Source of the DNA: Saccharopolyspora elongata
GTDB taxonomy: Bacteria; Actinomycetota; Actinomycetes; Mycobacteriales; Pseudonocardiaceae
Assembly (NCBI RefSeq): GCF_004348985.1
Contig: NZ_SMKW01000032.1
Span: 1-64,000 of the forward strand
DNA: 64,000 nucleotides
Direction: 5' to 3'
The notes under the pieces were generated by a model. It saw nothing but the letters and a program-made list of their open reading frames with translations, was not told where the DNA came from and did not search any database. How positions within the stretch are numbered: position 1 is the stretch's first letter; every line of letters begins with the position of its first letter. Positions 1-64,000 of the stretch are shown here, in pieces. A program made the position numbers and the translations under genes.

Positions 1-120
1 TGGTACCACAGCATGCGACGCCTGCGCATCCGCTGGGAACGCCGCGCCGACATCCACGAGGCGTTCCTCGGCCTGGCCACCTGCATCATCTGCTTTCGAC
101 ACATCAAAACCCTTTGTTAG
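1..120 (+). pseudogene. IS5-type transposase, C-terminal end (cut by window edge)
   Basis: Frame 1 reads without a stop from the window edge to TAG at 118-120 and ends in FRHIKTLC. The segment RIRWERRADIHEAFLGLA followed by a short basic tail is typical of the C-terminus of IS5-family DDE transposases of actinomycetes. Only 39 residues are visible, so it cannot be said whether the gene upstream is intact. The GTTAGGAACTC just after the stop looks like the terminal inverted repeat of the element. Confidence 0.7.
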
Positions 121-130
121 GAACTCTTAG
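106..130. mobile_element. Putative right end of the IS5-type element
   Basis: Just after the transposase stop, the sequence read on the minus strand is GAGTTCCTAACAAAGG, which resembles the terminal inverted repeats of IS5-family elements. The bases CTAA next to it would fit the short YTAR-type target duplication known for this family. The left end is outside the window, so the boundary is inferred. Confidence 0.45.
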
Positions 131-519
131 GAATCCTTCTTGCGGCGGGGGCGGAGGCTTGCGGCGAAGCGGGGCTTCTCGAGCGCGTTGTAGAACGCCA
201 TGTAGGCCTGCTGGACATCTCGACGAGAATCGTCCGGTGTGGACGGTGCGGCCTTGCGGTCCGGGTCGGGCATGCTCGTGACCCGCATCCACCGCTCGTT
301 CCACAGCGCTTCCATCGCGGCGTTCCACCGCTTGCGCACGTCGTCGAACACCTTCTCGCGCTGCTCGTCGGCGGCCTCCCGGCGCTGCTTCCCCGCCGCG
401 ACCGCCTCGCCGAGCTCGTCGGCCCGCTCGCGCTCGTGCTTGCGCAGCTGCTGCGCGGCCGTGGTGGCCCGCGCGGTGATCTCCCTGTACCGCTCCGCGG
501 CCGGAATCTGCTCAGTCAC
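127..519 (-). CDS. Small coiled-coil protein of the FtsK/EccC-like cluster
   Basis: A 130-residue protein of unknown function. Residues about 5-75 are charged and Ala/Glu/Arg-rich with a helical, coiled-coil look (AAQQLRKHERERADELGE), followed by a second helical part with several Trp residues (KRWNAAMEALWNERWMRV). There is no signal peptide or membrane segment. It starts with GTG inside the 3' end of the ATPase gene (overlap GTGACTGA, 512-519), so it is translationally coupled to it. Its stop codon TAA (127-129) lies at the junction with the IS element, so the native C-terminus may have been lost. It may be an adaptor for the ATPase. Confidence 0.7.
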   Translation of the reverse strand: MTEQIPAAERYREITARATTAAQQLRKHERERADELGEAVAAGKQRREAADEQREKVFDDVRKRWNAAMEALWNERWMRVTSMPDPDRKAAPSTPDDSRRDVQQAYMAFYNALEKPRFAASLRPRRKKDS

Positions 520-3337
520 CGGCTTCCTCCCGGATCTCGCACCGCTCGTCCGCCGCTCGCGGCGCCGGGACCGCCGGCACCGGCTTCGCCTGGTCGCCGA
601 GGTCGAAGGGCAGGATCACCTCGGGCCGGGAGTGCACCGCGCGGTCGAAGAACAGGCCGCGCCGCGCCCGCGGCGACCAGTTGACCACCTGCCCGGCCGC
701 GAACGCAGCCAGCTCCTGGCCGTGCACGTCGAAGGCGACCCAGGCGCCGATGTCGTCGACCGGGCCCATGCCGAGGGTGTTCTTCACGCGCTGCGCGCTG
801 CGCCACCAGCCGATCACGTGCACCCGCAATTCGGGACCCTGCTTGAGGATCTTCCGGAGGTGGTCGAGCCCGCTGACGCGGGTGGTCGGGTCCTTGCGCT
901 CCAGCGTGGTGTGCGCCGCGTCGGCGGCGTAGAGCACCAGGACGTGCGGCACGTCGGCGCCGGATCGCTGGTCGATCGTCTCGGCGGTGGCGGCCAGCGC
1001 GGCCTCGATGCCGTCCAGACCGACCAGCTCGACGTCATGACCGTCGATGCGCAACGCCTCGGCGACGCCGCGCGCGTCGTCGTCGACGTCGTCGAGCAGG
1101 GTCGCGATGGTGAACTTGATGCTGCCCGGAACGTATTGGCGCGCCAGGGAAAGCGTCGCCGTGCCGAGCACGCTGGTCGCATCCGCCAGCACCGAGCCGA
1201 TCACCGCGATGTTGCGTCCCGGCGAGCGCACGAGCCGGACCGCGGCGGCCGTGCCGTTGACGTCGATGATCTGCCCGAGCAGGACCTTCGGCACCGCCAC
1301 CGGCGCCCGCAGCTTCGCGTAGTCGTCCAGTGTGGACAGCGCGGGCAGGTTCGAGCCGTCGAACAACCGCGGCGGCGGGTCGTTCTCGTCGCGCCGCTTC
1401 CACAGCTCCTGCTGCAGCGCATCGAAGGTGTTCTTCGCGGTGGCGTCCGGGATGCGCGCGATCTCGTTGCCGTGCTTGACGCCCGACTCGTGGTTGACGA
1501 CCGCGTGCCAGCGCGGCAGCTCCAGCGCGGCGTTGTTCTGGTCGGCCAGCACCCGCCGCGCCTTGGGCAGCGCGATCCGCAGGATGAACTGCTCGAAGAT
1601 CGCCGGCTTGCCCCAGAACGCCTCGATCCCGGACACGTCCTGGCTGGCCAGCACCAGGTGGATGCCCTGCGACCGGCCGCGCCGCGCGACGTCCTCCAGC
1701 AGCGCGGCGGCCTGCGCCGTGACCGGGTCGCGCTCGGCGAAGAGGTACTGGAACTCGTCGATCACGGCGACGATCCGCGGCCACCGGCCGTTCGGGTCCT
1801 CGGCGCGCAGCTCCTCCAGCTTGGTGACCTCGTGCTCCTTGGCGGACTCCGCGCGCCGCCGCATTTCGTCGGCCAGGAAGCGCAGCAGCGCCAGCCCGAA
1901 CTCGCGGTCGGTGTTGACGTTCACCCCGACCAGCTGCGCGTGCGGCAGCCAGCTCGGGTCGCGGCGGCCCGGGGTGAACTGGGCGAACGACACGCCTTCC
2001 TTGAAGTCCAGCAGGTAGAGCTCCAGCTCGTCCGGCGAGTAGCGGGCCGCGAGCCCGCCGAGCATGCCGTAGAGGAAGTTCGTCTTGCCCGATCCGCTGG
2101 GGCCGCCGATCAGGGTGTGCGGGCTGCCGTCGCCGAGGGTGATCCACACCGGTTCGCCCTCGTTGAACCCGACCGGCGCGTGCAGCCCCGCCGTCGAGCG
2201 CTGCGTCCACAGCTGCTCCGGCACCAGGTCGTCGAAGGTCCGCACCCGCGCCCGCCGGGCGAGGAACGCCTCCGCGATCGCCGAGCACGCCTTGGTGACC
2301 TCGTTGCGCGACGGCGATTCGTCCAGCTGCACAACGGCTTCCGGCCCGGTCATGCTGGTGCGCGCTCGGTCGCCGCCGAGCAGCCGGATGGACTCGATCG
2401 CGCTGTTCACGGTCAGCGAGAGGTCCACGACGATCAGCTGGATGCCGCAGGCCAGGCCGTTGCGCGCGATCCGCTGCAGCTGTTGCTGCTGCTCCTCGCG
2501 CAGCGCCTCGCCGTTGCCGAACAGCACCGCGACCCGCCAGGGCTCCGAGCGGTGCCCGCTTTCCGCGGCCAGGGAGCGCAGCGAGGTGTGGCCGCCCACC
2601 AGCGAACTGGTGTGGATCCGCCGGATGTGGTCGGAGAGCGCTTCGAGCATCTCGTCGAGCCGGGTCGGATCGTGCGCCGTCAGCAGGCCCGCGCGGGTCA
2701 GCGGGTAGAGCCCGGGCAGCGTTCCGGTCAGTTGCGCGACGTCCCAGACGTGGATGCGCACCAGACCGGGCTGGAACCGGCTGAGCAGCCGCAGCAGCAG
2801 GTTCTGCACCAGGGTTTCGGCGGATTCCGGGTTGCCATCGGTGACGATCCGCAGGTGCGACTCGTCCAGCAGTGGGACGGCGGCCGGGAACGGTTGCGGG
2901 TCGGGCGAATCCGGGACGGTCGCGGTGCCGATCCGCCACAGCTCGGGCGGTGGCGCGGCGGCGTCCTGGGTGCCGACCTCGCCGAGCCATTCCGGCCACG
3001 GAAGCCCCGCGGCGCCGGGAGCCGCCTCTGCGACGAGCCCGCCGAGCTGCTCCGGGCCCTGCTCGGTCCACTCGGCGTAGATCTCCGCCCGCTCGCGCAG
3101 CGCCTCCCGCATCGCGGCCTGGAAGCCCGGATTCTGGGGGTCGGCGATCTCCGCCGGTTCGCGTTCCGCCGCGGCCACCCCGACCTGGGCGATGCGCAGC
3201 GCGAACTCCTGCTGCGAGCATTCGGCGAGGACGCGGTCGTGCTCCTGCTCGGCGGCGCCGAGCGCGGAGGCGATGCTGGTTCGCAGGCGCTCGAAGGCCG
3301 CTTCGATCCGACTCCGCCGCTCGTTGCGTTTACCCAC
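512..3337 (-). CDS. FtsK/SpoIIIE-type ATPase with EccC-like tandem ATPase layout
   Basis: A 941-residue cytosolic ATPase starting at GTG with GAGGTGGGGC just upstream. Residues 1-70 are a charged helix. Residues about 140-330 look like a degenerate RecA-type domain without a P-loop. The active domain has Walker A GGPSGSGKTN near residue 411 and Walker B VIDEFQYLF near 527. From about 690 a third, again degenerate, RecA-like domain follows. Three tandem ATPase units resemble EccC of type VII secretion, but the two N-terminal membrane helices of EccC are absent. This is not the chromosome-segregation FtsK: no 4-TM N-terminus and no gamma domain. It likely works with the two small helical proteins upstream. 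Substrate unknown. Confidence 0.8.
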   Translation of the reverse strand: MGKRNERRSRIEAAFERLRTSIASALGAAEQEHDRVLAECSQQEFALRIAQVGVAAAEREPAEIADPQNPGFQAAMREALRERAEIYAEWTEQGPEQLGGLVAEAAPGAAGLPWPEWLGEVGTQDAAAPPPELWRIGTATVPDSPDPQPFPAAVPLLDESHLRIVTDGNPESAETLVQNLLLRLLSRFQPGLVRIHVWDVAQLTGTLPGLYPLTRAGLLTAHDPTRLDEMLEALSDHIRRIHTSSLVGGHTSLRSLAAESGHRSEPWRVAVLFGNGEALREEQQQQLQRIARNGLACGIQLIVVDLSLTVNSAIESIRLLGGDRARTSMTGPEAVVQLDESPSRNEVTKACSAIAEAFLARRARVRTFDDLVPEQLWTQRSTAGLHAPVGFNEGEPVWITLGDGSPHTLIGGPSGSGKTNFLYGMLGGLAARYSPDELELYLLDFKEGVSFAQFTPGRRDPSWLPHAQLVGVNVNTDREFGLALLRFLADEMRRRAESAKEHEVTKLEELRAEDPNGRWPRIVAVIDEFQYLFAERDPVTAQAAALLEDVARRGRSQGIHLVLASQDVSGIEAFWGKPAIFEQFILRIALPKARRVLADQNNAALELPRWHAVVNHESGVKHGNEIARIPDATAKNTFDALQQELWKRRDENDPPPRLFDGSNLPALSTLDDYAKLRAPVAVPKVLLGQIIDVNGTAAAVRLVRSPGRNIAVIGSVLADATSVLGTATLSLARQYVPGSIKFTIATLLDDVDDDARGVAEALRIDGHDVELVGLDGIEAALAATAETIDQRSGADVPHVLVLYAADAAHTTLERKDPTTRVSGLDHLRKILKQGPELRVHVIGWWRSAQRVKNTLGMGPVDDIGAWVAFDVHGQELAAFAAGQVVNWSPRARRGLFFDRAVHSRPEVILPFDLGDQAKPVPAVPAPRAADERCEIREEAGD

Positions 3338-3474
3338 GCCCCACCTCGGAACCCGTGTTACAGACCGTGATCAAAATACCACTCGACGAGGAGCCGAGCA
3401 GGCCCCTGGTACACCCATGCACGAGGGCGAATGTGGCTCGGTTGAGCGCCGAATGCCGAGAACGCCGCCGCGTC

Positions 3475-3726
3475 CTACAACCGGGTGGCGAAGTCGCGCA
3501 CCGTGTTGAGGACGTGCTCGATCATCCCCTGGGATCGCTCGATCTGGTCATCTGCGCGGTGCAGGCTCGGCGGCACCACCGTCTCCGGGTGTTCCGGGTC
3601 GAGCTTCGCCAGCGCCTGCTCCGCCTCGGCCAGCGCGGTCCGGCTGGTGCCGAGGTGGGCGCCCGCGTCCGCCAGGTGTTCCTCCACGAGGCGCAACGTC
3701 TGGATCAGTTCGTCGAGTGTCGACAC
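3475..3726 (-). CDS. Small helical-hairpin protein, 83 aa
   Basis: Starts with GTG. Two amphipathic helices (about residues 2-42 and 54-82) are joined by a Pro-rich turn (DPEHPETVVPPS), giving an ESAT-6-like size and shape, but there is no WXG motif and no secretion signal. It lies between the 86-residue protein and the ATPase, all on the minus strand. Size and position suggest a partner or substrate of the ATPase. This is inference from layout only. Confidence 0.65.
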   Translation of the reverse strand: MSTLDELIQTLRLVEEHLADAGAHLGTSRTALAEAEQALAKLDPEHPETVVPPSLHRADDQIERSQGMIEHVLNTVRDFATRL

Positions 3727-3790
3727 GGTGCCACAGAGCCTGTCTACGAGGTCGGGTTGGACTTCTGTCGTTGCACCGAGCGGCCGGAAC

Positions 3791-4051
3791 CTAGAGGCGG
3801 CCCGAGTAGCCCTCGGTGGCGTTGATCGTGGCGCTGATCTGCGCCTGCACGCCGCTGATCACCTGCATCACCTCGGCGAGCGAGCCGTGCGCGTGCTGCA
3901 TCTCCTCCTGGGAGCTGCCCTGGGTGGCGGTGACAAGGGCCGATTGCGCCTCTTCGAGCGCGAGGTTGCCCTGTTGCAGGGCGGCGATGCTTTCCTGCAT
4001 CTTCTGATTTGCCAAGGCAATTCCCGCGCGAACTTCTTCGACGCCCGCCAT
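3791..4051 (-). CDS. Small helical-hairpin protein, 86 aa
   Basis: ATG start. The chain is almost wholly helical: helix 1 about 2-43 (Ala/Gln/Glu-rich), a TQGSSQ turn, then helix 2 ending in an ordered tail EGYSGRL. It resembles the neighbouring 83-residue protein in size and shape, although the sequences differ. No WXG or LXG motif. Probably in one transcription unit with the ATPase and the 83-residue gene, from which it is separated by 64 bases. Confidence 0.65.
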   Translation of the reverse strand: MAGVEEVRAGIALANQKMQESIAALQQGNLALEEAQSALVTATQGSSQEEMQHAHGSLAEVMQVISGVQAQISATINATEGYSGRL

Positions 4052-4249
4052 CTGGACTCTGGACCTCCGTGGTGCACAACGCTGTATCGGTCCACAAGTT
4101 AGCGCCCGGTGGCGGCGACGGCGCAGGCAGGTGGGTGCGGATGATCACGATGCGATCGCGGTACGTGACGACCAGGGAAATTGATCACCCGGCCGGCAGA
4201 ACGCCCTCCTGAAATGCCGCTTTTGTCCGTTCAGTCCTCCGGTGTGCCC

Positions 4250-4293
4250 GCAATTTCAATGGAAATCGGGCCTTCGATTTCCATTGAAATCGC
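4250..4293. terminator. TTTC-N4-GAAA double palindrome
   Basis: Arms 4250-4268 and 4275-4293 form a 19-base inverted repeat with one mismatch and a 6-base loop (GGCCTT). Each arm itself holds the near-palindrome ATTTCAATGGAAAT. It lies just past the stop of the gene at 4307-5149 and before the small helical genes, so it probably ends that transcript. The same unit recurs at 31565 and 43510. Confidence 0.55.
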
Positions 4294-4306
4294 GGCCGAT
4301 CGCCGG

Positions 4307-5149
4307 TTAGCCGTGGCCCGTGGTGCCCACTGTGGATTGTGGTTCGTCGGCTTCGGCCTCGACGGCGGACACCTCGATCGCCGCGACGCCGGACGGCGGT
4401 GTCGGCGCTGCCGACCACCGGGCGGTGGCGCGGTGTTCGTCGACGCGCAGCCGCGACCAGCCGTTGCCGCCGAGAGTCGAAATCGCGCCGAGCACGATCT
4501 CCGGCAGGTCGCCGAGCGCCGGCCCGAGGTCCATCGCGACCCGGACCAGCGGCGGATCCACCGCGTACTCGGTGATCGCGGCCGTGTGCGACAGGCGGCT
4601 GGCCACCGCCCGCGCCGGCCACTCCGCGCCCGCCCGCCGCTCGGTGACCACGTCCACGAGCAGTCGCAGCCGCGGGCGCGGATTGCCGCGTTCGTCCAGG
4701 TCGCCGATGCCTTCCGGCGCCTCCGCCGGCGGTTCGTCCGGGTCGCCGGGGTCGGACCTGCCGAACAGGATCGACCCGCCGGACCACGCCTCGACCAGCA
4801 GTCGCTCGCCGCCGGCGACCAGATCGCCCACCAGCTCCGGGTGCTCCACCACCGTCCACGCGGTCGGCGGCTCGCAGGACACCCGGTGCCTGGCGTAGTC
4901 GGGCCCGAGCTCGCGCAGGAAGTTGCGCACCGCGCGGGACAACCCGGCCACGTGCTGCGCGGTTTCCGCGCTGGCCCGGCTGATCGTGACCGACCAGCAG
5001 CCGGGCTCCTCGTCGGAGCAGTCCCCGGACGCCACGATCCGGCCGTCGATCCGCCGCACCAGGCCGCGGCAGGCGGCGCGGGCGGCGGTCTCGTCGTCGG
5101 CCGCGACGACAACGGTGATCAGCAATTCGAGCTCGGTGTTCTCAGCCAT
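4307..5149 (-). CDS. Unknown 280-residue protein next to the ATPase cluster
   Basis: Starts at the ATG giving MAENTELELLITVVVA; the open frame extends further upstream but that part has the look of noncoding sequence. No signal peptide, membrane helix or motif I recognise. It is acidic and alternates beta-like stretches (LLITVVVAADD, RLRLLVDVV) with loops, ending in a low-complexity tail. It shares the direction of the ATPase cluster but is separated from it by about 255 bases holding a terminator-like palindrome, so membership is uncertain. Confidence 0.65.
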   Translation of the reverse strand: MAENTELELLITVVVAADDETAARAACRGLVRRIDGRIVASGDCSDEEPGCWSVTISRASAETAQHVAGLSRAVRNFLRELGPDYARHRVSCEPPTAWTVVEHPELVGDLVAGGERLLVEAWSGGSILFGRSDPGDPDEPPAEAPEGIGDLDERGNPRPRLRLLVDVVTERRAGAEWPARAVASRLSHTAAITEYAVDPPLVRVAMDLGPALGDLPEIVLGAISTLGGNGWSRLRVDEHRATARWSAAPTPPSGVAAIEVSAVEAEADEPQSTVGTTGHG

Positions 5150-5358
5150 CGCGAGAAGCATTCTCGCGCACTGAACCGGAACGTCGAACGGATGATCAGG
5201 TGAAGTCGCGACACGCGGGCGGTCGGCTTGTGTCCGACGACACAACCGACCCGTTTGACCCTCACACTGGTGTGACGGTTGGAGCATGGCCGCAACACCC
5301 GGAAAACGCCGCGATAGCAGGGAAAACCCGCCGCGGCCAGTCCGATCAGGAGGCGGCA

Positions 5359-6213
5359 GTGCACAACCAGCTCTTCGACTACAGCCCGATCGTCGACCGC
5401 GCCCCGGTGCGGTGGCCGGACGGCGCCCGGCTGGCGTTCTACGTGGGCCTCAACGTCGAGCACTACGAGATCGACCGGCCGTCCACCAGCATCTTCGCCG
5501 GGACCAGGGACCTCGCGCCCGACCCGCTGAACTACGGCTGGCGGGACTACGGCCCGCGGGTCGGCATCTGGCGGCTGGTGGACATCTTCGACCGGCACGG
5601 CATCCGCCCCAGCGTGCTGCTGAACTCCGACGTCACCGAGCACAACCCGCAGATCATCGACGCGGGCAAGCAGCGCGACTGGGCCTGGTTGGCGCACGGC
5701 AAGAACAACTCGATCCTGCAGGCGGACATGCCGGTCGACGAGGAACGCGCCTACCTGCGGGACGTGGTGGACACCATCGAGGCCGCGACCGGCACCCGCC
5801 CGCGCGGGTGGATGGGGCCGGGGCTGACCGAAACGTTCCACACCCCGGAGCTGCTCGCGGAACTCGGCCTGCGGTACGTGCTCGACTGGAGCAACGACGA
5901 CCAGCCGTACCGGCTGAACGTGCCCGGCCTGCTCAGCGTGCCGTACCAGACCGAGCTCAACGACGTGACGATGTTCGTGGGCACCGGGGTGAGCGGCCCG
6001 GACTTCCTGCAGGCGGTCAAGGACCAGTTCGACCAGCTCTACGCCGAGTCGGCGGACAGCGGGCGGGTGATGTCGCTGGCGTTGCACCCGTTCGTCATCG
6101 GCCAGCCGTTCCGGGCCAAGTACCTGGACCAGGCGCTGGAGTACATCACCGGCCACGAGGGCGTGTGGCTGACCACCAGCGACGAGATCGCCGAGTCCTA
6201 CGCCAGGAACTAG
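5359..6213 (+). CDS. Polysaccharide deacetylase family protein (PuuE/allantoinase-like branch)
   Basis: A 284-residue NodB-fold enzyme, one of the metal-dependent amidohydrolases acting on N-acetylated sugars or, in the PuuE branch, on allantoin. The segment RDYGPRVGIWRLVDIFDRHG, the SVLLNSDV strand, and ATGTRPRGWMGPGLTET are typical of this branch. There is no signal peptide, so a cytoplasmic small-molecule substrate is more likely than cell wall. The start is GTG at 5359, preceded at five bases by a perfect AGGAGG (5348-5353), which rules out the upstream GTG at 5200. It converges on the PRC-barrel gene. Confidence 0.8.
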   Translation: MHNQLFDYSPIVDRAPVRWPDGARLAFYVGLNVEHYEIDRPSTSIFAGTRDLAPDPLNYGWRDYGPRVGIWRLVDIFDRHGIRPSVLLNSDVTEHNPQIIDAGKQRDWAWLAHGKNNSILQADMPVDEERAYLRDVVDTIEAATGTRPRGWMGPGLTETFHTPELLAELGLRYVLDWSNDDQPYRLNVPGLLSVPYQTELNDVTMFVGTGVSGPDFLQAVKDQFDQLYAESADSGRVMSLALHPFVIGQPFRAKYLDQALEYITGHEGVWLTTSDEIAESYARN

Positions 6214-6218
6214 TTTCC

Positions 6219-6350
6219 AGGCTCGTTTTGCGTGGCGGTGCGGGTAGCGGAACCTGAGAACCCGCGGCGGTGCAAGCTGCGTAGGTGGGCTAAGCGGCTG
6301 CGCCGCTTCAAGAACAAAAGCCCGCCCTACCGCACTTTCCGCGAATTCCC
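6219..6350 (-). repeat. Structured 3'-end repeat, copy C (main stem missing)
   Basis: Matches copies at 20950 and 54880 in its flanks (GCGGTGCGGGTAGCGGAACC, then TGAGAACCCGCGGCGGTGCA) and in the small hairpin AAGCGGC (6292-6298)/GCCGCTT (6302-6308). The roughly 85-base central stem of the other copies is absent, with GGAACC joined directly to TGAGAACCC at 6251. It sits between two convergent genes and probably serves as their terminator region. Confidence 0.7.
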
Positions 6351-6359
6351 GAACAACTG

Positions 6360-6707
6360 TTAGAGCCGCTGTTCGGCCTCGGTGGGCGGTTCGCCCTGGT
6401 CCAGGCCGTAGTAGTGGTAGAGGTCGCGGCCTTCCTGATCGGAGAGGTGGCCGTGCTCGGCCTCGATGCGCGGGGCGTTGCGCACCCGGTCCTTGGAGAC
6501 GCGCAGGTCGAGGCGGTTCTCCTCGGTGGTCGCGCCGGCCAGCGGCACGAAGGTCTCCTTGACGCCGAACACGCCGATCCGGACGGTGACCCACTCCGGT
6601 TGGTGGGTCACGTCGTCGACGTAGACGTTCCCGACCCGGCCGACGCGGTCGCCGTTGCGGTCGAACACCGGAGTGCCGATCAGGTCCTGTGCGCGCTCGA
6701 CGTTCAT
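6360..6707 (-). CDS. PRC-barrel domain protein
   Basis: 115 residues from the ATG preceded by GAGGTGG. Residues about 4-75 match the PRC-barrel: AQDLIGTPVFDRNGDRVGRV, the VYVDD strand and EWVTVRIG, FVPLAGA strands. Such beta-barrel proteins are small cytosolic, often stress-related proteins in actinobacteria, frequently with a C-terminal acidic tail as here (YGLDQGEPPTEAEQRL). The exact role is unknown. It converges with the deacetylase gene. Confidence 0.85.
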   Translation of the reverse strand: MNVERAQDLIGTPVFDRNGDRVGRVGNVYVDDVTHQPEWVTVRIGVFGVKETFVPLAGATTEENRLDLRVSKDRVRNAPRIEAEHGHLSDQEGRDLYHYYGLDQGEPPTEAEQRL

Positions 6708-6927
6708 GGCCACCTCGCTCGCTCCGCCTCGCCCGGAGGCGCCGACCCCCCGTCGGCAATCCTCAAGCTGCCCGTGGAGCGCTTGAGCTGCAACTGCGCA
6801 AGCGACACGCCTCACCTGAACAGGTAATGATCGAGATTATTTGGCGACCACTATTAATGATCCTTCATTTTCGGACATGATTCGCGTGCCCGGCTTCGTC
6901 CTTGCGAAAGCGCGCGGAGGCCAGTGG

Positions 6928-7731
6928 TCACGAGTTCAGTTCGCGGCCGATGAAGGTGAGGACGTCGTTCATCACCTCGTCCTTGTTGATCTCGTTGAAC
7001 AGCTCGTGGCGGCCGCCCGGGTAGATGTGCTCGTGGAACTCGCCGCCGCGAATCCGGTCGATGCCGGTGCGGGTGTCGGCCTCCGGGACCAGCTCGTCGT
7101 CCTCGCCGTGCACCCACAGCGTTGGCCGGTCCAGCGTCGGCCCGTCGTTGATGGCCAGCAGGCACTCGTCGATCGCCTGCAGCGTGGCGCGCTTGAACGG
7201 GCCGTGCCAGACCAGCGGATCGGCGATGTACGCCGCGCCGACCTCGGGGTCGCGGGACAGGATCGCCGGATCGATCGGGGCCTCCGGGATCTCGTCGTGC
7301 TCCAGCAGGTCGAGCACGTGCCAGGTGCCCAGCACCGGCGCGGACAGCACGACCGCGGCCAGGTGCTCCTGGTGCTCCTGCGCGTAGCGGGCGGCGAGCA
7401 TCCCGCCCATCGAATGACCGATGAGGACGACCGGCAGGTCCGGGTGCTCGGCGGTGACCTGCCTGCGGAGCTCCTCCAGATCGGCGACGATCGTCTCGGC
7501 GTCCTCGAAGTAGACCCGGTCGCCGGGGGAGCGGCCGTGCCCGATGTGGTCCGGGGCGTAGACCAGCGCGCGGGCGCCGACCAGCTGCTCCGCGACCCAC
7601 TGGTACCGGCCGGAATGCTCGCCGTAGCCGTGCACGACCAGCGCGATCCAGCCGGGGTTGGTCCCCGACCACTCGCGCACCGCCAGCTCGCCGTGCCGTC
7701 CGCTGACCACTCGATCCGTTGACTCGATCAT
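6928..7731 (-). CDS. Alpha/beta hydrolase, monoacylglycerol lipase-like
   Basis: 267 residues from ATG (MIESTDRVV); a second candidate start lies 36 bases upstream. The fold shows the oxyanion strand VHGYGEHSGRY, the nucleophile elbow GHSMGG, the acid HGEDDELV and the histidine in GGRHELFNE, which is the usual lysophospholipase/monoacylglycerol lipase pattern. No signal peptide. Transcribed alone. The substrate is probably a monoacylglycerol or similar ester, inferred from family only. Confidence 0.85.
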   Translation of the reverse strand: MIESTDRVVSGRHGELAVREWSGTNPGWIALVVHGYGEHSGRYQWVAEQLVGARALVYAPDHIGHGRSPGDRVYFEDAETIVADLEELRRQVTAEHPDLPVVLIGHSMGGMLAARYAQEHQEHLAAVVLSAPVLGTWHVLDLLEHDEIPEAPIDPAILSRDPEVGAAYIADPLVWHGPFKRATLQAIDECLLAINDGPTLDRPTLWVHGEDDELVPEADTRTGIDRIRGGEFHEHIYPGGRHELFNEINKDEVMNDVLTFIGRELNS

Positions 7732-7790
7732 GCCGCCACCCCAGCACACCTCATCCGGTCGGGCCAACCCCGGCCCTTACCCGTCGAACG

Positions 7791-7852
7791 GCGATTTCGC
7801 GCGAAATCGACCGGCTCCCGGTGCGGGAGCGCCGATTCCGCGCGAAGCCGCG
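7791..7852. terminator. TTTCGCGCGAAA palindrome with a degenerate second copy
   Basis: CGATTTCGCGCGAAATCG (7792-7809) is a perfect 18-base palindrome. A GCTCCC/GGGAGC hairpin and a degenerate copy (CGATTCCGCGCGAAGCCG) follow. It lies immediately downstream of the DUF4232 lipoprotein gene, which is read leftward, so it is probably its terminator. Confidence 0.5.
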
Positions 7853-7858
7853 CTGTCG

Positions 7859-8557
7859 TCACTGGTGGTACGCGCTGTTGTCGATGCTGCCGAACCCGCA
7901 GACCGGGCCCACGTTCCAGGCGACGGGGAGCGCGTCGGTCTCGTCCGGCGGGATGACCTGCGCACGCACCGGAGTCGGCTGGCAGGGGCCGTCCATCGGC
8001 TCGCCCTCGTGCGGGACGGCCGTCCAGTGCAGCGTCGCGCGGGCCGACTCACCAGGCGCCAGCGTGATCAGGCCCGGGCCGGGGTTCGGCGTCCGCTCCA
8101 TCTTGGTGGGCACCGCCTGGCCGGAGGCGTCGACCAGCTGCATCCCGCCGTAGCCGTAGAGCGTGCAGGTCTCATTGCTGGAGTTGCGCAGCACCAGCTC
8201 GGCGTAGCGCTGGCCCGCTCCGGCTTCGGCGCCCTCCACGGAGCCCGTGAGCATCGAGGTGTGGCAGCGCTCCACCTTCTTCGGCTGGACGCGCCCCGGC
8301 GACGAGGCCGGCGTCGTGCTGCCGCCCGTGGCGGGGCCGTTCCCGGCGGCCTCGGAAGCTTGGGGATCCGGTCGTGGATCCGTGCTCGTCGCCGGTGGTG
8401 CCGGCTGGACGTGCTGCTCCGGTGCCGTGATTACCTGGCCGGTCTGCGCGGTTTGCGCGCTGTGCGCTCCGCAGCCCGCCATCAGCCCGGCGATCAGCAG
8501 GGCCCCGGACGCCTGGAGCGTCCGCGAGCCGAAAATCCGCAATCGGTTCGGGGTCAC
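7859..8557 (-). CDS. DUF4232 lipoprotein
   Basis: A 232-residue secreted lipoprotein. A short basic N-terminus and hydrophobic stretch end in the lipobox LMAGC, then a Pro/Thr/Ala-rich linker leads to a C-terminal DUF4232 domain with conserved Cys (RCHTSML, ETCTLYGYGGMQLVD, GPVCGFG). The function of this extracytoplasmic domain is not established. Start chosen: GTG at 8557, with GGGAGGTG six bases before it, which also places the lipobox at a normal distance. It stands alone between two intergenic regions. Confidence 0.85.
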   Translation of the reverse strand: MTPNRLRIFGSRTLQASGALLIAGLMAGCGAHSAQTAQTGQVITAPEQHVQPAPPATSTDPRPDPQASEAAGNGPATGGSTTPASSPGRVQPKKVERCHTSMLTGSVEGAEAGAGQRYAELVLRNSSNETCTLYGYGGMQLVDASGQAVPTKMERTPNPGPGLITLAPGESARATLHWTAVPHEGEPMDGPCQPTPVRAQVIPPDETDALPVAWNVGPVCGFGSIDNSAYHQ

Positions 8558-8943
8558 GGTGACCACCTCCCGTCCCCGGCCTCGCGGGCGGGGTCGTCGG
8601 TATTTGCTCTGCTGTTCCTGAAGACGTCCGGCCGTTGGCGAGGTTGCCCGCACGGTCGATTTTCCGCCGTCGGTGACTTGGTGACCTGTGGCGCGGCGGA
8701 TGCTCCGGTTGCCCCGATCGACTGCCTCGACCAGCGGATCGAGTGACGGACGACTGCGCCGAATAGGTCTTGTCACGGCTAGGTGCAACCCGATTCGGGT
8801 AATTCACGGCGCCACGAATCCGTTACGCATCGCGCAGATATCGACCGATCGGGTGGGGATCTTGACCTGAACGGCGGGACTGCCTCTTTGCCCGACTTCG
8901 ATAGTTTGGCAACTGCAGAAAGGCCGAAGTCAGGGGGTTGATC
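8558..8943. other. Divergent intergenic region, nothing recognised
   Basis: About 385 bases between the divergent lipoprotein and muramidase genes. It must hold both promoters, but I see no clear RNA gene, repeat or operator. GC falls toward the muramidase gene. Confidence 0.5.
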
Positions 8944-9735
8944 ATGGCCGAGCGAATTCCGGGCATTGACGTCGCGCGATATCAGGGGGAACCAGACTGG
9001 GGAGCGGTTCGCGGCGCCGGATATGCCTTCACGTACATCAAGGCGACCGAGGGAATCGGATATGTGAGCCCGACCCTGGACGCCCAGCTGGCCGGCGCCC
9101 GCGGCGCCGGGATGGTCACCGGGCTCTACCACTTCGCCCGCCCGGACACGAATTCGCCGCAGCAGGACGCGGCCGACTTCGCCGCCCAGCTGGCGCGGCT
9201 GAACTCCAGCGCGCCGGGCAACCTGCCGCCGTGCCTGGACATGGAGACCGACGCGCCGAACCTCGGCGGCTGGATCAAGGGGTTCATCGACGCGGTCCGC
9301 GGGCACACCGGGCGGCACGAGATCGTGGTCTACGCCTCGACGTCCTGGTTCCAGAGCAAGCTCGCGCCGGAGACCTGGGTCGACCCCGGCGTGTTCCTGT
9401 GGGTCGCGCACTACGGGCGCCCGCCGGGCGAGCCCGGCTACCTCACCGACCGGGTCGCCATCCACCAGCACGCCTCGGACGGGAAGGTTCCGGGGATCGC
9501 CGGCGACACCGACGTGAACGTCTCGCTGGTCCCGCTGGAGGTGCTCACCGGGGCCGGTGCCCCACCGCCTCCGCCGCCTCCGCCGCCGGCGGAGACCTAC
9601 GTCGTGCAGCCTGGCGACACGCTCTCCGAGATCGGGCAGAAGCTGGGCGTCGACTGGCGGGAGATTGCGCGGGTCAACGGCATCGCCGATCCGGACCTGA
9701 TCTACGTCGGCCAGGTGCTGAAGATCCCGCGCTGA
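8944..9735 (+). CDS. GH25 muramidase with C-terminal LysM domain
   Basis: 263 residues. Residues 1-200 are a glycoside hydrolase family 25 domain: GIDVARYQG near the N-terminus, TYIKATEG, GLYHFARP, and the catalytic CLDMETD near residue 98. It cleaves the beta-1,4 bond between MurNAc and GlcNAc of peptidoglycan. A run of nine prolines links it to a LysM peptidoglycan-binding domain (YVVQPGDTLSEIG through IYVGQVLKIPR). The start is ATG at 8944 with AGGGGG six bases ahead. No signal peptide is present, so export would need another route, or the enzyme acts on lysis. Confidence 0.92.
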   Translation: MAERIPGIDVARYQGEPDWGAVRGAGYAFTYIKATEGIGYVSPTLDAQLAGARGAGMVTGLYHFARPDTNSPQQDAADFAAQLARLNSSAPGNLPPCLDMETDAPNLGGWIKGFIDAVRGHTGRHEIVVYASTSWFQSKLAPETWVDPGVFLWVAHYGRPPGEPGYLTDRVAIHQHASDGKVPGIAGDTDVNVSLVPLEVLTGAGAPPPPPPPPPAETYVVQPGDTLSEIGQKLGVDWREIARVNGIADPDLIYVGQVLKIPR

Positions 9736-9921
9736 GACAGCGCCGTTCTCCCGACGGAGCCCCCGGCGATCCTCGTGACGGGCGTCCGAGGCTCCGCTGG
9801 CGTGCGCTTTTCCGGCGAATTGCCCAAAACGTTACTGCCGCGTACGTCGTTGCCGCACGCTCGCGATCAGTACCGACTACCGTTTTTCGCGTGAACATCG
9901 CGCAAGGTGGAGGTGAACGCG

Positions 9922-11061
9922 ATGGCGGGTACAGCTGAGCTGGTCCGAAGCCACTGGACGCGTGGTGAGCCGGGTCGGGAGGCTCCCCCGGAACTCGTGA
10001 TCGCGCTCTATCGCTGGTGGGTGATCGCGATGGCGCTCAAGATCGCGGGCGCCACCTGGGACATCTGCTGGCATTTCCGGTGGCTCCGCGACGACCTCGC
10101 GCCACCGCACATGATCAACACGGTCGGCACCGTGATCGTGATCGGATTGGTGGTCTTCCACACCTACACCGGCATCGGCGCCGATCGCGCCACGCTGCGC
10201 TGGATGCAGTGGGGGCTGGGCATCTTCCTGGTCGCCGCGCCGCTGGACGTGATCAACCACCGGATCAACGGGCTGGACATCACGGCGTGGAGCCCGTCGC
10301 ACGCCCTGCTCTACCTCGGCACCGGGCTGATGAGCGTCGGCCTGCTCCGCGGCTGGGCCCGCTACGGCGGCGGCGACCGGTACTACTACCCGATCACCTG
10401 CTTCCTCTGGTTCACGGTGCTGGACAACTTCCTGTTCCTCAACCAGCACCAGGAATACGGCGTGCTCGGGCTGGCGGCGTGGGAGCGCGGCACGCCCTAC
10501 GCCGAGGACATCCTGCTGCAGTTCGCCGCCGACGACCTCGGGCGGCCGCTGGACTGGATCGCAGTCGAGTCCTTCACGCTCCCGGTGCCGGACTGGGTCT
10601 ACCCGACCTGGGCGGTCATGACCGGGCTGGGCACGCTGCTGCTGGCCCGGCAGCTGGTCGGGCGCCGCTGGACGGCGACCACCATCACCGCCGGCTACCT
10701 CGTTTTCCGTTGCGTGGCCTGGGGATTGCTGGCGGCGGCCGACTTCCCGATCTCGACCGTGCCGTTCTTCCTGCTCGCCGGGGCGGTGGCGATCGACCTG
10801 TCGTTCCGGCTGGCGCCGCGCATCCGGCCGTTCGCCGGAGCGGCGGTCGTGACCGCGGTGGCGTACCTCGCCCTGCGGGCGCAGCAGACCTACATCGCCG
10901 CGCCGCCTGCCGACTACTGGTCGGTGCTGTACACGGTGGTCATGTTCGCCGCGGTGTGGTGGGGCATCTCGTACCTGGTCGAAACCGAGCGCGGGCGCCG
11001 GCTGCTGTCGCGCGGTCAGACGATGACCGGGGCGCGGGAGAGCACGACGCCCAAGCCGTAG
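9922..11061 (+). CDS. Polytopic membrane protein, unknown function
   Basis: 379 residues from ATG at 9922, preceded by GGAGGTG. About eight to nine hydrophobic segments can be seen (for example TVIVIGLVVFHTYTGIG, GLGIFLVAAPLDVI, AGAVAIDLSFRL). His- and Trp-rich loops near the N-terminus (TWDICWHFRWLRDD) could bind a metal or haem, which is inference. Its 3' end overlaps the convergent CopD-like gene by 46 bases. The neighbour hints at copper or respiratory function, but no family was recognised. Confidence 0.75.
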   Translation: MAGTAELVRSHWTRGEPGREAPPELVIALYRWWVIAMALKIAGATWDICWHFRWLRDDLAPPHMINTVGTVIVIGLVVFHTYTGIGADRATLRWMQWGLGIFLVAAPLDVINHRINGLDITAWSPSHALLYLGTGLMSVGLLRGWARYGGGDRYYYPITCFLWFTVLDNFLFLNQHQEYGVLGLAAWERGTPYAEDILLQFAADDLGRPLDWIAVESFTLPVPDWVYPTWAVMTGLGTLLLARQLVGRRWTATTITAGYLVFRCVAWGLLAAADFPISTVPFFLLAGAVAIDLSFRLAPRIRPFAGAAVVTAVAYLALRAQQTYIAAPPADYWSVLYTVVMFAAVWWGISYLVETERGRRLLSRGQTMTGARESTTPKP

Positions 11062-12095
11062 GCGATACCCATCACGCCGACCTCGGCAGCGGCCCAGCCG
11101 ATCAACGCGGCGCGCTGGTGGCGCGCGATGCGGGGCAGCAGGCGGAATCGCATCTGCGACGCCACGATGCCCAGCAGCACCAGGCAGCCGGTCTTGGCCA
11201 GGATGATCTGGCCGTAGCCGGTGTTGATCAGGCCGGGCAGGCCGACGGTCGGCGTGATGATCAGCACCATCAGGCCGTTGAACAACCCGGAGGCGCCGAC
11301 CACGAAGATCGCGATGGTGGCGAGCTTCGAGAACCGCGGCAGGGCCTCGGCGAGCAGCCCGCGGCGTGGGGCGACGAACAGCGCGATCGCGGCCAGACCG
11401 CCGGTCCACATCGCTGCGCCGATGACGTGCAGTTCCATCGAGATCATGCTGAAGTCGTGGTACTGCCAGTCCGTGGCGTGGCCGGTCAGCGGCATCGGGA
11501 GCAGGCCGAGCAGCGCGATGATGGTGCGCAGTTCCGCCGGGACGCTCTCGCCGAACCGGACCGCGAGCAGGCCCAGCACCGCGCACACCAGCCCGGCGCC
11601 GGCGCTGGCGAGCAGGCCGGGGCCGGCCGGCACGTTCGCGACGTAGTCGATCAGCAGCTGGGTGGTCACGGGCCGGCCAGGGCTGAGCTCCGCGGCGTGC
11701 AGGACCAGCGAGACGAGGGCGCTGAGCATCCAGATCAGCGAGGTGATCACGGTGACCCGCCGGGCCAGCGCCATGACCGGCTCGGTGTGCTTCGGGCGGT
11801 CGAAGCCCAGCAGCTTCGGCAGCAGGCTCAGGCCGACGGTGCCGAGTGCCGCGATGTCGAGCACGGCCCGGGCGACGGGCAAGCCGAAGTGCACGAGCGG
11901 CGGCGGGTCGGCGAGGCCGGGGATGGTGCCGACTGCGGTGTAGGCCGTCGCGGCGAGTGCGGTCAGCAGCGCGCCGCCCAGCAATGCGGCCACCACGGCT
12001 GCCTTGGCACCGAACACGTTGCGTTCGTCGGCGTCGGCGGGGTGCTCCGGCTTCGCGGTCCGGCCGTGCTGGGAGACATCAGAGTCGGCAGCCAC
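11016..12095 (-). CDS. CopD-domain copper resistance/uptake membrane protein
   Basis: 359 residues with about eight transmembrane segments. The C-terminal half carries the CopD pattern: ELHVIGAAMWTGGLAAI, RFSKLATIAIFVVGASGL and GYGQIILAKTGCLV. CopD-family proteins take part in copper transport across the inner membrane. The N-terminus up to about residue 30 is hydrophilic and cytosolic. Its last 46 bases overlap the convergent membrane-protein gene, so the two messages are complementary at their 3' ends. Confidence 0.85.
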   Translation of the reverse strand: MAADSDVSQHGRTAKPEHPADADERNVFGAKAAVVAALLGGALLTALAATAYTAVGTIPGLADPPPLVHFGLPVARAVLDIAALGTVGLSLLPKLLGFDRPKHTEPVMALARRVTVITSLIWMLSALVSLVLHAAELSPGRPVTTQLLIDYVANVPAGPGLLASAGAGLVCAVLGLLAVRFGESVPAELRTIIALLGLLPMPLTGHATDWQYHDFSMISMELHVIGAAMWTGGLAAIALFVAPRRGLLAEALPRFSKLATIAIFVVGASGLFNGLMVLIITPTVGLPGLINTGYGQIILAKTGCLVLLGIVASQMRFRLLPRIARHQRAALIGWAAAEVGVMGIAYGLGVVLSRAPVIV

Positions 12096-13048
12096 GGGTG
12101 CATCGTCTCACTCGGACGAGCGCACATCGGCCTTCGGCCCCGAGGATGAGCCGAATTTGATCACGGGTCGTGACCGATTTGTTTCGGTGTGCGAACGGTT
12201 TGCGGGGCGTGATGTTGTCGCGGTGTCGCATTCGTCACCGTTTCCGCGATGATTAGTTGATCTTCATTGTTTCCGATTTCCCTGCTGACGGGGTGTTTTC
12301 GGCGGCGCATCGCTATTCCGCGGGATTGCGGTCGCGACGCTGCCGTCGTCCTCCGGGCGAGTCGGGATGTGTTGCTGGCAAAGTCCTCAGCGACGTTGTT
12401 CTACAGTCGTGCACGTGGATCCGGCGGACAGTGCAGAAGCGCACGCGCGAGGTGCGTCCGGCGCGCCTCCATCGTGCGCGAGTGCAACGATTCCGAAACC
12501 GGTTGGGTTCATTCCACTTGTTTCTCCTGGCGGTCGACTTTCGTTCACCGGATCGGTTCGCACATATTCGTCTGACGTTTCACGAGCCGCCGCAATTCCG
12601 TGCTTTGCTGTAATGCCCGCCGGGCGGGCCGGGATGTGCGTGCGGGTTACCCGGAGAGCTGGCCGGGTCGGTGCCGCAGCGTGTTTACGCAGGTCCGGCA
12701 GGGTGCTGGGGTCGGTTCCGGGGCGTCGTGGCCTGGGGGCCCGGCGGACGCCCCAGGGTGCGAACCCGGAACGTCTCAGGGAAATTGGGGGTCCGGCCCC
12801 GGATGTGAGTCGGACTCGCGAGACGCGAGATTGAGCGGTGTGGACGGACAGCGAAGGCGGGAATCAGCGGGCTCGGAGCCCGATACTGGTAGCAGGCCGA
12901 CGCGGCGGACGCCGCGGGGCTCGAAAGCGGGACGTGACATGGATCGCGCACTAGGGTGTTCGGTAGCCGAACGTTCCCGCAGCCTGGTGAAGAGGACTGA
13001 TCCGGTCGTGCAGCACCATCCGGCCACCGTCGCGGGACGTGGTCCACG
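12096..13048. other. 950-base noncoding stretch with an AT-rich half
   Basis: No open frame here has convincing codon use or a ribosome site. Bases about 12170-12600 are clearly poorer in GC than their surroundings. Bases about 12690-12950 are GC-rich and hold short hairpins such as CCTGGGG/CCCCAGG near 12740. The promoter of the permease operon must lie near the right end. No tRNA or known RNA motif was found by eye. Confidence 0.55.
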
Positions 13049-14038
13049 ATGACTGCGCTCGCGGTGCTGCTCGCTGCACTGGGGGCCTGCGGCTATGCCG
13101 TGGGGGCGAGGCTGCAGCATGCCGCTGTGCACGACGCGATGGACGGCCGCGGACTCGGTCTCCGCAGCCAGGCCCAGCTCATCCGCAACCCCCGCTGGCT
13201 GGGCGGCCTCGCCGCGCTCGGTAGCGGCACCGTCCTGCACGCCTGCGCGCTCGGCCTGGCACCACTGAGCGTGGTGCAGCCGGTCGGAGTGCTGGCGCTG
13301 CCGATCACCGTCCTGCTGAACCTCAGGCAGCAGGGCATCACCGCCCGGGACCTCAAGCCCAGCGTTGCGCTGTCGGTGGTCGCGGCCACCGGCGGTGTCG
13401 GCGCCTTCGTCTTCCTCGCCGCGGGCAGCGCGACGGCCACCCCGATCGCCGGTGACGAGCAGCTGCTGGCGACGCAGCTGGTGGCCGGCGCGATCCTGGC
13501 GGTGGGCGTGCTCGCGATGCTGACCCGCTCGAAGGCGCGTTGCATCCTCTTCGCCGCCGGTTGCGCGGTGGCGTACGGGTACGTGTCGGTGCTGATGCGG
13601 GCGGTGGCTCAGCAGCTGGGCACGACCGAGCTGCTGGACATCAACCCGCTTCCGCTGCTCGGCATCGTCGTCGCAATGGTCGTCGGCGGTTGGCTGCTGC
13701 AGCACGGGTACGCCAGCGGCCCGCCGGACCTCGTGGTGGCCTGCCTGACCGTGATCGACCCGCTGGTGGCGGTGGGGCTGGGCATCGGCCTGCTCGGCGA
13801 GGCCGATCATGTCAGCGCCTGGACCGCCGTTGGCGAGGGCCTGTGCGCCGTCGTGGCCTGCGCGGGCGTCTTCGCGCTGGCCCGCTACCACCCCGACACC
13901 CAGGAACGGAGCGAGCCCGCCGCCGCTGCGCTCCCCTCGACCACCGTGACCACTGCGACCTCACCGAACACTTCGAACGGCAGCAGTGATCTTGCCGGAC
14001 CGAGTTCGACAGATCGTCCTGACGGGAGTTCCACTTGA
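13049..14038 (+). CDS. DMT/EamA-type multi-pass transporter
   Basis: 329 residues. Nine or so hydrophobic helices fill residues 1-280, in the two-repeat layout of drug/metabolite (DMT) permeases. Gly/Ala-rich helices such as LSVVQPVGVLALPITVLL and LVVACLTVIDPLVAVGLG are typical. The hydrophilic Ser/Thr/Pro-rich tail (last 45 residues) is cytosolic. Its stop overlaps the TTG start of the glycosyltransferase (TTGA, 14035-14038), so it heads a coupled four-gene operon and may move a lipid or sugar used or made by the enzymes. Confidence 0.8.
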   Translation: MTALAVLLAALGACGYAVGARLQHAAVHDAMDGRGLGLRSQAQLIRNPRWLGGLAALGSGTVLHACALGLAPLSVVQPVGVLALPITVLLNLRQQGITARDLKPSVALSVVAATGGVGAFVFLAAGSATATPIAGDEQLLATQLVAGAILAVGVLAMLTRSKARCILFAAGCAVAYGYVSVLMRAVAQQLGTTELLDINPLPLLGIVVAMVVGGWLLQHGYASGPPDLVVACLTVIDPLVAVGLGIGLLGEADHVSAWTAVGEGLCAVVACAGVFALARYHPDTQERSEPAAAALPSTTVTTATSPNTSNGSSDLAGPSSTDRPDGSST

Positions 14039-15267
14039 CTTCGCAACCGCCCAGCAGGCGCCCGATGCGGATCGTGGTCGGCGCGACCACCTACCCCCCC
14101 GACGTGAACGGGGCGGCGAACTTCGGCCACCGCCTGGCGACCGGGCTGTCCGGTCGCGGCCACGACGTGCACGTCGTCTGCCACTCGACGGACCGGGAGT
14201 CGCGCTCCGAGGTCGAGGACGGCGTGACCGTGCACCGCGTCGCCTCCTACGGCTCGCCGTTCCACCCGTCGATCCGGGGCCTCCTCCCTTGGCAGGCCCG
14301 CCAGGCGGACCGGCTGATCGCCGAGATCCAGCCCGACGTCGTGCACGTGCAGTCGCACTTCTTCATCTGCCGCGGCCTGATCAACTCGGCGCGCCGCCGG
14401 GACATCGGGCTGATCGCCACCAACCACTTCATGCCGGAGAACATCTTCGGCTACTTCAAGGTCCCGGAGTTCCTCCAGCAGGCGGCCGGCCGCCTGCTGT
14501 GGCACAACCTGGTCAAGCATTACGGGAAGGCGCAGCTCGTCACCGCGCCGACCCCGCGCGCCGTCCAGCTGCTGCAGGAGAACGGGTTCGCCGACCTGGC
14601 GCTGCCGGTCTCCTGCGGCATCGACGTCGAGCGGTACCGGCGGCGGGCCCGGAGCTACCGCAAGCAGCACCCGGACCCCGCCACCCGCACCGTGCTGTTC
14701 GTCGGGCGCCTCGACGAGGAGAAGCACATCGACGACCTGCTGCGGGCCATGGCGCTGCTGCGCACCGAGGTGCCGACGCGGCTGGAGATCGTCGGCAATG
14801 GCAGCCGTCGCGACGCCTTCGAGCAGCTCGCGGTGGAACTCGGCATCGCCGACCGGGTGCACTTCCACGGGTTCCTCAGCGATGACGAACTCCTGGACGC
14901 CTACGCCCGCGCGGACCTGTTCTGCATGCCCAGCATCGCCGAGCTGCAGAGCCTGGCCACCATGGAAGCCATGTCGGCGGGCACCCCGGTGGTGCTGGCC
15001 AACGCCATGGCCCTGCCGCACCTCGTGCAGCCGGGGGAGAACGGCTGGCTCTACCCGCCGCGGGACGTGCACGCCCTGGCCCGGGCGATCGACGACGTGA
15101 TCAGCGATCGCGCGACGATCGACCGGATGGGCGCGGCCAGCGAGCGGTTTGTGTCCCGTCACGACATCGACGAGATCCTGGGCCGGTTCGAGGCGATCTA
15201 CCACCACGTGACGGACCCGGAGAGCACCGTCGAGCTCGACGAGATCCGCACCGAGCTGGCGAGCTGA
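14035..15267 (+). CDS. GT4 glycosyltransferase
   Basis: 410 residues, GT-B fold. The N-terminal acceptor domain begins MRIVVGATTYPPDVNGAANF with the Gly-rich loop. The C-terminal donor domain has VLFVGRLDEEKHIDDLL, the EX7E-type region MPSIAELQSLATMEAMSAG and the TPVVLAN strand, all classic for retaining family 4 enzymes using nucleotide sugars. The pattern is closest to PimB- or MgtA-like lipid mannosyl/glucosyltransferases, which is inference. Starts with TTG overlapping the permease stop. Confidence 0.88.
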   Translation: MTSQPPSRRPMRIVVGATTYPPDVNGAANFGHRLATGLSGRGHDVHVVCHSTDRESRSEVEDGVTVHRVASYGSPFHPSIRGLLPWQARQADRLIAEIQPDVVHVQSHFFICRGLINSARRRDIGLIATNHFMPENIFGYFKVPEFLQQAAGRLLWHNLVKHYGKAQLVTAPTPRAVQLLQENGFADLALPVSCGIDVERYRRRARSYRKQHPDPATRTVLFVGRLDEEKHIDDLLRAMALLRTEVPTRLEIVGNGSRRDAFEQLAVELGIADRVHFHGFLSDDELLDAYARADLFCMPSIAELQSLATMEAMSAGTPVVLANAMALPHLVQPGENGWLYPPRDVHALARAIDDVISDRATIDRMGAASERFVSRHDIDEILGRFEAIYHHVTDPESTVELDEIRTELAS

Positions 15268-15273
15268 CCCAAC

Positions 15274-16194
15274 ATGATCGTTCCGGAACTCCAGCCCGCG
15301 GAGCGGGTGGAGCACATCAGCGGCGCCGAGCTGCACTACTGGGTCTACCGCGACCACCTCGCCGAGAGCGGTTCCACCGCGCCGGTCGCGTCGACCGAAC
15401 CGGTTGACGCAGCCGAGACGGTGGTGATGGTCCACGGCCTGCGCGGTACCCACCACGGCCTGGAACTCGTCGCGGCGAGCCTGCCGGACCAGCGCGTCGT
15501 GATCCCGGACCTGCCCGGGTTCGGGGACTCCGGGCCGATGACCGGGCGACGGCACGACGTCGCCGGTTACGCGCACGTCATCACCGAACTCATCGAGCGG
15601 CTCGGCGGCCGAACCCGGCCGGTGGTGCTGATCGGGCACTCCTTCGGCTCGATCGTGGCGTCGCGCGTCGCCGCCGCCTCGCCGGAACTCGTCCGCCGCC
15701 TAGTGCTGATCAACCCGATCGCGACGCCCGCGCTGCGTGGGCCACGCGTGGTGCTGTCCGGGCTGACCTCCGCCTACTACACGCTGGGCAAGCGGCTGCC
15801 GCTCCGGGCCGGGCACTCGTTGCTGAGCAACCGGTGGGTCGTGCTCGCCGCGAGCCGGGCGATGACGCGGACGAAGGACAAGCAGCTGCGCGGGTTCATC
15901 GACGAGAACCACCTGCGGTACTTCAGCCGCTTCCACAGCCCGGCGCTGCTCAGCGAGACCTTCGAGGCTTCGGTGACGCACACCGTCGCGGACCACGTCG
16001 ACGAGCTCGGGATGCCGACCCTGCTGATCGCGGGGGAGTCCGACGAGATCGCGCCCCTGGCCGGACAGCGGGCGCTGGCGGCCCGGTTCGCGGACGCCGA
16101 ACTCGTGGTGATTCCGGACGTCGGCCACCTGGTGCACTACGAGACGCCGGAGCCGGCGGCCGAAGCGATCCGACGATTCCTCGGAACGCCATGA
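15274..16194 (+). CDS. Alpha/beta hydrolase in the glycosyltransferase operon
   Basis: 306 residues. Typical motifs: VVMVHGLRGTHHGLE (oxyanion), VIPDLPGFGDSG, the nucleophile GHSFGS, an acid in AGESDEIAP and the histidine in DVGHLVHYE. ATG six bases after the preceding stop. Its own stop overlaps the start of the next gene (ATGA, 16191-16194). Being held between two glycosyltransferases, it may hydrolyse or transfer an acyl group on the same glycolipid. Confidence 0.85.
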   Translation: MIVPELQPAERVEHISGAELHYWVYRDHLAESGSTAPVASTEPVDAAETVVMVHGLRGTHHGLELVAASLPDQRVVIPDLPGFGDSGPMTGRRHDVAGYAHVITELIERLGGRTRPVVLIGHSFGSIVASRVAAASPELVRRLVLINPIATPALRGPRVVLSGLTSAYYTLGKRLPLRAGHSLLSNRWVVLAASRAMTRTKDKQLRGFIDENHLRYFSRFHSPALLSETFEASVTHTVADHVDELGMPTLLIAGESDEIAPLAGQRALAARFADAELVVIPDVGHLVHYETPEPAAEAIRRFLGTP

Positions 16195-17357
16195 CCGGCG
16201 TCGGACAGCACGGGAGCGGTACCTCCGGCCAGCGTTCGGGCGAGGCCGGGGCGGCGACGATGAACGTCTTCGTCGACGCGCGTTGGACGCGAACCGATCA
16301 GCACGACGGGATCAGCCGCTTCGGCGCGAGCTTGATCGAGGCATTGCACCACCTCCATCCGGTGACGATGTTGATCCATGACGAGCGGCAGCTGCGACTG
16401 CTGCCCTCCGGGGTTCCGCACGTGAAGGTCAACAGCCCCTTCTCGCCGCGGGAGTTGTGGCTTTCCCGCACACTCAACCGGCTCGGTGCGGACGTCGTGT
16501 TCAGCCCGATGCAGGTGATCGGCGGCTTCCGGCGCGACTACCGGCTCGTCCTCACGCTGCACGACCTGATCTACTACCGGCACCCGCAGCCGCCGGGTTT
16601 CCTGCCGCTGCCGGTGCGCATCGCGTGGCGGCTCTACCACAAGGCGTTCTGGCCGCAGCGGGTCATGCTCAACCGGGCTGACGCGGTGGTCACGGTCAGC
16701 GAGACGACCCGCAAGCTCATCGAGGAACACCGGCTCACCCGGCGCTCGGTGACGGTTGTCCACAATGCACCGTCCCCGTCATCGGGGAACGACGCCGGCA
16801 ACGGGGAGCCCGACGCCGATTCCGGTGCGCAGCCGGGTGGGCCGCGGGAACTCGTGTACATGGGCTCGTTCATGCCGTACAAGAACGTGGAAACGTTGAT
16901 CGCGGGCATGGCTCTCCTTCCGGAACACCGGTTGCACCTGGTCAGCCGGATCGCAGCCGCGCGCGAGGCGGAATTGCGCGCGCAGCTGCCTCCGGACGCC
17001 GATGTTGTTTTCTGGCATGGCATCAGCGAAAGCGACTACCAGGCGCTGCTCGGCAGGGCCAGCGCCTTGGTGACCGCTTCGCGGGACGAGGGTTTCGGGT
17101 TGCCGATCATCGAGGCGATGAACGCGGGGACGCCGGTGGTCTGCAGCGACCTGGAGATCTTCCACGAGGTGACCGGGGGACACGCGAAGTTCTTCGATCC
17201 GGGGTCGTCGAAGGACTTCGCCGCCGCGGTGCGTGCCGTGGAGGATCCCCGGACGCGTGCGGATCTGATCGCCGCGGCTCGCGGTCAGGCGGCGAAGTTC
17301 ACCTGGGCCAACTCCGCCGAACGCCTGCTGGAGCTGATGCGGGACCTGGTCCGCTGA
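16191..17357 (+). CDS. GT4 glycosyltransferase, last gene of the operon
   Basis: 388 residues from the ATG overlapping the preceding stop; an internal ATG at 16261 (MNVFVDARW) is an alternative and gives the usual N-terminus of the family. Domain signs are GISRFGASLIEAL, LTLHDLIYYRHP, LVYMGSFMPYKNVETLI and the donor-site SRDEGFGLPIIEAMNAGTP. This matches mannosyltransferase-like GT4 enzymes. It ends 46 bases before the structured repeat copy D. Confidence 0.85.
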   Translation: MTGVGQHGSGTSGQRSGEAGAATMNVFVDARWTRTDQHDGISRFGASLIEALHHLHPVTMLIHDERQLRLLPSGVPHVKVNSPFSPRELWLSRTLNRLGADVVFSPMQVIGGFRRDYRLVLTLHDLIYYRHPQPPGFLPLPVRIAWRLYHKAFWPQRVMLNRADAVVTVSETTRKLIEEHRLTRRSVTVVHNAPSPSSGNDAGNGEPDADSGAQPGGPRELVYMGSFMPYKNVETLIAGMALLPEHRLHLVSRIAAAREAELRAQLPPDADVVFWHGISESDYQALLGRASALVTASRDEGFGLPIIEAMNAGTPVVCSDLEIFHEVTGGHAKFFDPGSSKDFAAAVRAVEDPRTRADLIAAARGQAAKFTWANSAERLLELMRDLVR

Positions 17358-17393
17358 GTTCCTGCCGGGAATCGGTGCTGCGCCTGGTTCCTG

Positions 17394-17495
17394 CGGCGGG
17401 TTCTCAGGCGTCGCCTCGGGAGGACGACATCGGCGCTGCACATCGGTGAATGCGCGAACGGGATGTCGTCGACGGCGTCTGAGATTCCGCCTGTG
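17394..17495 (+). repeat. Structured 3'-end repeat, copy D (diverged)
   Basis: Flanks GCGGCGGGTTCTCAGG and CTGAGATTCCGC match the other copies. Outer arms 17403-17413 and 17473-17483 pair over 11 bases, two of them G-U on this strand. Inner arms GACGACATC (17423-17431) and GATGTCGTC (17462-17470) pair perfectly. The stem sequences differ from copies A and B while pairing is kept. It lies between the convergent glycosyltransferase and I36 genes. Confidence 0.65.
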
Positions 17496-17529
17496 CAGCA
17501 AATTGCGTGTCGAGGCAGGGTCTCGCCGG

Positions 17530-17970
17530 TCAGTGCGACCAGATCTTGATTGCTCGCGCGACGTAAGTCGCCCGTGGATTCTGGGAACCCGTTGGATACG
17601 TGCTGAATTCCGCTTCGGTGTCGCAGTCGGGATCCTGGTAGACCGTCACCGGCCGGCCGGTGTTGTTCGCGAAGGACCGCGCCTCCGCGCCCTGCTGGAG
17701 CCGGACGCACTGCTCCAACGAGGTCGCCTGGAGGCCGACCTCGTGTGACTGGCCGGTGAAGTTCTCCTCCGGCCAAGTGCAGAAAGATCCTGCCGGGCAA
17801 GGACTTTCGGGTGGCGCGGCGTAGGCTCCGCCCGCGCCGACCGCGATCGCGGCGAGGACGGACAGCACCGGGACGGCTATTCTCCGGAGGCCGCTCCGCC
17901 AGGCCCCTCGCCGGGTGGACGAGCGGATCGCGATTCGGCACGACGCGGCGGAAGAAGCGCACTTGGACAT
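17530..17970 (-). CDS. Secreted peptidase inhibitor family I36 protein
   Basis: 146 residues with a basic N-terminus and a signal peptide ending near VGAGGAYAAP. The mature part starts SPCPAGSFCTWPEENFTG, the crystallin-like beta domain of family I36 inhibitors and related small secreted actinobacterial proteins, with four Cys likely forming two disulfides. It probably binds a secreted protease or the cell surface. Start ATG with AAAGGG upstream. The N-terminus is longer than usual, so a later start is possible. Confidence 0.8.
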   Translation of the reverse strand: MSKCASSAASCRIAIRSSTRRGAWRSGLRRIAVPVLSVLAAIAVGAGGAYAAPPESPCPAGSFCTWPEENFTGQSHEVGLQATSLEQCVRLQQGAEARSFANNTGRPVTVYQDPDCDTEAEFSTYPTGSQNPRATYVARAIKIWSH

Positions 17971-18213
17971 GCTAAAACCCTTTCATGGGCGGATAATGAG
18001 TAGATCGCGACCGAAATCGGCGCGCTGAAAACAAGATTCCCGAAGCCCGGATCGGAATGCCAGCGAATTTGCTGGATACACCCCGACCGGGTGGAATTCC
18101 GCGCCTGCGCGCAATGTCGCGGCGCCGTGGCGATCGGCCGGACGGGCTGTCGGAGCGTCCCCGACTGCGGTATACAGGCACTCGGTTACCACTCGGTAGT
18201 GCGGAGGTCGGCA

Positions 18214-19869
18214 GTGACGTTGGACGCTGATGTCATCGTGGTGGGCGCCGGCCTGGCCGGCCTGGCCGCCGCCGCGGAGCTGGCCGACGCGGGCCGCCGG
18301 GTCGTGCTGGTCGACCAGGAACCCGAAGCCGCCCTGGGCGGCCAGGCGCACTGGTCGTTCGGCGGCCTGTTCCTGGTGGACTCCCCGGAACAGCGCAGGC
18401 TGGGCGTCCGCGACTCCCACGAGCTGGCCCTCCAGGACTGGCTCGGCTCCGCCGGGTTCGACCGACCCGAGGACCACTGGCCCCGGCAGTGGGCGGAGGC
18501 CTACGTGGACTTCGCCGCCGGGGAGAAGCGCTCCTGGCTGGTCGAGCAGGGCGTGCGGTTCTTCCCGCTGGTGCAGTGGGCCGAGCGCGGCGGCCACCTG
18601 GCGACCGGGCACGGCAACTCCGTGCCGCGGTTCCACGTCACCTGGGGCACCGGCCCCGGGGTGCTCGCCCCGTTCATCCGCCGCGTGCGGGAGGCCGCCG
18701 AGCGCGGCCTGGTGACGTTCCGGTTCCGGCACCGCGTCAGCGAGCTGATCACCAGCGGCGGAGCGGTGACCGGCGTGCGCGGCGAAGTGCTCGTGCCGAG
18801 CGCGGTGGAGCGCGGGCAGCCGAGTTCTCGCGACGTGGCAGGCGATTTCGAGCTGCACGCGCAGGCGGTGGTCGTCGCGTCCGGCGGCATCGGCGGGAAT
18901 TTCGACCTGGTGCGCCGGAACTGGCCCAAGCGCTATGGCGAGCCGCCGAAGGAGATGATCGCCGGGGTGCCCGACCACGTGGACGGGCGGATGCTGGAGG
19001 TGGTGTCCCGCACGGGCGGGCACATCATCAACCCGGACCGGATGTGGCACTACACCGAGGGAATCCGCAACTACGCGCCGATCTGGAGCAAGCACGGCAT
19101 CCGGATCCTGCCCGGCCCGTCGTCGCTGTGGCTGGACGCGCAGGGCAGCCGGCTGCCCTCGCCGCTGTTCCCGGGCTTCGACACCCTCGGCACGCTGGAG
19201 CACATCGTGCGGACCGGCCACGACTACACCTGGTTCGTGCTCAACCGGCGCATCATCAGCCGCGAGTTCGCGCTGTCCGGCTCCGAGCAGAACCCGGACC
19301 TGACCGACCGCAGCATCCGCAAGCTGCTGCAGCGCGGCGGCGGTGCCACGCCGGGACCGGTCGCCGAGTTCGTCCGCCGCGGCTCCGACTTCGTCGTCCG
19401 GCGCACCGTGCCGGAGCTGGCGCACGGGATGAACGACCTGGTCGGAGAGCCGCTGATCGACGCGGCCGCGCTGGAACGCGAGATCGTCGCCCGGGACCGC
19501 CAGGTCGAGTCGGGGCTGGGCAAGGACGAGCAGGTCATCGCCATCCGCGCGGCCCGCCGCTACGTGGTCGACCGGATGATCCGGGTCGCCGAGCCGCACC
19601 GGCTGCTGGACCCGGCCGCCGGGCCGCTGATCGCGGTGCGGCTGTCCATCCTGACCCGCAAGACGCTGGGCGGGCTGGAGACCGACCTGTCCGGCCGGGT
19701 CCTGCAGGACTCGGGCGAGCCGCTGCCCGGGCTCTACGCGGCCGGGGAGGTCGCGGGCTTCGGCGGCGGCGGTGTGCACGGGTACCGGGCTCTGGAGGGC
19801 ACGTTCCTCGGCGGCTGCCTGTTCTCTGGCCGGCAGGCCGGACGAGCGGCCGCCGCTGCCGTCGGCTAG
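18214..19869 (+). CDS. FAD-binding dehydrogenase, KstD/fumarate reductase-like
   Basis: 551 residues starting at GTG with GGAGG six bases before. The dinucleotide-binding motif VVGAGLAGLAAAAELADAG lies at residues 8-26. The C-terminal GLYAAGEVAGFGGGGVHGYR and ALEGTFLGGCLFSGRQAG are typical of the COG3573 branch of flavoproteins related to 3-ketosteroid delta-1-dehydrogenase and fumarate reductase. It should oxidise or reduce a carbon-carbon bond next to a carbonyl; the actual substrate is unknown. No export signal. Transcribed with the YrhK gene 45 bases downstream. Confidence 0.88.
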   Translation: MTLDADVIVVGAGLAGLAAAAELADAGRRVVLVDQEPEAALGGQAHWSFGGLFLVDSPEQRRLGVRDSHELALQDWLGSAGFDRPEDHWPRQWAEAYVDFAAGEKRSWLVEQGVRFFPLVQWAERGGHLATGHGNSVPRFHVTWGTGPGVLAPFIRRVREAAERGLVTFRFRHRVSELITSGGAVTGVRGEVLVPSAVERGQPSSRDVAGDFELHAQAVVVASGGIGGNFDLVRRNWPKRYGEPPKEMIAGVPDHVDGRMLEVVSRTGGHIINPDRMWHYTEGIRNYAPIWSKHGIRILPGPSSLWLDAQGSRLPSPLFPGFDTLGTLEHIVRTGHDYTWFVLNRRIISREFALSGSEQNPDLTDRSIRKLLQRGGGATPGPVAEFVRRGSDFVVRRTVPELAHGMNDLVGEPLIDAAALEREIVARDRQVESGLGKDEQVIAIRAARRYVVDRMIRVAEPHRLLDPAAGPLIAVRLSILTRKTLGGLETDLSGRVLQDSGEPLPGLYAAGEVAGFGGGGVHGYRALEGTFLGGCLFSGRQAGRAAAAAVG

Positions 19870-19914
19870 CCCTGCTGACCTGCGGAGTTCGCCCGGCTCG
19901 CGGACAATCGGATC

Positions 19915-20205
19915 ATGCGAGATCCGGCCGAGTCGGGCCCGTTGGTGCTGCGGATCGGGCGCGAGGAGCTGCTGATCCGGCGGCGGTACGAGGTCATCAG
20001 CATCGTCAACGACTTCCTGATCGCCGTCTGGTTCGCCGTCGGCAGCCTGCTGTTCTTCCACGAGTCCACGGTGACCGCGGGCACCTGGCTGTTCCTGCTG
20101 GGCAGCTGCGAGCTCGCGGTGCGGCCGGTGATCAGGCTCGCGCGGCACGTGCGCCTGCGTCGGTTGCGGCCTGCCGGGCTGCGCGGATCTGATCAGGATT
20201 TCTGA
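19915..20205 (+). CDS. YrhK-domain small membrane protein
   Basis: 96 residues with two hydrophobic helices (FLIAVWFAVGSLLFF and AGTWLFLLGSCELAV) in the YrhK pattern: RRRYEVISIVNDF, FFHEST, then SCELAVRPVIRLARH. Function of the domain is unknown. It follows the flavoprotein gene by 45 bases on the same strand, so the two may share a transcript. Confidence 0.8.
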   Translation: MRDPAESGPLVLRIGREELLIRRRYEVISIVNDFLIAVWFAVGSLLFFHESTVTAGTWLFLLGSCELAVRPVIRLARHVRLRRLRPAGLRGSDQDF

Positions 20206-20238
20206 CCCGCCCATTCCCGGCGGCCGAATGCGACTCGA

Positions 20239-20601
20239 TCATAGGAAGCAGCCGCTGACGAATCCGCTGACGCGGGTGCGGCGATTCGTGATGTCGAACC
20301 ATTCCGAATTCGCAGATCCGTCCGGGCAGCGGACGGATTCCCCACGGGTCGCCTGGCGAATGCTGGCGTCGTCGCCGGGATTTCCCACGCCGCGTGCGGC
20401 GCTGCCGGTATCGGGCGCCGAACGGATCAGCACCCCGGGTTCGCGGAAGTCGCCCGACCGGCCGTGGGAAGCCTTCTGGGCCAGCTCGACCAGGCCGTTC
20501 TTGACTTCGGCCGCGATGGTGACGACCTGGGTGCCCAGCCCGGACATGGGCAGGACGGCGGCGGTGACCGCAGCGAGCAGTGCATTGCGAACCGTTCGCA
20601 T
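20239..20601 (-). CDS. Small secreted protein with SH3-like domain
   Basis: 120 residues. A signal peptide (MRTVRNALLAAVTAAVLPMSGLG) is followed by a short linker and a domain with GVLIRSAPDTGSAARGVG and a C-terminal strand EWFDITNRRTRVSGFVSGCFL. This is the usual layout of bacterial SH3b surface-binding domains, with the conserved WxxI-type strand. GGGGGTATTCC precedes the ATG. Role unknown; probably a wall-binding or signalling protein. Confidence 0.65.
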   Translation of the reverse strand: MRTVRNALLAAVTAAVLPMSGLGTQVVTIAAEVKNGLVELAQKASHGRSGDFREPGVLIRSAPDTGSAARGVGNPGDDASIRQATRGESVRCPDGSANSEWFDITNRRTRVSGFVSGCFL

Positions 20602-20841
20602 GGAATACCCCCCGATTCGCCCGCCGGAGCGCTTCCCATTGCCCCCTGCTATTGCCGAAGCGCCCCGTTGGCGGGCAGTTCCATTTTATGGAGAATTGCG
20701 GCCGCCCGGCAGTATCCGATTGGGTAGAGCGCAATCGAGCACGGCGACCGGACGGCCGGTGACCCATGGCGATCGGGCGCACGGCGGAGCCCACCTGTGG
20801 GTTAGCACCGGTCGGGCCACCGCTGCGGTGCGTGCAGACGA

Positions 20842-20876
20842 GAACGGCCCCGGGACACCGAGTCCCGGGGCCGTTC
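20842..20876. terminator. Strong GC hairpin
   Basis: GAACGGCCCCGGGAC (20842-20856) and GTCCCGGGGCCGTTC (20862-20876) pair perfectly over 15 bases with a 5-base loop. No U-tract follows. It may end leftward transcription from the acetate permease operon. The rest of the 20602-21151 intergenic stretch holds repeat copy A and nothing else recognised. Confidence 0.65.
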
Positions 20877-20949
20877 CCGAAGGTTCCAACACTTGTTCGC
20901 GGCTGCTTCAAAGCACGATCCATACGGGACCGCGAAGCTTGGCTCGCAT

Positions 20950-21140
20950 GATCGAAGGCCTTCGCAAGCGGCGTAGCCGCTTAGCCCACCCTCGCAGCTT
21001 GCACCGCCGCGGGTTCTCAGGCGTCGTCTGGCGAGGACAGCCCCGACGCGTCGTATTGGTCATACGTGTGTCGGGGATCCCGGAGACCAGGCGGCGTCTG
21101 AGGTTCCGCTACCCGCACCCCACGCAAAACGAGCCTGGAA
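20950..21140 (+). repeat. Structured 3'-end repeat, copy A (full length)
   Basis: Main stem: arms 21016-21031 and 21087-21102 pair over all 16 bases, three as G-U on this strand (they would be A-C mismatches on the other). An inner CCCCGACGCG/CGTGTGTCGGGG stem again uses G-U pairs. A second hairpin AAGCGGC (20966-20972)/GCCGCTT (20976-20982) precedes it. It lies just past the 3' end of the acetate permease gene, in the opposite direction. Confidence 0.75.
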
Positions 21141-21151
21141 TCCAGTCGGTG

Positions 21152-22744
21152 TCAGCCGGCTCGGGAGCCGATGCCGGTCAGGGAGCGGACCTCCATCTCC
21201 GCCTGGCGGTCCTCGTCGACCGCGTCCTTGCCCACGAAGGTGCCGATGATGCCGCAGATGAACGAGACCGGGATGGACACGATGCCCGGGTTCTTCAGCG
21301 GGAAGAAGGCGAAGTCCACGCTCGGGATGATCGAGTCCGGCGAACCGGACAACACCGGCGAGAAGATCACCAGCAGCAGGCAGGAGCCGAGCCCGCTGTA
21401 GATGCCCCACAGCGTGCCGGTGGTGTTGAACCGCTTCCAGAACAGCGAGTACAGCAGCGTGGACAGGTTCGCCGAGGCGGCGAACGCGAACGCCAGGCCG
21501 ACCAGGAACGCGATGTTCTGCCCGATGACGAGGATGCCGCCGAGGATCGAGGCCACGCCGATCACCAGCGCCGTCAACCGGGCCACCTGCACCACGGAGT
21601 CCGAGTCGATGTCGCCGCGGCGGATCACGTTGGCGTAGATGTCGTGCGCGAAGGACGCCGATGCGGTCAGCGTCAACCCCGCCACCACCGCCAGGATCGT
21701 GGCGAAGGCGACCGCGGCGATGATGCCCAGCAGCACCGTGCCGCCGATCCGGTAGGCGAGCAGCGGGGCTGCAGAGTTCTCCGCGCCCGGCGCGTCGAGG
21801 ATCGCGTCCGTGCCCACCAGCGCGGCCGCGCCGTAGCCGATGACCAGGGTGCAGATGTAGAACGTCGCCACCACCCAGGTCGACCAGACCACGGAGCGGC
21901 GGGCCTCGCGGGCGTTGGGCACGGTGTAGAACCGCATCAGCACGTGCGGGAGGCCGCCGGTGCCGAGCACCAGGGCCATCGACAGCGACACGAAGTCCAG
22001 CTTGGTCAGTTCGGACTTCCCGTACTGGACGCCCGGGGCGAAGATGTCGCGGCCGTGCGGGTTGTTCTCGGCGGCGTGCTGCAGCAGGTTTGTGAAGCTG
22101 TAGCCGAACTTGCCGAGCAGGAAGATCGTGATCATCAATACCGACAGCAGCAGCATGGCGGCCTTGATGATCTGCACCCAGGTGGTGCCCTTCATGCCGC
22201 CGACCAGCACGTAGATCATCATGATCGCGCCGACCGCGGCGATCACCAGGGCCTGGCCGAACTTGCCGTGCACGTTGAGCAGCAGGGCGACCAAGCCGCC
22301 CGCGCCGGCGATCTGGGCGATCATGTAGATGATCGTGATGGCCAGCGTCGAGGACGCCGCCGCAGCCCGCACCGGGCGCTGGCGCATCCGGAAGCTGAGC
22401 ACGTCGCCCATGGTGAAGCGGCCGGTGTTGCGGGTGCGCTCGGCGAGCAGCAGCAGGTTGATCAGCCAGGCGACCAGGAAGCCGATGGAGTACAGGAAGC
22501 CGTCGTAGCCGTAGACCGCGATCGCCCCGGCGATGCCCAGGAACGACGCGGCCGACAGGTAGTCACCGGAGAGCGCGATGCCGTTCTGCACACCGCTGAA
22601 GGAGCTGCCCGCGACGAAGTAGTCGCTGGAGGTGCCCCGGTTGCTCACCCGGTACACGACGAACAGCGTGATCAGCACGAACGCCGCGAAGACGCTGGTG
22701 TTGATGATGGCGTTGTCGGCCGGGATCAGCTGCGGTTCGTTCAC
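21152..22744 (-). CDS. actP: Acetate/monocarboxylate:sodium symporter (ActP-like)
   Basis: 530 residues with about 13 transmembrane helices, sodium:solute symporter family. Typical stretches: SGDYLSAASFLGIAGAI, MGDVLSFRMRQRPVRA, LGTGGLPHVLMRFYTVPNA and ASASFAHDIYANVI. ActP imports acetate and other short monocarboxylates at the plasma membrane. Starts with GTG overlapping the stop of the DUF485 gene (GTGA, 22741-22744), which is the conserved yjcH-actP order. Length is normal for the family. Confidence 0.92.
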   Translation of the reverse strand: MNEPQLIPADNAIINTSVFAAFVLITLFVVYRVSNRGTSSDYFVAGSSFSGVQNGIALSGDYLSAASFLGIAGAIAVYGYDGFLYSIGFLVAWLINLLLLAERTRNTGRFTMGDVLSFRMRQRPVRAAAASSTLAITIIYMIAQIAGAGGLVALLLNVHGKFGQALVIAAVGAIMMIYVLVGGMKGTTWVQIIKAAMLLLSVLMITIFLLGKFGYSFTNLLQHAAENNPHGRDIFAPGVQYGKSELTKLDFVSLSMALVLGTGGLPHVLMRFYTVPNAREARRSVVWSTWVVATFYICTLVIGYGAAALVGTDAILDAPGAENSAAPLLAYRIGGTVLLGIIAAVAFATILAVVAGLTLTASASFAHDIYANVIRRGDIDSDSVVQVARLTALVIGVASILGGILVIGQNIAFLVGLAFAFAASANLSTLLYSLFWKRFNTTGTLWGIYSGLGSCLLLVIFSPVLSGSPDSIIPSVDFAFFPLKNPGIVSIPVSFICGIIGTFVGKDAVDEDRQAEMEVRSLTGIGSRAG

Positions 22745-23160
22745 TGGTCGGACTCCCCAGCGTCCTGTCGGATCCGGTCGACCTCGGGGTCGACGCGGCG
22801 GCGGGCGAACCGGACGTAGAGCGCGGTCAGGCCCAGGGTGGTGACGAACTGACCGACACCCATGACCAGGCCGACGTTGATCTCGCCGATGAGTGGCTGG
22901 GCCATGAAATCCCGGGCGTAGGCGGCGATCGCCACGTACCCGAGGTACCAGATCAGGAAAAACGCCGTAGCCGGGAAAATGAACCATTTCAGTCGGCGGC
23001 GCAGGTCGCGGAATTCAGGGCTCTGCTGGATAGCGGCGAAATCAGGACGTTCGTTAGTCGCGCGAACGGAGCTCTTGTCGATTCCACCGAAGGCCACCCG
23101 CGGATTTCCGGGCTGGTCGCGGGGACCGCCGCGCAGCGCGGATTGCGTTGCGTTGCTCAT
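22741..23160 (-). CDS. DUF485 membrane protein (YjcH partner of ActP)
   Basis: 139 residues. Hydrophilic N-terminal third, then SPEFRDLRRRLKWFIFPATA and two transmembrane helices (FFLIWYLGYVAIAAYA, VGQFVTTLGLTALYVRFA), the DUF485 pattern. It is almost always encoded just before ActP, as here, and is thought to assist the symporter. ATG start. Confidence 0.9.
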   Translation of the reverse strand: MSNATQSALRGGPRDQPGNPRVAFGGIDKSSVRATNERPDFAAIQQSPEFRDLRRRLKWFIFPATAFFLIWYLGYVAIAAYARDFMAQPLIGEINVGLVMGVGQFVTTLGLTALYVRFARRRVDPEVDRIRQDAGESDQ

Positions 23161-23867
23161 GCATCCTTCCTGGGACTTCGCGGTTGGCCGCTCGGCTGAA
23201 GGGCCTGGCGGTGGCGGGGAATTCTAACCATGTGCCGCGCGAGATCGACAGTGTGGTGATCCCCACGTGGTTTCGGCGGTTGCGGAGCGGCTCGCGGGCC
23301 TCGGCGAGGCCGGTCGTCGACGCTTGGTTACTGTCCGGTATTGCCAGGTCAGAGGTCCAGCTTCGGCGCTCATGATCTTACTGACCAGGTCTTTTGCGCT
23401 GCTCGCGACCAAAGTGGATTACCTCGCTCTAGGCTGAACGAGTGAAAAAGCCCCCGGGTGTGGAGTCGGGTTCGAACACTCGGTGTTACATCGCCTGTTT
23501 GTCGTAGCGGAATGGGAAAAAGCCCCCGGTGCTATCCGCGGTCCTGGGCCTTATAGTGCTTGGGCACTGAAAGACAGTCGCGCGATCTGGAAGGTCACGG
23601 TTCGGTACCAGTGTTCGAAATGCGCCAACCGGGGACGCTCATAGTTACTCTGAGTGAATCTGATCACGCATTGGTACGGTGCCGTACCGTAAGCCGTTTC
23701 CGGGCGTCGGGTAGTGCTCGACCGCGGCTGGATTTCACCCCCGACAGCCCAGACGACGATTGCGGGATCGCACGCATGCGCCGTTCTCCAACGCATTGTT
23801 CGCCCGAGAGGGTCCAGACCTTGGTTGACCTGCACGAGGCCCCGAGCTCGCAGCCTGGAGGGCGCTC
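23161..23867. other. 707-base region upstream of the conservon, with a direct repeat
   Basis: No convincing gene. The 14-mer GAAAAAGCCCCCGG occurs twice, at 23444-23457 and 23516-23529, 72 bases apart. Read on the minus strand each ends in GCTTTTT, like a terminator tail. GC is lower than in the flanking genes. The region must contain the promoters of both the DUF485-ActP operon and the conservon. Confidence 0.5.
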
Positions 23868-26825
23868 GTGAGCGCGGGTGGATTCGAGCGGGTACGCGAC
23901 AACGTCGTGCAGTGGCGTAACTGGTCGCTGCCGACGAAGCTGGGCGCTGTCGTGCTGGTGCCGGTCATCTTCGCGATCACGCTCGGTATCGGGCAGATCC
24001 GGTGGCAGGTCGACCGCGCCGCCGAGTACGGCCGCGTCGCGGACGTGCTGAACGCGGTCGATCGGGTCGAGCCGCTACTCGTCGGCGTCCAGCACGAGCG
24101 CACCCGCTCCGTCGAGTTCCTGGTCGGCGACGGCGACCTCGCCGCCGCCGAGGAGCCGACCGCCGCGGTGGACCGGGCGGTCGCCGACCTCGGGCAGATC
24201 CTGGCCTCGCCCGACGTCGACACCGGCGTCATCGCCGACCGCTACGGCGAGCTCCGGCCCCTGCTGGACGGGCTCGGGCAGCTCCGCCAGCAGATCCGCG
24301 AGCACCGGATCAGCCCGGCCAAGGCGATCGGCGACTACACCCGCGTGATCAACTCGGTGCTGGCCCTCGACCGCGCGCTGAGCAGCAGCGTCGCCGACCG
24401 GAGCCTGTCCAGCACGGCGACCGCGCTGCAGGACATGCTGGGCCTGACCGAAGAAGTGCGGCTGCAGCAGGCCTGGGTGCTGACCGGGCTGACCGAGGCC
24501 GACATCGAATCGGTGGCGCTGGAGAACCTGAGCGGTTCGCGGGCCCGGCTGCTCAGCAAGATCGGCGATGCTCGTTCCACCGTCGCCGCGTACTGGCAGC
24601 AGCGGCTGGACCAGACGCTCACCGCCCCGGCGATCGTGGATCGCAACCGGATGCTCGACGCGATCGTGCGAGAGAGCACCGACAACATCTTCTCCGGCGA
24701 GTTCTCGGTGCAGCGCGACGCCTGGAACACCGCCACCGAAGCTTCGGTCGCGTTGATCGACCAGGGCCACGACGACCTCGCGACCGACGTGCGCGCCACC
24801 GCTTCGCGGCTGGAGGACGAGGCCAGCAACGCCGCCGGCTGGGACTCGGTGCTGCTGCTGTCCGCGTTGATCGCCGCCGCCGCGATCATCATCGTGATCG
24901 CCCGGCAGCTGCTCGGCTCGCTGCGCGACCTGCGCAGCAGCGCGCTGGACGCCGCGGAGTACGAGCTGCCCGCGGCGGTGTCCAGCATCCGGCAGGGCCG
25001 GATCGCCGACGCCGTCGTCGAGCCGTTCCCGGTGGACACCACCGAGGAGGTCGGCCAGCTGGCCCGCGCCTTCGACGAGGTGAACCAGCAGGCGCTGCGG
25101 CTCGCGGTGGAGCAGGCGGACCTGCGGCGCGGCTACGGCGAGGTGTTCATCAGCATCTCGCGGCGCAGCCAGAGCCTGCTGGAACGGCAGCTGCGGCTGT
25201 TCGAGCAGCTGGAGCAGGACGAGGAAGACCCGGACCAGCTCGCGCGGTTGTTCCAGCTGGACCACCTGGCCACCCGGATGCGGCGCAACAACGAGAACCT
25301 GATGGTTCTCTCGGGCAGCGACCTGGCGCGCCGCTTCACCCAGCCCACCGCCATGGCGGACGTGCTGCGCGCCGCCGTGTCCGAGATCGAGCAGTACCCG
25401 CGGGTCGTGGTGCAGCCGCCGCCGGCGGTCAAGCTGCGCGGGCACACCGCCAGCGACCTGGTGCGGCTGGTCGCCGAGCTGCTGGACAACGCGGCCAACT
25501 TCTCCGCACCGGACACGACCGTCACGGTGTCCAGCTACCAGTCCGGCGACGGCACGGTGGTGCTCGACGTGCTGGACCAGGGCATCGGCATGGGGCACGA
25601 GGAGATCGCCCGGGCCAACGAGCAGCTGGCCCACGCGGACGAGGACGACCTCGGCACCTCGCGGCGGATGGGCCTGTACGTCGCCGGACGGCTGGCGGTT
25701 CGCCACGGCGTCGGCGTCGAGCTGCACGGCGGGCCGGACGTCGAGGGGGTTCGGGCGACCGTGATGATCCCGGCCGAGCACGTCGTCTCGGTCGAACCCG
25801 GCCCGGCCCTGCAGCCCACGGCGACGCCGCCGGGACAGCGCAACGGGCACTCGCACACGGACCTGCCGACGTCCGGTGTGCTGCCGCGTCGCGGTGCGCA
25901 GCCCGAACCGGCGCAGGACAGCTCGCCGTGGCAGGAACCGGCGACGGCAAGCCTCTTCGAGTCCGGTCCCACCCGGGAGGAATCGCCGACGGAGCACCTC
26001 TTCGACGCGCCGCTCGGCATCCCGCAGCAGCCGCGCGCGGTGTCCTCGGACCTGGGCGTCGACTGGCCGGATGCCGAGCCGCCCGCGGAGCGGCCCGCGG
26101 CGGAGGCGCCGCTGTTCACCGAGGCATCGACCCAGTGGTTCCAGCCGGCCGGCGAGAACCCGTACGCGAAGGAGCAGGCCGCCGCCGACGATTTCGGCTG
26201 GCCCGACGCGGAGGGCGAACCGGCGGGCTTCCCGTCGAGCTCGGACTTCCCGCCGGACGACCGGCGGCCGGAGGAGCCGTCGGTCACCTCGTCCGGGCTG
26301 CCGCGCCGCGTGCCGCGCGGGCAGCAGCAGACGGAACCGCCGGCCGACAAGCCCTCCCGCAGCGCGGAGGACATCAGCCGGCGGCTGGCCCAGAACGGTG
26401 TCCAGTTCGGGCACCCGGCCGACGTGCCTGCGGAAACGCCCGCGGAGACCTCCGGGGCGGGTTCCTGGTTGTCGGAGCCTGCACAACAGGACCCGTGGAC
26501 GGAGCCGGCCGGATCGGACGGCCCGGCGGCCGCCGAATCGTCCTGGATCCCGGACACCTCCGGGGCGGACGCCTGGAACTTCGCCGCCGACAAGGCGCGC
26601 GAGGCGGCGGAGGCCGCGGCGAACCCGCAGCCGGCGTCGTTCACCCAGGCGGGCCTGCCGCGCCGGACCCCGAAGGCGCACCTGGTGCCGGGCAGCGTGA
26701 CGAATGCCGAGCGCCAGGCCGAGGCCGAGCCCTTCCAGCGCGACGCGGATCAACTCCGCGGTCGGCTGGCCGACTTCCAGAGCGGTATCAGTCGTGGTCG
26801 GCACCGAGCAACCGACGAGGGCTGA
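23868..26825 (+). CDS. cvnA: Conservon sensor kinase CvnA (nitrate-sensor-like histidine kinase)
   Basis: 985 residues. TM1 near 27-45 (LGAVVLVPVIFAITLGIG), an extracellular helical NIT-type sensor domain to about 325, and TM2 near 326-347. A HAMP-like linker then precedes a kinase core: the dimerisation histidine in LDHLATRMRRNNENL (about residue 466), the N box ELLDNAANFSAPDT (about 538) and DQGIGMG. From about 640 a long Pro/Glu-rich disordered tail with SGVLPRRG and SGLPRRV repeats, usual in CvnA. GTG start. First gene of a four-gene conservon. Confidence 0.92.
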   Translation: MSAGGFERVRDNVVQWRNWSLPTKLGAVVLVPVIFAITLGIGQIRWQVDRAAEYGRVADVLNAVDRVEPLLVGVQHERTRSVEFLVGDGDLAAAEEPTAAVDRAVADLGQILASPDVDTGVIADRYGELRPLLDGLGQLRQQIREHRISPAKAIGDYTRVINSVLALDRALSSSVADRSLSSTATALQDMLGLTEEVRLQQAWVLTGLTEADIESVALENLSGSRARLLSKIGDARSTVAAYWQQRLDQTLTAPAIVDRNRMLDAIVRESTDNIFSGEFSVQRDAWNTATEASVALIDQGHDDLATDVRATASRLEDEASNAAGWDSVLLLSALIAAAAIIIVIARQLLGSLRDLRSSALDAAEYELPAAVSSIRQGRIADAVVEPFPVDTTEEVGQLARAFDEVNQQALRLAVEQADLRRGYGEVFISISRRSQSLLERQLRLFEQLEQDEEDPDQLARLFQLDHLATRMRRNNENLMVLSGSDLARRFTQPTAMADVLRAAVSEIEQYPRVVVQPPPAVKLRGHTASDLVRLVAELLDNAANFSAPDTTVTVSSYQSGDGTVVLDVLDQGIGMGHEEIARANEQLAHADEDDLGTSRRMGLYVAGRLAVRHGVGVELHGGPDVEGVRATVMIPAEHVVSVEPGPALQPTATPPGQRNGHSHTDLPTSGVLPRRGAQPEPAQDSSPWQEPATASLFESGPTREESPTEHLFDAPLGIPQQPRAVSSDLGVDWPDAEPPAERPAAEAPLFTEASTQWFQPAGENPYAKEQAAADDFGWPDAEGEPAGFPSSSDFPPDDRRPEEPSVTSSGLPRRVPRGQQQTEPPADKPSRSAEDISRRLAQNGVQFGHPADVPAETPAETSGAGSWLSEPAQQDPWTEPAGSDGPAAAESSWIPDTSGADAWNFAADKAREAAEAAANPQPASFTQAGLPRRTPKAHLVPGSVTNAERQAEAEPFQRDADQLRGRLADFQSGISRGRHRATDEG

Positions 26826-26879
26826 CATGGATTCCGCAGCGCGAAGGCGTGATCACCGCGGCAACGAACAGGAGGTTGC

Positions 26880-27320
26880 ATGACTGCTCAGGAGATCATT
26901 TCCCGCAGGTTCGGCTGGCTGATCACTGACTTCACCGAACGCGTGGCCGGTGTGGCGCACGCGATCGTGGTGTCCGCCGACGGCCTGGTGCTGACCGCCT
27001 CGGCGACCTTGCCCAGGGACCGGGCCGATCAGCTGGCCGCGGTCGCCTCTGGGCTGCTGAGCCTCACCCAGGGCTCGGCGAAGTGCTTCGAGGCCGGGCG
27101 AGTGGTCCAGACGATCGTCGAGATGCAGCGCGGCACCTTGCTGCAGATGGGCATCAGCGACGGCTCCTGCCTGACCGTGCTCGCCGCCCCGCAGTGCGAC
27201 ATGGGACTGGTCGCCTACGAGATGACCATGCTCGTGGAGCGCGTCGGCCAGATGCTCACCCCGGAGATCCGGTCGCAGCTGCAGGGGGCGCCGAACGCGT
27301 TCACCGGCCAACTGGTGTGA
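26880..27320 (+). CDS. cvnB: Conservon Roadblock/LC7 protein CvnB
   Basis: 146 residues of the Roadblock/LC7 fold: FGWLITDFTERVAGVAHAIVVSADGLVLTAS, then SGLLSLTQGS and TLLQMGISDGSCLTVLAAP. CvnB proteins dimerise and are thought to regulate the small GTPase CvnD. ATG preceded by AGGAGG. Follows cvnA by 54 bases and precedes cvnC by 7. Confidence 0.93.
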   Translation: MTAQEIISRRFGWLITDFTERVAGVAHAIVVSADGLVLTASATLPRDRADQLAAVASGLLSLTQGSAKCFEAGRVVQTIVEMQRGTLLQMGISDGSCLTVLAAPQCDMGLVAYEMTMLVERVGQMLTPEIRSQLQGAPNAFTGQLV

Positions 27321-27327
27321 GGATGCG

Positions 27328-27921
27328 ATGAGTAGACACTCTGAATACCCACGGCAGGGCCGAAGACGGGACAGCTCGGGGGACGACAGCTTCGCCCACG
27401 TCGTCAACGGGTTCACCTTCGGCAGCGGGCGCAAGAAGCGCAAGCGCGACGAGCCGCAGGAACAGCCCGTCGAGCATTACGAGGACCAGTACGACGACGG
27501 GTACGACGACCAGTACGGCGACTACGGCCATTACGAGGGCCGGCAGGAGCCGTACCCGGACGAACCCGTCGAGCCGGAGGCGCCGGCCGCGTCCAGCATC
27601 CGCTCCTACACCTGGACCGGCGGGCGCACCAGGTCGAACCACAAGCTGGAGCTGGAAACCCTGGTCTCCACGGGGGACGTGTACCAGCCGGGCGCGGCGG
27701 TTCGGCTGGAGCACCAGTCGATCGCCGAGCTGTGCCAGCACCCCAGGTCGGTGGCGGAGGTGGGGGCGCTGTTGTCCGTGCCGATCGGGGTCGCCCGCGT
27801 GCTCCTGGCCGACATGGCCGAACTGGGGTTGATCACCGTGCACCAGACGGTGAGCGAAAGCGGTAGCGCACCACACATGGTGTTGATGGAAAGGGTTTTG
27901 AGTGGACTCCGTCGGCTATAG
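27328..27921 (+). CDS. cvnC: Conservon DUF742 protein CvnC
   Basis: 197 residues. An acidic, Tyr/Asp-rich low-complexity N-terminus (about residues 45-85, with repeats like YEDQYDDGYDDQYGDY) leads to the DUF742 winged-helix-like domain: RSYTWTGGRTRSN, LETLVST, LEHQSIAELCQHPRSVAEVGA, LLADMAELGLI. The 3' end overlaps cvnD by 20 bases. CvnC links the sensor kinase and GTPase in known conservons, although its biochemistry is open. Confidence 0.92.
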   Translation: MSRHSEYPRQGRRRDSSGDDSFAHVVNGFTFGSGRKKRKRDEPQEQPVEHYEDQYDDGYDDQYGDYGHYEGRQEPYPDEPVEPEAPAASSIRSYTWTGGRTRSNHKLELETLVSTGDVYQPGAAVRLEHQSIAELCQHPRSVAEVGALLSVPIGVARVLLADMAELGLITVHQTVSESGSAPHMVLMERVLSGLRRL

Positions 27922-28531
27922 CGCGCCCCAGCTCGGCTCCGCGCCGCCGCAGGCCGTCAACCAGGGCAGCACCACGTCGACGTCGGCGAAGATCGTCGTC
28001 GCGGGTGGTTTCGGGGTCGGCAAGACGACGTTCGTCGGGTCGGTGTCGGAGATCGTGCCGTTGACCACCGAGGCGGTGATGACGGAGGCCAGCCGTGGCG
28101 TCGACGACCTCGGCGCCACGCCGAACAAGACGACCACCACGGTGGCGATGGACTTCGGCCGGATCTCGCTGGCCTCCGACTTGATCCTGTACCTGTTCGG
28201 CACGCCCGGGCAGCAGCGGTTCTGGTTCATGTGGGACGACCTGGTGCGCGGCGCGATCGGCGCGGTCGTGCTGGTGGACACCCGGCGGCTGGCGGACTCG
28301 TTCTCGGCGATCGACTTCTTCGAGGACCGCGGGCTGCCCTACCTGGTCGGCGTGAACCTGTTCGACGGCCAGATGCTGCACTCGATCGAACAGGTCCGCG
28401 AGGCCATGGCGATCGGCCCGGACGTGCCGATCGGGCCGTGCGACGCCCGGGACCGGGAGTCGACCAAGCGGACCCTGATCGCGCTGGTCGAGCACGCCAT
28501 GAGGCACTGGACCTCTCGGCAGCCCGGCTGA
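27902..28531 (+). CDS. cvnD: Conservon small GTPase CvnD
   Basis: 209 residues. G1 P-loop GGFGVGKTTF near residue 37, the switch-like TTTTVAMDFGRI, G3-type FGTPGQQRFWF and the VLVDTRRLADSF strand define the conservon Rab/Arf-like GTPase family. It starts with GTG inside cvnC. In Streptomyces such modules tune development and secondary metabolism; which signal is used here cannot be told from sequence. Confidence 0.93.
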   Translation: MDSVGYSAPQLGSAPPQAVNQGSTTSTSAKIVVAGGFGVGKTTFVGSVSEIVPLTTEAVMTEASRGVDDLGATPNKTTTTVAMDFGRISLASDLILYLFGTPGQQRFWFMWDDLVRGAIGAVVLVDTRRLADSFSAIDFFEDRGLPYLVGVNLFDGQMLHSIEQVREAMAIGPDVPIGPCDARDRESTKRTLIALVEHAMRHWTSRQPG

Positions 28532-28546
28532 TCCAGGCACGAGATC

Positions 28547-28580
28547 GGGGGCGTTCCGGGCAGCCGCCCGGAACGCCCCC
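28547..28580. terminator. Bidirectional intrinsic terminator
   Basis: GGGGGCGTTCCGGGC (28547-28561) pairs perfectly with GCCCGGAACGCCCCC (28566-28580), followed by GGCTCTTTT. It lies between the convergent cvnD and methyltransferase genes and can stop both. Confidence 0.85.
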
Positions 28581-28588
28581 GGCTCTTT

Positions 28589-29404
28589 TCAGGCCTTGCG
28601 GGCGACGCCGCCGAGGAGGTTGTGCTCGGCGTCGGACGGCTCGGTGAGACGCGGGCCGTCGGGCCACCAGTCGAAGAGGTACGACAGGCCCGGCTCGACC
28701 ATTTCGAGCCCGCAGAACAGATCCTGGATCTCGTCCCGATTGCGGTAGTAGCAGCTGCCCATCATCGAGTTGAACCGCAGCTGGGACTCCGTCGCGAGTT
28801 CGGCCCGCGAGCTGCCGTCGGCCGGGTTGTGCAGGTGCGAGATCGCGAGGTAGGAGCCCGGCGCCAGTGCGTCGACGTAGGCCGACATGATGCCCTGCGG
28901 ATCCTCGTCGTTGGTGACGTGGTGCAGGGTGTTGCACTGGATCAGCGCCACCGGGCGGCTCAGGTCCAGGTACTTGGTCACCACCGGGTCGGACAGGATC
29001 TCCGCGGGATTGCGCAGGTCGCCGACCGCGAAGTGGGTGTAGTCGTTCTCCTCCAGCAGCGCGCGGCCGTGCGCAGCGACCGACGGGTCGTTGTCGATGT
29101 AGACCACCCGGGCCTCGGCGTTGAGCCGCTGCGCCGCCTGGTGGGTGTTCTCCGCGGTGGGCAGCCCGGAGCCGAGGTCGAGGAACTGGTCGATGCCGGC
29201 CTGGCCGGACAGGAACCGGACCACGCGGATCAGCCACGCCCGGCACTGCCTGCCGACCTGCACCGCCTCGGGCGCGATCTTCTGGATCTGCTGCAGGACC
29301 TGGCGGTCCACCTCGAAGTTGTCCTTGCCACCGACGAAGGCGTCGTAGACCCGCGCGATGCTGGGCTTGGTGGTGTCGATCTGCGGCCTGTCAGCAGTTG
29401 CCAT
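28589..29404 (-). CDS. SAM-dependent methyltransferase, Methyltransf_19 (DUF574) family
   Basis: 271 residues. The family signature is seen from the start: DTTKPSIARVYDAFVGGKDNFEVD, QCRAWLIRVVRFLSGQAGIDQFLDLGSGLPTAENTHQ (SAM motif I), VVYIDNDPSVAAHGRALL, and ALIQCNTLHHV. These enzymes are abundant in actinomycetes. The methyl acceptor is unknown. Single gene, sharing a terminator with the conservon. Confidence 0.92.
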   Translation of the reverse strand: MATADRPQIDTTKPSIARVYDAFVGGKDNFEVDRQVLQQIQKIAPEAVQVGRQCRAWLIRVVRFLSGQAGIDQFLDLGSGLPTAENTHQAAQRLNAEARVVYIDNDPSVAAHGRALLEENDYTHFAVGDLRNPAEILSDPVVTKYLDLSRPVALIQCNTLHHVTNDEDPQGIMSAYVDALAPGSYLAISHLHNPADGSSRAELATESQLRFNSMMGSCYYRNRDEIQDLFCGLEMVEPGLSYLFDWWPDGPRLTEPSDAEHNLLGGVARKA

Positions 29405-29481
29405 GGGGAAGGGTCCGCTCGGTCCGGGGTCGAAACGATCAAGAGCAGGGTATTCCGCCGAATGCGCCAGGTAAACACCTG

Positions 29482-30585
29482 TTACTGATCGACTTCGGCG
29501 ATCCGGACGTCGTGGCCGGCATCCGGCTCAGCGAATTCCAGCAGCCGCCGGCCTTCCGCCTCGATGGCATCGGCATCCTGTTCGGACAGCTTCCGGTACG
29601 GCTCGACCAGGAGCGTCGCGGAGTTCTTCCGCCGGTCGATCCGCCAGGTGCCGTGCAGGAAGCCGTCGACCAGGATCGTGCCCGGCAGCACGGCGTTCTT
29701 GACGGCGAACAGGCGCTTGCGGTCGTCCTCCCGCATGACGCGGGTGCGGTCCTTGTGCGAGAGCAGCAGGTTGTCGAACGGCGGCAGGAAGCGCGGCGGG
29801 CTGGGCACGTCGGGATCAGGGCGGGGCGCGTCGGGGAGGTCGAGCAGCTCGCGGTCGTTCTCGTCGCGGAAGCTGCGCAGATCCAGCTTCGACGCGACCG
29901 CCTTCAAGCCCGTGAGGCCGGACCAGGTCTGCATGTCCGCGACCGTGGCCGGGCCGAAGGCCGCGAGGTAGCGGCGCAGGACGTCCTCCGGCGCGGGCTC
30001 CGTGGCCAGCGGGCGGCCGAGCCAGGTTTCGGCCGTCGCGTAGGTCGGCTGGCCGCTGCGACCCCAGATCGCGCGCGGCGGGACCTGCACCAGCGGCAGC
30101 AGGCTGCGGACCGCGTGCGCCAGCGACGCCGGCTTCCGATCCGGCCACCGCTCGGCGAGCAGCGGGCCGAGCTGGGCGGCCGTCCGGGGCTGCTCGTCGA
30201 GCAGTTCCCGGGCAGCGGCGGCGAGCTCGGCGTGGTCCAGCTCCGCGATCTCGTCCCGGTGCTGGTTGTTCGTGCGCAGGCCGCGATCCATGATCGGCTG
30301 CACCAGCGGGCGCAGCAGCAGGCAGTCGGCGGCGGAGACCAGGTGGACGGTGCCGCGCATCAGCACGATGCGGACCACGCTGCGGTCCAGCAGACGCTGC
30401 GCCAGGTCGTCGGGCCGGAACCCGGTGATTCGGGTCCACAGGCCGAAGTACGGCGGGAACGGCGCCTGCGCCTGCATCCCGACGAGGTGGTCGATCACCT
30501 CCACCGCGGACCGCTCGGAGCGGCGCAGCAGCAGTTGCCGCTCCAAGGTCGCGCGGTTCAGCTCGCGCAGGCTCAGCACCGTCAT
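29482..30585 (-). CDS. HTH_42 winged-helix protein, AlkZ-like DNA glycosylase
   Basis: 367 residues of the HTH_42 (AlkX/AlkZ, YcaQ) superfamily: three winged-helix units and a C-terminal beta region. The N-terminal VGMQAQAPF carries Gln38-Ala39-Gln40, matching the Q-x-Q catalytic motif of AlkZ-type glycosylases that unhook interstrand crosslinks, in contrast to the Q-x-D of YcaQ/AlkX. Further signs: RGTVHLVSAADC, LPPFDNLLLSHKDR, and VDGFLHGTWR. Start ATG with GAGAGG ahead. It stands alone, with no visible antibiotic cluster, so a general alkylation-repair role is more likely than self-resistance. Confidence 0.8.
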   Translation of the reverse strand: MTVLSLRELNRATLERQLLLRRSERSAVEVIDHLVGMQAQAPFPPYFGLWTRITGFRPDDLAQRLLDRSVVRIVLMRGTVHLVSAADCLLLRPLVQPIMDRGLRTNNQHRDEIAELDHAELAAAARELLDEQPRTAAQLGPLLAERWPDRKPASLAHAVRSLLPLVQVPPRAIWGRSGQPTYATAETWLGRPLATEPAPEDVLRRYLAAFGPATVADMQTWSGLTGLKAVASKLDLRSFRDENDRELLDLPDAPRPDPDVPSPPRFLPPFDNLLLSHKDRTRVMREDDRKRLFAVKNAVLPGTILVDGFLHGTWRIDRRKNSATLLVEPYRKLSEQDADAIEAEGRRLLEFAEPDAGHDVRIAEVDQ

Positions 30586-30702
30586 CGTTTTCCTCTCGCC
30601 GGGGGCCGACCTTATGTCGTGGGACCGACGGGTTCGCCTCGATGGGCAGGGCGTTCGCGCCGGTGCGCGGCGGGCGGGGTCGCCGATGGCAGACTTGCGG
30701 CG

Positions 30703-31446
30703 ATGAGCGGAGCGGTATTGGTCCTCGGGGGCCGCAGTGAAATCGGTGTGGCGGTGGCGGAGCGCTTCGTCAAGCGCGGGCACGGCACCGTGGTGCTGGC
30801 GGCGCGGCGGTCGGCGGACCTGGACGCCGAGGAGACCGCCCTCCGCGAGGCCGGGGCCACCGACGTGGCGCGGGTGGAGTTCGACGCCTCGGACGTGGAC
30901 AGCCACGCGGAGCTGCTCCGCGGCATCGTCGACAGGCACGGGCCGATCGCCGTCGCGGTGACCGCCTTCGGCTTGCTCGGAGACCAGGAGCGGGCCGAGC
31001 GGGACGCGGCGCACGCGATCGACATCGTGCACGTCGACTACGTCGCGCACATCAGCGTGCTGACGCACCTGGCGAACCTGCTGCGCGAGCAGGGCAGCGG
31101 CGAGATCGTCGTGTTCTCGTCGGTCGCCGGCGTGCGGGTGCGGCGCGCGAACTACGTCTACGGGTCGGCGAAGGCCGGGCTCGACGGGTTCGCCAACGGG
31201 CTGTCCGACGCGCTGGTCGGCAGCGGCGTGCGGTTGCTGATCGTGCGGCCGGGGTTCGTCATCGGCCGGATGACCCGGGGCATGAGCCCCGCGCCGTGGT
31301 CCAGCACGCCCGACCAGGTCGCGGATGCGACGGTCAACGCCCTGCGGCGGGGGCGGCGAGTGGTGTGGGTGCCGCCGATCCTGCGCTGGGTGTTCGCGGT
31401 GATGCGGCTGGTGCCGCAGGCGATCTGGCGCCGCATGCCCCGCTGA
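30703..31446 (+). CDS. DprE2-like short-chain dehydrogenase
   Basis: 247 residues. Rossmann motif LVLGGRSEIGVAVAERF at the N-terminus, FSSVAGVRVRRANYVYGSAKAGLDGF with the catalytic Ser, Tyr-x-x-x-Lys, and the C-terminal WVPPILRWVFAVMRLVPQAIWRRMPR. This matches DprE2, which with DprE1 epimerises decaprenyl-phospho-ribose to the arabinose donor for the cell wall. DprE1 is not in this window and the gene is monocistronic, so it may be a paralogue with another substrate. ATG at 30703. Confidence 0.82.
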   Translation: MSGAVLVLGGRSEIGVAVAERFVKRGHGTVVLAARRSADLDAEETALREAGATDVARVEFDASDVDSHAELLRGIVDRHGPIAVAVTAFGLLGDQERAERDAAHAIDIVHVDYVAHISVLTHLANLLREQGSGEIVVFSSVAGVRVRRANYVYGSAKAGLDGFANGLSDALVGSGVRLLIVRPGFVIGRMTRGMSPAPWSSTPDQVADATVNALRRGRRVVWVPPILRWVFAVMRLVPQAIWRRMPR

Positions 31447-31564
31447 TCCCCGGTCTCGTCCCGCGCAGCTGCGCCTGCCGCATGGGTGCGGTTTCAGTGA
31501 GGTTTTTCCGGCCTAGATTTGCGTGGCGGTGACCTCGTCGGGTGGTGGAGTTCTGGTGCATGGC

Positions 31565-31610
31565 CGCAATTTCCATTGAAATTGAACCTTCGATTTCAAT
31601 GGAAATTGCG
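31565..31610. terminator. TTTC-N4-GAAA double palindrome
   Basis: Arms 31565-31584 and 31591-31610 pair over 20 bases with one mismatch; the loop is AACCTT. It is the same unit as at 4250, in reverse order. It lies between the convergent DprE2-like and ArsR genes. Confidence 0.6.
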
Positions 31611-31649
31611 TCAGTACCCGGCGTCGGTGCGGTATCCGCAGGTCGCAGG

Positions 31650-31703
31650 CCGTGCGTGTTTCTTGCTGCTATGGCGACACAATGTGCTCACGGGCACTGA
31701 CCT
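31650..31703. repeat. CCGTGCGTGTTT hairpin family, decayed copy
   Basis: CCGTGCGTGTTTCTTGCTGC, then ATGGCGACAC, then CTCACGGG and CTGACC follow in the same order as in the better-paired copies at 49844 and 51392, but the arms no longer pair well. It lies just past the 3' end of the ArsR gene. Confidence 0.55.
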
Positions 31704-31719
31704 GCAGGGATGTCCGCGT

Positions 31720-32430
31720 TCACGTCAGGCCCTGGGCCGTTGCGTCGATCGCGAGGAGATCGCGGAGGGCCTCGGCGCCCGGATCGGTCAGGCGGACCGC
31801 CCGGCCCGTGCCGATCCGCTTGATCCAGCCGTTGTCCAGGAAGCTGCGCAGGAGGTGGGCTCCGGCGGCTCCGGCCAGGTGGGAGCGGCGCTCCGTCCAG
31901 TCCAGGCAGGCTCGGGCCAGCGGGCGCCGGGTGCCGGTGAGGTCCGCGGCGGGGATGCCGAGGGTGCCGGTCAGCCAGTCCACGCCCGCCTCGGTCATCG
32001 CGAACCCGCCGGCCTGGTCTAGCAAGCCCGCGGCGGTCATGCCGTCGGCGATCGCGACCCCGATCCGGCCGGCCAGGTGGTCGTAGCAGGTGCGGCCCCT
32101 GGCCAGGGCCGCCGAGGCGCCGACCGCGCGCAGGCCGCGCGGCTGCTCCCGGCTCGGCCCCAGGTGGCCGATGAACGCCTCCAGCAGGTCCGCCGCCTGC
32201 GAGTTCGCGAGCTGGACGTACCGGTGCCGTCCCTGCCGGCGCTCGACCAGCAGCCCGCCCGCGACCAGCCGGTTCAGGTGCTCGCTGGCCGTCGAGGCGG
32301 CGACCCCGGCGTGCGTGGCGAGCTCGGTCGCCGTCCAGGCCCGGCCGTCGAGCATCGCCAGGCAGAACGCGGCACGGGTCGTGTCGGCCAGCAGCCCGGC
32401 CAGTTGCGCGACATCGCGTGCCATCGTCAT
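31720..32430 (-). CDS. ArsR-type winged-helix regulator
   Basis: 236 residues from ATG with AGGATG upstream. N-terminal ArsR winged helix: ARDVAQLAGLLADTTRAAFCLAMLDGRAWTATELATHAGVAASTASEHLNRLVAGGLL. The longer C-terminal half (about 110-236) is an uncharacterised helical domain seen in some actinobacterial ArsR proteins. No classic metal-binding Cys pair next to the DNA helix. It is divergent from the PEP-mutase family gene, which it may control. Confidence 0.85.
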   Translation of the reverse strand: MTMARDVAQLAGLLADTTRAAFCLAMLDGRAWTATELATHAGVAASTASEHLNRLVAGGLLVERRQGRHRYVQLANSQAADLLEAFIGHLGPSREQPRGLRAVGASAALARGRTCYDHLAGRIGVAIADGMTAAGLLDQAGGFAMTEAGVDWLTGTLGIPAADLTGTRRPLARACLDWTERRSHLAGAAGAHLLRSFLDNGWIKRIGTGRAVRLTDPGAEALRDLLAIDATAQGLT

Positions 32431-32494
32431 GCGGTCATCCTGCAACACCGACGGTTCGGCGGCTGCCGAACCGTCCCGGTCCTATGGTGCGGGC

Positions 32495-33283
32495 ATGTTC
32501 CGAGAATTCCACGCGCTGCACCACGCTGACGCCCCGCTGCTGCTGCCGAACGCCTGGGACTTCGCCTCCGCTGCGGCGCTGGTCGAGGCCGGTTTCGAGG
32601 CGATCGGCACGACGAGCCTCGGCGTTGCGGCCGCCCACGGCCTGCCGGACGGTGAGGGGCGTACGCGCACGCAGACGATCGAACTCGCCCGGCGCCTGGC
32701 GGACCTGCCCCGGCCGGTCACCGTCGACATCGAATCGGGCTTCGGCGGTGGCCCCGGCGAGGTCGCGGAGCTGGCCGCGGACTTGGCCGCGGCGGGCATC
32801 GCCGGGATCAACCTCGAAGACGAGCTCGGCGATCCCGCGCGTCATCAAGAACTGATCGGCGCGGTGAAGGAACGGGTGCCGGATCTGTTCCTCAACGCCC
32901 GCACCGACACCTACTGGCTGGGCGACGACCCGTCGCTGGCCGACACGATCGACCGCGCGAAGCGCTACGTCGCCGCTGGTGCGGACGGCGTCTTCGTGCC
33001 GGGCATGGCCGCAGACGACGACATCCGCGCGCTGCGGGATGCGATCGACGTGCCGATCAACATCCTCTTCCAGCCGGGACAACGCATCGAGCACCTCGCG
33101 GAGCTCGGCGTCCAGCGCATCAGCACGGGCTCGCTGCTGTACCGCGCCGCGCTGCACGCAGCGGTCACCACGGCGCGCAGCGTCCGTGACGGTGCGGCCT
33201 TGGCACCCGGTATCCCCGCTTATTCGGTTGTGCAGGACTACGCGATCGGTGGCCGTCGGCGGGGTTCCGGCGGCTTCCAGTGA
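32495..33283 (+). CDS. Isocitrate lyase/PEP mutase family enzyme
   Basis: 262 residues, a PEP mutase/isocitrate lyase TIM barrel: LLPNAWDFASAAALVEAGFEAIGTTSLG, TVDIESGFGG, GINLEDELGDP, FLNARTDTYW and DGVFVPGMA. Family members split or rearrange C-C or C-P bonds of oxalacetate-like acids with Mg2+. Many of this subgroup are uncharacterised and may act as oxaloacetate decarboxylases or 2-methylisocitrate lyase-like enzymes. Start ATG at 32495. Divergent from ArsR; its end overlaps the convergent hydrolase by 46 bases. Confidence 0.87.
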   Translation: MFREFHALHHADAPLLLPNAWDFASAAALVEAGFEAIGTTSLGVAAAHGLPDGEGRTRTQTIELARRLADLPRPVTVDIESGFGGGPGEVAELAADLAAAGIAGINLEDELGDPARHQELIGAVKERVPDLFLNARTDTYWLGDDPSLADTIDRAKRYVAAGADGVFVPGMAADDDIRALRDAIDVPINILFQPGQRIEHLAELGVQRISTGSLLYRAALHAAVTTARSVRDGAALAPGIPAYSVVQDYAIGGRRRGSGGFQ

Positions 33284-33981
33284 CCTCCGTCCGGGCCGGT
33301 CCAGCGCTCGACCCCGGCGCCGAGGTAGTTGCGGAACCAGCTCGCGGCCAGCTCCGCGACCTGGTCCAGCGCGCCGGGCTCCTCGAAGAGGTGACCGGCG
33401 TGCGGCACGATCTCGATCTTGACGTCCGTCAACGGCAGCGACGTGAGCAGGTCGGCCGCCTGCCGATTCAGGTTGAGCACCTCGCGGTCGTCGCCGCCGA
33501 CGATCAGCAGCGTCGGCGCCTGCACCGATGCCAGCCCCTCACCGCCGAGATCCGGGCGGCCGCCCCGCGACACCACGGCGGCGACGCGGTCCGGGCGCCG
33601 GGCGGCGGCCTTCAGCGCGGCGGCCGCGCCGGTGCTGGCGCCGAACAGCCCGATCGGCATGCGCCTGGTGGCCGACCACTCGTCGAGCTGGTCGATCGCG
33701 GGCACCAGCCGCTCGGCGAGCAGCTCGATGTCGAAGCGCAGTTCGTGGGTTCGTTGGTCGAACTTCGCCTCCTCCGGGGTGAGCAGGTCCAGCAGCAGGG
33801 TGCCGAATCCGGAGTACTGCAACGACTCCGCTACCGCGCGGTTGCGGGGGCTGTGCCGGGAGCTCCCGGAACCGTGCGCGAAAAGAACCACCGCCCGAGC
33901 AGGCGGTGGCACGACGAGATCCCCTTCGAGGTCGCCCTTGGGGGTCTTGACGATCACCGGCTCGGTTGCGACTTGAACCAT
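33238..33981 (-). CDS. Dienelactone hydrolase-like alpha/beta hydrolase
   Basis: 247 residues. AVVLFAHGSGSSRHSPRNRAVAE, LLLDLLTPEE, the nucleophile FGASTGAAAAL, DDREV and the His in VPHAGHLFEEPGAL. This family is often fused to a phosphoribosyltransferase domain in actinobacteria; here it is free-standing. The substrate is unknown. ATG start. Its 3' end overlaps the convergent PEP-mutase family gene. Confidence 0.85.
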   Translation of the reverse strand: MVQVATEPVIVKTPKGDLEGDLVVPPPARAVVLFAHGSGSSRHSPRNRAVAESLQYSGFGTLLLDLLTPEEAKFDQRTHELRFDIELLAERLVPAIDQLDEWSATRRMPIGLFGASTGAAAALKAAARRPDRVAAVVSRGGRPDLGGEGLASVQAPTLLIVGGDDREVLNLNRQAADLLTSLPLTDVKIEIVPHAGHLFEEPGALDQVAELAASWFRNYLGAGVERWTGPDGGHWKPPEPRRRPPIA

Positions 33982-34133
33982 GTGAGCCTCCTCCAGTTCC
34001 GCAAGCTCCGACTACCCCGACCTGCGTGCGCCGACACGCGGTGACCGGAGGTGAGACTTCTCGGCCGAGTCGCGTTGGGATGGGCCCGGACACCCGGTCG
34101 CGGCCGGCGCGGCTCGGGCACTTGTTCCGTGCG

Positions 34134-34195
34134 GCGATTTCGCGCGAAATCACCGTTCTGCACGCCTGTCAGGTGGCGATTTCGCGCGAAATCGC
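34134..34195. terminator. Two tandem TTTCGCGCGAAA palindromes
   Basis: GCGATTTCGCGCGAAATC (34134-34151) and the perfect 20-mer GCGATTTCGCGCGAAATCGC (34176-34195) lie 24 bases apart. They sit downstream of the PucR gene (read leftward, stop at 34258), where a terminator is expected. Same unit as at 7791. Confidence 0.55.
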
Positions 34196-34257
34196 CCGCC
34201 CCGCCGCCTCCGGAACAGGCTCTGCAGCAGCTCGGAAGTGCTCACGGGACTGCTCGC

Positions 34258-35763
34258 CTAGCCCTCGGCGAGGGTGACCGCGCGGCAGGCCAGGTGGAGG
34301 GCCAGGCGTTCGTCGCGGTGGCTCAGGTCGACCGCGAGGAGGCGCTCGATCCGTTCGATGCGGGCCGCGACCGTGTTGCGGTGCACGCCGAGCACCGCCG
34401 CCGTCTCCGCGATCGACGACTCCGCGTCCAGGTAGGTCGCCAGGGTCCGGATCAGGTCGCCGGGTTGGCCGCGCAGCGGCGCGATGAGCACGCGGGCCGC
34501 CGGCTCGAAGGTGTCCGTGCGCGTCCACTCCAGCAGCAGCTGGGCCATGCCGAGCTGGTCGACGTGCAGGAACCGGCCGGACTCCGGGCGGGTCCTGGCC
34601 ATCCGCGCGGCGTCGGTGGCCTCGGCGATCGTCGTCGCCAGCCCGTCCGCCTGCGGGTGCGGGCGACCGACTCCCATGTGCGCATCCAGCGTGCGCTGCA
34701 GCTCGTGGGTGGCGGCGCGCAGCTGGGCGGCCAGTGCGCGCACCCGGTCGGCCGTCGGATCCTGGTCGAAGGTAGCCCAGCCGGTCCAGCCGTCGCCGTG
34801 CTCGACCACCACCGCGTCGATGCCCTCGGCGTGCAGCACCCGCTCCACTTCCCGGCCGCGCGCGACGGTGTCCACTGTGGATTGGCTACCGATCCGGATG
34901 CCGACGTGCCAGCCGCCGAGCCCCCAGCCCGCGTCCGCCGCGCGGCGGCGCAGGTCGGCGGTCGGCTCGTCGTCCAGGCGCAGCAGGTCGCTCAGCAGCG
35001 CGGCCCGGGACCGGGCGTCGCGTTCGAGCTCGAGCCGGTTGGCGAGCAGCCAGCGCTGCACCGCCGCGGCGGCGACCGACAGAGCAGGCGGCACGATGTC
35101 GGCGCGCGCCGCGTTGGCGTCGGGCAGCTCGGTGGCCAGCCAGAGCGTCGGTCGAGCCGTGTCGGGGAGAAGCACCGGGTGTGCGAGCAGCACGCTGTCG
35201 TCGAGCTCGATGCGCTGCGGAACCGGCTCGTGCACGCGGACTTCGTTGGTGTGGGGGAGTTTTCCGGCGAGCAGCATGCCGCTGTCGTCGAGCAACGCGA
35301 CCGGCGCGTCCAGCAGACCGTTCAGCGTCGCGACGATCTCCTCGGGCGAGCGGATGCGCGAGCCGAGCGCCTCGTGGGTCGCCAGCACCAGGTCCGCGCG
35401 GTCGAGCGCGGGAGCCGCCAGCAGGAGCCGGGCGGAGATCAGCAGGTCCAGCGGCGATGCGGCGGCCGCCAGCAGCGGGATGCCGAGCCGGTCGGCGAGC
35501 AGCCGGGTGGTTTGCAGCAGCTCCCCGGCCGGCAGCAGCACGCCCGCGCCACTGCCGTCGGCGACCCGGCGGAGCAGGGCGTCGATGCGCCAGTCGGTGG
35601 CCGGTATCGGCTGCACCAACACCACGAGCTCGCCGGGCTCGACGGGACGGTCGGGCGCCATCGGCCGCGCCAGCCGCACGACGCGCTCGACGTCACCCGC
35701 CAGCACTCCCACCGACTCGCGCCACTCCGGCAGCGCGAGCAACCGGCGCACGCTGATGCTCAT
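34258..35763 (-). CDS. PucR-type transcriptional regulator
   Basis: 501 residues. N-terminal PucR domain (SISVRRLLALPEW, VVLVQPIPATDWRID), a middle helical part, and at the C-terminus the diagnostic helix-turn-helix LIRTLATYLDAESSIAETAAVLGVHRNTVAARIERIERLL. PucR regulators control purine and hydantoin-type catabolism. The start ATG overlaps the stop of the preceding DUF917 gene (ATGA, 35760-35763), so it is coupled to the enzymes it probably regulates. Last gene of this cluster. Confidence 0.92.
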   Translation of the reverse strand: MSISVRRLLALPEWRESVGVLAGDVERVVRLARPMAPDRPVEPGELVVLVQPIPATDWRIDALLRRVADGSGAGVLLPAGELLQTTRLLADRLGIPLLAAAASPLDLLISARLLLAAPALDRADLVLATHEALGSRIRSPEEIVATLNGLLDAPVALLDDSGMLLAGKLPHTNEVRVHEPVPQRIELDDSVLLAHPVLLPDTARPTLWLATELPDANAARADIVPPALSVAAAAVQRWLLANRLELERDARSRAALLSDLLRLDDEPTADLRRRAADAGWGLGGWHVGIRIGSQSTVDTVARGREVERVLHAEGIDAVVVEHGDGWTGWATFDQDPTADRVRALAAQLRAATHELQRTLDAHMGVGRPHPQADGLATTIAEATDAARMARTRPESGRFLHVDQLGMAQLLLEWTRTDTFEPAARVLIAPLRGQPGDLIRTLATYLDAESSIAETAAVLGVHRNTVAARIERIERLLAVDLSHRDERLALHLACRAVTLAEG

Positions 35764-36839
35764 CGCCGCACCTCCAGCAGGATCGGGTCGCAGTCGATGC
35801 CGAAGGCGCGCGGCTCCAGCACCGGCAGGCGCCGCGGGTCGGTCCAGAACTCCGCGGCCGGCAGCTGCAGGACGGTGACCTCGACGCCTTGGCGGACGAC
35901 GTCGCAGGGGATCGGCACGCCGGTGCGGCGATCGAGCACCGCGAGAACGTCCGGTGTGGACGCCACCGGTTCGCCGTCGAGCATCGCGAACAGGTACTCG
36001 TTCTCCATCTCCAGCCGCAGCAACGACCGGCTCCGGTGATCCAGGATCGTCGCGCTGCCGCGGGCGAACCCGGTCCGGCCGTGCTCGCCGGGGCCCGGCC
36101 GCCGCGACACCTCGACCACCCGGCCCAGCCCGATCACCCGCCCGCCGGTGGCCGCCGCCAGCTCCTCGGCGCCGGATCGTTCGCCCACTGAAAGAGCTTG
36201 CCGGCCAAGGGAAACCGCGGAACTCATGGTGCCGGGAATCGCGCAGGACGGCAGCTCGCGCGCGGAGATCGGGGCGATTGCGAGAACCGCCCAGCCGCCG
36301 GAACCGGCGAGGAAGGCGCGCGCGGTGCGCTCCAGCTCGGCGGCGGTCGCCTCGGCGAGCACCAGCACCTGACCGCCGGGCTCGGCCAGCACCGCGGGCG
36401 TCAGCCCCTTGCCTGCGGCGGCCACGGAGAGCTGGTTCAGCCGGGGCACGCCGCGCCCCGACAGGTCGGCATCCACCACCGGCAGGCCCAGCTGCCCGCC
36501 GACGACCAGCGGCAGGACCCCGTTGAGCCCGCCGACCTCGATCGAGACCAACGCGTCCGCGCGCCGGCCGGTCCACCGCTCGATCGCGGCGATGGCCGCG
36601 CCGAACTCCGCCCCGCTGGGCAGCTTCTCGGCGAACACGGCGGTCGCGCCGACCACGCCGATCGGCACCACCTGCGCATCGGCGCCGAGCTCGCCGACCG
36701 GGGTGAGCGCCACCCGGTGGCCGGCGGCGAGCCGGTTGCGCAGCAGCGCGGCGCCGGTGACGGTGTCGCCGCCACCGCCGGAACCGAGCAGCGAAACGCC
36801 CCGCTCCAGCGCGGGCACGTCCGGCAGACCGATGCGCAT
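35760..36839 (-). CDS. DUF917 family protein, divergent paralogue 1
   Basis: 359 residues. DUF917 (S-methyl-thiohydantoin desulfurase-like) signs: ERGVSLLGSGGGGDTVTGA, QVVPIGVVGATAVFAEKLPSG, and DALVSIEVGGLNGVLPLVV. Compared with the two downstream copies, the Gly-rich motif has changed from GTGGGGDP to GSGGGGDT, and the DGDGMGRAFPE motif is replaced by DADLSGRGVPR, so its activity may differ. It is separated from paralogue 2 by 90 bases and overlaps the PucR gene. ATG at 36839 fits the family N-terminus. Confidence 0.87.
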   Translation of the reverse strand: MRIGLPDVPALERGVSLLGSGGGGDTVTGAALLRNRLAAGHRVALTPVGELGADAQVVPIGVVGATAVFAEKLPSGAEFGAAIAAIERWTGRRADALVSIEVGGLNGVLPLVVGGQLGLPVVDADLSGRGVPRLNQLSVAAAGKGLTPAVLAEPGGQVLVLAEATAAELERTARAFLAGSGGWAVLAIAPISARELPSCAIPGTMSSAVSLGRQALSVGERSGAEELAAATGGRVIGLGRVVEVSRRPGPGEHGRTGFARGSATILDHRSRSLLRLEMENEYLFAMLDGEPVASTPDVLAVLDRRTGVPIPCDVVRQGVEVTVLQLPAAEFWTDPRRLPVLEPRAFGIDCDPILLEVRR

Positions 36840-36929
36840 GACCCACAGCCTGCCCCACCAGCGAAGATCCAGCGCGGACGGCCCCGCCGTCACCCGGGCA
36901 CCGGTGCACCCCGCCGAACCCGTGACCGA

Positions 36930-38030
36930 TCAGGGATCGACGAGGTCTTCCACGGGGTGGAAGTCGTAGGGGAGGCCGAAGGCCGCCGGGCCGAAGACCG
37001 CCAGGGCCTCCGGGGTTCGCATCAGGTCCGGGGTCGAGATGCCGATGACCGTCACCCGCTGGCCGTAGCGCAGGGTTTCGGTGGTGATCGGCTCCGCCTG
37101 CTCGGATTCCAGCACGCACACCAGGTCGGGCACTACGCACCGCACCTCGCCGTCGACCAGCGCCACCAGGTTCTCGTTCTGGAACTCCAGCTCCAGCTTG
37201 TGCTCGCCGTCGAAGGACACCGCCGCCGCGCGCCCGCGGGCGAACCCGGCCTCGGTGCGCCGCTCCACGTCCGAGACCTTGCCCCGGAACAGCACCCGCA
37301 GGTTCCCGTACAGCGTGTCCTTCAGGACCTCGCCGAGGTGCGCGATCGGATCGCCGTTGCCCTCCCGGGCCTCGCGGATGGCCTTGCCGACGGTGTGCGC
37401 CAGCGTGAGCGTGCGCGGGATCGCGGTGCGCTTCACGTCCGCGCCGCTCATCGAGTACTCGGCGATGTGCGCGACGCCGCCCAGCCTGATGGTGATGCCG
37501 CGCGCCAGCCACTCCATCCGCTCGTTGTCGTCTCCGGCGTCGATCACCGCCGTCTCGCCGCGCTCCCCGGCCACCGCCATCGGCGACCCCGTCACGCCGT
37601 AGACCCCGAAGGTCTCCATCTGCAGTTCCGGGAATGCCCGGCCCATGCCGTCGCCATCCACCACCGGCAGGCCGGTGCGCGCGGCCACCACCAGCGGGAT
37701 CATCGAGTTGATCCCGCCGCACTCGATCGGCATGGTCGCGCTCGCCTCGGCCCCGAGGTAGGACTCCAGCGCGCGCAGCGCCGACACCGGCTCGTCTCCG
37801 CTGGGGATCTTCTCGTGCACCACCGTGGGCGCGCCCATCTGCGCCGTCGGGATCACCAGCGCATCATCGTCCACTTCGGACGGATCGAGCACCGTGATCG
37901 GCCCGGACTCGCGGATCGCCTGCTGCACCAGCAGGCGGCCCACGTACGGGTCGCCGCCGCCACCGGTGCCCAGCAGCGCCGCGCCGCGGGCCAGGTCTTC
38001 GAGGTGTTCCTCGGTCAGCTGCCAGCTCAC
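36930..38030 (-). CDS. DUF917 family protein, paralogue 2
   Basis: 366 residues. Full family motifs: GAALLGTGGGGDPYVGR, VIPTAQMGAPTVVHEKIPSGDE, ECGGINSMIPLVVAARTGLPVVDGDGMGRAFPELQM. The metal-type GGINS and DGDGMGRA sites are intact. DUF917 proteins are found with hydantoinases and are linked to thiohydantoin or hydantoin breakdown. GTG start overlaps the stop of paralogue 3 (GTGA, 38027-38030). Confidence 0.9.
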   Translation of the reverse strand: MSWQLTEEHLEDLARGAALLGTGGGGDPYVGRLLVQQAIRESGPITVLDPSEVDDDALVIPTAQMGAPTVVHEKIPSGDEPVSALRALESYLGAEASATMPIECGGINSMIPLVVAARTGLPVVDGDGMGRAFPELQMETFGVYGVTGSPMAVAGERGETAVIDAGDDNERMEWLARGITIRLGGVAHIAEYSMSGADVKRTAIPRTLTLAHTVGKAIREAREGNGDPIAHLGEVLKDTLYGNLRVLFRGKVSDVERRTEAGFARGRAAAVSFDGEHKLELEFQNENLVALVDGEVRCVVPDLVCVLESEQAEPITTETLRYGQRVTVIGISTPDLMRTPEALAVFGPAAFGLPYDFHPVEDLVDP

Positions 38031-39097
38031 CGCGCGACCCCCACCGGGTCGATGTCGTAGCCGAAGTAGCGCGGCCCGGCCAGCTCCAGGCCCGCCGGGG
38101 TGTGCCAGCGCGGGTCGGCCGGCGCGGCGATGACCGCGATCCGCTGGCCGAAGCGCAGCGCCTCGGTGGTGACGGCCTCGCCGGACTCCCGGTCCAGCGT
38201 GCAGATCAGGTCCGGCACCGAGGCCAGGACGGCGCCGTCGCGCTCGGCGACCAGGTGCTCGTTCTGGAACCGCAGCACCAGCTCGCTGCCCCTGTCGCCG
38301 TCCATGCCGGTCAGCCGCGCGTCGCCGCGCGCGAAGCCCGAAACCGTGCGCCGCGAGACGTCGACGACCTTGCCGGTGAACAGCCGTCGCCCGCCCAGCC
38401 GTGCGACGACCGCGTCCACCGGATCGGCGTGCTCGGCCTGCGCGGTGCGCACCAGCCGGCCCAGCTCGGCGCAGAGCGTCAGGGTGCCCGGCACCAGCGA
38501 GTCCCGGGCCTGCTGCCCGGTCATGGCGTACGTGCTGATCATCGCCGAGCAGCCCATGTCGATGGTGGCGCTGCGCGCCAGCCGCTCGGCCCAGTGGTTG
38601 TCCACCGTGTCGAGAACGCCGCGGTTGCCCTTCTCGTCGGCGATGGCCATCGGGGTGGCCTCGACGCCGTACAGCGTCGGCAGCACCATCTGGATCTCGG
38701 GGAACGCGCGCCCCATGCCGTCGCCGTCGATCAGCGGCAGGCCCAGCTGCGCGGCGGCGGCGACCGGGATCAGCGAGTTGACCCCGCCCGCCTCGGCGCA
38801 CGCGATGTGCGTGAGCTCGCGGCCGAGGTAGTCGGCGAGGGTGCGGGCCGCCAGGCCGATCTGCTCGATCGACGGCAGCTTCTCGACCATCACGGTCGGC
38901 GCGCCCATCATCGCCACCGGCAGCACCGCGGCATCGGCGGGCACTTCTTCCAGCGGCGTCAGGGAAACCGAACCGTGCTCGCGCACCGAGGCGGCGGCCA
39001 GCAGTCGGCCGATGTGCGGGTCGCCGCCGCCACCGGTGCCCAGGATGGCCGCGCCCCGGGCGATGTCGTCCAGGTCGGAAATCGTGATCTCGCGCAT
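38027..39097 (-). CDS. DUF917 family protein, paralogue 3
   Basis: 356 residues. GAAILGTGGGGDPHIGR, VLPVAMMGAPTVMVEKLPSIEQ, EAGGVNSLIPVAAAAQLGLPLIDGDGMGRAFPEIQM. It is closely parallel to paralogue 2 along its length (DMGCSAMISTYAMTGQQ against HIAEYSMSGADV), so the pair may form hetero-oligomers. ATG starts two bases after the hydantoinase stop, so the genes are coupled. Confidence 0.9.
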   Translation of the reverse strand: MREITISDLDDIARGAAILGTGGGGDPHIGRLLAAASVREHGSVSLTPLEEVPADAAVLPVAMMGAPTVMVEKLPSIEQIGLAARTLADYLGRELTHIACAEAGGVNSLIPVAAAAQLGLPLIDGDGMGRAFPEIQMVLPTLYGVEATPMAIADEKGNRGVLDTVDNHWAERLARSATIDMGCSAMISTYAMTGQQARDSLVPGTLTLCAELGRLVRTAQAEHADPVDAVVARLGGRRLFTGKVVDVSRRTVSGFARGDARLTGMDGDRGSELVLRFQNEHLVAERDGAVLASVPDLICTLDRESGEAVTTEALRFGQRIAVIAAPADPRWHTPAGLELAGPRYFGYDIDPVGVAR

Positions 39098-39099
39098 GA

Positions 39100-40380
39100 T
39101 CAGACCCCCAGTTGCAGGTCGCCGACGGCCTTCGCCCGGATCCGGGTCGCGTTGCCCGGCAGGTACGGGATGGGCACCTCGTCGAAGTCCACGATGTCCA
39201 CTGTGGACGGGCTCGCACCCGCCGCCACCGCCCGGTCGATCGCCTCCTGCTTGGCTTCGTCGACCACCGACTCGCGGCGGCCCGGCTCGATCGCGTACAC
39301 CCGGTCCACCTCGCCGCCGATCTGCGCGATCGCGGCCCCGATGGCGTTGGCCACCGCGTAGTTCTCCGGCCGGTGCACCTCGCCGGCGTCGCCGAGCTCG
39401 TCCGGCAGCAGCACCGAACCGCCGCCGACGGCGACCACCGGCAGCGGCTCCGCCGAGGTCCGCATCCGCTCGACCGCGTCGGCGTTGTCCGCCGCGATGC
39501 GCTCCAGCGCGGCCCGCACCAGATCGCGGTCCAGGTGCTTGACCAGCTCCGGGTCGCCGATCTCGGCGCGCCCGGCCGCCACCGCGATGTCCGTCGCGGT
39601 CAGCGTGTCGCCGCCGAACACCAGCGCCTTCGAGGTCAGCCGGTAGCCCACCGACTCGGGTCCGACGGTCACCGCCGACGGCTCGCCGCGCACCAGGCTG
39701 CCGCCGCCGATGCCGATCGACAGCACGTCCGGCATCCGGAAGTTGGTGCGGATCCCGGCGACGCTGACCGCCGTGGTCGCCTCGCGGGGGAAGCCCTGGT
39801 TGAGCACGCCGACGTCGCTGGTGGTGCCGCCGACGTCGACCACCGCGCAGGTGTCCAGGCCGGAGAGCACGGCGGCGCCGCGCATCGAGTTCGTCGGGCC
39901 GGAGGCGAACGTCGCCACCGGGTAGCGGCGGGCGAAGTCGACGTCCATCAGGGTGCCGTCGTTCTGGCTCAGGTAGAGCGGGGCGGTGATGCCCGCGCCG
40001 GTCACGGACGACGCCAGGCCGTCGACGATGTTGGCCGCGAGCTCGCGCAGCGCGGCGTTGATGACGGTCGCGTTCTCCCGCTCCAGCAGGCCGATCCGGC
40101 CGATCTCGTGGGACAGCGAGATCGCCACGTCCGGCAGCTCCGCGGCGATGAGCTCCGCCGCGCGCTGCTCGAATTCGTGGTTGACGGGCGAGAACACCGA
40201 GGTGATCGCGACGCTGCGGATGCCGTTGCGGCCCATGTCGTCGACGGCTTTGCGCAGCTCCGCCTCGTCGAGCTCGGCGATGTGCCTGCCGTCGAACTCG
40301 TGCCCGCCGTGGCACAGGTAGCTGCGCCCGGAAACGGCGTCCGTGCTCGGCGTGGTGTTCCCGCCGATCGGCGGGATCAT
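39100..40380 (-). pseudogene. Hydantoinase/oxoprolinase A-type protein lacking its N-terminal domain
   Basis: 426 residues are open, but the family normally has about 500-520. The chain begins near YLCHGGHEFDGRHI, so the first ~90 residues with the phosphate-binding motif (usually DVGGTNTDAV) are gone; only a scrap, GGNTTPSTDAV, recalls it. The rest is normal: LSHEIGRIGLLERENATVINA, PLYLSQNDGTLM, FASGPTNSMRGAA, DVGGTTSDVGVL. Without the first actin-like subdomain ATP-dependent ring opening is unlikely. Its start codon overlaps that of the divergent gene (40378-40381), with no promoter space. Confidence 0.72.
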
Positions 40381-41167
40381 GGTTGCCGAGTCGTTCCGGG
40401 GAACTCACGAGCTGGCGGCCGTCGCGCACCGCCTGCTGCGGTTCTTGGTGGAGGAGCTGGGGTTCCGGTCGCTGTTGCTGGAAGGCGACGACGTCGCGAG
40501 CGCCGAGCTCGACGCCTACGTGCGGACGGGGCGGGGAGATCCGCGCGAGGTGCTGGCCGGCGCCCGGCCCTTCCTGCGCACCGAGGAAGTCCTCGATGCC
40601 ATGCGGTGGATCCGCAGTCACAACGAGCGGCACCCCGACGACCAGGTGCGGTTCGCCCTGGCGGACCAGGCGGTCGGGCCCGGGCCGGACCTCGCGGACA
40701 TCGAGCGCGGACTGGCCGAGAACACCATCCGCTGGCACGAGCGCACCGGGCACAAGATCGTCTACTGGGGCGGCCTCGCGCACCTCGTCAACGGTGCGGC
40801 GCGCACGGTGTCGCCGGGGGCGCTGACCCACCGCAACGCGGGCAGCTACCTGCGCGAACGCTTCGGCGCCGGATACGTCCCCGTCGGGTTGACCTTCCAG
40901 CGCGGCCACGAGGTGCCCGCGCCGCCCGCGGACTTCGCCGAAGCCGTCCTCGCCGCCGGGCCGGACGCCTACGTGCTCGACCTGCGCGCAGATGCCCCGG
41001 CGGACGTGCGCGCCTGGCTCGACGCCCCGACGCGGACGCGGCTGATCGGCCCGCACTACGACCCCGCCGAGGACGCCTCCTACCACCTCTCCGGCGGGTC
41101 CCTGGCCGAATGGCTCGACCTCGTGATCCACGTCCGCGAGGTCGGCGCCGCCCGCCTCCTCCGCTGA
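40379..41167 (+). CDS. Erythromycin-esterase-family protein, short
   Basis: 262 residues against about 400 in typical members. The N-terminus opens abruptly at ESFRGTHELAAVAHRLLRFLVEELGF, normally internal, and the middle is short. The C-terminal part is well kept: VYWGGLAHLVNG, THRNAGSYLRERFGAGYVPVGLTF, RLIGPHYDPAEDASYHLSGGSLAEWLDL. The actual substrates of this fold are mostly unknown and macrolide resistance should not be assumed. The start is back to back with the truncated hydantoinase, so the gene may be a remnant of a deletion. Confidence 0.65.
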   Translation: MVAESFRGTHELAAVAHRLLRFLVEELGFRSLLLEGDDVASAELDAYVRTGRGDPREVLAGARPFLRTEEVLDAMRWIRSHNERHPDDQVRFALADQAVGPGPDLADIERGLAENTIRWHERTGHKIVYWGGLAHLVNGAARTVSPGALTHRNAGSYLRERFGAGYVPVGLTFQRGHEVPAPPADFAEAVLAAGPDAYVLDLRADAPADVRAWLDAPTRTRLIGPHYDPAEDASYHLSGGSLAEWLDLVIHVREVGAARLLR

Positions 41168-41224
41168 TCCTGGCCCGAGGGCTTCGGCAGAGGGCAGTTG
41201 GTTTGCGACGATGCTGAGGTGACC

Positions 41225-43486
41225 ATGCATCGGCAACAGAGCTCGCACTGGGGACTGTTCACCGCGGCCAGCACGCCGGATGGCCTGGGCGTGATCGCCG
41301 ATCCGGACGACCCGGACCCGGCTCCGCTGCTGCGCAACGTGCCCGCAGCGCTCGACGAACGGGTGCGAGTGCTCGCGCCGCACGTGCGGAAGGGCTGGCT
41401 GGAAGGCCGGGGCGTGCGCGGCCGGGACGAGTACGTGCAGGTCAGCTGGGCCGAGGCGGTCGAGCTCGCGGCGGGCGCGCTGGACCGGGTTCGCCGCGTC
41501 CACGGCAACGAGGCGATCTACGGCGGCTCCTACGGCTGGGGCAGCGCAGGCCGGTTCCACCACGCGCAGAGCCAGATCCACCGGTTCCTGAACGTCATCG
41601 GCGGCTACACCCGCTCGGTGAACTCCTACAGCCTGGGCGCGGCCACGCCGCTGCTGCGGCACGTCGTCGGTAGCGTTGACCCGATCGGCCGCCCGACGGC
41701 GTGGCCGGTGCTGGCCGAGCACACCGAGCACTTCGTCTGCTTCGGCGGCATCCCGGCGAAGAACTCGCAGGTCAACTCGGGCGGCATCAGCAAGCATTCG
41801 GTTGCCGGGCACCTGCGTCAAGCGCGGGCGCGCGGCGCGCGGTTCACGCTGGTCGGCCCGCTGCGCGACGACCTCGCCGCGGAGCTCGACGCCGAGTGGC
41901 TGGCGCCGGTGCCGGGCACCGACACCGCGCTGATGCTGGCGCTGTGCCACGTGCTGATCGAACGCGGTTGGCACGCCGAGGAATTCCTCCGCACGCACTG
42001 CGAGGGCTTCGAGGAGTTCTGGAAGTACCTCTCGGGAGCGGCGGACGGTACCGCGAAGAGTCCACAGTGGGCAGAGGAGATCTGCGGCATCGACGCGGCG
42101 GTGATCGTCGGGCTCGCCGAGTCCATGGCGACGCGGCGGACGATGGTGACGCTGAGCTGGTCGCTGCAGCGCGCCCGCCACGGCGAGCAGCCGCTGTGGG
42201 CGGGCATCGCGCTGGCGTGCGTGCTCGGCCAGATCGGCCTGCCCGGCGGGGGATTCGGCCACGGTTACGGCTCGATGGCCGGCATCGGGGTGCGCCCGTT
42301 GCCGTACCGGTTGCCGACGTTGCCGCAGGGTGTGAACCCCGTGCGCCAGTTCATCCCGGTCGCGCGCATCGCGGACATGCTGCTGAACCCGGGGCAGGAG
42401 TACGAGTACAACGGCGAACGGCGCACTTACCCGGACATCAGGCTGGTGTACTGGGCCGGCGGGAACCCGTTCCACCACCACCAGGACCTGACGCGGCTCG
42501 CCGAGGCGTTCAACCGCCCCGAGGCGGTCATCGTGCACGACCCGTTCTGGACGGCGACGGCGCGGCACGCCGACATCGTGTTCCCGGCCACGACCACGCT
42601 GGAGCGCAACGACCTTGGCTGCGCCAGGGAGGATCGCGCGCTGGTGGCCATGCGCCAGGTGGTTCCGCCGCTCGGGGAGGCCCGGTCGGACTTCGAGATC
42701 TTCGCCGCCCTGGCCGAGAAGCTCGGGCTGGCGCAGGAGTTCACCGAGGGCCGCGACGAGCGGGCCTGGCTGGAGCACCTGTACGAGCAGTGGCGGCAGA
42801 ACTTCGATCCGGGCCTGGACTTCGCGCAGTTCTGGGAGAACGGTCGGCTGGACCTGCCGGGAGAACCGGACGACCAGGTCCTCTACGACCGGTTCCGCGC
42901 CGACCCGGCCGGGAACCCGCTGCCGACGCCGAGCGGGCGGATCGAGCTGTTCTCGCAGCGCATCGACTCCTTCGGCTACGCCGACTGCCCCGGCCACCCG
43001 GCCTGGCTGGTCCCGGAGGAGCTGCAGGTCCCACCGGGATCGGGCGAGTTCCCGCTGTTCCTGGTCGCGAACAACCCGGCGACCCGCCTGCACAGCCAGC
43101 TCGACCACGGCGCGACCAGCGCGGATTCCAAGGTCCACGACCGGGAACCGATGCGCATCCACCCCGCCGACGCGGCGGCGCGAGGACTGTCCACAGGGGA
43201 CATCGCGCGGGTCGTGAGCGCCACGGGCAGCGCCCTAGCAGCGGTGGTGATCAGCGACGCCGTGCGACCCGGCGTGGTCCAGCTCTCGACCGGCGCCTGG
43301 TTCGATCCGAGCGCGCCCGAGGTCGCGACCTGCATCCACGGCAACCCGAACGCGGTGACGCGGGACATCGGAACTTCGAGCCTGGCCCAGGGCTGCACGG
43401 GCCAGCTGACCCGGATCGAGGTCCGACGCCACGAGGATCCGCCGCCGCCCCTGCGGACCCTGACCCCTCCGATCGCCCCGAGGTGA
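41225..43486 (+). CDS. Molybdopterin-dependent oxidoreductase, BisC/TMAO-reductase type
   Basis: 753 residues, DMSO-reductase family. AIYGGSYGWGSAGRFHHAQSQ, GYTRSVNSYSLGA (Ser near residue 134 is the expected Mo ligand), HNIGG-like RLVYWAGGNPFHHHQDL, and HADIVFPATTTLERNDLG. The N-terminus lacks a [4Fe-4S] Cys motif and a Tat signal, as in cytosolic biotin sulfoxide reductase. It would reduce S- or N-oxides using bis-MGD. ATG at 41225 with GAGGTG in front. No redox partner or cofactor gene adjoins. Confidence 0.9.
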   Translation: MHRQQSSHWGLFTAASTPDGLGVIADPDDPDPAPLLRNVPAALDERVRVLAPHVRKGWLEGRGVRGRDEYVQVSWAEAVELAAGALDRVRRVHGNEAIYGGSYGWGSAGRFHHAQSQIHRFLNVIGGYTRSVNSYSLGAATPLLRHVVGSVDPIGRPTAWPVLAEHTEHFVCFGGIPAKNSQVNSGGISKHSVAGHLRQARARGARFTLVGPLRDDLAAELDAEWLAPVPGTDTALMLALCHVLIERGWHAEEFLRTHCEGFEEFWKYLSGAADGTAKSPQWAEEICGIDAAVIVGLAESMATRRTMVTLSWSLQRARHGEQPLWAGIALACVLGQIGLPGGGFGHGYGSMAGIGVRPLPYRLPTLPQGVNPVRQFIPVARIADMLLNPGQEYEYNGERRTYPDIRLVYWAGGNPFHHHQDLTRLAEAFNRPEAVIVHDPFWTATARHADIVFPATTTLERNDLGCAREDRALVAMRQVVPPLGEARSDFEIFAALAEKLGLAQEFTEGRDERAWLEHLYEQWRQNFDPGLDFAQFWENGRLDLPGEPDDQVLYDRFRADPAGNPLPTPSGRIELFSQRIDSFGYADCPGHPAWLVPEELQVPPGSGEFPLFLVANNPATRLHSQLDHGATSADSKVHDREPMRIHPADAAARGLSTGDIARVVSATGSALAAVVISDAVRPGVVQLSTGAWFDPSAPEVATCIHGNPNAVTRDIGTSSLAQGCTGQLTRIEVRRHEDPPPPLRTLTPPIAPR

Positions 43487-43509
43487 CCGGCCCGAATCCC
43501 GGTTTTCCC

Positions 43510-43554
43510 GCAATTTCAATGGAAATCAGACCTTCGATTTCAATGGAAATTGCG
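43510..43554. terminator. TTTC-N4-GAAA double palindrome
   Basis: Two ATTTCAATGGAAAT units in direct order (43510-43527, 43536-43554) within outer GCAATTTC/GAAATTGC arms. It lies between the convergent molybdoenzyme and CMD genes. Followed by two more palindromes in the next 75 bases. Confidence 0.55.
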
Positions 43555-43569
43555 GCAGTCATCCACAGC

Positions 43570-43601
43570 CTCCGGCGTGTCGTGCGCCCGACACGCCGGA
43601 G
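43570..43601. terminator. GC-rich hairpin
   Basis: CTCCGGCGTGTCG (43570-43582) pairs perfectly with CGACACGCCGGAG (43589-43601); loop TGCGCC. Middle one of three adjacent palindromes between convergent genes. Confidence 0.6.
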
Positions 43602-43606
43602 GTGTG

Positions 43607-43624
43607 CAGTTTCAATTGAAACTG
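43607..43624. repeat. Perfect palindrome CAGTTTCAATTGAAACTG
   Basis: An 18-base perfect palindrome carrying the TTTC-N4-GAAA core with AATT in the centre. It abuts the 3' end of the CMD-protein gene (stop at 43633). Confidence 0.6.
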
Positions 43625-43632
43625 GGGGGATG

Positions 43633-44709
43633 TCAGGCGGCGGCGTTGCCGAGGGTCATCAGCAGTCGGTTGTCCCAGGTGAACATCGCCGAGACCGCCA
43701 CGAGATCGCGGACGTCGTCGGCGCTGAGGCCGACGGCGTGCAGGCGGCGGATGTCGGCGGCGGACAGCGCCGCCGGAGTGGGGGCGAGGGCACCTGCGGT
43801 GTCGACGATGGCGCGCCGGCGCGGATCCGCCACCGCCGCCGGGCCCGCCTCCGCGAGCGCCACGGCGGTGATCTGGTCGCCCGACAACTGCACTTGGCGG
43901 CGGCCGTGCACCCCGGCGCAGTACTCGCAGCCGGTGATCAGCGACGTGGCGAGCGCGGCCAGCTCGCGGTCGGCCGGGTCGAGCGCGCCGGAACCGCTCA
44001 TGATCGCGTTGTGCAGCGCGGTGCGCTCCGCCAGCAACTCCGGATCGTGCCGCAGCGTCAGGTAGAACGGCGACCACTGCGCCCCGGCGGATTCCTCCGG
44101 CGCATCAGCCGGATCGACCCACGGAACCCAGCGCAGCGCCCGGAACGCGTCGGCGGGGGCGGGGAGTTCGCAGCCGTCGGCGGTGGCCCCGGTCTCGATG
44201 GTGTTCACCGGGCCGTCGGGAACCGGCCCGTCCCCGGCCTCCTCGACGAGCGACAATCCGAGCAGCAACCGGACCCGGTAGCTGACGTACGCGACGATTT
44301 GCGCCGCGGCCACCACCTGCGCGGAGCTGAACCCGTGCTCCCGCAGCGCGGTGATCTCGTCGAATCCCGCATCGGCCGGGTCCAGCGCAACCTGCTCGCA
44401 GTGCGCGAGCAACGCTTGCAGCGCCTCCGGAAGTTCGGACCAGCGCTCGACGTCGAGGACCACCTCGGCGGCGCCGTCCCCGGCCAGCGAATCGAGCTGT
44501 GCGGCCAGCTCGTCCGCGTATTCCTGGTGTTCGTTGACCAGCGCGACGCGCAACGCGATCCGGGCCCGATCGGCGTGGCTGAGCACGGATTCGTCGGCCG
44601 GGCGCAGCACAGCGGCATCAACGCTCGCGGTCAACTCGCGCACGTCCGGCCGCAGCACGGCCAACGCCTCTTCGGTCCGGCTGACGCGCTCGCTGCCGAC
44701 GATCGTCAT
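43633..44709 (-). CDS. Two-domain CMD/AhpD-like protein
   Basis: 358 residues. Two carboxymuconolactone-decarboxylase-type helical domains in tandem (about 15-170 and 205-350). Only the second carries the redox motif, in TGCEYCAGVHGRRQ, so the first is probably structural. Proteins with CxxC-x2-H reduce peroxides through an alkylhydroperoxidase cycle. It shares the AALRVALVNEH/AALATSLITGCEYC pattern. Start chosen at ATG 44709 with GGGATG upstream; 44715 is possible. Confidence 0.75.
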   Translation of the reverse strand: MTIVGSERVSRTEEALAVLRPDVRELTASVDAAVLRPADESVLSHADRARIALRVALVNEHQEYADELAAQLDSLAGDGAAEVVLDVERWSELPEALQALLAHCEQVALDPADAGFDEITALREHGFSSAQVVAAAQIVAYVSYRVRLLLGLSLVEEAGDGPVPDGPVNTIETGATADGCELPAPADAFRALRWVPWVDPADAPEESAGAQWSPFYLTLRHDPELLAERTALHNAIMSGSGALDPADRELAALATSLITGCEYCAGVHGRRQVQLSGDQITAVALAEAGPAAVADPRRRAIVDTAGALAPTPAALSAADIRRLHAVGLSADDVRDLVAVSAMFTWDNRLLMTLGNAAA

Positions 44710-44783
44710 AAGCATCCCATCCGCTAGAACGGCTTCTCCCGCAATAGTTTTCCATTGCGCGCTCCAGCGGTGATCCCGGGCTG

Positions 44784-45194
44784 TCAGCCGGGGAGGTTCA
44801 GTTGCCAGGAGACGCCGAAGCGGTCGTTCACCCAGCCGAACTTGGGGCTGAAGCCGTAGGAGCCCAGCGGCATCAGCGCGGCGCCGCCCTCGACGAGCGC
44901 CGCGTAAGCGCCGTCGAGCTCGGCTTCCGTGCGGCAGTTGACGAACAGCGACATCGACGGCGTGAAGGTGAAGGCGTGCGACACGTGGCTGTCGATGCAC
45001 ATGAACTGCTGGCCGAGGATCGTGAACGTGGCGAGCTGCACGGTTCCCTCGTCGCCCGGACCGTCGGCGCCGTAGCGGGTGATGTCGAGGATCTCGCTGT
45101 CCTCGAACAGCGAGGTGTAGAAGTTCATCGCCTCCTCCGCCTTGCCCTCGAACATCAGGAACGTCGTGATCCGCGGGGAATCCGGGCTGGTCAT
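44784..45194 (-). CDS. VOC-superfamily protein (PhnB/3-demethylubiquinone methyltransferase-like)
   Basis: 136 residues. ITTFLMFEGKAEEAMNFYTSLF, FTILGQQFMCIDSHVSHAFTFTPSMSLFVNC, and FGWVNDRFGVSWQL give the paired beta-alpha-beta units of the vicinal-oxygen-chelate fold in the PhnB-like group. Usually unknown small-molecule binding. ATG start. It stands between the CMD gene and the MFS gene, all leftward. Confidence 0.88.
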   Translation of the reverse strand: MTSPDSPRITTFLMFEGKAEEAMNFYTSLFEDSEILDITRYGADGPGDEGTVQLATFTILGQQFMCIDSHVSHAFTFTPSMSLFVNCRTEAELDGAYAALVEGGAALMPLGSYGFSPKFGWVNDRFGVSWQLNLPG

Positions 45195-45272
45195 CGTGGC
45201 TGCTCCCTCGAATGCCGGTTTCGCGCCGCAATCTAACCTCCCCTCCGATCACGCGCACGCCGCGAGAAACGG

Positions 45273-46742
45273 TCAGCCGGCTTGCGGGACCGCGTGCCGG
45301 GCTGGTTCGCGGGCCGGGGCGAGCAGGGCCGCGACCGCCAGAGCGCCGAGCGCGGTCACCGCCGCGATCGCCCAGAGCAGGACCTGCCAGGCGTCGCTCA
45401 GCTGGGCGGCCAGGAAGTCGTGCTGCGCGGCGGCCAGCTCGCCGGTCGCCACCTTCCCGGCCTGGTCGCCGACGCGGCTGGTCAGCAGGCTGATCAGCAC
45501 CGAACCGAACAGCGCGAGCACCAGCGTCTGGGAGCCGCCGCGGATCGTGTTCAGCAGGCCCGCCGCCATGCCGGTCCGGGACTGGGCGACCTGGTTCATC
45601 GCCTGCGCGTCGATGAGACCGGTGGCCAGGCCGATCCCGACGCCGACCGTCAGCAGCGGGCCGAGCAGCGCTCCCGCGCCGATCCCGGGGTGCAGCACGG
45701 TGAGCCAGGCGTTGCCCGCCGCGATCAGCAGCAGCCCGGCAGTGATCAGCGCGCGCGGCGAGACACCCCGGTTGACCAGCCGCCCGCCGAGCAGCGGCAT
45801 GAACAGCGTCGGGGCCGTCGACATCAGCATGATCAGCCCGGCGTCCCGCGCCGACATCCCGTTCGCGCCCTGCAGGAACGTGGGCAGGTACGACATCATC
45901 CCGCCGAAGCCCAGCACCATCACGACGCCCGAGGTGAGCCAGCCGACGAACCGCCGGTCGCGCAGCAGGGTCAGGTCCAGCACAGGGTGCGCGCTGCGCC
46001 GTTGGACAGCCGCGAACAGCGCCAGCAGCGCGGCGCCCGCGGCGAGCAGGCCCAGCACCAGCGGGCTCGTCCAGCCGGCCCGCGAGCTCTGGGTGATCGC
46101 GAACATCACCGAGGCGAGCCCGGCGATGAAGGTCACCGCGCCGCCCCAGTCCACCCGCGGGCGCTGGTCGCCCCGCGTCTCGGCCATCGCGAAAGTGCCT
46201 GCCAGCAGGAGCATTCCGGCGGCCGCGAAGGTGCCGAACGTCGCGCGCCAGCCGAGCGCGCCGACCAGCCAGCCCGCCAGCGTCGGGCCGATCGCCATGC
46301 CCAGGCCCGCGGTCGTGCCCATCGCGGCGAACGCCCTGGTCCGCTCGGTCCCGGTGAACGTGGACGCGAGGATCGCGCCGCCGCCAGCCATCACGCCCGC
46401 CGCCCCGACGCCGGTGAGCGTGCGGGCCACGTCCAGCACCAGGATGCCCGGCGTGAGCGCGGCGGCCAGGCTGCCAAGCGCGTAGATCGCGGCGCCGACC
46501 CGGTAGATCCGGCGCCTGCCGAACAGGTCCCCGGTCGAGCCCGCGACGAGCATGAACGACGAGGCGGTGAGGAAGTAGCCGGTCACCACCCACTGCAGGG
46601 CGCCGCCGGAAGCGTCGAGCGAGACGCCGATCTGGGGCAGCGCCACTGTCGTGCCGGACATCGACATCGGTAGGACCAGGTAGCCCAGCAGCACGACCAC
46701 CAGGGTGAGCTTGTTCTGCACGGGAGAGCTCCGGGGGATCAT
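45273..46742 (-). CDS. MFS drug transporter (DHA2/14-TM type)
   Basis: 489 residues with about 14 helices. Motif A GSTGDLFGRRRIYRVG, motif C-like AAGLGMAIGPTLAGWLVG and WVVTGYFLTASSFMLVAG fit the DHA2 proton antiporters. It should export small toxic compounds. ATG overlaps the stop of the FMN reductase gene (ATGA, 46739-46742), so the two are coupled and probably controlled by the divergent TetR protein. Confidence 0.9.
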   Translation of the reverse strand: MIPRSSPVQNKLTLVVVLLGYLVLPMSMSGTTVALPQIGVSLDASGGALQWVVTGYFLTASSFMLVAGSTGDLFGRRRIYRVGAAIYALGSLAAALTPGILVLDVARTLTGVGAAGVMAGGGAILASTFTGTERTRAFAAMGTTAGLGMAIGPTLAGWLVGALGWRATFGTFAAAGMLLLAGTFAMAETRGDQRPRVDWGGAVTFIAGLASVMFAITQSSRAGWTSPLVLGLLAAGAALLALFAAVQRRSAHPVLDLTLLRDRRFVGWLTSGVVMVLGFGGMMSYLPTFLQGANGMSARDAGLIMLMSTAPTLFMPLLGGRLVNRGVSPRALITAGLLLIAAGNAWLTVLHPGIGAGALLGPLLTVGVGIGLATGLIDAQAMNQVAQSRTGMAAGLLNTIRGGSQTLVLALFGSVLISLLTSRVGDQAGKVATGELAAAQHDFLAAQLSDAWQVLLWAIAAVTALGALAVAALLAPAREPARHAVPQAG

Positions 46743-47299
46743 GCGGCGTACGGTTCGGTGGCGCGGGCGGCGCGCAGGGCGCGCGCCCACCAGCTGAGCT
46801 GGCCGAGCATGCCCTTGGCGGCCTCGTTGCAGCCCTCGTCGATCGGGTCGCCGGTCTCGTCGAAGCGCTCCCAGGCGTTGTGGAAGCTGACCGTGTCGCG
46901 GACGGTCGTGGCGTGCAGTTCGGCGAAGACCAGCCGCAGCTGCTCGACGGCGCGCAGGCCGCCGCCCATCCCGCCGTAGGAGACGAAAGCGACCGGCTTC
47001 GCCTGCCATTCCTCGCGGTAGAGGTCGATCGCGTGCTTCAGCACGGCCGGGAAGCTGTGGTTGTACTCGGGGGTCACGACGACGTAGGCGTCGGCGGCGG
47101 CCAGGCGGCCGGCCAGCTCGACGACCGGCTGGGCGCCGAAGTCGAGGGTGGCGGGCAGGTCGGTCTCGGCCAGGTCGATAACGTCGACGTCCAGACCGCC
47201 GAACTCCCGGGCCTGCCGGGTGAACCAGTTGCCGACGGTCGGGCCGAAGCGGCCCTCGCGGTTGGTCCCGATGATCACGGCCAGGCGCAGTGCGGACAT
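46739..47299 (-). CDS. NADPH-dependent FMN reductase
   Basis: 186 residues, flavodoxin-like: LAVIIGTNREGRFGPTVGNWF (FMN phosphate loop), VDVIDLAETDLP, VVVTPEYNHSFPAVLKHAIDLYREEW, FVSYGGMGGGLRAVEQLR. These reduce quinones or azo compounds using NADPH. First gene of a two-gene operon with the drug transporter and divergent from a TetR regulator; a quinone or electrophile response is the simplest reading. Confidence 0.92.
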   Translation of the reverse strand: MSALRLAVIIGTNREGRFGPTVGNWFTRQAREFGGLDVDVIDLAETDLPATLDFGAQPVVELAGRLAAADAYVVVTPEYNHSFPAVLKHAIDLYREEWQAKPVAFVSYGGMGGGLRAVEQLRLVFAELHATTVRDTVSFHNAWERFDETGDPIDEGCNEAAKGMLGQLSWWARALRAARATEPYAA

Positions 47300-47356
47300 C
47301 TTTCACTCCTCGTGGATCGGCGTTCCGGTGGGTTCCGGAAGCGGCGCAGTGGTAAA

Positions 47357-47395
47357 GTACAACATGTAATGCATTTAATGCAATGAGCGTTGTAC
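47357..47395. promoter_or_regulatory. Probable TetR operator in the divergent promoter region
   Basis: GTACAAC (47357-47363) and GTTGTAC (47389-47395) form an inverted repeat around TGCATTTAATGCA (47370-47382), which is itself a near-palindrome. It lies between the FMN-reductase operon and the TetR gene, where such a repressor normally binds. Confidence 0.7.
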
Positions 47396-47414
47396 ATTGA
47401 CGGAAAGGGCATTG

Positions 47415-48050
47415 ATGAGCAGGGAAAACGTCTCGCGTCGCGGCTCGGAGAAGCGCCGGGCGATCATCGACGGGGCCCGCGAGGTGTTCGGCCGGGACGG
47501 CTACGCGCGCGCCAGCATCGACACGATCGCCAAGGCGGCCGAGGTGTCGACCCGCACCATCTACAACCACTTCGCGGACAAGGGCGAGCTGTTCCGCGAG
47601 GTCATCCTGGAAAGCGCGGCGGCGGTCCGGGACGCGCAGCTGGCCGACCTCGACCGGCACCTCGGCAAGATCGTCGACCTGCGGTCGGACCTGATCGGCC
47701 TCGGGCGCGACTTCGCCGCCGCGATGCCCGAGTTCGAGGCACATTTCTTCCTGGTGCGGCAGATCAACGCCGACGTCGGGCACATCCCGGCGGAGGTCGT
47801 GGAGGAGTGGCAGGCGGCCGGCCCGCGGCAGGTGCAGGCCGATCTGGCCCGGCGGCTGGCGGAGTTGAGCGACAGGGGGCTGCTGGAGATCGACGACCCG
47901 CAGCGGGCGGCGGTGCACTTCGTGCTCCTGGTCGCCGGGGAGGTGCAGAGCCTGACCTTCTGGGGCGCGCGCTCGATCGACGAGGACGAGGTCGAGGCCA
48001 TCGTCGCGGCTGGCGTCGAGGTGTTCCTGCGTGCCTACCGCCCTCGGTAG
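47415..48050 (+). CDS. TetR-family regulator
   Basis: 211 residues from ATG (preceded by GGAAAGGG; a TTG at 47397 is less likely). The DNA-binding domain is clear: KRRAIIDGAREVFGRDGYARASIDTIAKAAEVSTRTIYNHFADKGELF. The rest is a helical ligand-binding domain. Divergent from the reductase-transporter operon, with a palindromic operator in between. Expected to repress both and be released by the drug or quinone ligand. Confidence 0.92.
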   Translation: MSRENVSRRGSEKRRAIIDGAREVFGRDGYARASIDTIAKAAEVSTRTIYNHFADKGELFREVILESAAAVRDAQLADLDRHLGKIVDLRSDLIGLGRDFAAAMPEFEAHFFLVRQINADVGHIPAEVVEEWQAAGPRQVQADLARRLAELSDRGLLEIDDPQRAAVHFVLLVAGEVQSLTFWGARSIDEDEVEAIVAAGVEVFLRAYRPR

Positions 48051-48153
48051 GGCGAGCACATCCGGCGCCGCTGCACCGTCGGAATCGGGGAGCGGTTCAG
48101 GTCTGAGCCGCCCACTGCCTTCGCGCTGGCGTCCGGGTCGATACGCTTTGTAC

Positions 48154-49815
48154 ATGGAGCGCGATCCGGTCGACAGCCTGCTGCCAGAACTGGCGGAGTG
48201 GGCCGATAAGCAGGCACAACCGGTGCAAGGGAACAGCAACGACGCCGAGATCCTGCTCCGGCTGCTGTACGAGCACGTCGGCCTGCCCGAACTCGGCGAA
48301 CTGCGTCCGGGCGATCTCGACGAGCTGCTGCTGGAGCAGTTCCCCGCCAAGGTCGCAGTCGAGGAGGACGAGGACCTGACCGAGGTGCTCGCGACGCTCC
48401 GCGAACTGCTGACCTTCGCCGGCGACACCGGCCGGATCGAGCCGGCGCTGGTAGCCGACCTGCGGCGGAAGGTCGACGAGATCGAGCCGCGGTTCGGCGA
48501 GGTCGCGATGGCCCCGCCCGGCGAGCAGCCCTACGACCTCCGGGCGGAGCTCGGGCTGCCGGACCGGCTGCCGCCGCTGCGGTTGCCGTCGGACGAGGAG
48601 CTCGCCGCCGCGGCGCGGCAGAGCCCGCTGCTCGACCGGGCCCGACGGCTGGCGGTCCGCACGGTCGCCTGCCCGATCAAGGCCGGTGCGCTGAGCACCG
48701 CCGACGCCATCGCCGCCGCCGAAGCGCTCGGCTTCGCGGTTCCGGACGCGGTGGAGGGCATGGCGGACATCCCGGAGCTGGAGCGGCTGTGGGAGTGGGC
48801 GGCCGAGCTGGAATTCATCGGCCCCTCAACGGAAATCGTCGAGGTCGGCCCCAGTGTCGACGACTGGCCGGACGGCGACGACCAAGCGGTGCTGGACGTC
48901 TGGGCGGACGCCTTGGGGCTGCTGCTGGAGGAGATCTTCCAGGACGAGTGCGCGGACCTCGACCTCGAGGACATCGCCTACTACGCGATGGTGTCGCTGT
49001 TCCTGGCCCGCAGCGAAGGCGCGTCCGTCGCCGAGCTGCGCGACATGATCCGCGAGATCGCCGTGGACGAGACCACTTCCGATGGCGCGTGGGACAACTG
49101 GGTCGCGACCTGCGGCGATCCGGCGGAGCGGCTGCTGGCGGTCCTCGCCGACCTGGGTGCGGTGACGGTGGAAGGGGGCATCGCCCGCCTCACCCCGCTC
49201 GGCCAGTACACCTTCGGCGGCGCGTTGACCGACGGCGGCGTCGAGGTTCCGCTGCTGCCGCCGGTCGAGGAGATGGCCGCCTTCGACCTGGTGGACTTCG
49301 CCAAGGGCGCGACCGACGAGGAGCTCGACGCGGAAACCGTCGCCTGGTTCGAGGTGCGTGGAGCCGTCGCCGCCACCGACGACCTGCTGACCGCCGCCGC
49401 GGAAGGCGAGGCGGAAGACAGGATGATCGCGGTCTCCATCGCGGCGCCGCACGCCGCGACCGCGACGCAGCGGTGGCGGCAGGCTCTGGACGAGCCGATG
49501 CTCCGGCCTTACGCGAAGGTGACGCTGCACCAGCTGGATCCGTCCGAGGAGCTCGAGTCGACGGTGGCCGACGCGGCGCGGTTGCTCACCGACATGCTCG
49601 CGGCCGCGCTCGACTCGGTCGACCCGGAGGAGCTGCCCGACGTGCTCGCGGAGACCGTGCCCGCCGGGCAGGAGCCGGCGGTCTTCGAGGAGATGTGGCG
49701 CCTGGACCACCCGGACGTCCGCGAGGTCCTGGCCCTGATCGGCGCCCAGCACCCGGACAAGAAGATCGCCAAGGCGGCCCGCAAGGCGGGCTTCAAGATC
49801 GCCCCCGAGGAGTGA
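48154..49815 (+). CDS. Unknown acidic 553-residue protein
   Basis: Strongly acidic, mostly helical and Leu/Glu/Asp-rich throughout, with no Cys cluster, transmembrane helix or signal. Several imperfect helical segments (for example DLTEVLATLRELLTFAGDTGRIEP, DMLAAALDSVDPEELPDVLAE) suggest helical repeats. The tail HPDKKIAKAARKAGFKIAPEE is basic. Similar long proteins occur in Streptomyces and relatives without known function. ATG start at 48154. Transcribed alone, ending at the 49844 hairpin. Confidence 0.7.
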   Translation: MERDPVDSLLPELAEWADKQAQPVQGNSNDAEILLRLLYEHVGLPELGELRPGDLDELLLEQFPAKVAVEEDEDLTEVLATLRELLTFAGDTGRIEPALVADLRRKVDEIEPRFGEVAMAPPGEQPYDLRAELGLPDRLPPLRLPSDEELAAAARQSPLLDRARRLAVRTVACPIKAGALSTADAIAAAEALGFAVPDAVEGMADIPELERLWEWAAELEFIGPSTEIVEVGPSVDDWPDGDDQAVLDVWADALGLLLEEIFQDECADLDLEDIAYYAMVSLFLARSEGASVAELRDMIREIAVDETTSDGAWDNWVATCGDPAERLLAVLADLGAVTVEGGIARLTPLGQYTFGGALTDGGVEVPLLPPVEEMAAFDLVDFAKGATDEELDAETVAWFEVRGAVAATDDLLTAAAEGEAEDRMIAVSIAAPHAATATQRWRQALDEPMLRPYAKVTLHQLDPSEELESTVADAARLLTDMLAAALDSVDPEELPDVLAETVPAGQEPAVFEEMWRLDHPDVREVLALIGAQHPDKKIAKAARKAGFKIAPEE

Positions 49816-49843
49816 CCCTCGGTCGGCTCCGGTAAGCGACGGG

Positions 49844-49889
49844 CCCGTGCGTGTTTTGTGTTGCCATAGCAGCACAAAACACGCACGGG
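49844..49889. terminator. CCCGTGCGTGTTTTGTG hairpin (perfect copy)
   Basis: Arms 49844-49860 and 49873-49889 pair over 17 bases without mismatch. Pairing continues through TTGC/GCAG (one G-U pair) to a CATA loop, 21 pairs in all. It lies between the convergent 553-residue gene and the DHFR-like gene. It belongs to a family with copies at 51392 and 31650. Confidence 0.75.
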
Positions 49890-49920
49890 ACCTGACCGGC
49901 GGGGTCCGCTGCCGTGGGGA

Positions 49921-50487
49921 TCACCCGGCCGCGGGGGTGGGCCGGTAGCACAGGCGGACCACGCCCGAGGGGAAGGTCGTCGTGTTGACGAGTTCCAGCC
50001 GGACGGGGCCGAGGTCGTCGAAGATCCGCGGTCCGGTCGCCCACAGGTAGGGGCTGACGTTGAACCAGAGCTCGTCGACGAGGTCGTGGGCGATGAGGTC
50101 CCGGGTCAGTTCGCCGGCGCAGGGGACGATCAGGTTGCCGTGGTGTTCGTCCTTGAGGCGGCGCACGCTCTCGGCGAGGTCGCCGTCGATCAGGGTGGCG
50201 TTCCACTCCAGCGGCCCGGTCAGCGACCGGGACGCGACGTACTTGGGCATGCCGTTCATCCGGGCCGCGTACGCCTCGAAGCCGGGGACGTCGGCGAGCT
50301 GGGGCCAGGCGGCGGCCAATCCCTCGTAGGTCTTGCGCCCGAGCACCATGGCGTCGGCCGCCTGCCACATCTCCAGCCCGGCCTGCATGCTGTCGGGATC
50401 GGTGACCAGCCACCCCTGCGGCTCGGGCGCTGGTGCTTCGAAGGCGCCGTTGACTGTCATGCCGACGTTGATGATCAGTCGTCCCAC
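49921..50487 (-). CDS. Dihydrofolate reductase-fold protein (RibD C-terminal-like)
   Basis: 188 residues from GTG with AGGAG seven bases before. RLIINVGMTVNGAFEAP, ADAMVLGRKTYEGLAAAWP, LVDELWFNVSPYLWATGPRIFDD and RLELVNTTTFPSGVVRLCY are typical of the YwjB/RibD-C reductases, not folate DHFR. It starts inside the end of the ArsR-SRPBCC gene (13-base overlap), so the two are coupled. Confidence 0.88.
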   Translation of the reverse strand: MGRLIINVGMTVNGAFEAPAPEPQGWLVTDPDSMQAGLEMWQAADAMVLGRKTYEGLAAAWPQLADVPGFEAYAARMNGMPKYVASRSLTGPLEWNATLIDGDLAESVRRLKDEHHGNLIVPCAGELTRDLIAHDLVDELWFNVSPYLWATGPRIFDDLGPVRLELVNTTTFPSGVVRLCYRPTPAAG

Positions 50488-51335
50488 GAGAAGCTCCTGG
50501 TGTCGGTGTCGTGCTCGGTGTTGTCGGTGAGGGTCGCCGCGAGCTTGTCGAGGCACTGGCCGAAGCCGATCTCGATGCCTGCGATGAAGTCGGCGGAGTC
50601 GACGGTGCTGTCGGTGATCCGCCAGTGGGCGTCGAGCTCCGTGCCGGTGTCGGTGGGCCGGAGGCCCAGGTCGACGTGCGCGGTGAAGGCGAGGCCGCCG
50701 TCGGGGAGCAGCGGGGAGAGCCGGTAGGTGAGGCGCTCACCGGGGCGCACGTCCTCGACGACTCCCTCCGCGCGTCCGGCGACCGGGTCCGAGTCGCCGG
50801 TGTCCTCGACGTCGCGGTACTCCTGGACGATCCGCCCGCCCGGTCGCGCCTCGAAGACGAGCTCGGAGACGCGCAGGTCGTCGGGTGTCCACCAGTGGGC
50901 GAGCAGTGCGGGATCGGTCAGGTGGCGCCAGACCAGCTCGGGACGCCCCGCCAGCGACCGGTGGAACCCGAACGAGCGCCCATCGGCCCACCCGGATTCC
51001 TCGGCGGCGCGCCGTTCCGCGTCGAGGCTGGCCCCGTGGCGGTCGTAGGTCTCGCGCGGGCCGCCGACCTGGTCCGCGGCGTCGGCGAGCCGGTTCAGCG
51101 CGGCCGCCAGGTCTCGCAACGGGCCGGGCCGGAGTGCGTAGATGCGGCGCTGGCCGGTGCGCTGGGAGGTGACGACGCCGGCGCGTTCAAGGGTCTGCAG
51201 GTGTTTGGTCGTCTGCGGCTGGCGGGCTTCGGCGAGCTGGGCCAGGACGCCGACCGAGCGGGGCCGCTCGGCCAACAGGCTCACGAGCCGCCAGCGGGCC
51301 GGATCGGCCAGTGCGGCGAGGAATGCTGCGTCCAT
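50475..51335 (-). CDS. ArsR regulator fused to an SRPBCC (AHSA1-like) domain
   Basis: 286 residues. Residues 1-85 are an ArsR winged helix (LADPARWRLVSLLAERPRSVGVLAQLAEARQPQTTKHLQTLERAGVV). Residues about 120-270 are an AHSA1/START-type ligand pocket (HRSLAGRPELVWRHLTDPALLAHWWTPDDL). One-chain fusion of a DNA reader and small-molecule pocket is common with RibD-type reductases downstream, as here. The ligand is unknown. Confidence 0.9.
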   Translation of the reverse strand: MDAAFLAALADPARWRLVSLLAERPRSVGVLAQLAEARQPQTTKHLQTLERAGVVTSQRTGQRRIYALRPGPLRDLAAALNRLADAADQVGGPRETYDRHGASLDAERRAAEESGWADGRSFGFHRSLAGRPELVWRHLTDPALLAHWWTPDDLRVSELVFEARPGGRIVQEYRDVEDTGDSDPVAGRAEGVVEDVRPGERLTYRLSPLLPDGGLAFTAHVDLGLRPTDTGTELDAHWRITDSTVDSADFIAGIEIGFGQCLDKLAATLTDNTEHDTDTRSFSWDD

Positions 51336-51391
51336 GGGCAGGACTATTCGCCATGGAGAATGTTCGTGTCAAGGAATACTTCGCAGGCTGG

Positions 51392-51437
51392 CCCGTGCGT
51401 GTTTTGTGCTGCCATGGCGACACAAAACGCACACGGG
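51392..51437. terminator. CCCGTGCGTGTTTTGTG hairpin (near-perfect copy)
   Basis: Arms 51392-51408 and 51421-51437 with two mismatched positions; both flanks match the copy at 49844 (GGCCCGTGCG, CCTGACC). It follows the 3' end of the hydrolase gene at 51462. Confidence 0.65.
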
Positions 51438-51461
51438 TCCTGACCAGCGGATATTCCGTGC

Positions 51462-52124
51462 CTAGGCGGCGGCGAGGAGGATCTTGCGGAAGTCGTCCGG
51501 GGCGTCGGCCACGATGTTGTGCCCGATCGGCAGTGACCGGACGTGCCACGCCGGATCGTTCCGCAGGCGCTCGTAGGTCGAGGCGAACGGGGTGTGCTCG
51601 AACTCGGAGCAGAACACGTACTCGCGGCGCGGAATCCGGTCCAGCGCGCCGGTGAGCCGGATGCTCTGCACCAGCGTGGCCAGCGGATGCGGCGTCGCTC
51701 GCGGGCTCAGCACCGGCAGCGGCGCGACCGAGAGGCCGTCGCCCGCCGAGCCGCCGATGTACCACTGGTGCCAGTAGTCGTCGGTCAGCGACATCACCGA
51801 ATCGCCGTTCTGCGGCACGAAGGCGTCGACGTAGACCAGCGACGCGATCCGCTCCGGCACCCGGTCGGCGGCCCCGGTGATCACCATGCCGGCATAGCTG
51901 TGTCCGCACAGGACGACATCGCGCAGGTCCTCCTCTTCGAGTAGGCGCACCACGTCGTCGATGTGCGTGTCCAGGTTGACCGCGCCGGTCGGCGAGGCCT
52001 GCGGGCCGAGGCCGGTCAGCGTCACGGGGTACGCCCGGTGTCCCTCGTCGCGCAGCTCCGCGGCCAGCGGCTCGTACCACCATCCGCCGTGGCAGGCGCC
52101 GGGAACCAGCACGTAGATCGCCAT
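51462..52124 (-). CDS. Alpha/beta hydrolase, salicylate-esterase-like
   Basis: 220 residues. YVLVPGACHGGWWYEPLAAELRDEGHRAYPVTLTGLG, the nucleophile LCGHSYAGMVITGAA and the His in LPIGHNIVADAPDDFRK. The pattern follows the HNL/MES-like esterase branch. ATG preceded by AAGGAGACGTGAC. Transcribed alone. Confidence 0.87.
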   Translation of the reverse strand: MAIYVLVPGACHGGWWYEPLAAELRDEGHRAYPVTLTGLGPQASPTGAVNLDTHIDDVVRLLEEEDLRDVVLCGHSYAGMVITGAADRVPERIASLVYVDAFVPQNGDSVMSLTDDYWHQWYIGGSAGDGLSVAPLPVLSPRATPHPLATLVQSIRLTGALDRIPRREYVFCSEFEHTPFASTYERLRNDPAWHVRSLPIGHNIVADAPDDFRKILLAAA

Positions 52125-52208
52125 GTCACGTCTCCTTCGAGGTCGTCGTGACAACAACCCTAGGAGCCGTTTAGGACAGGAACTGTCCACAAGAAAACCT
52201 TCTTGGAC

Positions 52209-52263
52209 GTGAGTGAACGGCCCGTTCGCCTCGATAGGCGGCGCGAACGGGCCGTTCGCTCAC
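52209..52263. terminator. Long hairpin at the end of the MarR gene
   Basis: Arms 52209-52229 and 52243-52263 pair over 21 bases with one mismatch; the right arm overlaps the MarR stop codon. Loop of 13 bases. It should end the MarR transcript. Confidence 0.65.
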
Positions 52264-52736
52264 GACGACGTGCCGAACCACCCCGGAACGTCGAGGCGGA
52301 ACGTCTCCGCCGGCGTCATGGTGCGCAAGTCTGCTTCCAGCTCCCGAAGCCGCTGCGCGCCAAGGGTTTTCGCCCACTGCGACCGGAGTGCTTCGAAGAT
52401 CGCCGCCGAGCGGGCGAGCACGTCGACCCCTCGGTCGGTGAGCCGGATCAGCTTCCGCCGCGCATCCGCCGCGTCATCGGCCCGCTCGACGTAGCCGAGG
52501 CTCGCCAGGCGGTCCACCGTCTTGCCCGCGGCCTGCTTGGAGACGCCGAGCCTGCGGCCCAGCTCGCTGGCCGTCGCGCCGTCGCGCCCGATCGCCTGCA
52601 GGGCGAATCCGTGCGCCGGGCGCACCTCGGGATGTCCCTGCGCGGCCAGTTCGGCGTGCAGCTGGTCGATCAGCGAGCGGAACCCCGCGAACAGCAGCAG
52701 GGGCAGCTCGAATCCGTGTGCTTCAGTCGTTGCCAT
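52260..52736 (-). CDS. MarR-family regulator
   Basis: 158 residues from ATG (TTG at 52745 possible). Winged-helix core: HGFALQAIGRDGATASELGRRLGVSKQAAGKTVDRLASLGYVERADDAADARRKLIRLTDRG. There is no N-terminal Cys typical of OhrR. It is divergent from the AhpD-like gene, and a perfect palindrome lies between them, so it is the probable repressor of that gene. Confidence 0.92.
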   Translation of the reverse strand: MATTEAHGFELPLLLFAGFRSLIDQLHAELAAQGHPEVRPAHGFALQAIGRDGATASELGRRLGVSKQAAGKTVDRLASLGYVERADDAADARRKLIRLTDRGVDVLARSAAIFEALRSQWAKTLGAQRLRELEADLRTMTPAETFRLDVPGWFGTSS

Positions 52737-52759
52737 ATTCGACAACCTGGTTTACCTTT

Positions 52760-52778
52760 TCGACAACCATGTTGTCGA
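52760..52778. promoter_or_regulatory. Probable MarR operator
   Basis: TCGACAACCATGTTGTCGA is a 19-base perfect palindrome with a 3-base centre. A half-site TTCGACAACC lies 20 bases away at 52738-52747. Both are between the divergent MarR and AhpD-like genes, and close to the MarR start. Confidence 0.75.
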
Positions 52779-52816
52779 TTCTAGGCGCCGGAGGGCGCCA
52801 ACTGGAACGGGGGAAC

Positions 52817-53380
52817 ATGTTCACCGACCACACGGTGGAGTCCGCGCCCGCCGAGTCGCGGCGGGCCATGGAAGCCACCGCAAAGCGCCTCGGCCACCTG
52901 CCGGCGGCGATCGGGCGACTCGCCGAGTCGCCGCACCTGCTCGACGGATTCCTCAAGCTCAGCGCCATGTTCGAGGCGACCACGCTGGACCCGCTCGCCC
53001 GCGAGACCGTGATCCTCACGATCGCCACCCGCAACGAGTGCCATCTCTGCGTCGCGATGCACACAGCCAAGCTGACCACCATGGGCGCGAGCCCCGGGAC
53101 CATCGCCGCGCTGCGCGACGGTGAACCGCTGGACGATCCGCGCCTGGAGGCGATCCGGGAGTTCGCGGTCCAGGTGGTGGAGCGGGCCGGGGCGGTGGAA
53201 CCCGAAGCGCTGCAAGCATTCCTGGCGCACGGCTACACGACCCGCAATGCGCTCGAAGTGGTCCTCGGCATCGGCGCCTACACGATGTCCACGCTGGCGA
53301 ACCGGCTGGTCGAAGCGCCGCTCGACGAGTGGCTCGAACCCTTCGCCTGGCCGGGGCTCAGCGGGTCAGCAGGGAGGTGA
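52817..53380 (+). CDS. Carboxymuconolactone decarboxylase/AhpD-like protein
   Basis: 187 residues starting at ATG with GGGGGAAC just before; the longer frame upstream runs through the operator. LDPLARETVILTIATRNECHLCVAMHTAKL holds the ECxxCxxxH peroxidase-type motif. Probably an alkylhydroperoxidase-like antioxidant enzyme under MarR control. Its last 23 bases overlap the convergent GntR gene. Confidence 0.88.
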   Translation: MFTDHTVESAPAESRRAMEATAKRLGHLPAAIGRLAESPHLLDGFLKLSAMFEATTLDPLARETVILTIATRNECHLCVAMHTAKLTTMGASPGTIAALRDGEPLDDPRLEAIREFAVQVVERAGAVEPEALQAFLAHGYTTRNALEVVLGIGAYTMSTLANRLVEAPLDEWLEPFAWPGLSGSAGR

Positions 53381-54107
53381 CCTTCACCGCGGTGCTGTTG
53401 ATCCACACGTCCGAGTACTCCACGGCCTGGCCATCGCGGGTGTAGGTCACCTGCTCCAGGTACAGCACCGGGGTGCCCGCCGGGACCTCCAGGGCCTCCG
53501 CGACGTCCTCGCGGGCGGGGTCGGCGCTGAAGGTCCGCCGGCCCTCGGCGACCGGCAGGCCGTAGGACTCCTCCAGCACGTCGAACAGCGAATGCCGCTC
53601 GAAGTCGACCTTCTCGATGCCGGGGCAGAGATCCGCGCGCACCCAGTTGACCAGGTACGCGAGCGGCCCCTGCGCGCCCCGGAAGATCCGGACCAGCTTC
53701 AGCCCGGGCGTGCCCGGCGGCGCGCCGAGGAGGGCCTGCACGGTCATCTGCAGGCCCTCCAACCGGGCACCGATCACCTGGACGTCCAGCGCGAACCCCT
53801 GCGCGCGGAAGTCCTCGGACAGCGAGTGCAGCCGCTGCGCGATCCGCGGCTCCAGCACGCCCGTGGTGACGAACGTGCCGCGGCCGCGGGTCTGCGTGAG
53901 CAGCCCCTCCTCGATGAGGACGGCCATCGCCTTCCGCAACGTCCCGCGGCTGACCCCCAGCTGCTCCGCGAGCGCGGGCTCCGGCGGCAGCTTGAAGTGC
54001 GCCGGCCACTGTCCACTGAGGATGTCATCGCGGAACACCGCCGCGATCTGCACGTGCAGCGGCTCGGGTGCGTCGCGCGAGATGCGCGACGCTTCGGTCT
54101 CCGTCAC
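53358..54107 (-). CDS. GntR/HutC-family regulator
   Basis: 249 residues, GTG start with GGGGGGTCAG upstream. N-terminal winged helix (PLHVQIAAVFRDDILSGQWPAHFKLPPEPALAEQLGVSRGTLRKAMAVLIEEGLLTQTRGRGTFV) and a C-terminal UTRA ligand domain (LFDVLEESYGLPVAEGRRTFSA, PVLYLEQVTYTRDGQAVEYSD). Followed by deoC and ribokinase in the same direction, so it most likely senses a ribose or deoxyribose compound and controls the locus. Confidence 0.92.
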   Translation of the reverse strand: MTETEASRISRDAPEPLHVQIAAVFRDDILSGQWPAHFKLPPEPALAEQLGVSRGTLRKAMAVLIEEGLLTQTRGRGTFVTTGVLEPRIAQRLHSLSEDFRAQGFALDVQVIGARLEGLQMTVQALLGAPPGTPGLKLVRIFRGAQGPLAYLVNWVRADLCPGIEKVDFERHSLFDVLEESYGLPVAEGRRTFSADPAREDVAEALEVPAGTPVLYLEQVTYTRDGQAVEYSDVWINSTAVKVTSLLTR

Positions 54108-54145
54108 CTGACCCCCCGGTGTTGCGCGCCTTCGACGATCACGAC

Positions 54146-54835
54146 TCAGTATGACGAAGCGGCCTCGCCGCCCGTGACGATCGCGATGCCGGCGCTGGTG
54201 CCCAGCAGCGATGCGCCCGCGTCGAGCAGCGAAACCGCCTGCTCGACGGTCTTGATTCCGCCCGAGGCCTTGACCGCGACGCCCGGCCGGGCGCGTTCGA
54301 CCAGGTAGGCGATGCTGTCCGGGTTCGCGATCTCGACCGCCCCGCTGCTGGCGTTCTTCAGGTAGGCCGCCCCGGCGTCCATCGCCAGCTCGACCGCGCG
54401 CTCCCGCTCGGCTGCGGTGAACTTCGGCAGCTCCAGCATGACCTTCACGGGAATCCCGGCGGCTTCCACCACGGCGGCGATGTCGTCCCGGAACTCCTGC
54501 TCCATGCCGCTGCGCAGCCAGCCGACCTGCACGCCCATGTCCAGCTGGTCGGCGCCGGCCTCGGCGATGGCACGAGCCTCGGCGGCCTTGCCGGCGGAGG
54601 TCATCGAGCCGACGGTGGGGAAGTCCAGGGCGCTGGCGACCTGCACGCCGGTGCCGCGCAGCCGCTCGGCGACCAGCGGAACCCACGACGCCGGGACCAT
54701 CGCGGCGTTGAAGCCGAAGCGCACGGCCTCCTCGCAGTGCCGGATCATGTCGTCGCGCGTGATGCCGATGTCGATGGCGGTGTGCTGGATGAACGGTGCG
54801 AGGGAAGCCGGTTGGTCGGCCGAGTAACTAGGCAC
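54146..54835 (-). CDS. deoC: Deoxyribose-phosphate aldolase
   Basis: 229 residues. LAPFIQHTAIDIGITRDDM, NAAMVPASWVPLVAERL, VQVASALDFPTVG, and the catalytic Lys in GVAVKASGGIKTVEQA, preceded by VKVMLELPKF. DeoC splits 2-deoxyribose-5-phosphate into acetaldehyde and glyceraldehyde-3-phosphate. GTG start. It adjoins the GntR regulator and ribokinase, forming the sugar end of nucleoside salvage. Confidence 0.92.
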   Translation of the reverse strand: MPSYSADQPASLAPFIQHTAIDIGITRDDMIRHCEEAVRFGFNAAMVPASWVPLVAERLRGTGVQVASALDFPTVGSMTSAGKAAEARAIAEAGADQLDMGVQVGWLRSGMEQEFRDDIAAVVEAAGIPVKVMLELPKFTAAERERAVELAMDAGAAYLKNASSGAVEIANPDSIAYLVERARPGVAVKASGGIKTVEQAVSLLDAGASLLGTSAGIAIVTGGEAASSY

Positions 54836-54874
54836 GTCGATCACCTTTCGTCGAGCGAGTGTTCCAACGGTGGT

Positions 54875-55039
54875 TGCATAGCGGTGCGGGTAGCGGAACC
54901 TCAGCGGCCTTCTCGGCTCCGGGATCCCCGACTTATGTATGTCCAATACGCGGCGCTGGGGCTGTCCTCGCGAGAAGACCGCTGAGAACCCGCGGCGGTG
55001 CAAGCTGAGTCCCACACCACAAGCGGCTCCCGCCGCTTA
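54875..55039 (-). repeat. Structured 3'-end repeat, copy B
   Basis: Main stem arms 54900-54915 and 54971-54986 pair over all 16 bases on the minus strand, one as G-U (A-C on the other). The loop sequence resembles copy A but differs in detail. The small hairpin AAGCGGC/GCCGCTT (55021-55038) overlaps the ribokinase stop. The sense strand, judged by G-U pairs, is minus here. Confidence 0.75.
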
Positions 55040-55933
55040 TAAAGCAGGTCCTAGATCTTCGGAGTGGGGCAGGCCGGGGATCACCTCGTGGTGGGCGACG
55101 GCGAACGCCCCGGCCGCGGCGGCGTAGCGGGCGGCGCGGCGCAGGTCCCAGCCGCGGCACCACGCGACGGCGAAGGCGGCGTTGAACGCGTCGCCCGCGC
55201 CGGTGGTGTCCACGACGCGAGCCGCCCGGACCGGCGGGATGTGCGTGCGATCGGTGCCGTCGTCCACGTAGGCACCGTCGGTTCCGCAGGTCAGCGCGAT
55301 GGTCGAGGAAAACCGCTCGCGCAGCGCGTCCAGCAGGACGTCCGGGTCGGTGGTGTCCAGGCCGGTCAGCACCTGGGCCTCGGTGAGGTTCGGGGTGAGG
55401 AGGTCGACCAGGTCCGCGGCGTCCTGCGGCAGATCGCGGGCCGGGGCCGGGTTGAACAGAACCCGGGTGCCGCGGTCGGCGGCGGTCCGCACCGCGGAAA
55501 CGACCACGTCGGCGGGGATCTCGTTGCAGACCATCAGCAGGTCGGCGGCGGCGATGACGTCGGCGAAGCCGCCGACGTGCGCCGGGCGGAGCAGGTCGAG
55601 GGCGCCGGGCGCGACGATGATCCGGTTCTCGCCGTCGTCCTCGACGAGGATCACGCCGGTCATGGTCGACGCGTCGACGGTGACGACGGCGCTCGCGTCC
55701 ACGCCCTCGTGCCGCCACAGCTCGCGGCCCTGCGCGCCGAGCACGTCGTCGCCGATCGCGGTCAGCAGCGAGACTTCCGCGCCCAGCCGCGCGGCGCCGA
55801 TGGCCTGGTTCGACCCCTTGCCGCCGGGGCCGAGCGAGAAGGCGGCCCCGCCGAGCGTCTCCCCGCGCCCCGGCATCCGGCTGGTGCGCATGGTCATTCC
55901 CGTGCCGTAGCTGCCGACAACCGCGATCCGCAT
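55037..55933 (-). CDS. rbsK: Ribokinase
   Basis: 298 residues, PfkB family. LGPGGKGSNQAIGAARLGAEVSL (substrate and Gly-rich site), NPAPA, TPNLTEA, and DTTGAGDAFNAAFAVAW with the catalytic Asp. It phosphorylates ribose, feeding the pentose phosphate pathway. ATG preceded by GGGAGGTGTC. Transcribed leftward ahead of deoC but separated from it by the structured repeat (copy B). Confidence 0.9.
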   Translation of the reverse strand: MRIAVVGSYGTGMTMRTSRMPGRGETLGGAAFSLGPGGKGSNQAIGAARLGAEVSLLTAIGDDVLGAQGRELWRHEGVDASAVVTVDASTMTGVILVEDDGENRIIVAPGALDLLRPAHVGGFADVIAAADLLMVCNEIPADVVVSAVRTAADRGTRVLFNPAPARDLPQDAADLVDLLTPNLTEAQVLTGLDTTDPDVLLDALRERFSSTIALTCGTDGAYVDDGTDRTHIPPVRAARVVDTTGAGDAFNAAFAVAWCRGWDLRRAARYAAAAGAFAVAHHEVIPGLPHSEDLGPAL

Positions 55934-55946
55934 GACACCTCCCTGG

Positions 55947-55966
55947 TATGTACAAAAGTGTACATA
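55947..55966. promoter_or_regulatory. Probable GntR operator
   Basis: TATGTACA-AAAG-TGTACATA is a perfect inverted repeat with a 4-base centre, just upstream of ribokinase and between it and the divergent nucleoside hydrolase. It is the natural site for the nearby GntR/HutC regulator, and could control both directions. Confidence 0.75.
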
Positions 55967-56072
55967 TGTGAGTCCGGTAGGCCCCGATTGACGCGTCAAC
56001 AGGGCAGACTTACAGTACATCCGGCTTTGCCAAGTGAACAAAGACGTGAACAATGGCCGCACTGGAGACGTC

Positions 56073-57038
56073 ATGCCTGAGCGCATCCCACTGGTGATCG
56101 ACACCGACACGGCGCAGGACGACTGCATCGCCCTGCTCGCGGGCCTGCTCGACCCCCGAGCCGACCTGCGCGCCGTGACGATGGTCGCCGGCAACGTCGA
56201 CTTCGGCCACCAGGTCCGCAACGCCTACCTGACCTGCAACGTCGCCGGACGGCTCGGCGAGGTCCCGATCCACCTCGGCTGCCGCCGCCCGATGGTCCGG
56301 GCGTGGGAGAGCGCGGAGAACGTGCACGGCGACGGCGCGGGCGGCCTGGCGATGGACATGACGGACTGCGACCCGGAGCCCGAGCACGCGGTGGACGCGC
56401 TGCTCCGGCTGGCCGCGGAGAACCCCGGCGAGCTGTCGATCGTCGCGATCGGCCCGCTGACCAACATCGCGACGGCCGTCGTGAAGGACCCGAACTTCGT
56501 CCGGAACGTCAAAACCCTCTACGTGATGGGCGGTTCCAACAACGCCCGAGGCAACATCACCGCAGCGGCGGAGTTCAACTTCTACGTCGACCCCGAGGCG
56601 GCGAAGACGGTGTTCGCGGCGGGCTTCGAGATCGTCGTGGTCCCGTGGGCGCCGCTCACCCTGGACCAGGCGGTGTTCGCGCAGCCGGCGCTGGACGAGA
56701 TCGCGGCGCTGGGCACCCCGCTGTCGGACTTCTTCACCCGGGTCTGCGCGGCGACGCTGGATTTCGACCGCAGCGTCGGCATCGACGGCACCACCCACCC
56801 CGACTCGCTGACGGCGGCGGTCCTCCTGCACCCCGAGCTGATCCGCAGCAGCGCCCGCTACCACGTCGACGTGGAGACGGCGGGCGAGCTGACCCGCGGC
56901 TACGCGGCGATGTCCTGGGGAGTCCACGGCCTGGCGGCGAACGCGACGGTCGTCGAGGAGATCGACGCCGAAGCGTTCTTCGAATACATCAAGGGCCTGC
57001 TGGCCACGAAGACCACCCCGGCCCGCGAAATCGCCTGA
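56073..57038 (+). CDS. Nucleoside hydrolase (IunH-type)
   Basis: 321 residues from ATG with GGAG upstream. The calcium-binding motif DTDTAQDDCIALLAGL at the N-terminus, PIHLGCRRPM, ENVHGDGAGG, and AIGPLTNIA are typical. It cleaves ribonucleosides into ribose and base. The ribose is then taken up by the ribokinase next door. Coupled with the MFS gene 31 bases downstream. Confidence 0.92.
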   Translation: MPERIPLVIDTDTAQDDCIALLAGLLDPRADLRAVTMVAGNVDFGHQVRNAYLTCNVAGRLGEVPIHLGCRRPMVRAWESAENVHGDGAGGLAMDMTDCDPEPEHAVDALLRLAAENPGELSIVAIGPLTNIATAVVKDPNFVRNVKTLYVMGGSNNARGNITAAAEFNFYVDPEAAKTVFAAGFEIVVVPWAPLTLDQAVFAQPALDEIAALGTPLSDFFTRVCAATLDFDRSVGIDGTTHPDSLTAAVLLHPELIRSSARYHVDVETAGELTRGYAAMSWGVHGLAANATVVEEIDAEAFFEYIKGLLATKTTPAREIA

Positions 57039-57069
57039 CCGCCCGGGCTTCACGAGCGAGAGCGCTGAG

Positions 57070-58470
57070 ATGACTGCAACTGCCCCGCCGCGCGTCGCGG
57101 CCCGCCCGCCACTGGTGCTCACGGCCCTGCTGGTGGCGGTGGCCAGCTTCCAGATGAACGCGACCATGCTGTCGCCGGCCATCGACAACATGGCGACGTC
57201 GTTGAACACGGACGTCGGCACGATCGGCCTGACGGCAACGGTGTTCCTGTTCGTGGCGGGCCTCGCGGGCGTGGTGCTGCCCCGCTACAGCGACATCATC
57301 GGCCGCCGCCGCGCGCTGTTCGGTTCGATCGCGGTGATGGCGGCGGGCAGCCTGATCGCGACGATCGCACCGAACGTCGAGGTGCTGATGGCCGGCCGAG
57401 CCCTGCAAGGTGCCTGCGGCGCAACGATCTCCCTCGGCATCCTGACGCTGCGCGACATCCTGCCGACCAAGCAGTTCGGCCGCTACCTGGGCATCCTGAC
57501 GGCGGTGAACAGCGGCGTCGCGGGCGTGGACACGCTGCTGGGCGGCGTCATCACGGACACGATCGGCTTCCGGGGCATCTTCGGCTTCACCTTCGCCCTG
57601 GAGGTGATCGCGGTGGTGATGATCGGAGCCTGGGTCCCGGACTCGGAGCGCACGGGCACCCGAATGGACTGGAAGGGCGCGGCGGTGATCTGCCTGGCCC
57701 TGCTAGGCCTGAACGCCTGGCTCTCGCTCGGCCCGACGGTGGGCTGGTTCGCCCCGTGGCCACTGGCGTGCCTGGCGGCGGGCCTGGCGCTCCTGGTGGT
57801 GTTCTGGCTGGTGGAACGCGGCCAGTCCGACCCGCTCCTACCGCTGCCGGCCCTGCGCAGCCGAGGCGTCTGGGGCCTCCTGGTGACGACGTTCTGCACG
57901 ATGGCCTCGATCTTCGCGGTCCTGACGTTCGTGTACCCGACGCTGGCCCAGAACGCGGCGGCGGGCTTCGGCTACGACGGCACGACGACGGCCCTGATGT
58001 TCCTGATGCCCTACGCCCTGGCGGGCTGGATCCTGGCGCCCCTAGCGGGAACCCTGGCGCCGAAGATCGGCTACCGGAAGATGCTGAGAATCGGCCTGGT
58101 GGGAAACCTGGCGCTGATCGCAGCAACGGTGTTCGCGGTGAAGTCCCCATGGCTCCTGTTCGCACTGGTGGCGCTGATGGGTGTGTCCTACGCGGCGTGC
58201 GCAGCAACGGCCCTGAACGGAATGGGAGTGATCTACGCCCCCAAGGAGTCCCCAGGAATCCTCCCAGGCCTGAACGCAACGATGTTCAACCTCGGAGCCT
58301 CGGTAGGCATCGGAGTCCTGTCAGGCCTCGCGGCCCAGGGAACCCCGGAAGGCGCAACGAACCCGGCAGGCTTCACAACGGCACTGGTGGTCGCGACGGC
58401 GATCTCGGCAGCGGCCCTGCTGGCGTCCTTCGTCCTACCAGGCAAGCAAAGCTCGACAGAGAAGGTCTGA
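57070..58470 (+). CDS. MFS transporter, probably nucleoside or drug
   Basis: 466 residues with about 12-14 helices. Motif A is PRYSDIIGRRRALFG; the second half has LAPKIGYRKMLRIG and LNATMFNLGASVGIG. The position after a nucleoside hydrolase and facing a ribose-salvage operon suggests nucleoside or base uptake, but the sequence is equally close to drug efflux carriers. ATG start. Codon choice moves to more A-ending codons in the last 300 bases, toward the accessory region. Confidence 0.82.
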   Translation: MTATAPPRVAARPPLVLTALLVAVASFQMNATMLSPAIDNMATSLNTDVGTIGLTATVFLFVAGLAGVVLPRYSDIIGRRRALFGSIAVMAAGSLIATIAPNVEVLMAGRALQGACGATISLGILTLRDILPTKQFGRYLGILTAVNSGVAGVDTLLGGVITDTIGFRGIFGFTFALEVIAVVMIGAWVPDSERTGTRMDWKGAAVICLALLGLNAWLSLGPTVGWFAPWPLACLAAGLALLVVFWLVERGQSDPLLPLPALRSRGVWGLLVTTFCTMASIFAVLTFVYPTLAQNAAAGFGYDGTTTALMFLMPYALAGWILAPLAGTLAPKIGYRKMLRIGLVGNLALIAATVFAVKSPWLLFALVALMGVSYAACAATALNGMGVIYAPKESPGILPGLNATMFNLGASVGIGVLSGLAAQGTPEGATNPAGFTTALVVATAISAAALLASFVLPGKQSSTEKV

Positions 58471-58785
58471 ATAGGCGGCCGGTGAAGCCGGTTTTCGCTT
58501 TAGTTAACAATGCGTTTGATAAGGGGAGAGAGTTGATCCGGGGGCTGCGGAAGCATGTCCGGCGAAGCCCAAGGCACAGGGGCGACCAGTGCTGTCTTCC
58601 CCATGGAACCTCCCGGCCGTCCGCTCATAGCCTCGTTGAGGATCCGCCGGCGTACCGTGTGACAGCCTGCGGCCACTTGCTTAACAGGGCGCATCGGGTT
58701 CGGGGTCCCTGAGGTAAGGAACCCCGAACCCAGGATTGTTCTTGCCGGCCGGAAGGATTGATCAGAGCCCGATCTACTCTTCTTC
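58471..58785. other. Lower-GC intergenic stretch with a terminator hairpin
   Basis: GC drops sharply right after the MFS stop (TTTAGTTAACAATGCGTTTG). The hairpin GGGTTCGGGGT (58696-58706)/ACCCCGAACCC (58721-58731) lies just past the HTH gene and is probably a terminator for it. No tRNA or attachment-site repeat was found by eye. Confidence 0.6.
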
Positions 58786-59508
58786 CTATGCCGGCGGAGA
58801 TGTCAAGGCGATAGACATTGCTTTGGTCGCGTCCGCCACGAGGCCGAAGTAGTTCAGGGCAAGCGAGAAGCGCAGGACTTCCCTGTCTGAGCGTTCGCGG
58901 CTGAAAGTGCCGATCAAGGTCTCCGCCAGCGCGTGCTCGCCGTACTGGCGGAGCTTGACGATGCTGGCACCGGTGGTAGCGGGGCCGAGAACTCCGGGGA
59001 GTTCCCGGAGGAGGGTGAGAGCGTCGTCATCGCGACCACTGCGCGAAAGTGTTACCGCCGCATCCACAGCTTCCCGCTTCGCGTCGGCGGCGACGTTGCT
59101 TCGTGCCGACGCCTGCTGCCGCATGATCCTCTGCCGGTCTGCAAAATAAGCCCGCAGAGTCTCGACCGGCAGGGGAGTTGCGAGAATCTTGGCCGCTGAC
59201 ACCGAGTCGTCGCCCCGGAAGCCGTGGTCGGCATCCAGCTTGAGCGGACGCGGCCGCTTGCTGCTATTTCTTGCTGACCTGCACAAGGTGGTCAGCTGCT
59301 CGAGCGAGATGTCGACCTGGTCGCAGGTGTCGACGGTCACTGCTCCATGCAGTGCTCGAACGAAACCTTCAGGGGGAACGCTCTTGCCGTTGCGATAGCG
59401 CGAGAGCGTGCTCACGGTGACCGGGTACCCCTCCTTGTCGAGGCGTGAGCACATGCTTGCGAGGTCTCGTTTCGGGGCCTGCAGTTTCATGCAGAGAAGG
59501 TTGATCAT
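58786..59508 (-). CDS. HTH transcriptional regulator with helical C-terminal domain
   Basis: 240 residues. The N-terminus KRDLASMCSRLDKEGYPVTVSTLSRYRNGKSVPPEGFVRALH is a lambda-repressor-like helix-turn-helix. From about 130 a helical part with degenerate repeats (DALTLLRELPG, HALAETLIGTFS) follows, as in some actinobacterial XRE regulators. ATG with little ribosome-site signal, and a palindrome just upstream. Divergent from the HNH-ParB-helicase operon and probably its regulator. Confidence 0.75.
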   Translation of the reverse strand: MINLLCMKLQAPKRDLASMCSRLDKEGYPVTVSTLSRYRNGKSVPPEGFVRALHGAVTVDTCDQVDISLEQLTTLCRSARNSSKRPRPLKLDADHGFRGDDSVSAAKILATPLPVETLRAYFADRQRIMRQQASARSNVAADAKREAVDAAVTLSRSGRDDDALTLLRELPGVLGPATTGASIVKLRQYGEHALAETLIGTFSRERSDREVLRFSLALNYFGLVADATKAMSIALTSPPA

Positions 59509-59889
59509 GCGCCCAAGTTCAGTTTGGGCGGTCTCGTTGTTGATGACGGCGTCCCTTCGGCTCGCGCGGTGATGTGCCCGTGCGTGTATGAGCAGGTTGA
59601 ACGGCAGACCCCGGAAGCGTTACAAATTCGTGACTCTTTCGGGTGATCATGGATCCCTACTTGTACCGCGCGCACGGGCAGCGCGTCAAGCGGTCCGCGG
59701 CTTGTGTGCGAAATGAAGAAGTTTGCACAAAGTGGCGAGGAGCTGGACATCCTCGTGTTCCGGGTGTCCACTGTGTGGCACGGAGGCGATCTTCGGGGGG
59801 CCTGCGAGGTGACCTTGAGGACGTTACTCTGGGGCGCTGACTGCACCTGGTCGGTTGTCGCTGGGGTGTGAACAGGTGAGGGAGGACTG
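59509..59889. promoter_or_regulatory. Divergent promoter region with palindrome at the HTH start
   Basis: GCCCAAGTTCAGTTTGGGC (59511-59529) has 6-base perfect arms and lies immediately before the HTH start codon, as an autoregulatory operator would. The remaining 350 bases are noncoding, of moderate GC, with no repeat or RNA motif recognised; they should hold the promoter of the rightward operon. Confidence 0.45.
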
Positions 59890-60618
59890 ATGACACTGCC
59901 GTCGTGGCGGGACACGAGCCTGGGGAGCATGATCCGGGCAGCTCTGTGGCTGGAGTCCAAGGTTGGTGAGGGCAACGTCTTCACCAAGAACCAGCTCCGG
60001 GAGGCGTTCCCCGACGTGTCCCAGATCGATCGCCGACTGCGCGACCTGCGTGCGTACGACTGGCAGATCGACACAAGGCGCGAAGACCCTTCTCTCCGGC
60101 TGGAGGAGCAGCGATATGCGAAGAAAGGGATCGAGGTCTGGGGGCCGGAGCGTGCGAAAGCGAAGCCGAAGGCGAGCTTGACGGCAGCGCAGCGGGCCAA
60201 AGTCATGTCGGACGACAACTTCTTGTGCAGGTCGTGTGGAGTTGCGGCCGGCGACTACTACGAAGATGGCGTTTCCACTGCTCAGCTGGACGTTGCGCGA
60301 AAGCAGGTCAAGCTAGTCGACGGGACAACGGAGGTACAGCTGGTCACCGAGTGCAACAGGTGCCGGATCGGTGGGCGCGGCAAGGTTGTTGACCTGGGGG
60401 TCGTGATTCGTGACGTGACAGCTCTTGAACCGTTGGAGCGGAAGATCTTCGTCGGCTGGTTGAAGCGGGATCGCCGGAGCTTCAGTGCTTTGGAGAAGCT
60501 TTGGGCGACGTTCCGTGCACTTCCGGAAGAAGCACGTGCCGAGATCAAGCGCGATGTGCTGGGTAGCGGGGAGCAGCCACCTGGTATCGGTGGGCGCTCG
60601 ACGAGCACGCTTTGGTGA
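59890..60618 (+). CDS. HNH-like zinc-ribbon protein with winged-helix N-terminus
   Basis: 242 residues, ATG after GGGAGGACTG. The first 90 residues look like a DNA-binding winged helix (GEGNVFTKNQLREAFPDVSQIDRRLRDLRAYDWQIDT). The middle has CRSCG (about 117-121) and CNRCRIGGRG (about 156-165), which fit the two zinc knuckles of an HNH/GIY-like treble clef. However the catalytic His pair of the HNH motif is not evident, so it may be an inactive, DNA-reading member. First gene of the accessory operon. Confidence 0.68.
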   Translation: MTLPSWRDTSLGSMIRAALWLESKVGEGNVFTKNQLREAFPDVSQIDRRLRDLRAYDWQIDTRREDPSLRLEEQRYAKKGIEVWGPERAKAKPKASLTAAQRAKVMSDDNFLCRSCGVAAGDYYEDGVSTAQLDVARKQVKLVDGTTEVQLVTECNRCRIGGRGKVVDLGVVIRDVTALEPLERKIFVGWLKRDRRSFSALEKLWATFRALPEEARAEIKRDVLGSGEQPPGIGGRSTSTLW

Positions 60619-60636
60619 TGTCGGCGGAATGACCCA

Positions 60637-60689
60637 CCTCTCCGATGCCGGCGCGATCATGCGGAAGCGTAACGCCGGCATCGGAGAGG
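60637..60689. other. Stem-loop between the HNH-like and ParB-like genes
   Basis: CCTCTCCGATGCCGGC (60637-60652) pairs perfectly over 16 bases with GCCGGCATCGGAGAGG (60674-60689), with a 21-base loop. No U-tract follows, and the next gene starts 74 bases on. It may attenuate or stabilise the operon message, or be a protein-binding site. Confidence 0.7.
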
Positions 60690-60762
60690 CGATGTCAACT
60701 TCGCCCGCCTCGCGCGGAGCCTGCTTGGCTGGAAGCAAGCAGAAAAAGATTGAGAGGGAAAG

Positions 60763-62184
60763 TTGCGGGAGTTACCGACGCCACCGGGTGCGGCTGCACT
60801 CAGTGAACTGATCAAGAAGCGGCTTGCGGAAGCTACGGCTTCCAAGGGCACTCGGGAGACTGTCACCGTTGAGTGGAATCAGCAGCCATTGCACGTTGAG
60901 GTGATCGATCTTCCGCTGAGTAGGCTTTACTTCAACCCGGCTACGCATCGAATCCGGGCTCAGCGCAGCCACGATCCTCAGCGTGACCGGGCTCTTCACG
61001 AGGACCCGTACAGCACTCAGAGCCAGGACTACTTGAAGTTCTTGCTTCAGGCGGAGCCGAAGAACCCGAGCCGGCGGGACCCAGACTTCGAAAACCTCAA
61101 GGAGAGTCTCCAGAGCTTCGGGCAAACGGATCCGGGTCTGGTGACGCACGAGGGCATCCTGGTGAACGGGAACACGCGTGCTGCTGCACTGCGAGAACTC
61201 GGCCGTCAGTCGATGCGTGTCGGAATCCTTCCCGAATCGTTCACATGGACTGATATCAATGCGATCGAGCTCTCCCTGCAGCTTCGGGATGATCATCGAC
61301 GAGAGTATTCCTACATCAACAGGATGTTGGCGATGGAGGAGCAAGCGGGCCTTGGTAAGGACAAACAGGCAATAGCCAAGGAGTTCAGGGTCCGCAAGGA
61401 GACGGTGGAGCAGGAGAGGTGGATTCTCAGCACGATTCGTGAGCAGATCAAGCGCAGCCAGGGCCCAAGAGGTGCCGTGCTCACCTTGATTGACTTCGAA
61501 GATCACCAGGAAAAGCTCAAAGAGCTGCACCGGGCATATGAAAAATTGCGAGCAGTCGATCAAGAGCAGGCTGACGTGTTCAAGGAACTCCGCCTGGCTG
61601 CGATCACGCTCGGTTTCGCGAAGACGGACGTCCGGCACATCGAGGACGGGGCTTTCCAGGACACCTACCTGCGCAAGGAATTGCCGGAGGTGTTCTTCGC
61701 TGCCACCGCAGATGAGGACGCGGTGACTGTTCCGGGCTTGGGCGTTTCGATTCCGGGAGACACGGACGTGCTGGCATCGGCCCGCAAGATCCATGATGAG
61801 GTGTTGCAGGCGAAGGCGGAAGCAAAGGATCTCTCCGGGGTTCCAGACGATGACAGGAAACACGCAGGTGAGAAGTTTCAGCAAGTGTGGAAGGCGTTCG
61901 ACGGCGCACTTGACAAGGCAGGCCGGAGTGCCCGGCTGCGCAAGCGCAAGCAGTTGGCGCCGGCACGACTCGCGGATGCCTGTGCAGATATCGACCAATG
62001 TGTTGTGGATCTTGTGCAGGCGCGTGCCTCTCGTGCCCTAGACGAGGAAGCGTTCGATGACGCCGTGGTAAATCTGCGGGAGAGCCTCCGGAAGCTCGCG
62101 CATCAAGCGGGCAGGGGAATTCGCAACCCTGGATCGGGCGTCTCCTGGCTGCTGGAGGCCGCATCGATGGAGGACATCTCGTGA
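60763..62184 (+). CDS. ParB/Spo0J N-terminal-domain protein
   Basis: 473 residues, TTG start with GAGAGGGAAAG just ahead. The ParB box is visible as FNPATHRIRAQRSH, the GQTDPGLVTHEGILVNGNTRAAALRELG strand and loop (about 120-145), followed by a helix-turn-helix region (QAIAKEFRVRKETVEQERW, about 205-223). The long C-terminal half is helical and charged. There is no ParA next to it, so it is probably a stand-alone, defence-type ParB and not a partitioning protein. Overlaps the helicase gene by four bases. Confidence 0.8.
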   Translation: MRELPTPPGAAALSELIKKRLAEATASKGTRETVTVEWNQQPLHVEVIDLPLSRLYFNPATHRIRAQRSHDPQRDRALHEDPYSTQSQDYLKFLLQAEPKNPSRRDPDFENLKESLQSFGQTDPGLVTHEGILVNGNTRAAALRELGRQSMRVGILPESFTWTDINAIELSLQLRDDHRREYSYINRMLAMEEQAGLGKDKQAIAKEFRVRKETVEQERWILSTIREQIKRSQGPRGAVLTLIDFEDHQEKLKELHRAYEKLRAVDQEQADVFKELRLAAITLGFAKTDVRHIEDGAFQDTYLRKELPEVFFAATADEDAVTVPGLGVSIPGDTDVLASARKIHDEVLQAKAEAKDLSGVPDDDRKHAGEKFQQVWKAFDGALDKAGRSARLRKRKQLAPARLADACADIDQCVVDLVQARASRALDEEAFDDAVVNLRESLRKLAHQAGRGIRNPGSGVSWLLEAASMEDIS

Positions 62185-64000
62185 CCGGCGTAGCTGACGA
62201 ATCAACGCTGAGTATTGGTTTCGATGAGTCTCGTACCCGAGTCGTGCTCAGGGTAGCGGAAAGGTTCCAGGACGATCTCGTTCAGCTAGCGGGTCACTTC
62301 CCAAGCGGATCACAAGTAGGTCCGCTTTCGGTGGCTGTTGATCTGAACGACCTTCTAGGGCGTTTGAAGCTGATCAGCGGGTGGCCAGATCACGCCGGCG
62401 TGGAGTGGGAGCCGGAGCTTGCTGAGTTGGTCCGAGGCAACCTCCAGGATGCCGCGGTGGTCAAGTCCAAGTTAGACACTGGTGTGGCAACGAACGAACT
62501 CGGGACGTCCGAGGTTCTTTCGTTGCTCGGGGACGACTGGACAGGAGACCTCAGAGAGTTCCAGGTCCGCGACATAGCCAAGCTGCTTGCCTTGCAGCAC
62601 GGCGCAAACTTCAGTGTTCCAGGCGCTGGTAAGACACGTGTTGCTCTTGCTATCTACGCAGCTCAACGCGCGGCAAAAAAAGTTCGCCGGTTGTTGGTCG
62701 TCTGTCCTAAATCTGCCTATGAGTCATGGCAGTTTGAGACTGGCAAGTGCTTTCGCTACCCGTTGCGAGCACACGTATTCGAGCGATCTCTCGGTTTCGA
62801 CGAGTGGGCTGAGGTCCTGATCGTCAACTACGAGCGGCTTGACCGTTCGCTCGGAACACTCGCCGGATGGTTGAAGGCAGCGCCCTCGATGATCATCCTA
62901 GATGAGGCCCATCGGATGAAGCTCGGGAGTCGTGGGACTTACGGCGCGGCATGCATGGCACTTGGTCCGTTAGCGCGACGGAGGCTGATCCTTACTGGTA
63001 CGCCGGCACCGAACGGAGCCAGGGACTTGGAGAGCTTGCTGGGGTTCGTTTGGCCGGGGTACGGGCACCGGACAGTCTCCTCCGCGGTGGGAAGCGGCGA
63101 TCTTGCGTATGCAAGCAGCGTCCTGCGCCCGCTGTTCACACGTACGACCAAGCAGGAACTCGGGCTTCCTTCGGTCAGCTCCAAGGTTCGTGTCGTCGAC
63201 ATGCCTCCACTGCATAGAGAAATCTATGACTCACTGGTGGGAGGGTTGTCTGGGGACACGGCGCGTGACGACCTGAGCGCTCTCGGCCGGACAGCCTTGC
63301 GGCTCTTGATGGCAGCGACGAGCCCAGCACTTCTGCTTGAGGCAGCGAGCAAGTACGAGCCGCTTCCTTACCAGCTTCCGCCTCTGGAGATTCCGAAGGG
63401 CGACTCGCTGTACACGCTCTTGCAGAACCTCCCCAGCTACGAGATGTCCCCCAAGTACCAGGAGGCCGCTGCGATCGTGGCGGCCAATGCCCGGAGCGGA
63501 CGCAAGACGTTGGTGTGGACGACCTTCGTGCGAAGTCTTGCGACGTTGCAGAAGTTATTGGAGGAGTACCAGCCTGCAGTAGTGCACGGTGGCACGCTTG
63601 ACCGTGACGACCAGCTCCGGCGCTTCAGGGAAGACCCGAACTGCATGGTTCTAGTGTCGAACCCGGCCACACTGGGCGAGGGGATCAGCCTGCACCAGGT
63701 GTGCCATGACGCTGTGTACGTCGACCGTGACTTCATGGCCGGCCGCTTCTTGCAAAGTCTTGATCGCATTCACCGCCTGGGACTCGAGCCCGATATCGAG
63801 ACCCGAGTCACAGTGCTCGCGGTCCGTGACTCCATCGATGAGGTGGTCGAGACACGCCTGAAACAGAAGCTGGAGTTCATGGGGAGAATCCTCGACGATC
63901 CATCTGTGCAGCAGCTGTCCGATCTTCAAGAGGAGCCAGCTGTTGCAGGTGGACTGGACGCTAGCGATGTTCGGGCGTTGCTGCGGCACATGGGAAGCCT
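62181..64000 (+). CDS. SNF2/DEAD-type helicase, 5' part (runs off the window)
   Basis: At least 606 residues; no stop before the window end. GTG start overlaps the ParB stop (GTGA). After about 140 unknown residues comes RecA1 with Walker A SVPGAGKTRVALAIY (about 147), the DEAH box ILDEAHRMKLGSRG (about 240) and motif III LTGTPAPN (about 271). RecA2 carries VLVSNPATLGEGISLHQ and motif VI QSLDRIHRLG (about 524-533). The spacing suits SNF2-like double-stranded DNA translocases of restriction or defence systems. The C-terminus is not visible. Confidence 0.88.
   Translation, partial: MTGVADESTLSIGFDESRTRVVLRVAERFQDDLVQLAGHFPSGSQVGPLSVAVDLNDLLGRLKLISGWPDHAGVEWEPELAELVRGNLQDAAVVKSKLDTGVATNELGTSEVLSLLGDDWTGDLREFQVRDIAKLLALQHGANFSVPGAGKTRVALAIYAAQRAAKKVRRLLVVCPKSAYESWQFETGKCFRYPLRAHVFERSLGFDEWAEVLIVNYERLDRSLGTLAGWLKAAPSMIILDEAHRMKLGSRGTYGAACMALGPLARRRLILTGTPAPNGARDLESLLGFVWPGYGHRTVSSAVGSGDLAYASSVLRPLFTRTTKQELGLPSVSSKVRVVDMPPLHREIYDSLVGGLSGDTARDDLSALGRTALRLLMAATSPALLLEAASKYEPLPYQLPPLEIPKGDSLYTLLQNLPSYEMSPKYQEAAAIVAANARSGRKTLVWTTFVRSLATLQKLLEEYQPAVVHGGTLDRDDQLRRFREDPNCMVLVSNPATLGEGISLHQVCHDAVYVDRDFMAGRFLQSLDRIHRLGLEPDIETRVTVLAVRDSIDEVVETRLKQKLEFMGRILDDPSVQQLSDLQEEPAVAGGLDASDVRALLRHMGS

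Follow-up and report, generated by a model that had tools for sequence, protein, structure and literature searches.

The window analysed here is a stretch of 64,000 nucleotides from Saccharopolyspora elongata, a soil bacterium related to the producer of erythromycin. It holds four copies of a structured repeat at the places given in a preliminary description, and matches to a covariance model built from 41 copies of the same genome (termed R1) put A and D on the plus strand and B and C on the minus strand. All four lie at gene 3ʹ ends, as that description had it. The copies, the parts of copy A and a related landing site are listed below.

4254..4291, no strand: empty landing site, a palindrome at a gene 3ʹ end, with ATT at 4283-4285 in the window
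6211..6308, minus strand: copy C, without the central hairpin (R1, 102.2 bits)
17396..17491, plus strand: copy D, consisting of the core hairpin and flanked by convergent genes (R1, 33.2 bits, model positions 44-145)
20966..21144, plus strand: copy A, whole core, model positions 1-180 (R1, 202.6 bits)
20966..20982, plus strand: 5ʹ hairpin of A, AAGCGGC..GCCGCTT
20983..21008, plus strand: unpaired linker of A, rich in C and poor in G
21009..21031, plus strand: left arm of the long stem of A, type L-a, including GGTTC
21041..21076, plus strand: inner stem of A, CCCCGAC/GTCGGGG, with the apical hairpin CGTAT-TGGTC-ATACG
21087..21109, plus strand: right arm of the long stem of A, type R-a, including the second GGTTC
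21110..21144, plus strand: C-rich tail of A
54857..55038, minus strand: copy B, whole core, with a pfkB-type gene on one side and the following gene of the same strand on the other (R1, 166 bits)

The stop codon of a convergent SSF symporter gene (complement, from 21152) lies 7 nt past the end of the tail of A, and the 5ʹ hairpin of this copy shows two-sided changes in other members of the family (AAGCGCC/GGCGCTT, ATGCGGC/GCCGCAT). With the outer U-G counted, the stem beginning TCTCAG comprises 17 pairs in A and B, and the main stem of D has about 12. Read on the element strand, every non-Watson-Crick pair of this stem in A (four) and B (two) is a G-U, in agreement with the preliminary description. 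The central hairpin is present in A, B and D; in C, CTCAG is joined to GTTCC where it is missing. Of the flanks said to be shared, D has the core, GCGGGTTCTCAG..CTGAG.TTCCGC, in common with the other copies, but not the outer parts. Folding z-scores on the element strand are -3.2 for A, -4.2 for B, -3.3 for D and -1.0 for C. At the site of B, two relatives (G002 and G014) have a clean empty site. By eye, the insertion supplied the upstream pfkB-type gene with a new stop codon (55037-55062, ..CTA GGA CCT GCT TTA TAA), and at the empty site of both relatives this gene uses a downstream stop instead. A further relative, G008, has no copy C at the matching place.

The four places are a sample of a family of elements of about 180 nt with at least 150 R1 matches in the 10.3-Mb genome of the host, all at E values of 7.4e-12 or lower; a DNA search gave 40 scored matches among 288 candidates. 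Among 81 genomes (the host and 80 relatives), 28 have R1 matches. Within the genus, 21 of 22 genomes do, the sole exception under the stricter filters of this search being G019, and outside it the same search found the element in five other genera of the family and, as weak matches, in two genomes of another family. In an even draw of the order, 23 of 298 genomes from 8 genera were matched, 20 of these 23 belonging to the host's own family. No record in the plasmid and phage collections matches the element. Rfam 15 gave no match at gathering score in the window and 12 loci, in line with the statement that no named family has this shape, and two Rfam matches at E values up to 10 were dismissed as chance.

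In the consensus, the 5ʹ hairpin (AAGCGGC/GCCGCTT) is followed by a linker rich in C, then by a long hairpin whose stem has an inner and an apical part, and finally by a tail that is again C-rich. GGUUC occurs on both arms of the long hairpin, and the internal-loop letters GCGAGGACAGC / GATCCC are conserved. Short palindromes of the form CGTCAGGC-AAGCGGCG..CGCTT make up the 5ʹ end of three copies (L016, L039 and L047) and resemble CGTC-tagged REPs; palindromes of a similar CGTC type lie upstream of two others (L027 and L038). Pairing was assessed in three alignments. The first (A1) is a sequence-only alignment; the second (A2) contains 107 matches in 106 distinct rows from the host genome and its relatives; for the third (A3), 40 copies were taken from six other genera (12 genomes) and set against a structure drawn from the host genome only. 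A2 and A3 have three copies in common and are aligned to R1, towards which they lean; the pairing pattern of A1 is the same. Because the aligned copies are the best-scoring matches of each genome, intact folds are favoured in the figures that follow.

In A2, 97.5% of cells pair and 35 of the 47 pairs show two-sided change, with a covariation score of 0.281 against 0.101 for shuffles and at most 0.065 for slid structures. In the other genera of A3, 95.2% of cells pair, two-sided change is seen in 34 of 47 pairs, and the score is 0.402 against at most 0.079 for slid structures. The covariation test proposed in the preliminary description was run in an R-scape-like implementation of our own, a G-test with APC in which substitutions are re-placed on a FastTree tree, and all significant column pairs fell inside the structure. 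There were five such pairs in A3, where the structure of 47 pairs also holds 21 of the top 47, and four of four (20 null replicates) or two of two (40 null replicates) in A2. Stems had not decayed freely in most of the copies examined, which were the best-scoring ones, and pairing was not clearly worse in any gene orientation class.

The terminal 3ʹ hairpin, which on the opposite strand is followed by TTTT, is intact (at least six Watson-Crick pairs) in 19 of 89 copies, a count drawn from 108 copies of which 19 were without the segment found, and this speaks against a maintained terminator there. No higher raw stability of the element strand was found, this strand being the more stable in 44 of 105 copies; relative to shuffles the element strand does fold better (plus-minus difference of +1.8 versus +8.1 kcal/mol).

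The distribution of wobble pairs gives the fold a direction. Counted on the element strand over cells outside pairs with G-U as the commonest state, G-U exceeds A-C by 42 to 14 in the sequence-only A1, by 115 to 44 in A2 and by 58 to 18 in A3. Parsimony events in A2 tell the same way, with 77 changes from Watson-Crick to G-U and 35 to A-C, or 55 and 24 on terminal branches. In unpaired columns the per-base rates of C>T (0.050) and G>A (0.044) are similar, and that of T>C is above that of A>G, so that mutation bias offers no explanation of the excess. Moreover, all 40 copies of A3 have the same two wobbles at the GGUUC segments, one G-U and one U-G. An excess free of mutation bias, together with invariant wobbles, favours selection on one strand over self-correction of the hairpin; the strand under selection could be RNA or single-stranded DNA alike. 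In 74 of 103 copies the nearest downstream gene runs antisense to this strand, so that simple selection on its mRNA does not account for the excess.

Gene positions, taken from a gene caller of our own (codon log-odds), allowed 103 of 108 copies in the host genome to be classed, the other five lying at locus edges. Thirty lie between convergent genes, 44 are tandem and antisense, 19 tandem and sense, and 10 lie between divergent genes; the location at gene 3ʹ ends therefore applies genome-wide, on at least one side in 93 of the 103. For intergenic length, sampled in the window and 20 stretches of relatives, divergent spacers account for 41% and convergent ones for 16%. The antisense excess among tandem copies (44:19, p=0.002; 34:15, p=0.009 at the strictest settings) implies that in many cases no known transcript contains the element strand. 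Split by age, antisense and sense copies number 3 and 3 among the young and 41 and 16 among the old. The distance from the 3ʹ end of the element to the antisense stop codon has a median of 11 nt and is 60 nt or less in 66 of 75 copies. For the other genera 39 copies could be classed; 29 of these are followed by an antisense gene, with a median distance of 3 nt (n=29). C exceeds G in the linker of 103 and the tail of 104 of 107 copies, and in A3 in 33 and 38 of 40, respectively; in the window overall G is slightly more frequent than C. On inspection of the sequence, no U run follows the long hairpin on the element strand.

The family is also mobile, as is evident from a young subfamily for which terminal inverted repeats (TIRs) and target site duplications (TSDs) could be established; intact TIRs were not seen in copies A to D. 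The elements are about 180-290 bp long and have no transposase gene. The ends of the young subfamily are sharp, reading GAGCGTTTTTCATCC.. at the 5ʹ side and ..GGTTGGAAAAACCTC at the 3ʹ side, with GAGCGTTTTTCATCC / GAGGTTTTTCCAACC as the pair. A scan for the 5ʹ TIR with up to three mismatches found 27 sites, and none in a reversed control. The right end was located by pattern in 18 of them and the other nine were dropped. Of these 18 scripted copies, 16 are flanked by a direct repeat of 3 bp without mismatch (ATT, AAT or AGG), against a permutation mean of 7.9. The remaining two match at two of three bases, as do, by eye, four of the nine dropped sites (L309, L316, L318 and L325), which makes the TSD exact in 16 of 22 young copies when scripted and by-eye cases are taken together. 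Eight of 17 AWT insertions lie in palindromes with at least five of six matches, compared with 3.2% of background AAT sites, and the target palindrome score is 3.5 versus 2.9 for permuted partners (p=0.02). One insertion can be compared directly with its unoccupied target: the palindrome of G008 that is orthologous to window positions 4254-4291 is filled by a MITE copy, with its central hairpin missing, between two ATT, and compared with the unfilled palindrome of the window it has the element and an ATT in addition.

A related autonomous IS is present in the genus, in which 11 of 22 genomes have loci matching DDE_Tnp_4. In G021 this IS has three copies, and its end, GAGCGTTTTCCATCCTGATC, is identical to the MITE TIR at 18 of 20 positions; one copy lies within a palindrome, GATTTCAAT..CAATGGAAATC, of the same target type as that of the MITE. 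Palindromes of the type that serves both young MITEs and this IS as a landing site (TTTCAATGGAAA / TTTCCATTGAAA, often paired) constitute a second repeat in the window, at 4254-4291, 31569-31605 and 43514-43621, and adjoin the stop codons of called genes. The transposase of the G021 IS matches PF13359 (E 4.5e-21) and scores 67 bits against NF033581 (IS5 family), below the curated cut-off of 140, for which reason its place in the ISL2 subgroup is putative. Members of that subgroup follow a rule of 3-bp ANT duplications. Taken together, the TIRs, the 3-bp AWT duplications and the nearly matching IS5-type ends identify the young subfamily as a MITE in Saccharopolyspora. An autonomous IS carrying the fold is ruled out among the 30 PF13359 loci examined: the fold is absent from the inside of every one, and a single locus (L360) merely has an adjoining copy. 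Five genomes with at least 33 copies each (G002, G003, G004, G012 and G014) have no PF13359 match, so that mobility there is either past or due to another enzyme. In other genera, a TIR-like 15-mer (up to three mismatches) stands beside 3 of the 40 A3 copies. By eye, one stretch (L030:2300-2800) contains a complete copy nested within the stem of an older one. Additionally, a different MITE of about 200 bp, whose near-perfect ends belong to the TIR type of the young subfamily and whose duplication is AGT, was seen in L324 and L331 (G000:C60:7775-7976), inserted in a transposase-like remnant.

Copies turn over between close relatives. When 22 loci of the host genome were queried against G008, which is 96% identical at the window locus, and G006, both flanks were found in G008 for 20 of them, 12 with a gap of element length and 8 without. 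R1 found the element, or the bulk of it, in G008 at those 12 loci and remnants at two of the 8. End remnants in at least three of the 8 (idx 8, 17 and 18) indicate deletions, and a remnant at idx 12 that is present in G006 indicates loss in G008. In G006, 1 of 20 stretches (idx 9) has an R1 match above 30 bits. At idx 7, the core in G008 has the opposite orientation; a reversed core (80.9 bits) lies at L213:290-457 (G008:C42), which is orthologous to the host copy L016. The arm type differs at the same site in at least 8 of the 12 filled loci (idx 3, 5, 6, 9, 13, 15, 19 and 20). The left-arm types, L-a to L-d, occur in free combination with the right-arm types R-a and R-b, which rules out a coordinated exchange of both arms, and the simplest reason for the arm differences is ectopic conversion. 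Since close relatives often differ by an exchanged or deleted hairpin, part of the hairpin diversity is spread by recombination.

The preliminary description read the stems as the product of selection on an RNA hairpin. Compensatory change far in excess of the shuffled, slid and tree-based nulls sustains this reading, as does the one-strand G-U excess with no matching mutational asymmetry at unpaired sites. Against it stand the mobility of the elements as DNA, evident in TIRs, 3-bp duplications, a near-matching IS and an empty and filled site, and the antisense position of the G-U strand relative to the nearest downstream gene (74 of 103 copies). The label of RNA element is thus not the whole story, the element also being mobile DNA. 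That it is a dispersed mobile element whose fold is kept by selection on one strand can be asserted with considerable confidence. As a whole, the best explanation is a mobile element with a one-strand fold that acts as a directional 3ʹ-end module, a proposal for which belief and doubt are evenly balanced. Its mechanism would begin with transcription along the element strand, after which the fold would work as RNA and end or trim the transcript before an antisense run into the neighbouring gene; the element would then be a portable directional 3ʹ-end or insulator element at the stop codon of the opposite strand. Termination might be Rho-dependent, given that the unpaired parts are C-rich and G-poor. 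Mobility and target choice put the copies behind genes, but they do not explain why a one-strand fold is kept across genera while the terminal hairpin decays. Since the 3ʹ end of the selected strand abuts the stop codon of a neighbour, the simplest use to propose is the ending of antisense transcription. RNA-seq of S. erythraea, in which antisense transcription is enriched at gene 3ʹ ends, fits the insulator idea as far as the portion of PMC3610266 drawn on here goes. The specific role of terminator or insulator is nevertheless put forward tentatively, as somewhat less likely than not. Rather unlikely is a family-wide class of mobile insulators that act on transcription in one direction. In it a selected RNA fold, spread in Saccharopolyspora with IS5-type ends and bearing interchangeable hairpin cassettes, would sit with the 3ʹ end against stop codons of genes on the other strand and halt antisense or read-through transcription there.

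The main alternative, unlikely though it appears, is a selfish MITE that needs its fold as DNA, as a single-stranded hairpin or cruciform in transposition, replication or recombination. Selection would then act on the mobility of source copies with no gain to the host, and position would reflect target choice and tolerance. The TIRs, the TSDs and the near-matching IS all suit such an element, as do the palindromic targets of about half of the young insertions (8/17 versus 3.2% of background), the numerous deletions between relatives and the scarcity between divergent genes that tolerance predicts; a G-T wobble in single-stranded DNA would likewise be strand-specific. DDE transposases of this kind, however, act on double-stranded ends and would need no internal fold. 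Furthermore, the internal fold is kept (97.5% of cells) where the terminal hairpin has mostly decayed (intact in 19 of 89), and it persists in other genera, where a TIR-like 15-mer accompanies 3 of 40 copies. Quite improbable is a structured noncoding RNA that the element itself or leaky antisense promoters would give rise to, with effects in trans or on the gene lying antisense to it. A role in trans sits poorly with the presence of over 150 copies that are nearly redundant, even if the conserved internal-loop letters, the downstream gene that runs antisense to the element strand in 74 of 103 cases and, in the part of PMC3610266 that bears on this point, antisense enrichment at gene 3ʹ ends together with 190 putative ncRNAs in S. 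erythraea would all agree with it.

Two further accounts concern how the stems arose and how they move. Without any selection on the fold, template switching in replication could make one arm a copy of its partner and ectopic conversion could spread the product, and arm cassettes that differ from those of G008 at 8 or more of 12 filled orthologous loci, with left and right types combining independently, are what such a process would leave. It predicts equal numbers of G-U and A-C, however, and the observed 77:35 events and 115:44 cells depart from this with no mutational asymmetry at unpaired sites to account for the excess. The G-U and U-G pair invariant in 40 of 40 copies from other genera is also left unexplained, and the account is very improbable. 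A REP-type element moved by a Y1 (RAYT / IS200-IS605) transposase has a negligible probability, although the 5ʹ end of some copies looks like a palindrome with a CGTC tag (CGTCAGGC-AAGCGGCG..). The Y1 transposase is ruled out as the mover by the lack of any PF01797 match in four copy-rich genomes (G002, G003, G004 and G014, each with at least 33 copies) and by the 3-bp TSDs, which mostly refute it; the element was also absent from the 6 PF01797 loci, of 30, that were searched with R1.

If the reading of a mobile directional 3ʹ-end module is true, a transposable element conserved in its internal fold and not in its ends would illustrate the way in which bacterial genomes recruit mobile hairpins as gene-end signals. 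The family would provide a testable source of 3ʹ-end signals and antisense control in an industrial genus that includes producers of erythromycin and spinosyn, and a ready experiment already exists in its many natural copies, which occur in either orientation and have been exchanged or lost at orthologous sites. Among open-licence PMC papers, no title was found that describes the element.

Several known systems share some of its features. The ends and the target duplication of the young subfamily are like those of the ISL2 subgroup of the IS5 family, from which it differs in that the G021 IS is without the fold, its subgroup being putative. CGTC-tagged REPs, in the parts of PMC3733652 drawn on here, resemble the element in a short palindromic stem and a location mostly downstream of genes, and the 5ʹ hairpin of some copies begins with CGTC. 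Unlike these REPs, the element is about 180-290 bp long and bipartite and has TSDs of the DDE type; the words Actinobacteria and Saccharopolyspora are absent from the main text of that paper. Bacterial MITEs, going by a portion of PMC10969869, are likewise non-autonomous and mostly intergenic, with TIRs, a stable fold and direct repeats that fade with age. Compared with MITEs generally, as that portion presents them, the conserved part here is the internal fold, which outlasts the TIRs (3/40 in other genera). Judged by the sections of PMC3049150 used for the comparison, the element works most like the BOX and RUP repeats of pneumococci. These are also short interspersed repeats with a predicted folded transcript, mutual insertion and an excess between convergent genes, with ends proposed to match a resident IS and, in the case of BOX, modular parts. 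The two systems differ in sequence, host and IS type, and against BOX and RUP as described in those sections the Saccharopolyspora element is set apart by covariation across genera, a one-strand G-U excess, exchangeable arms and a 3ʹ end placed at stop codons.
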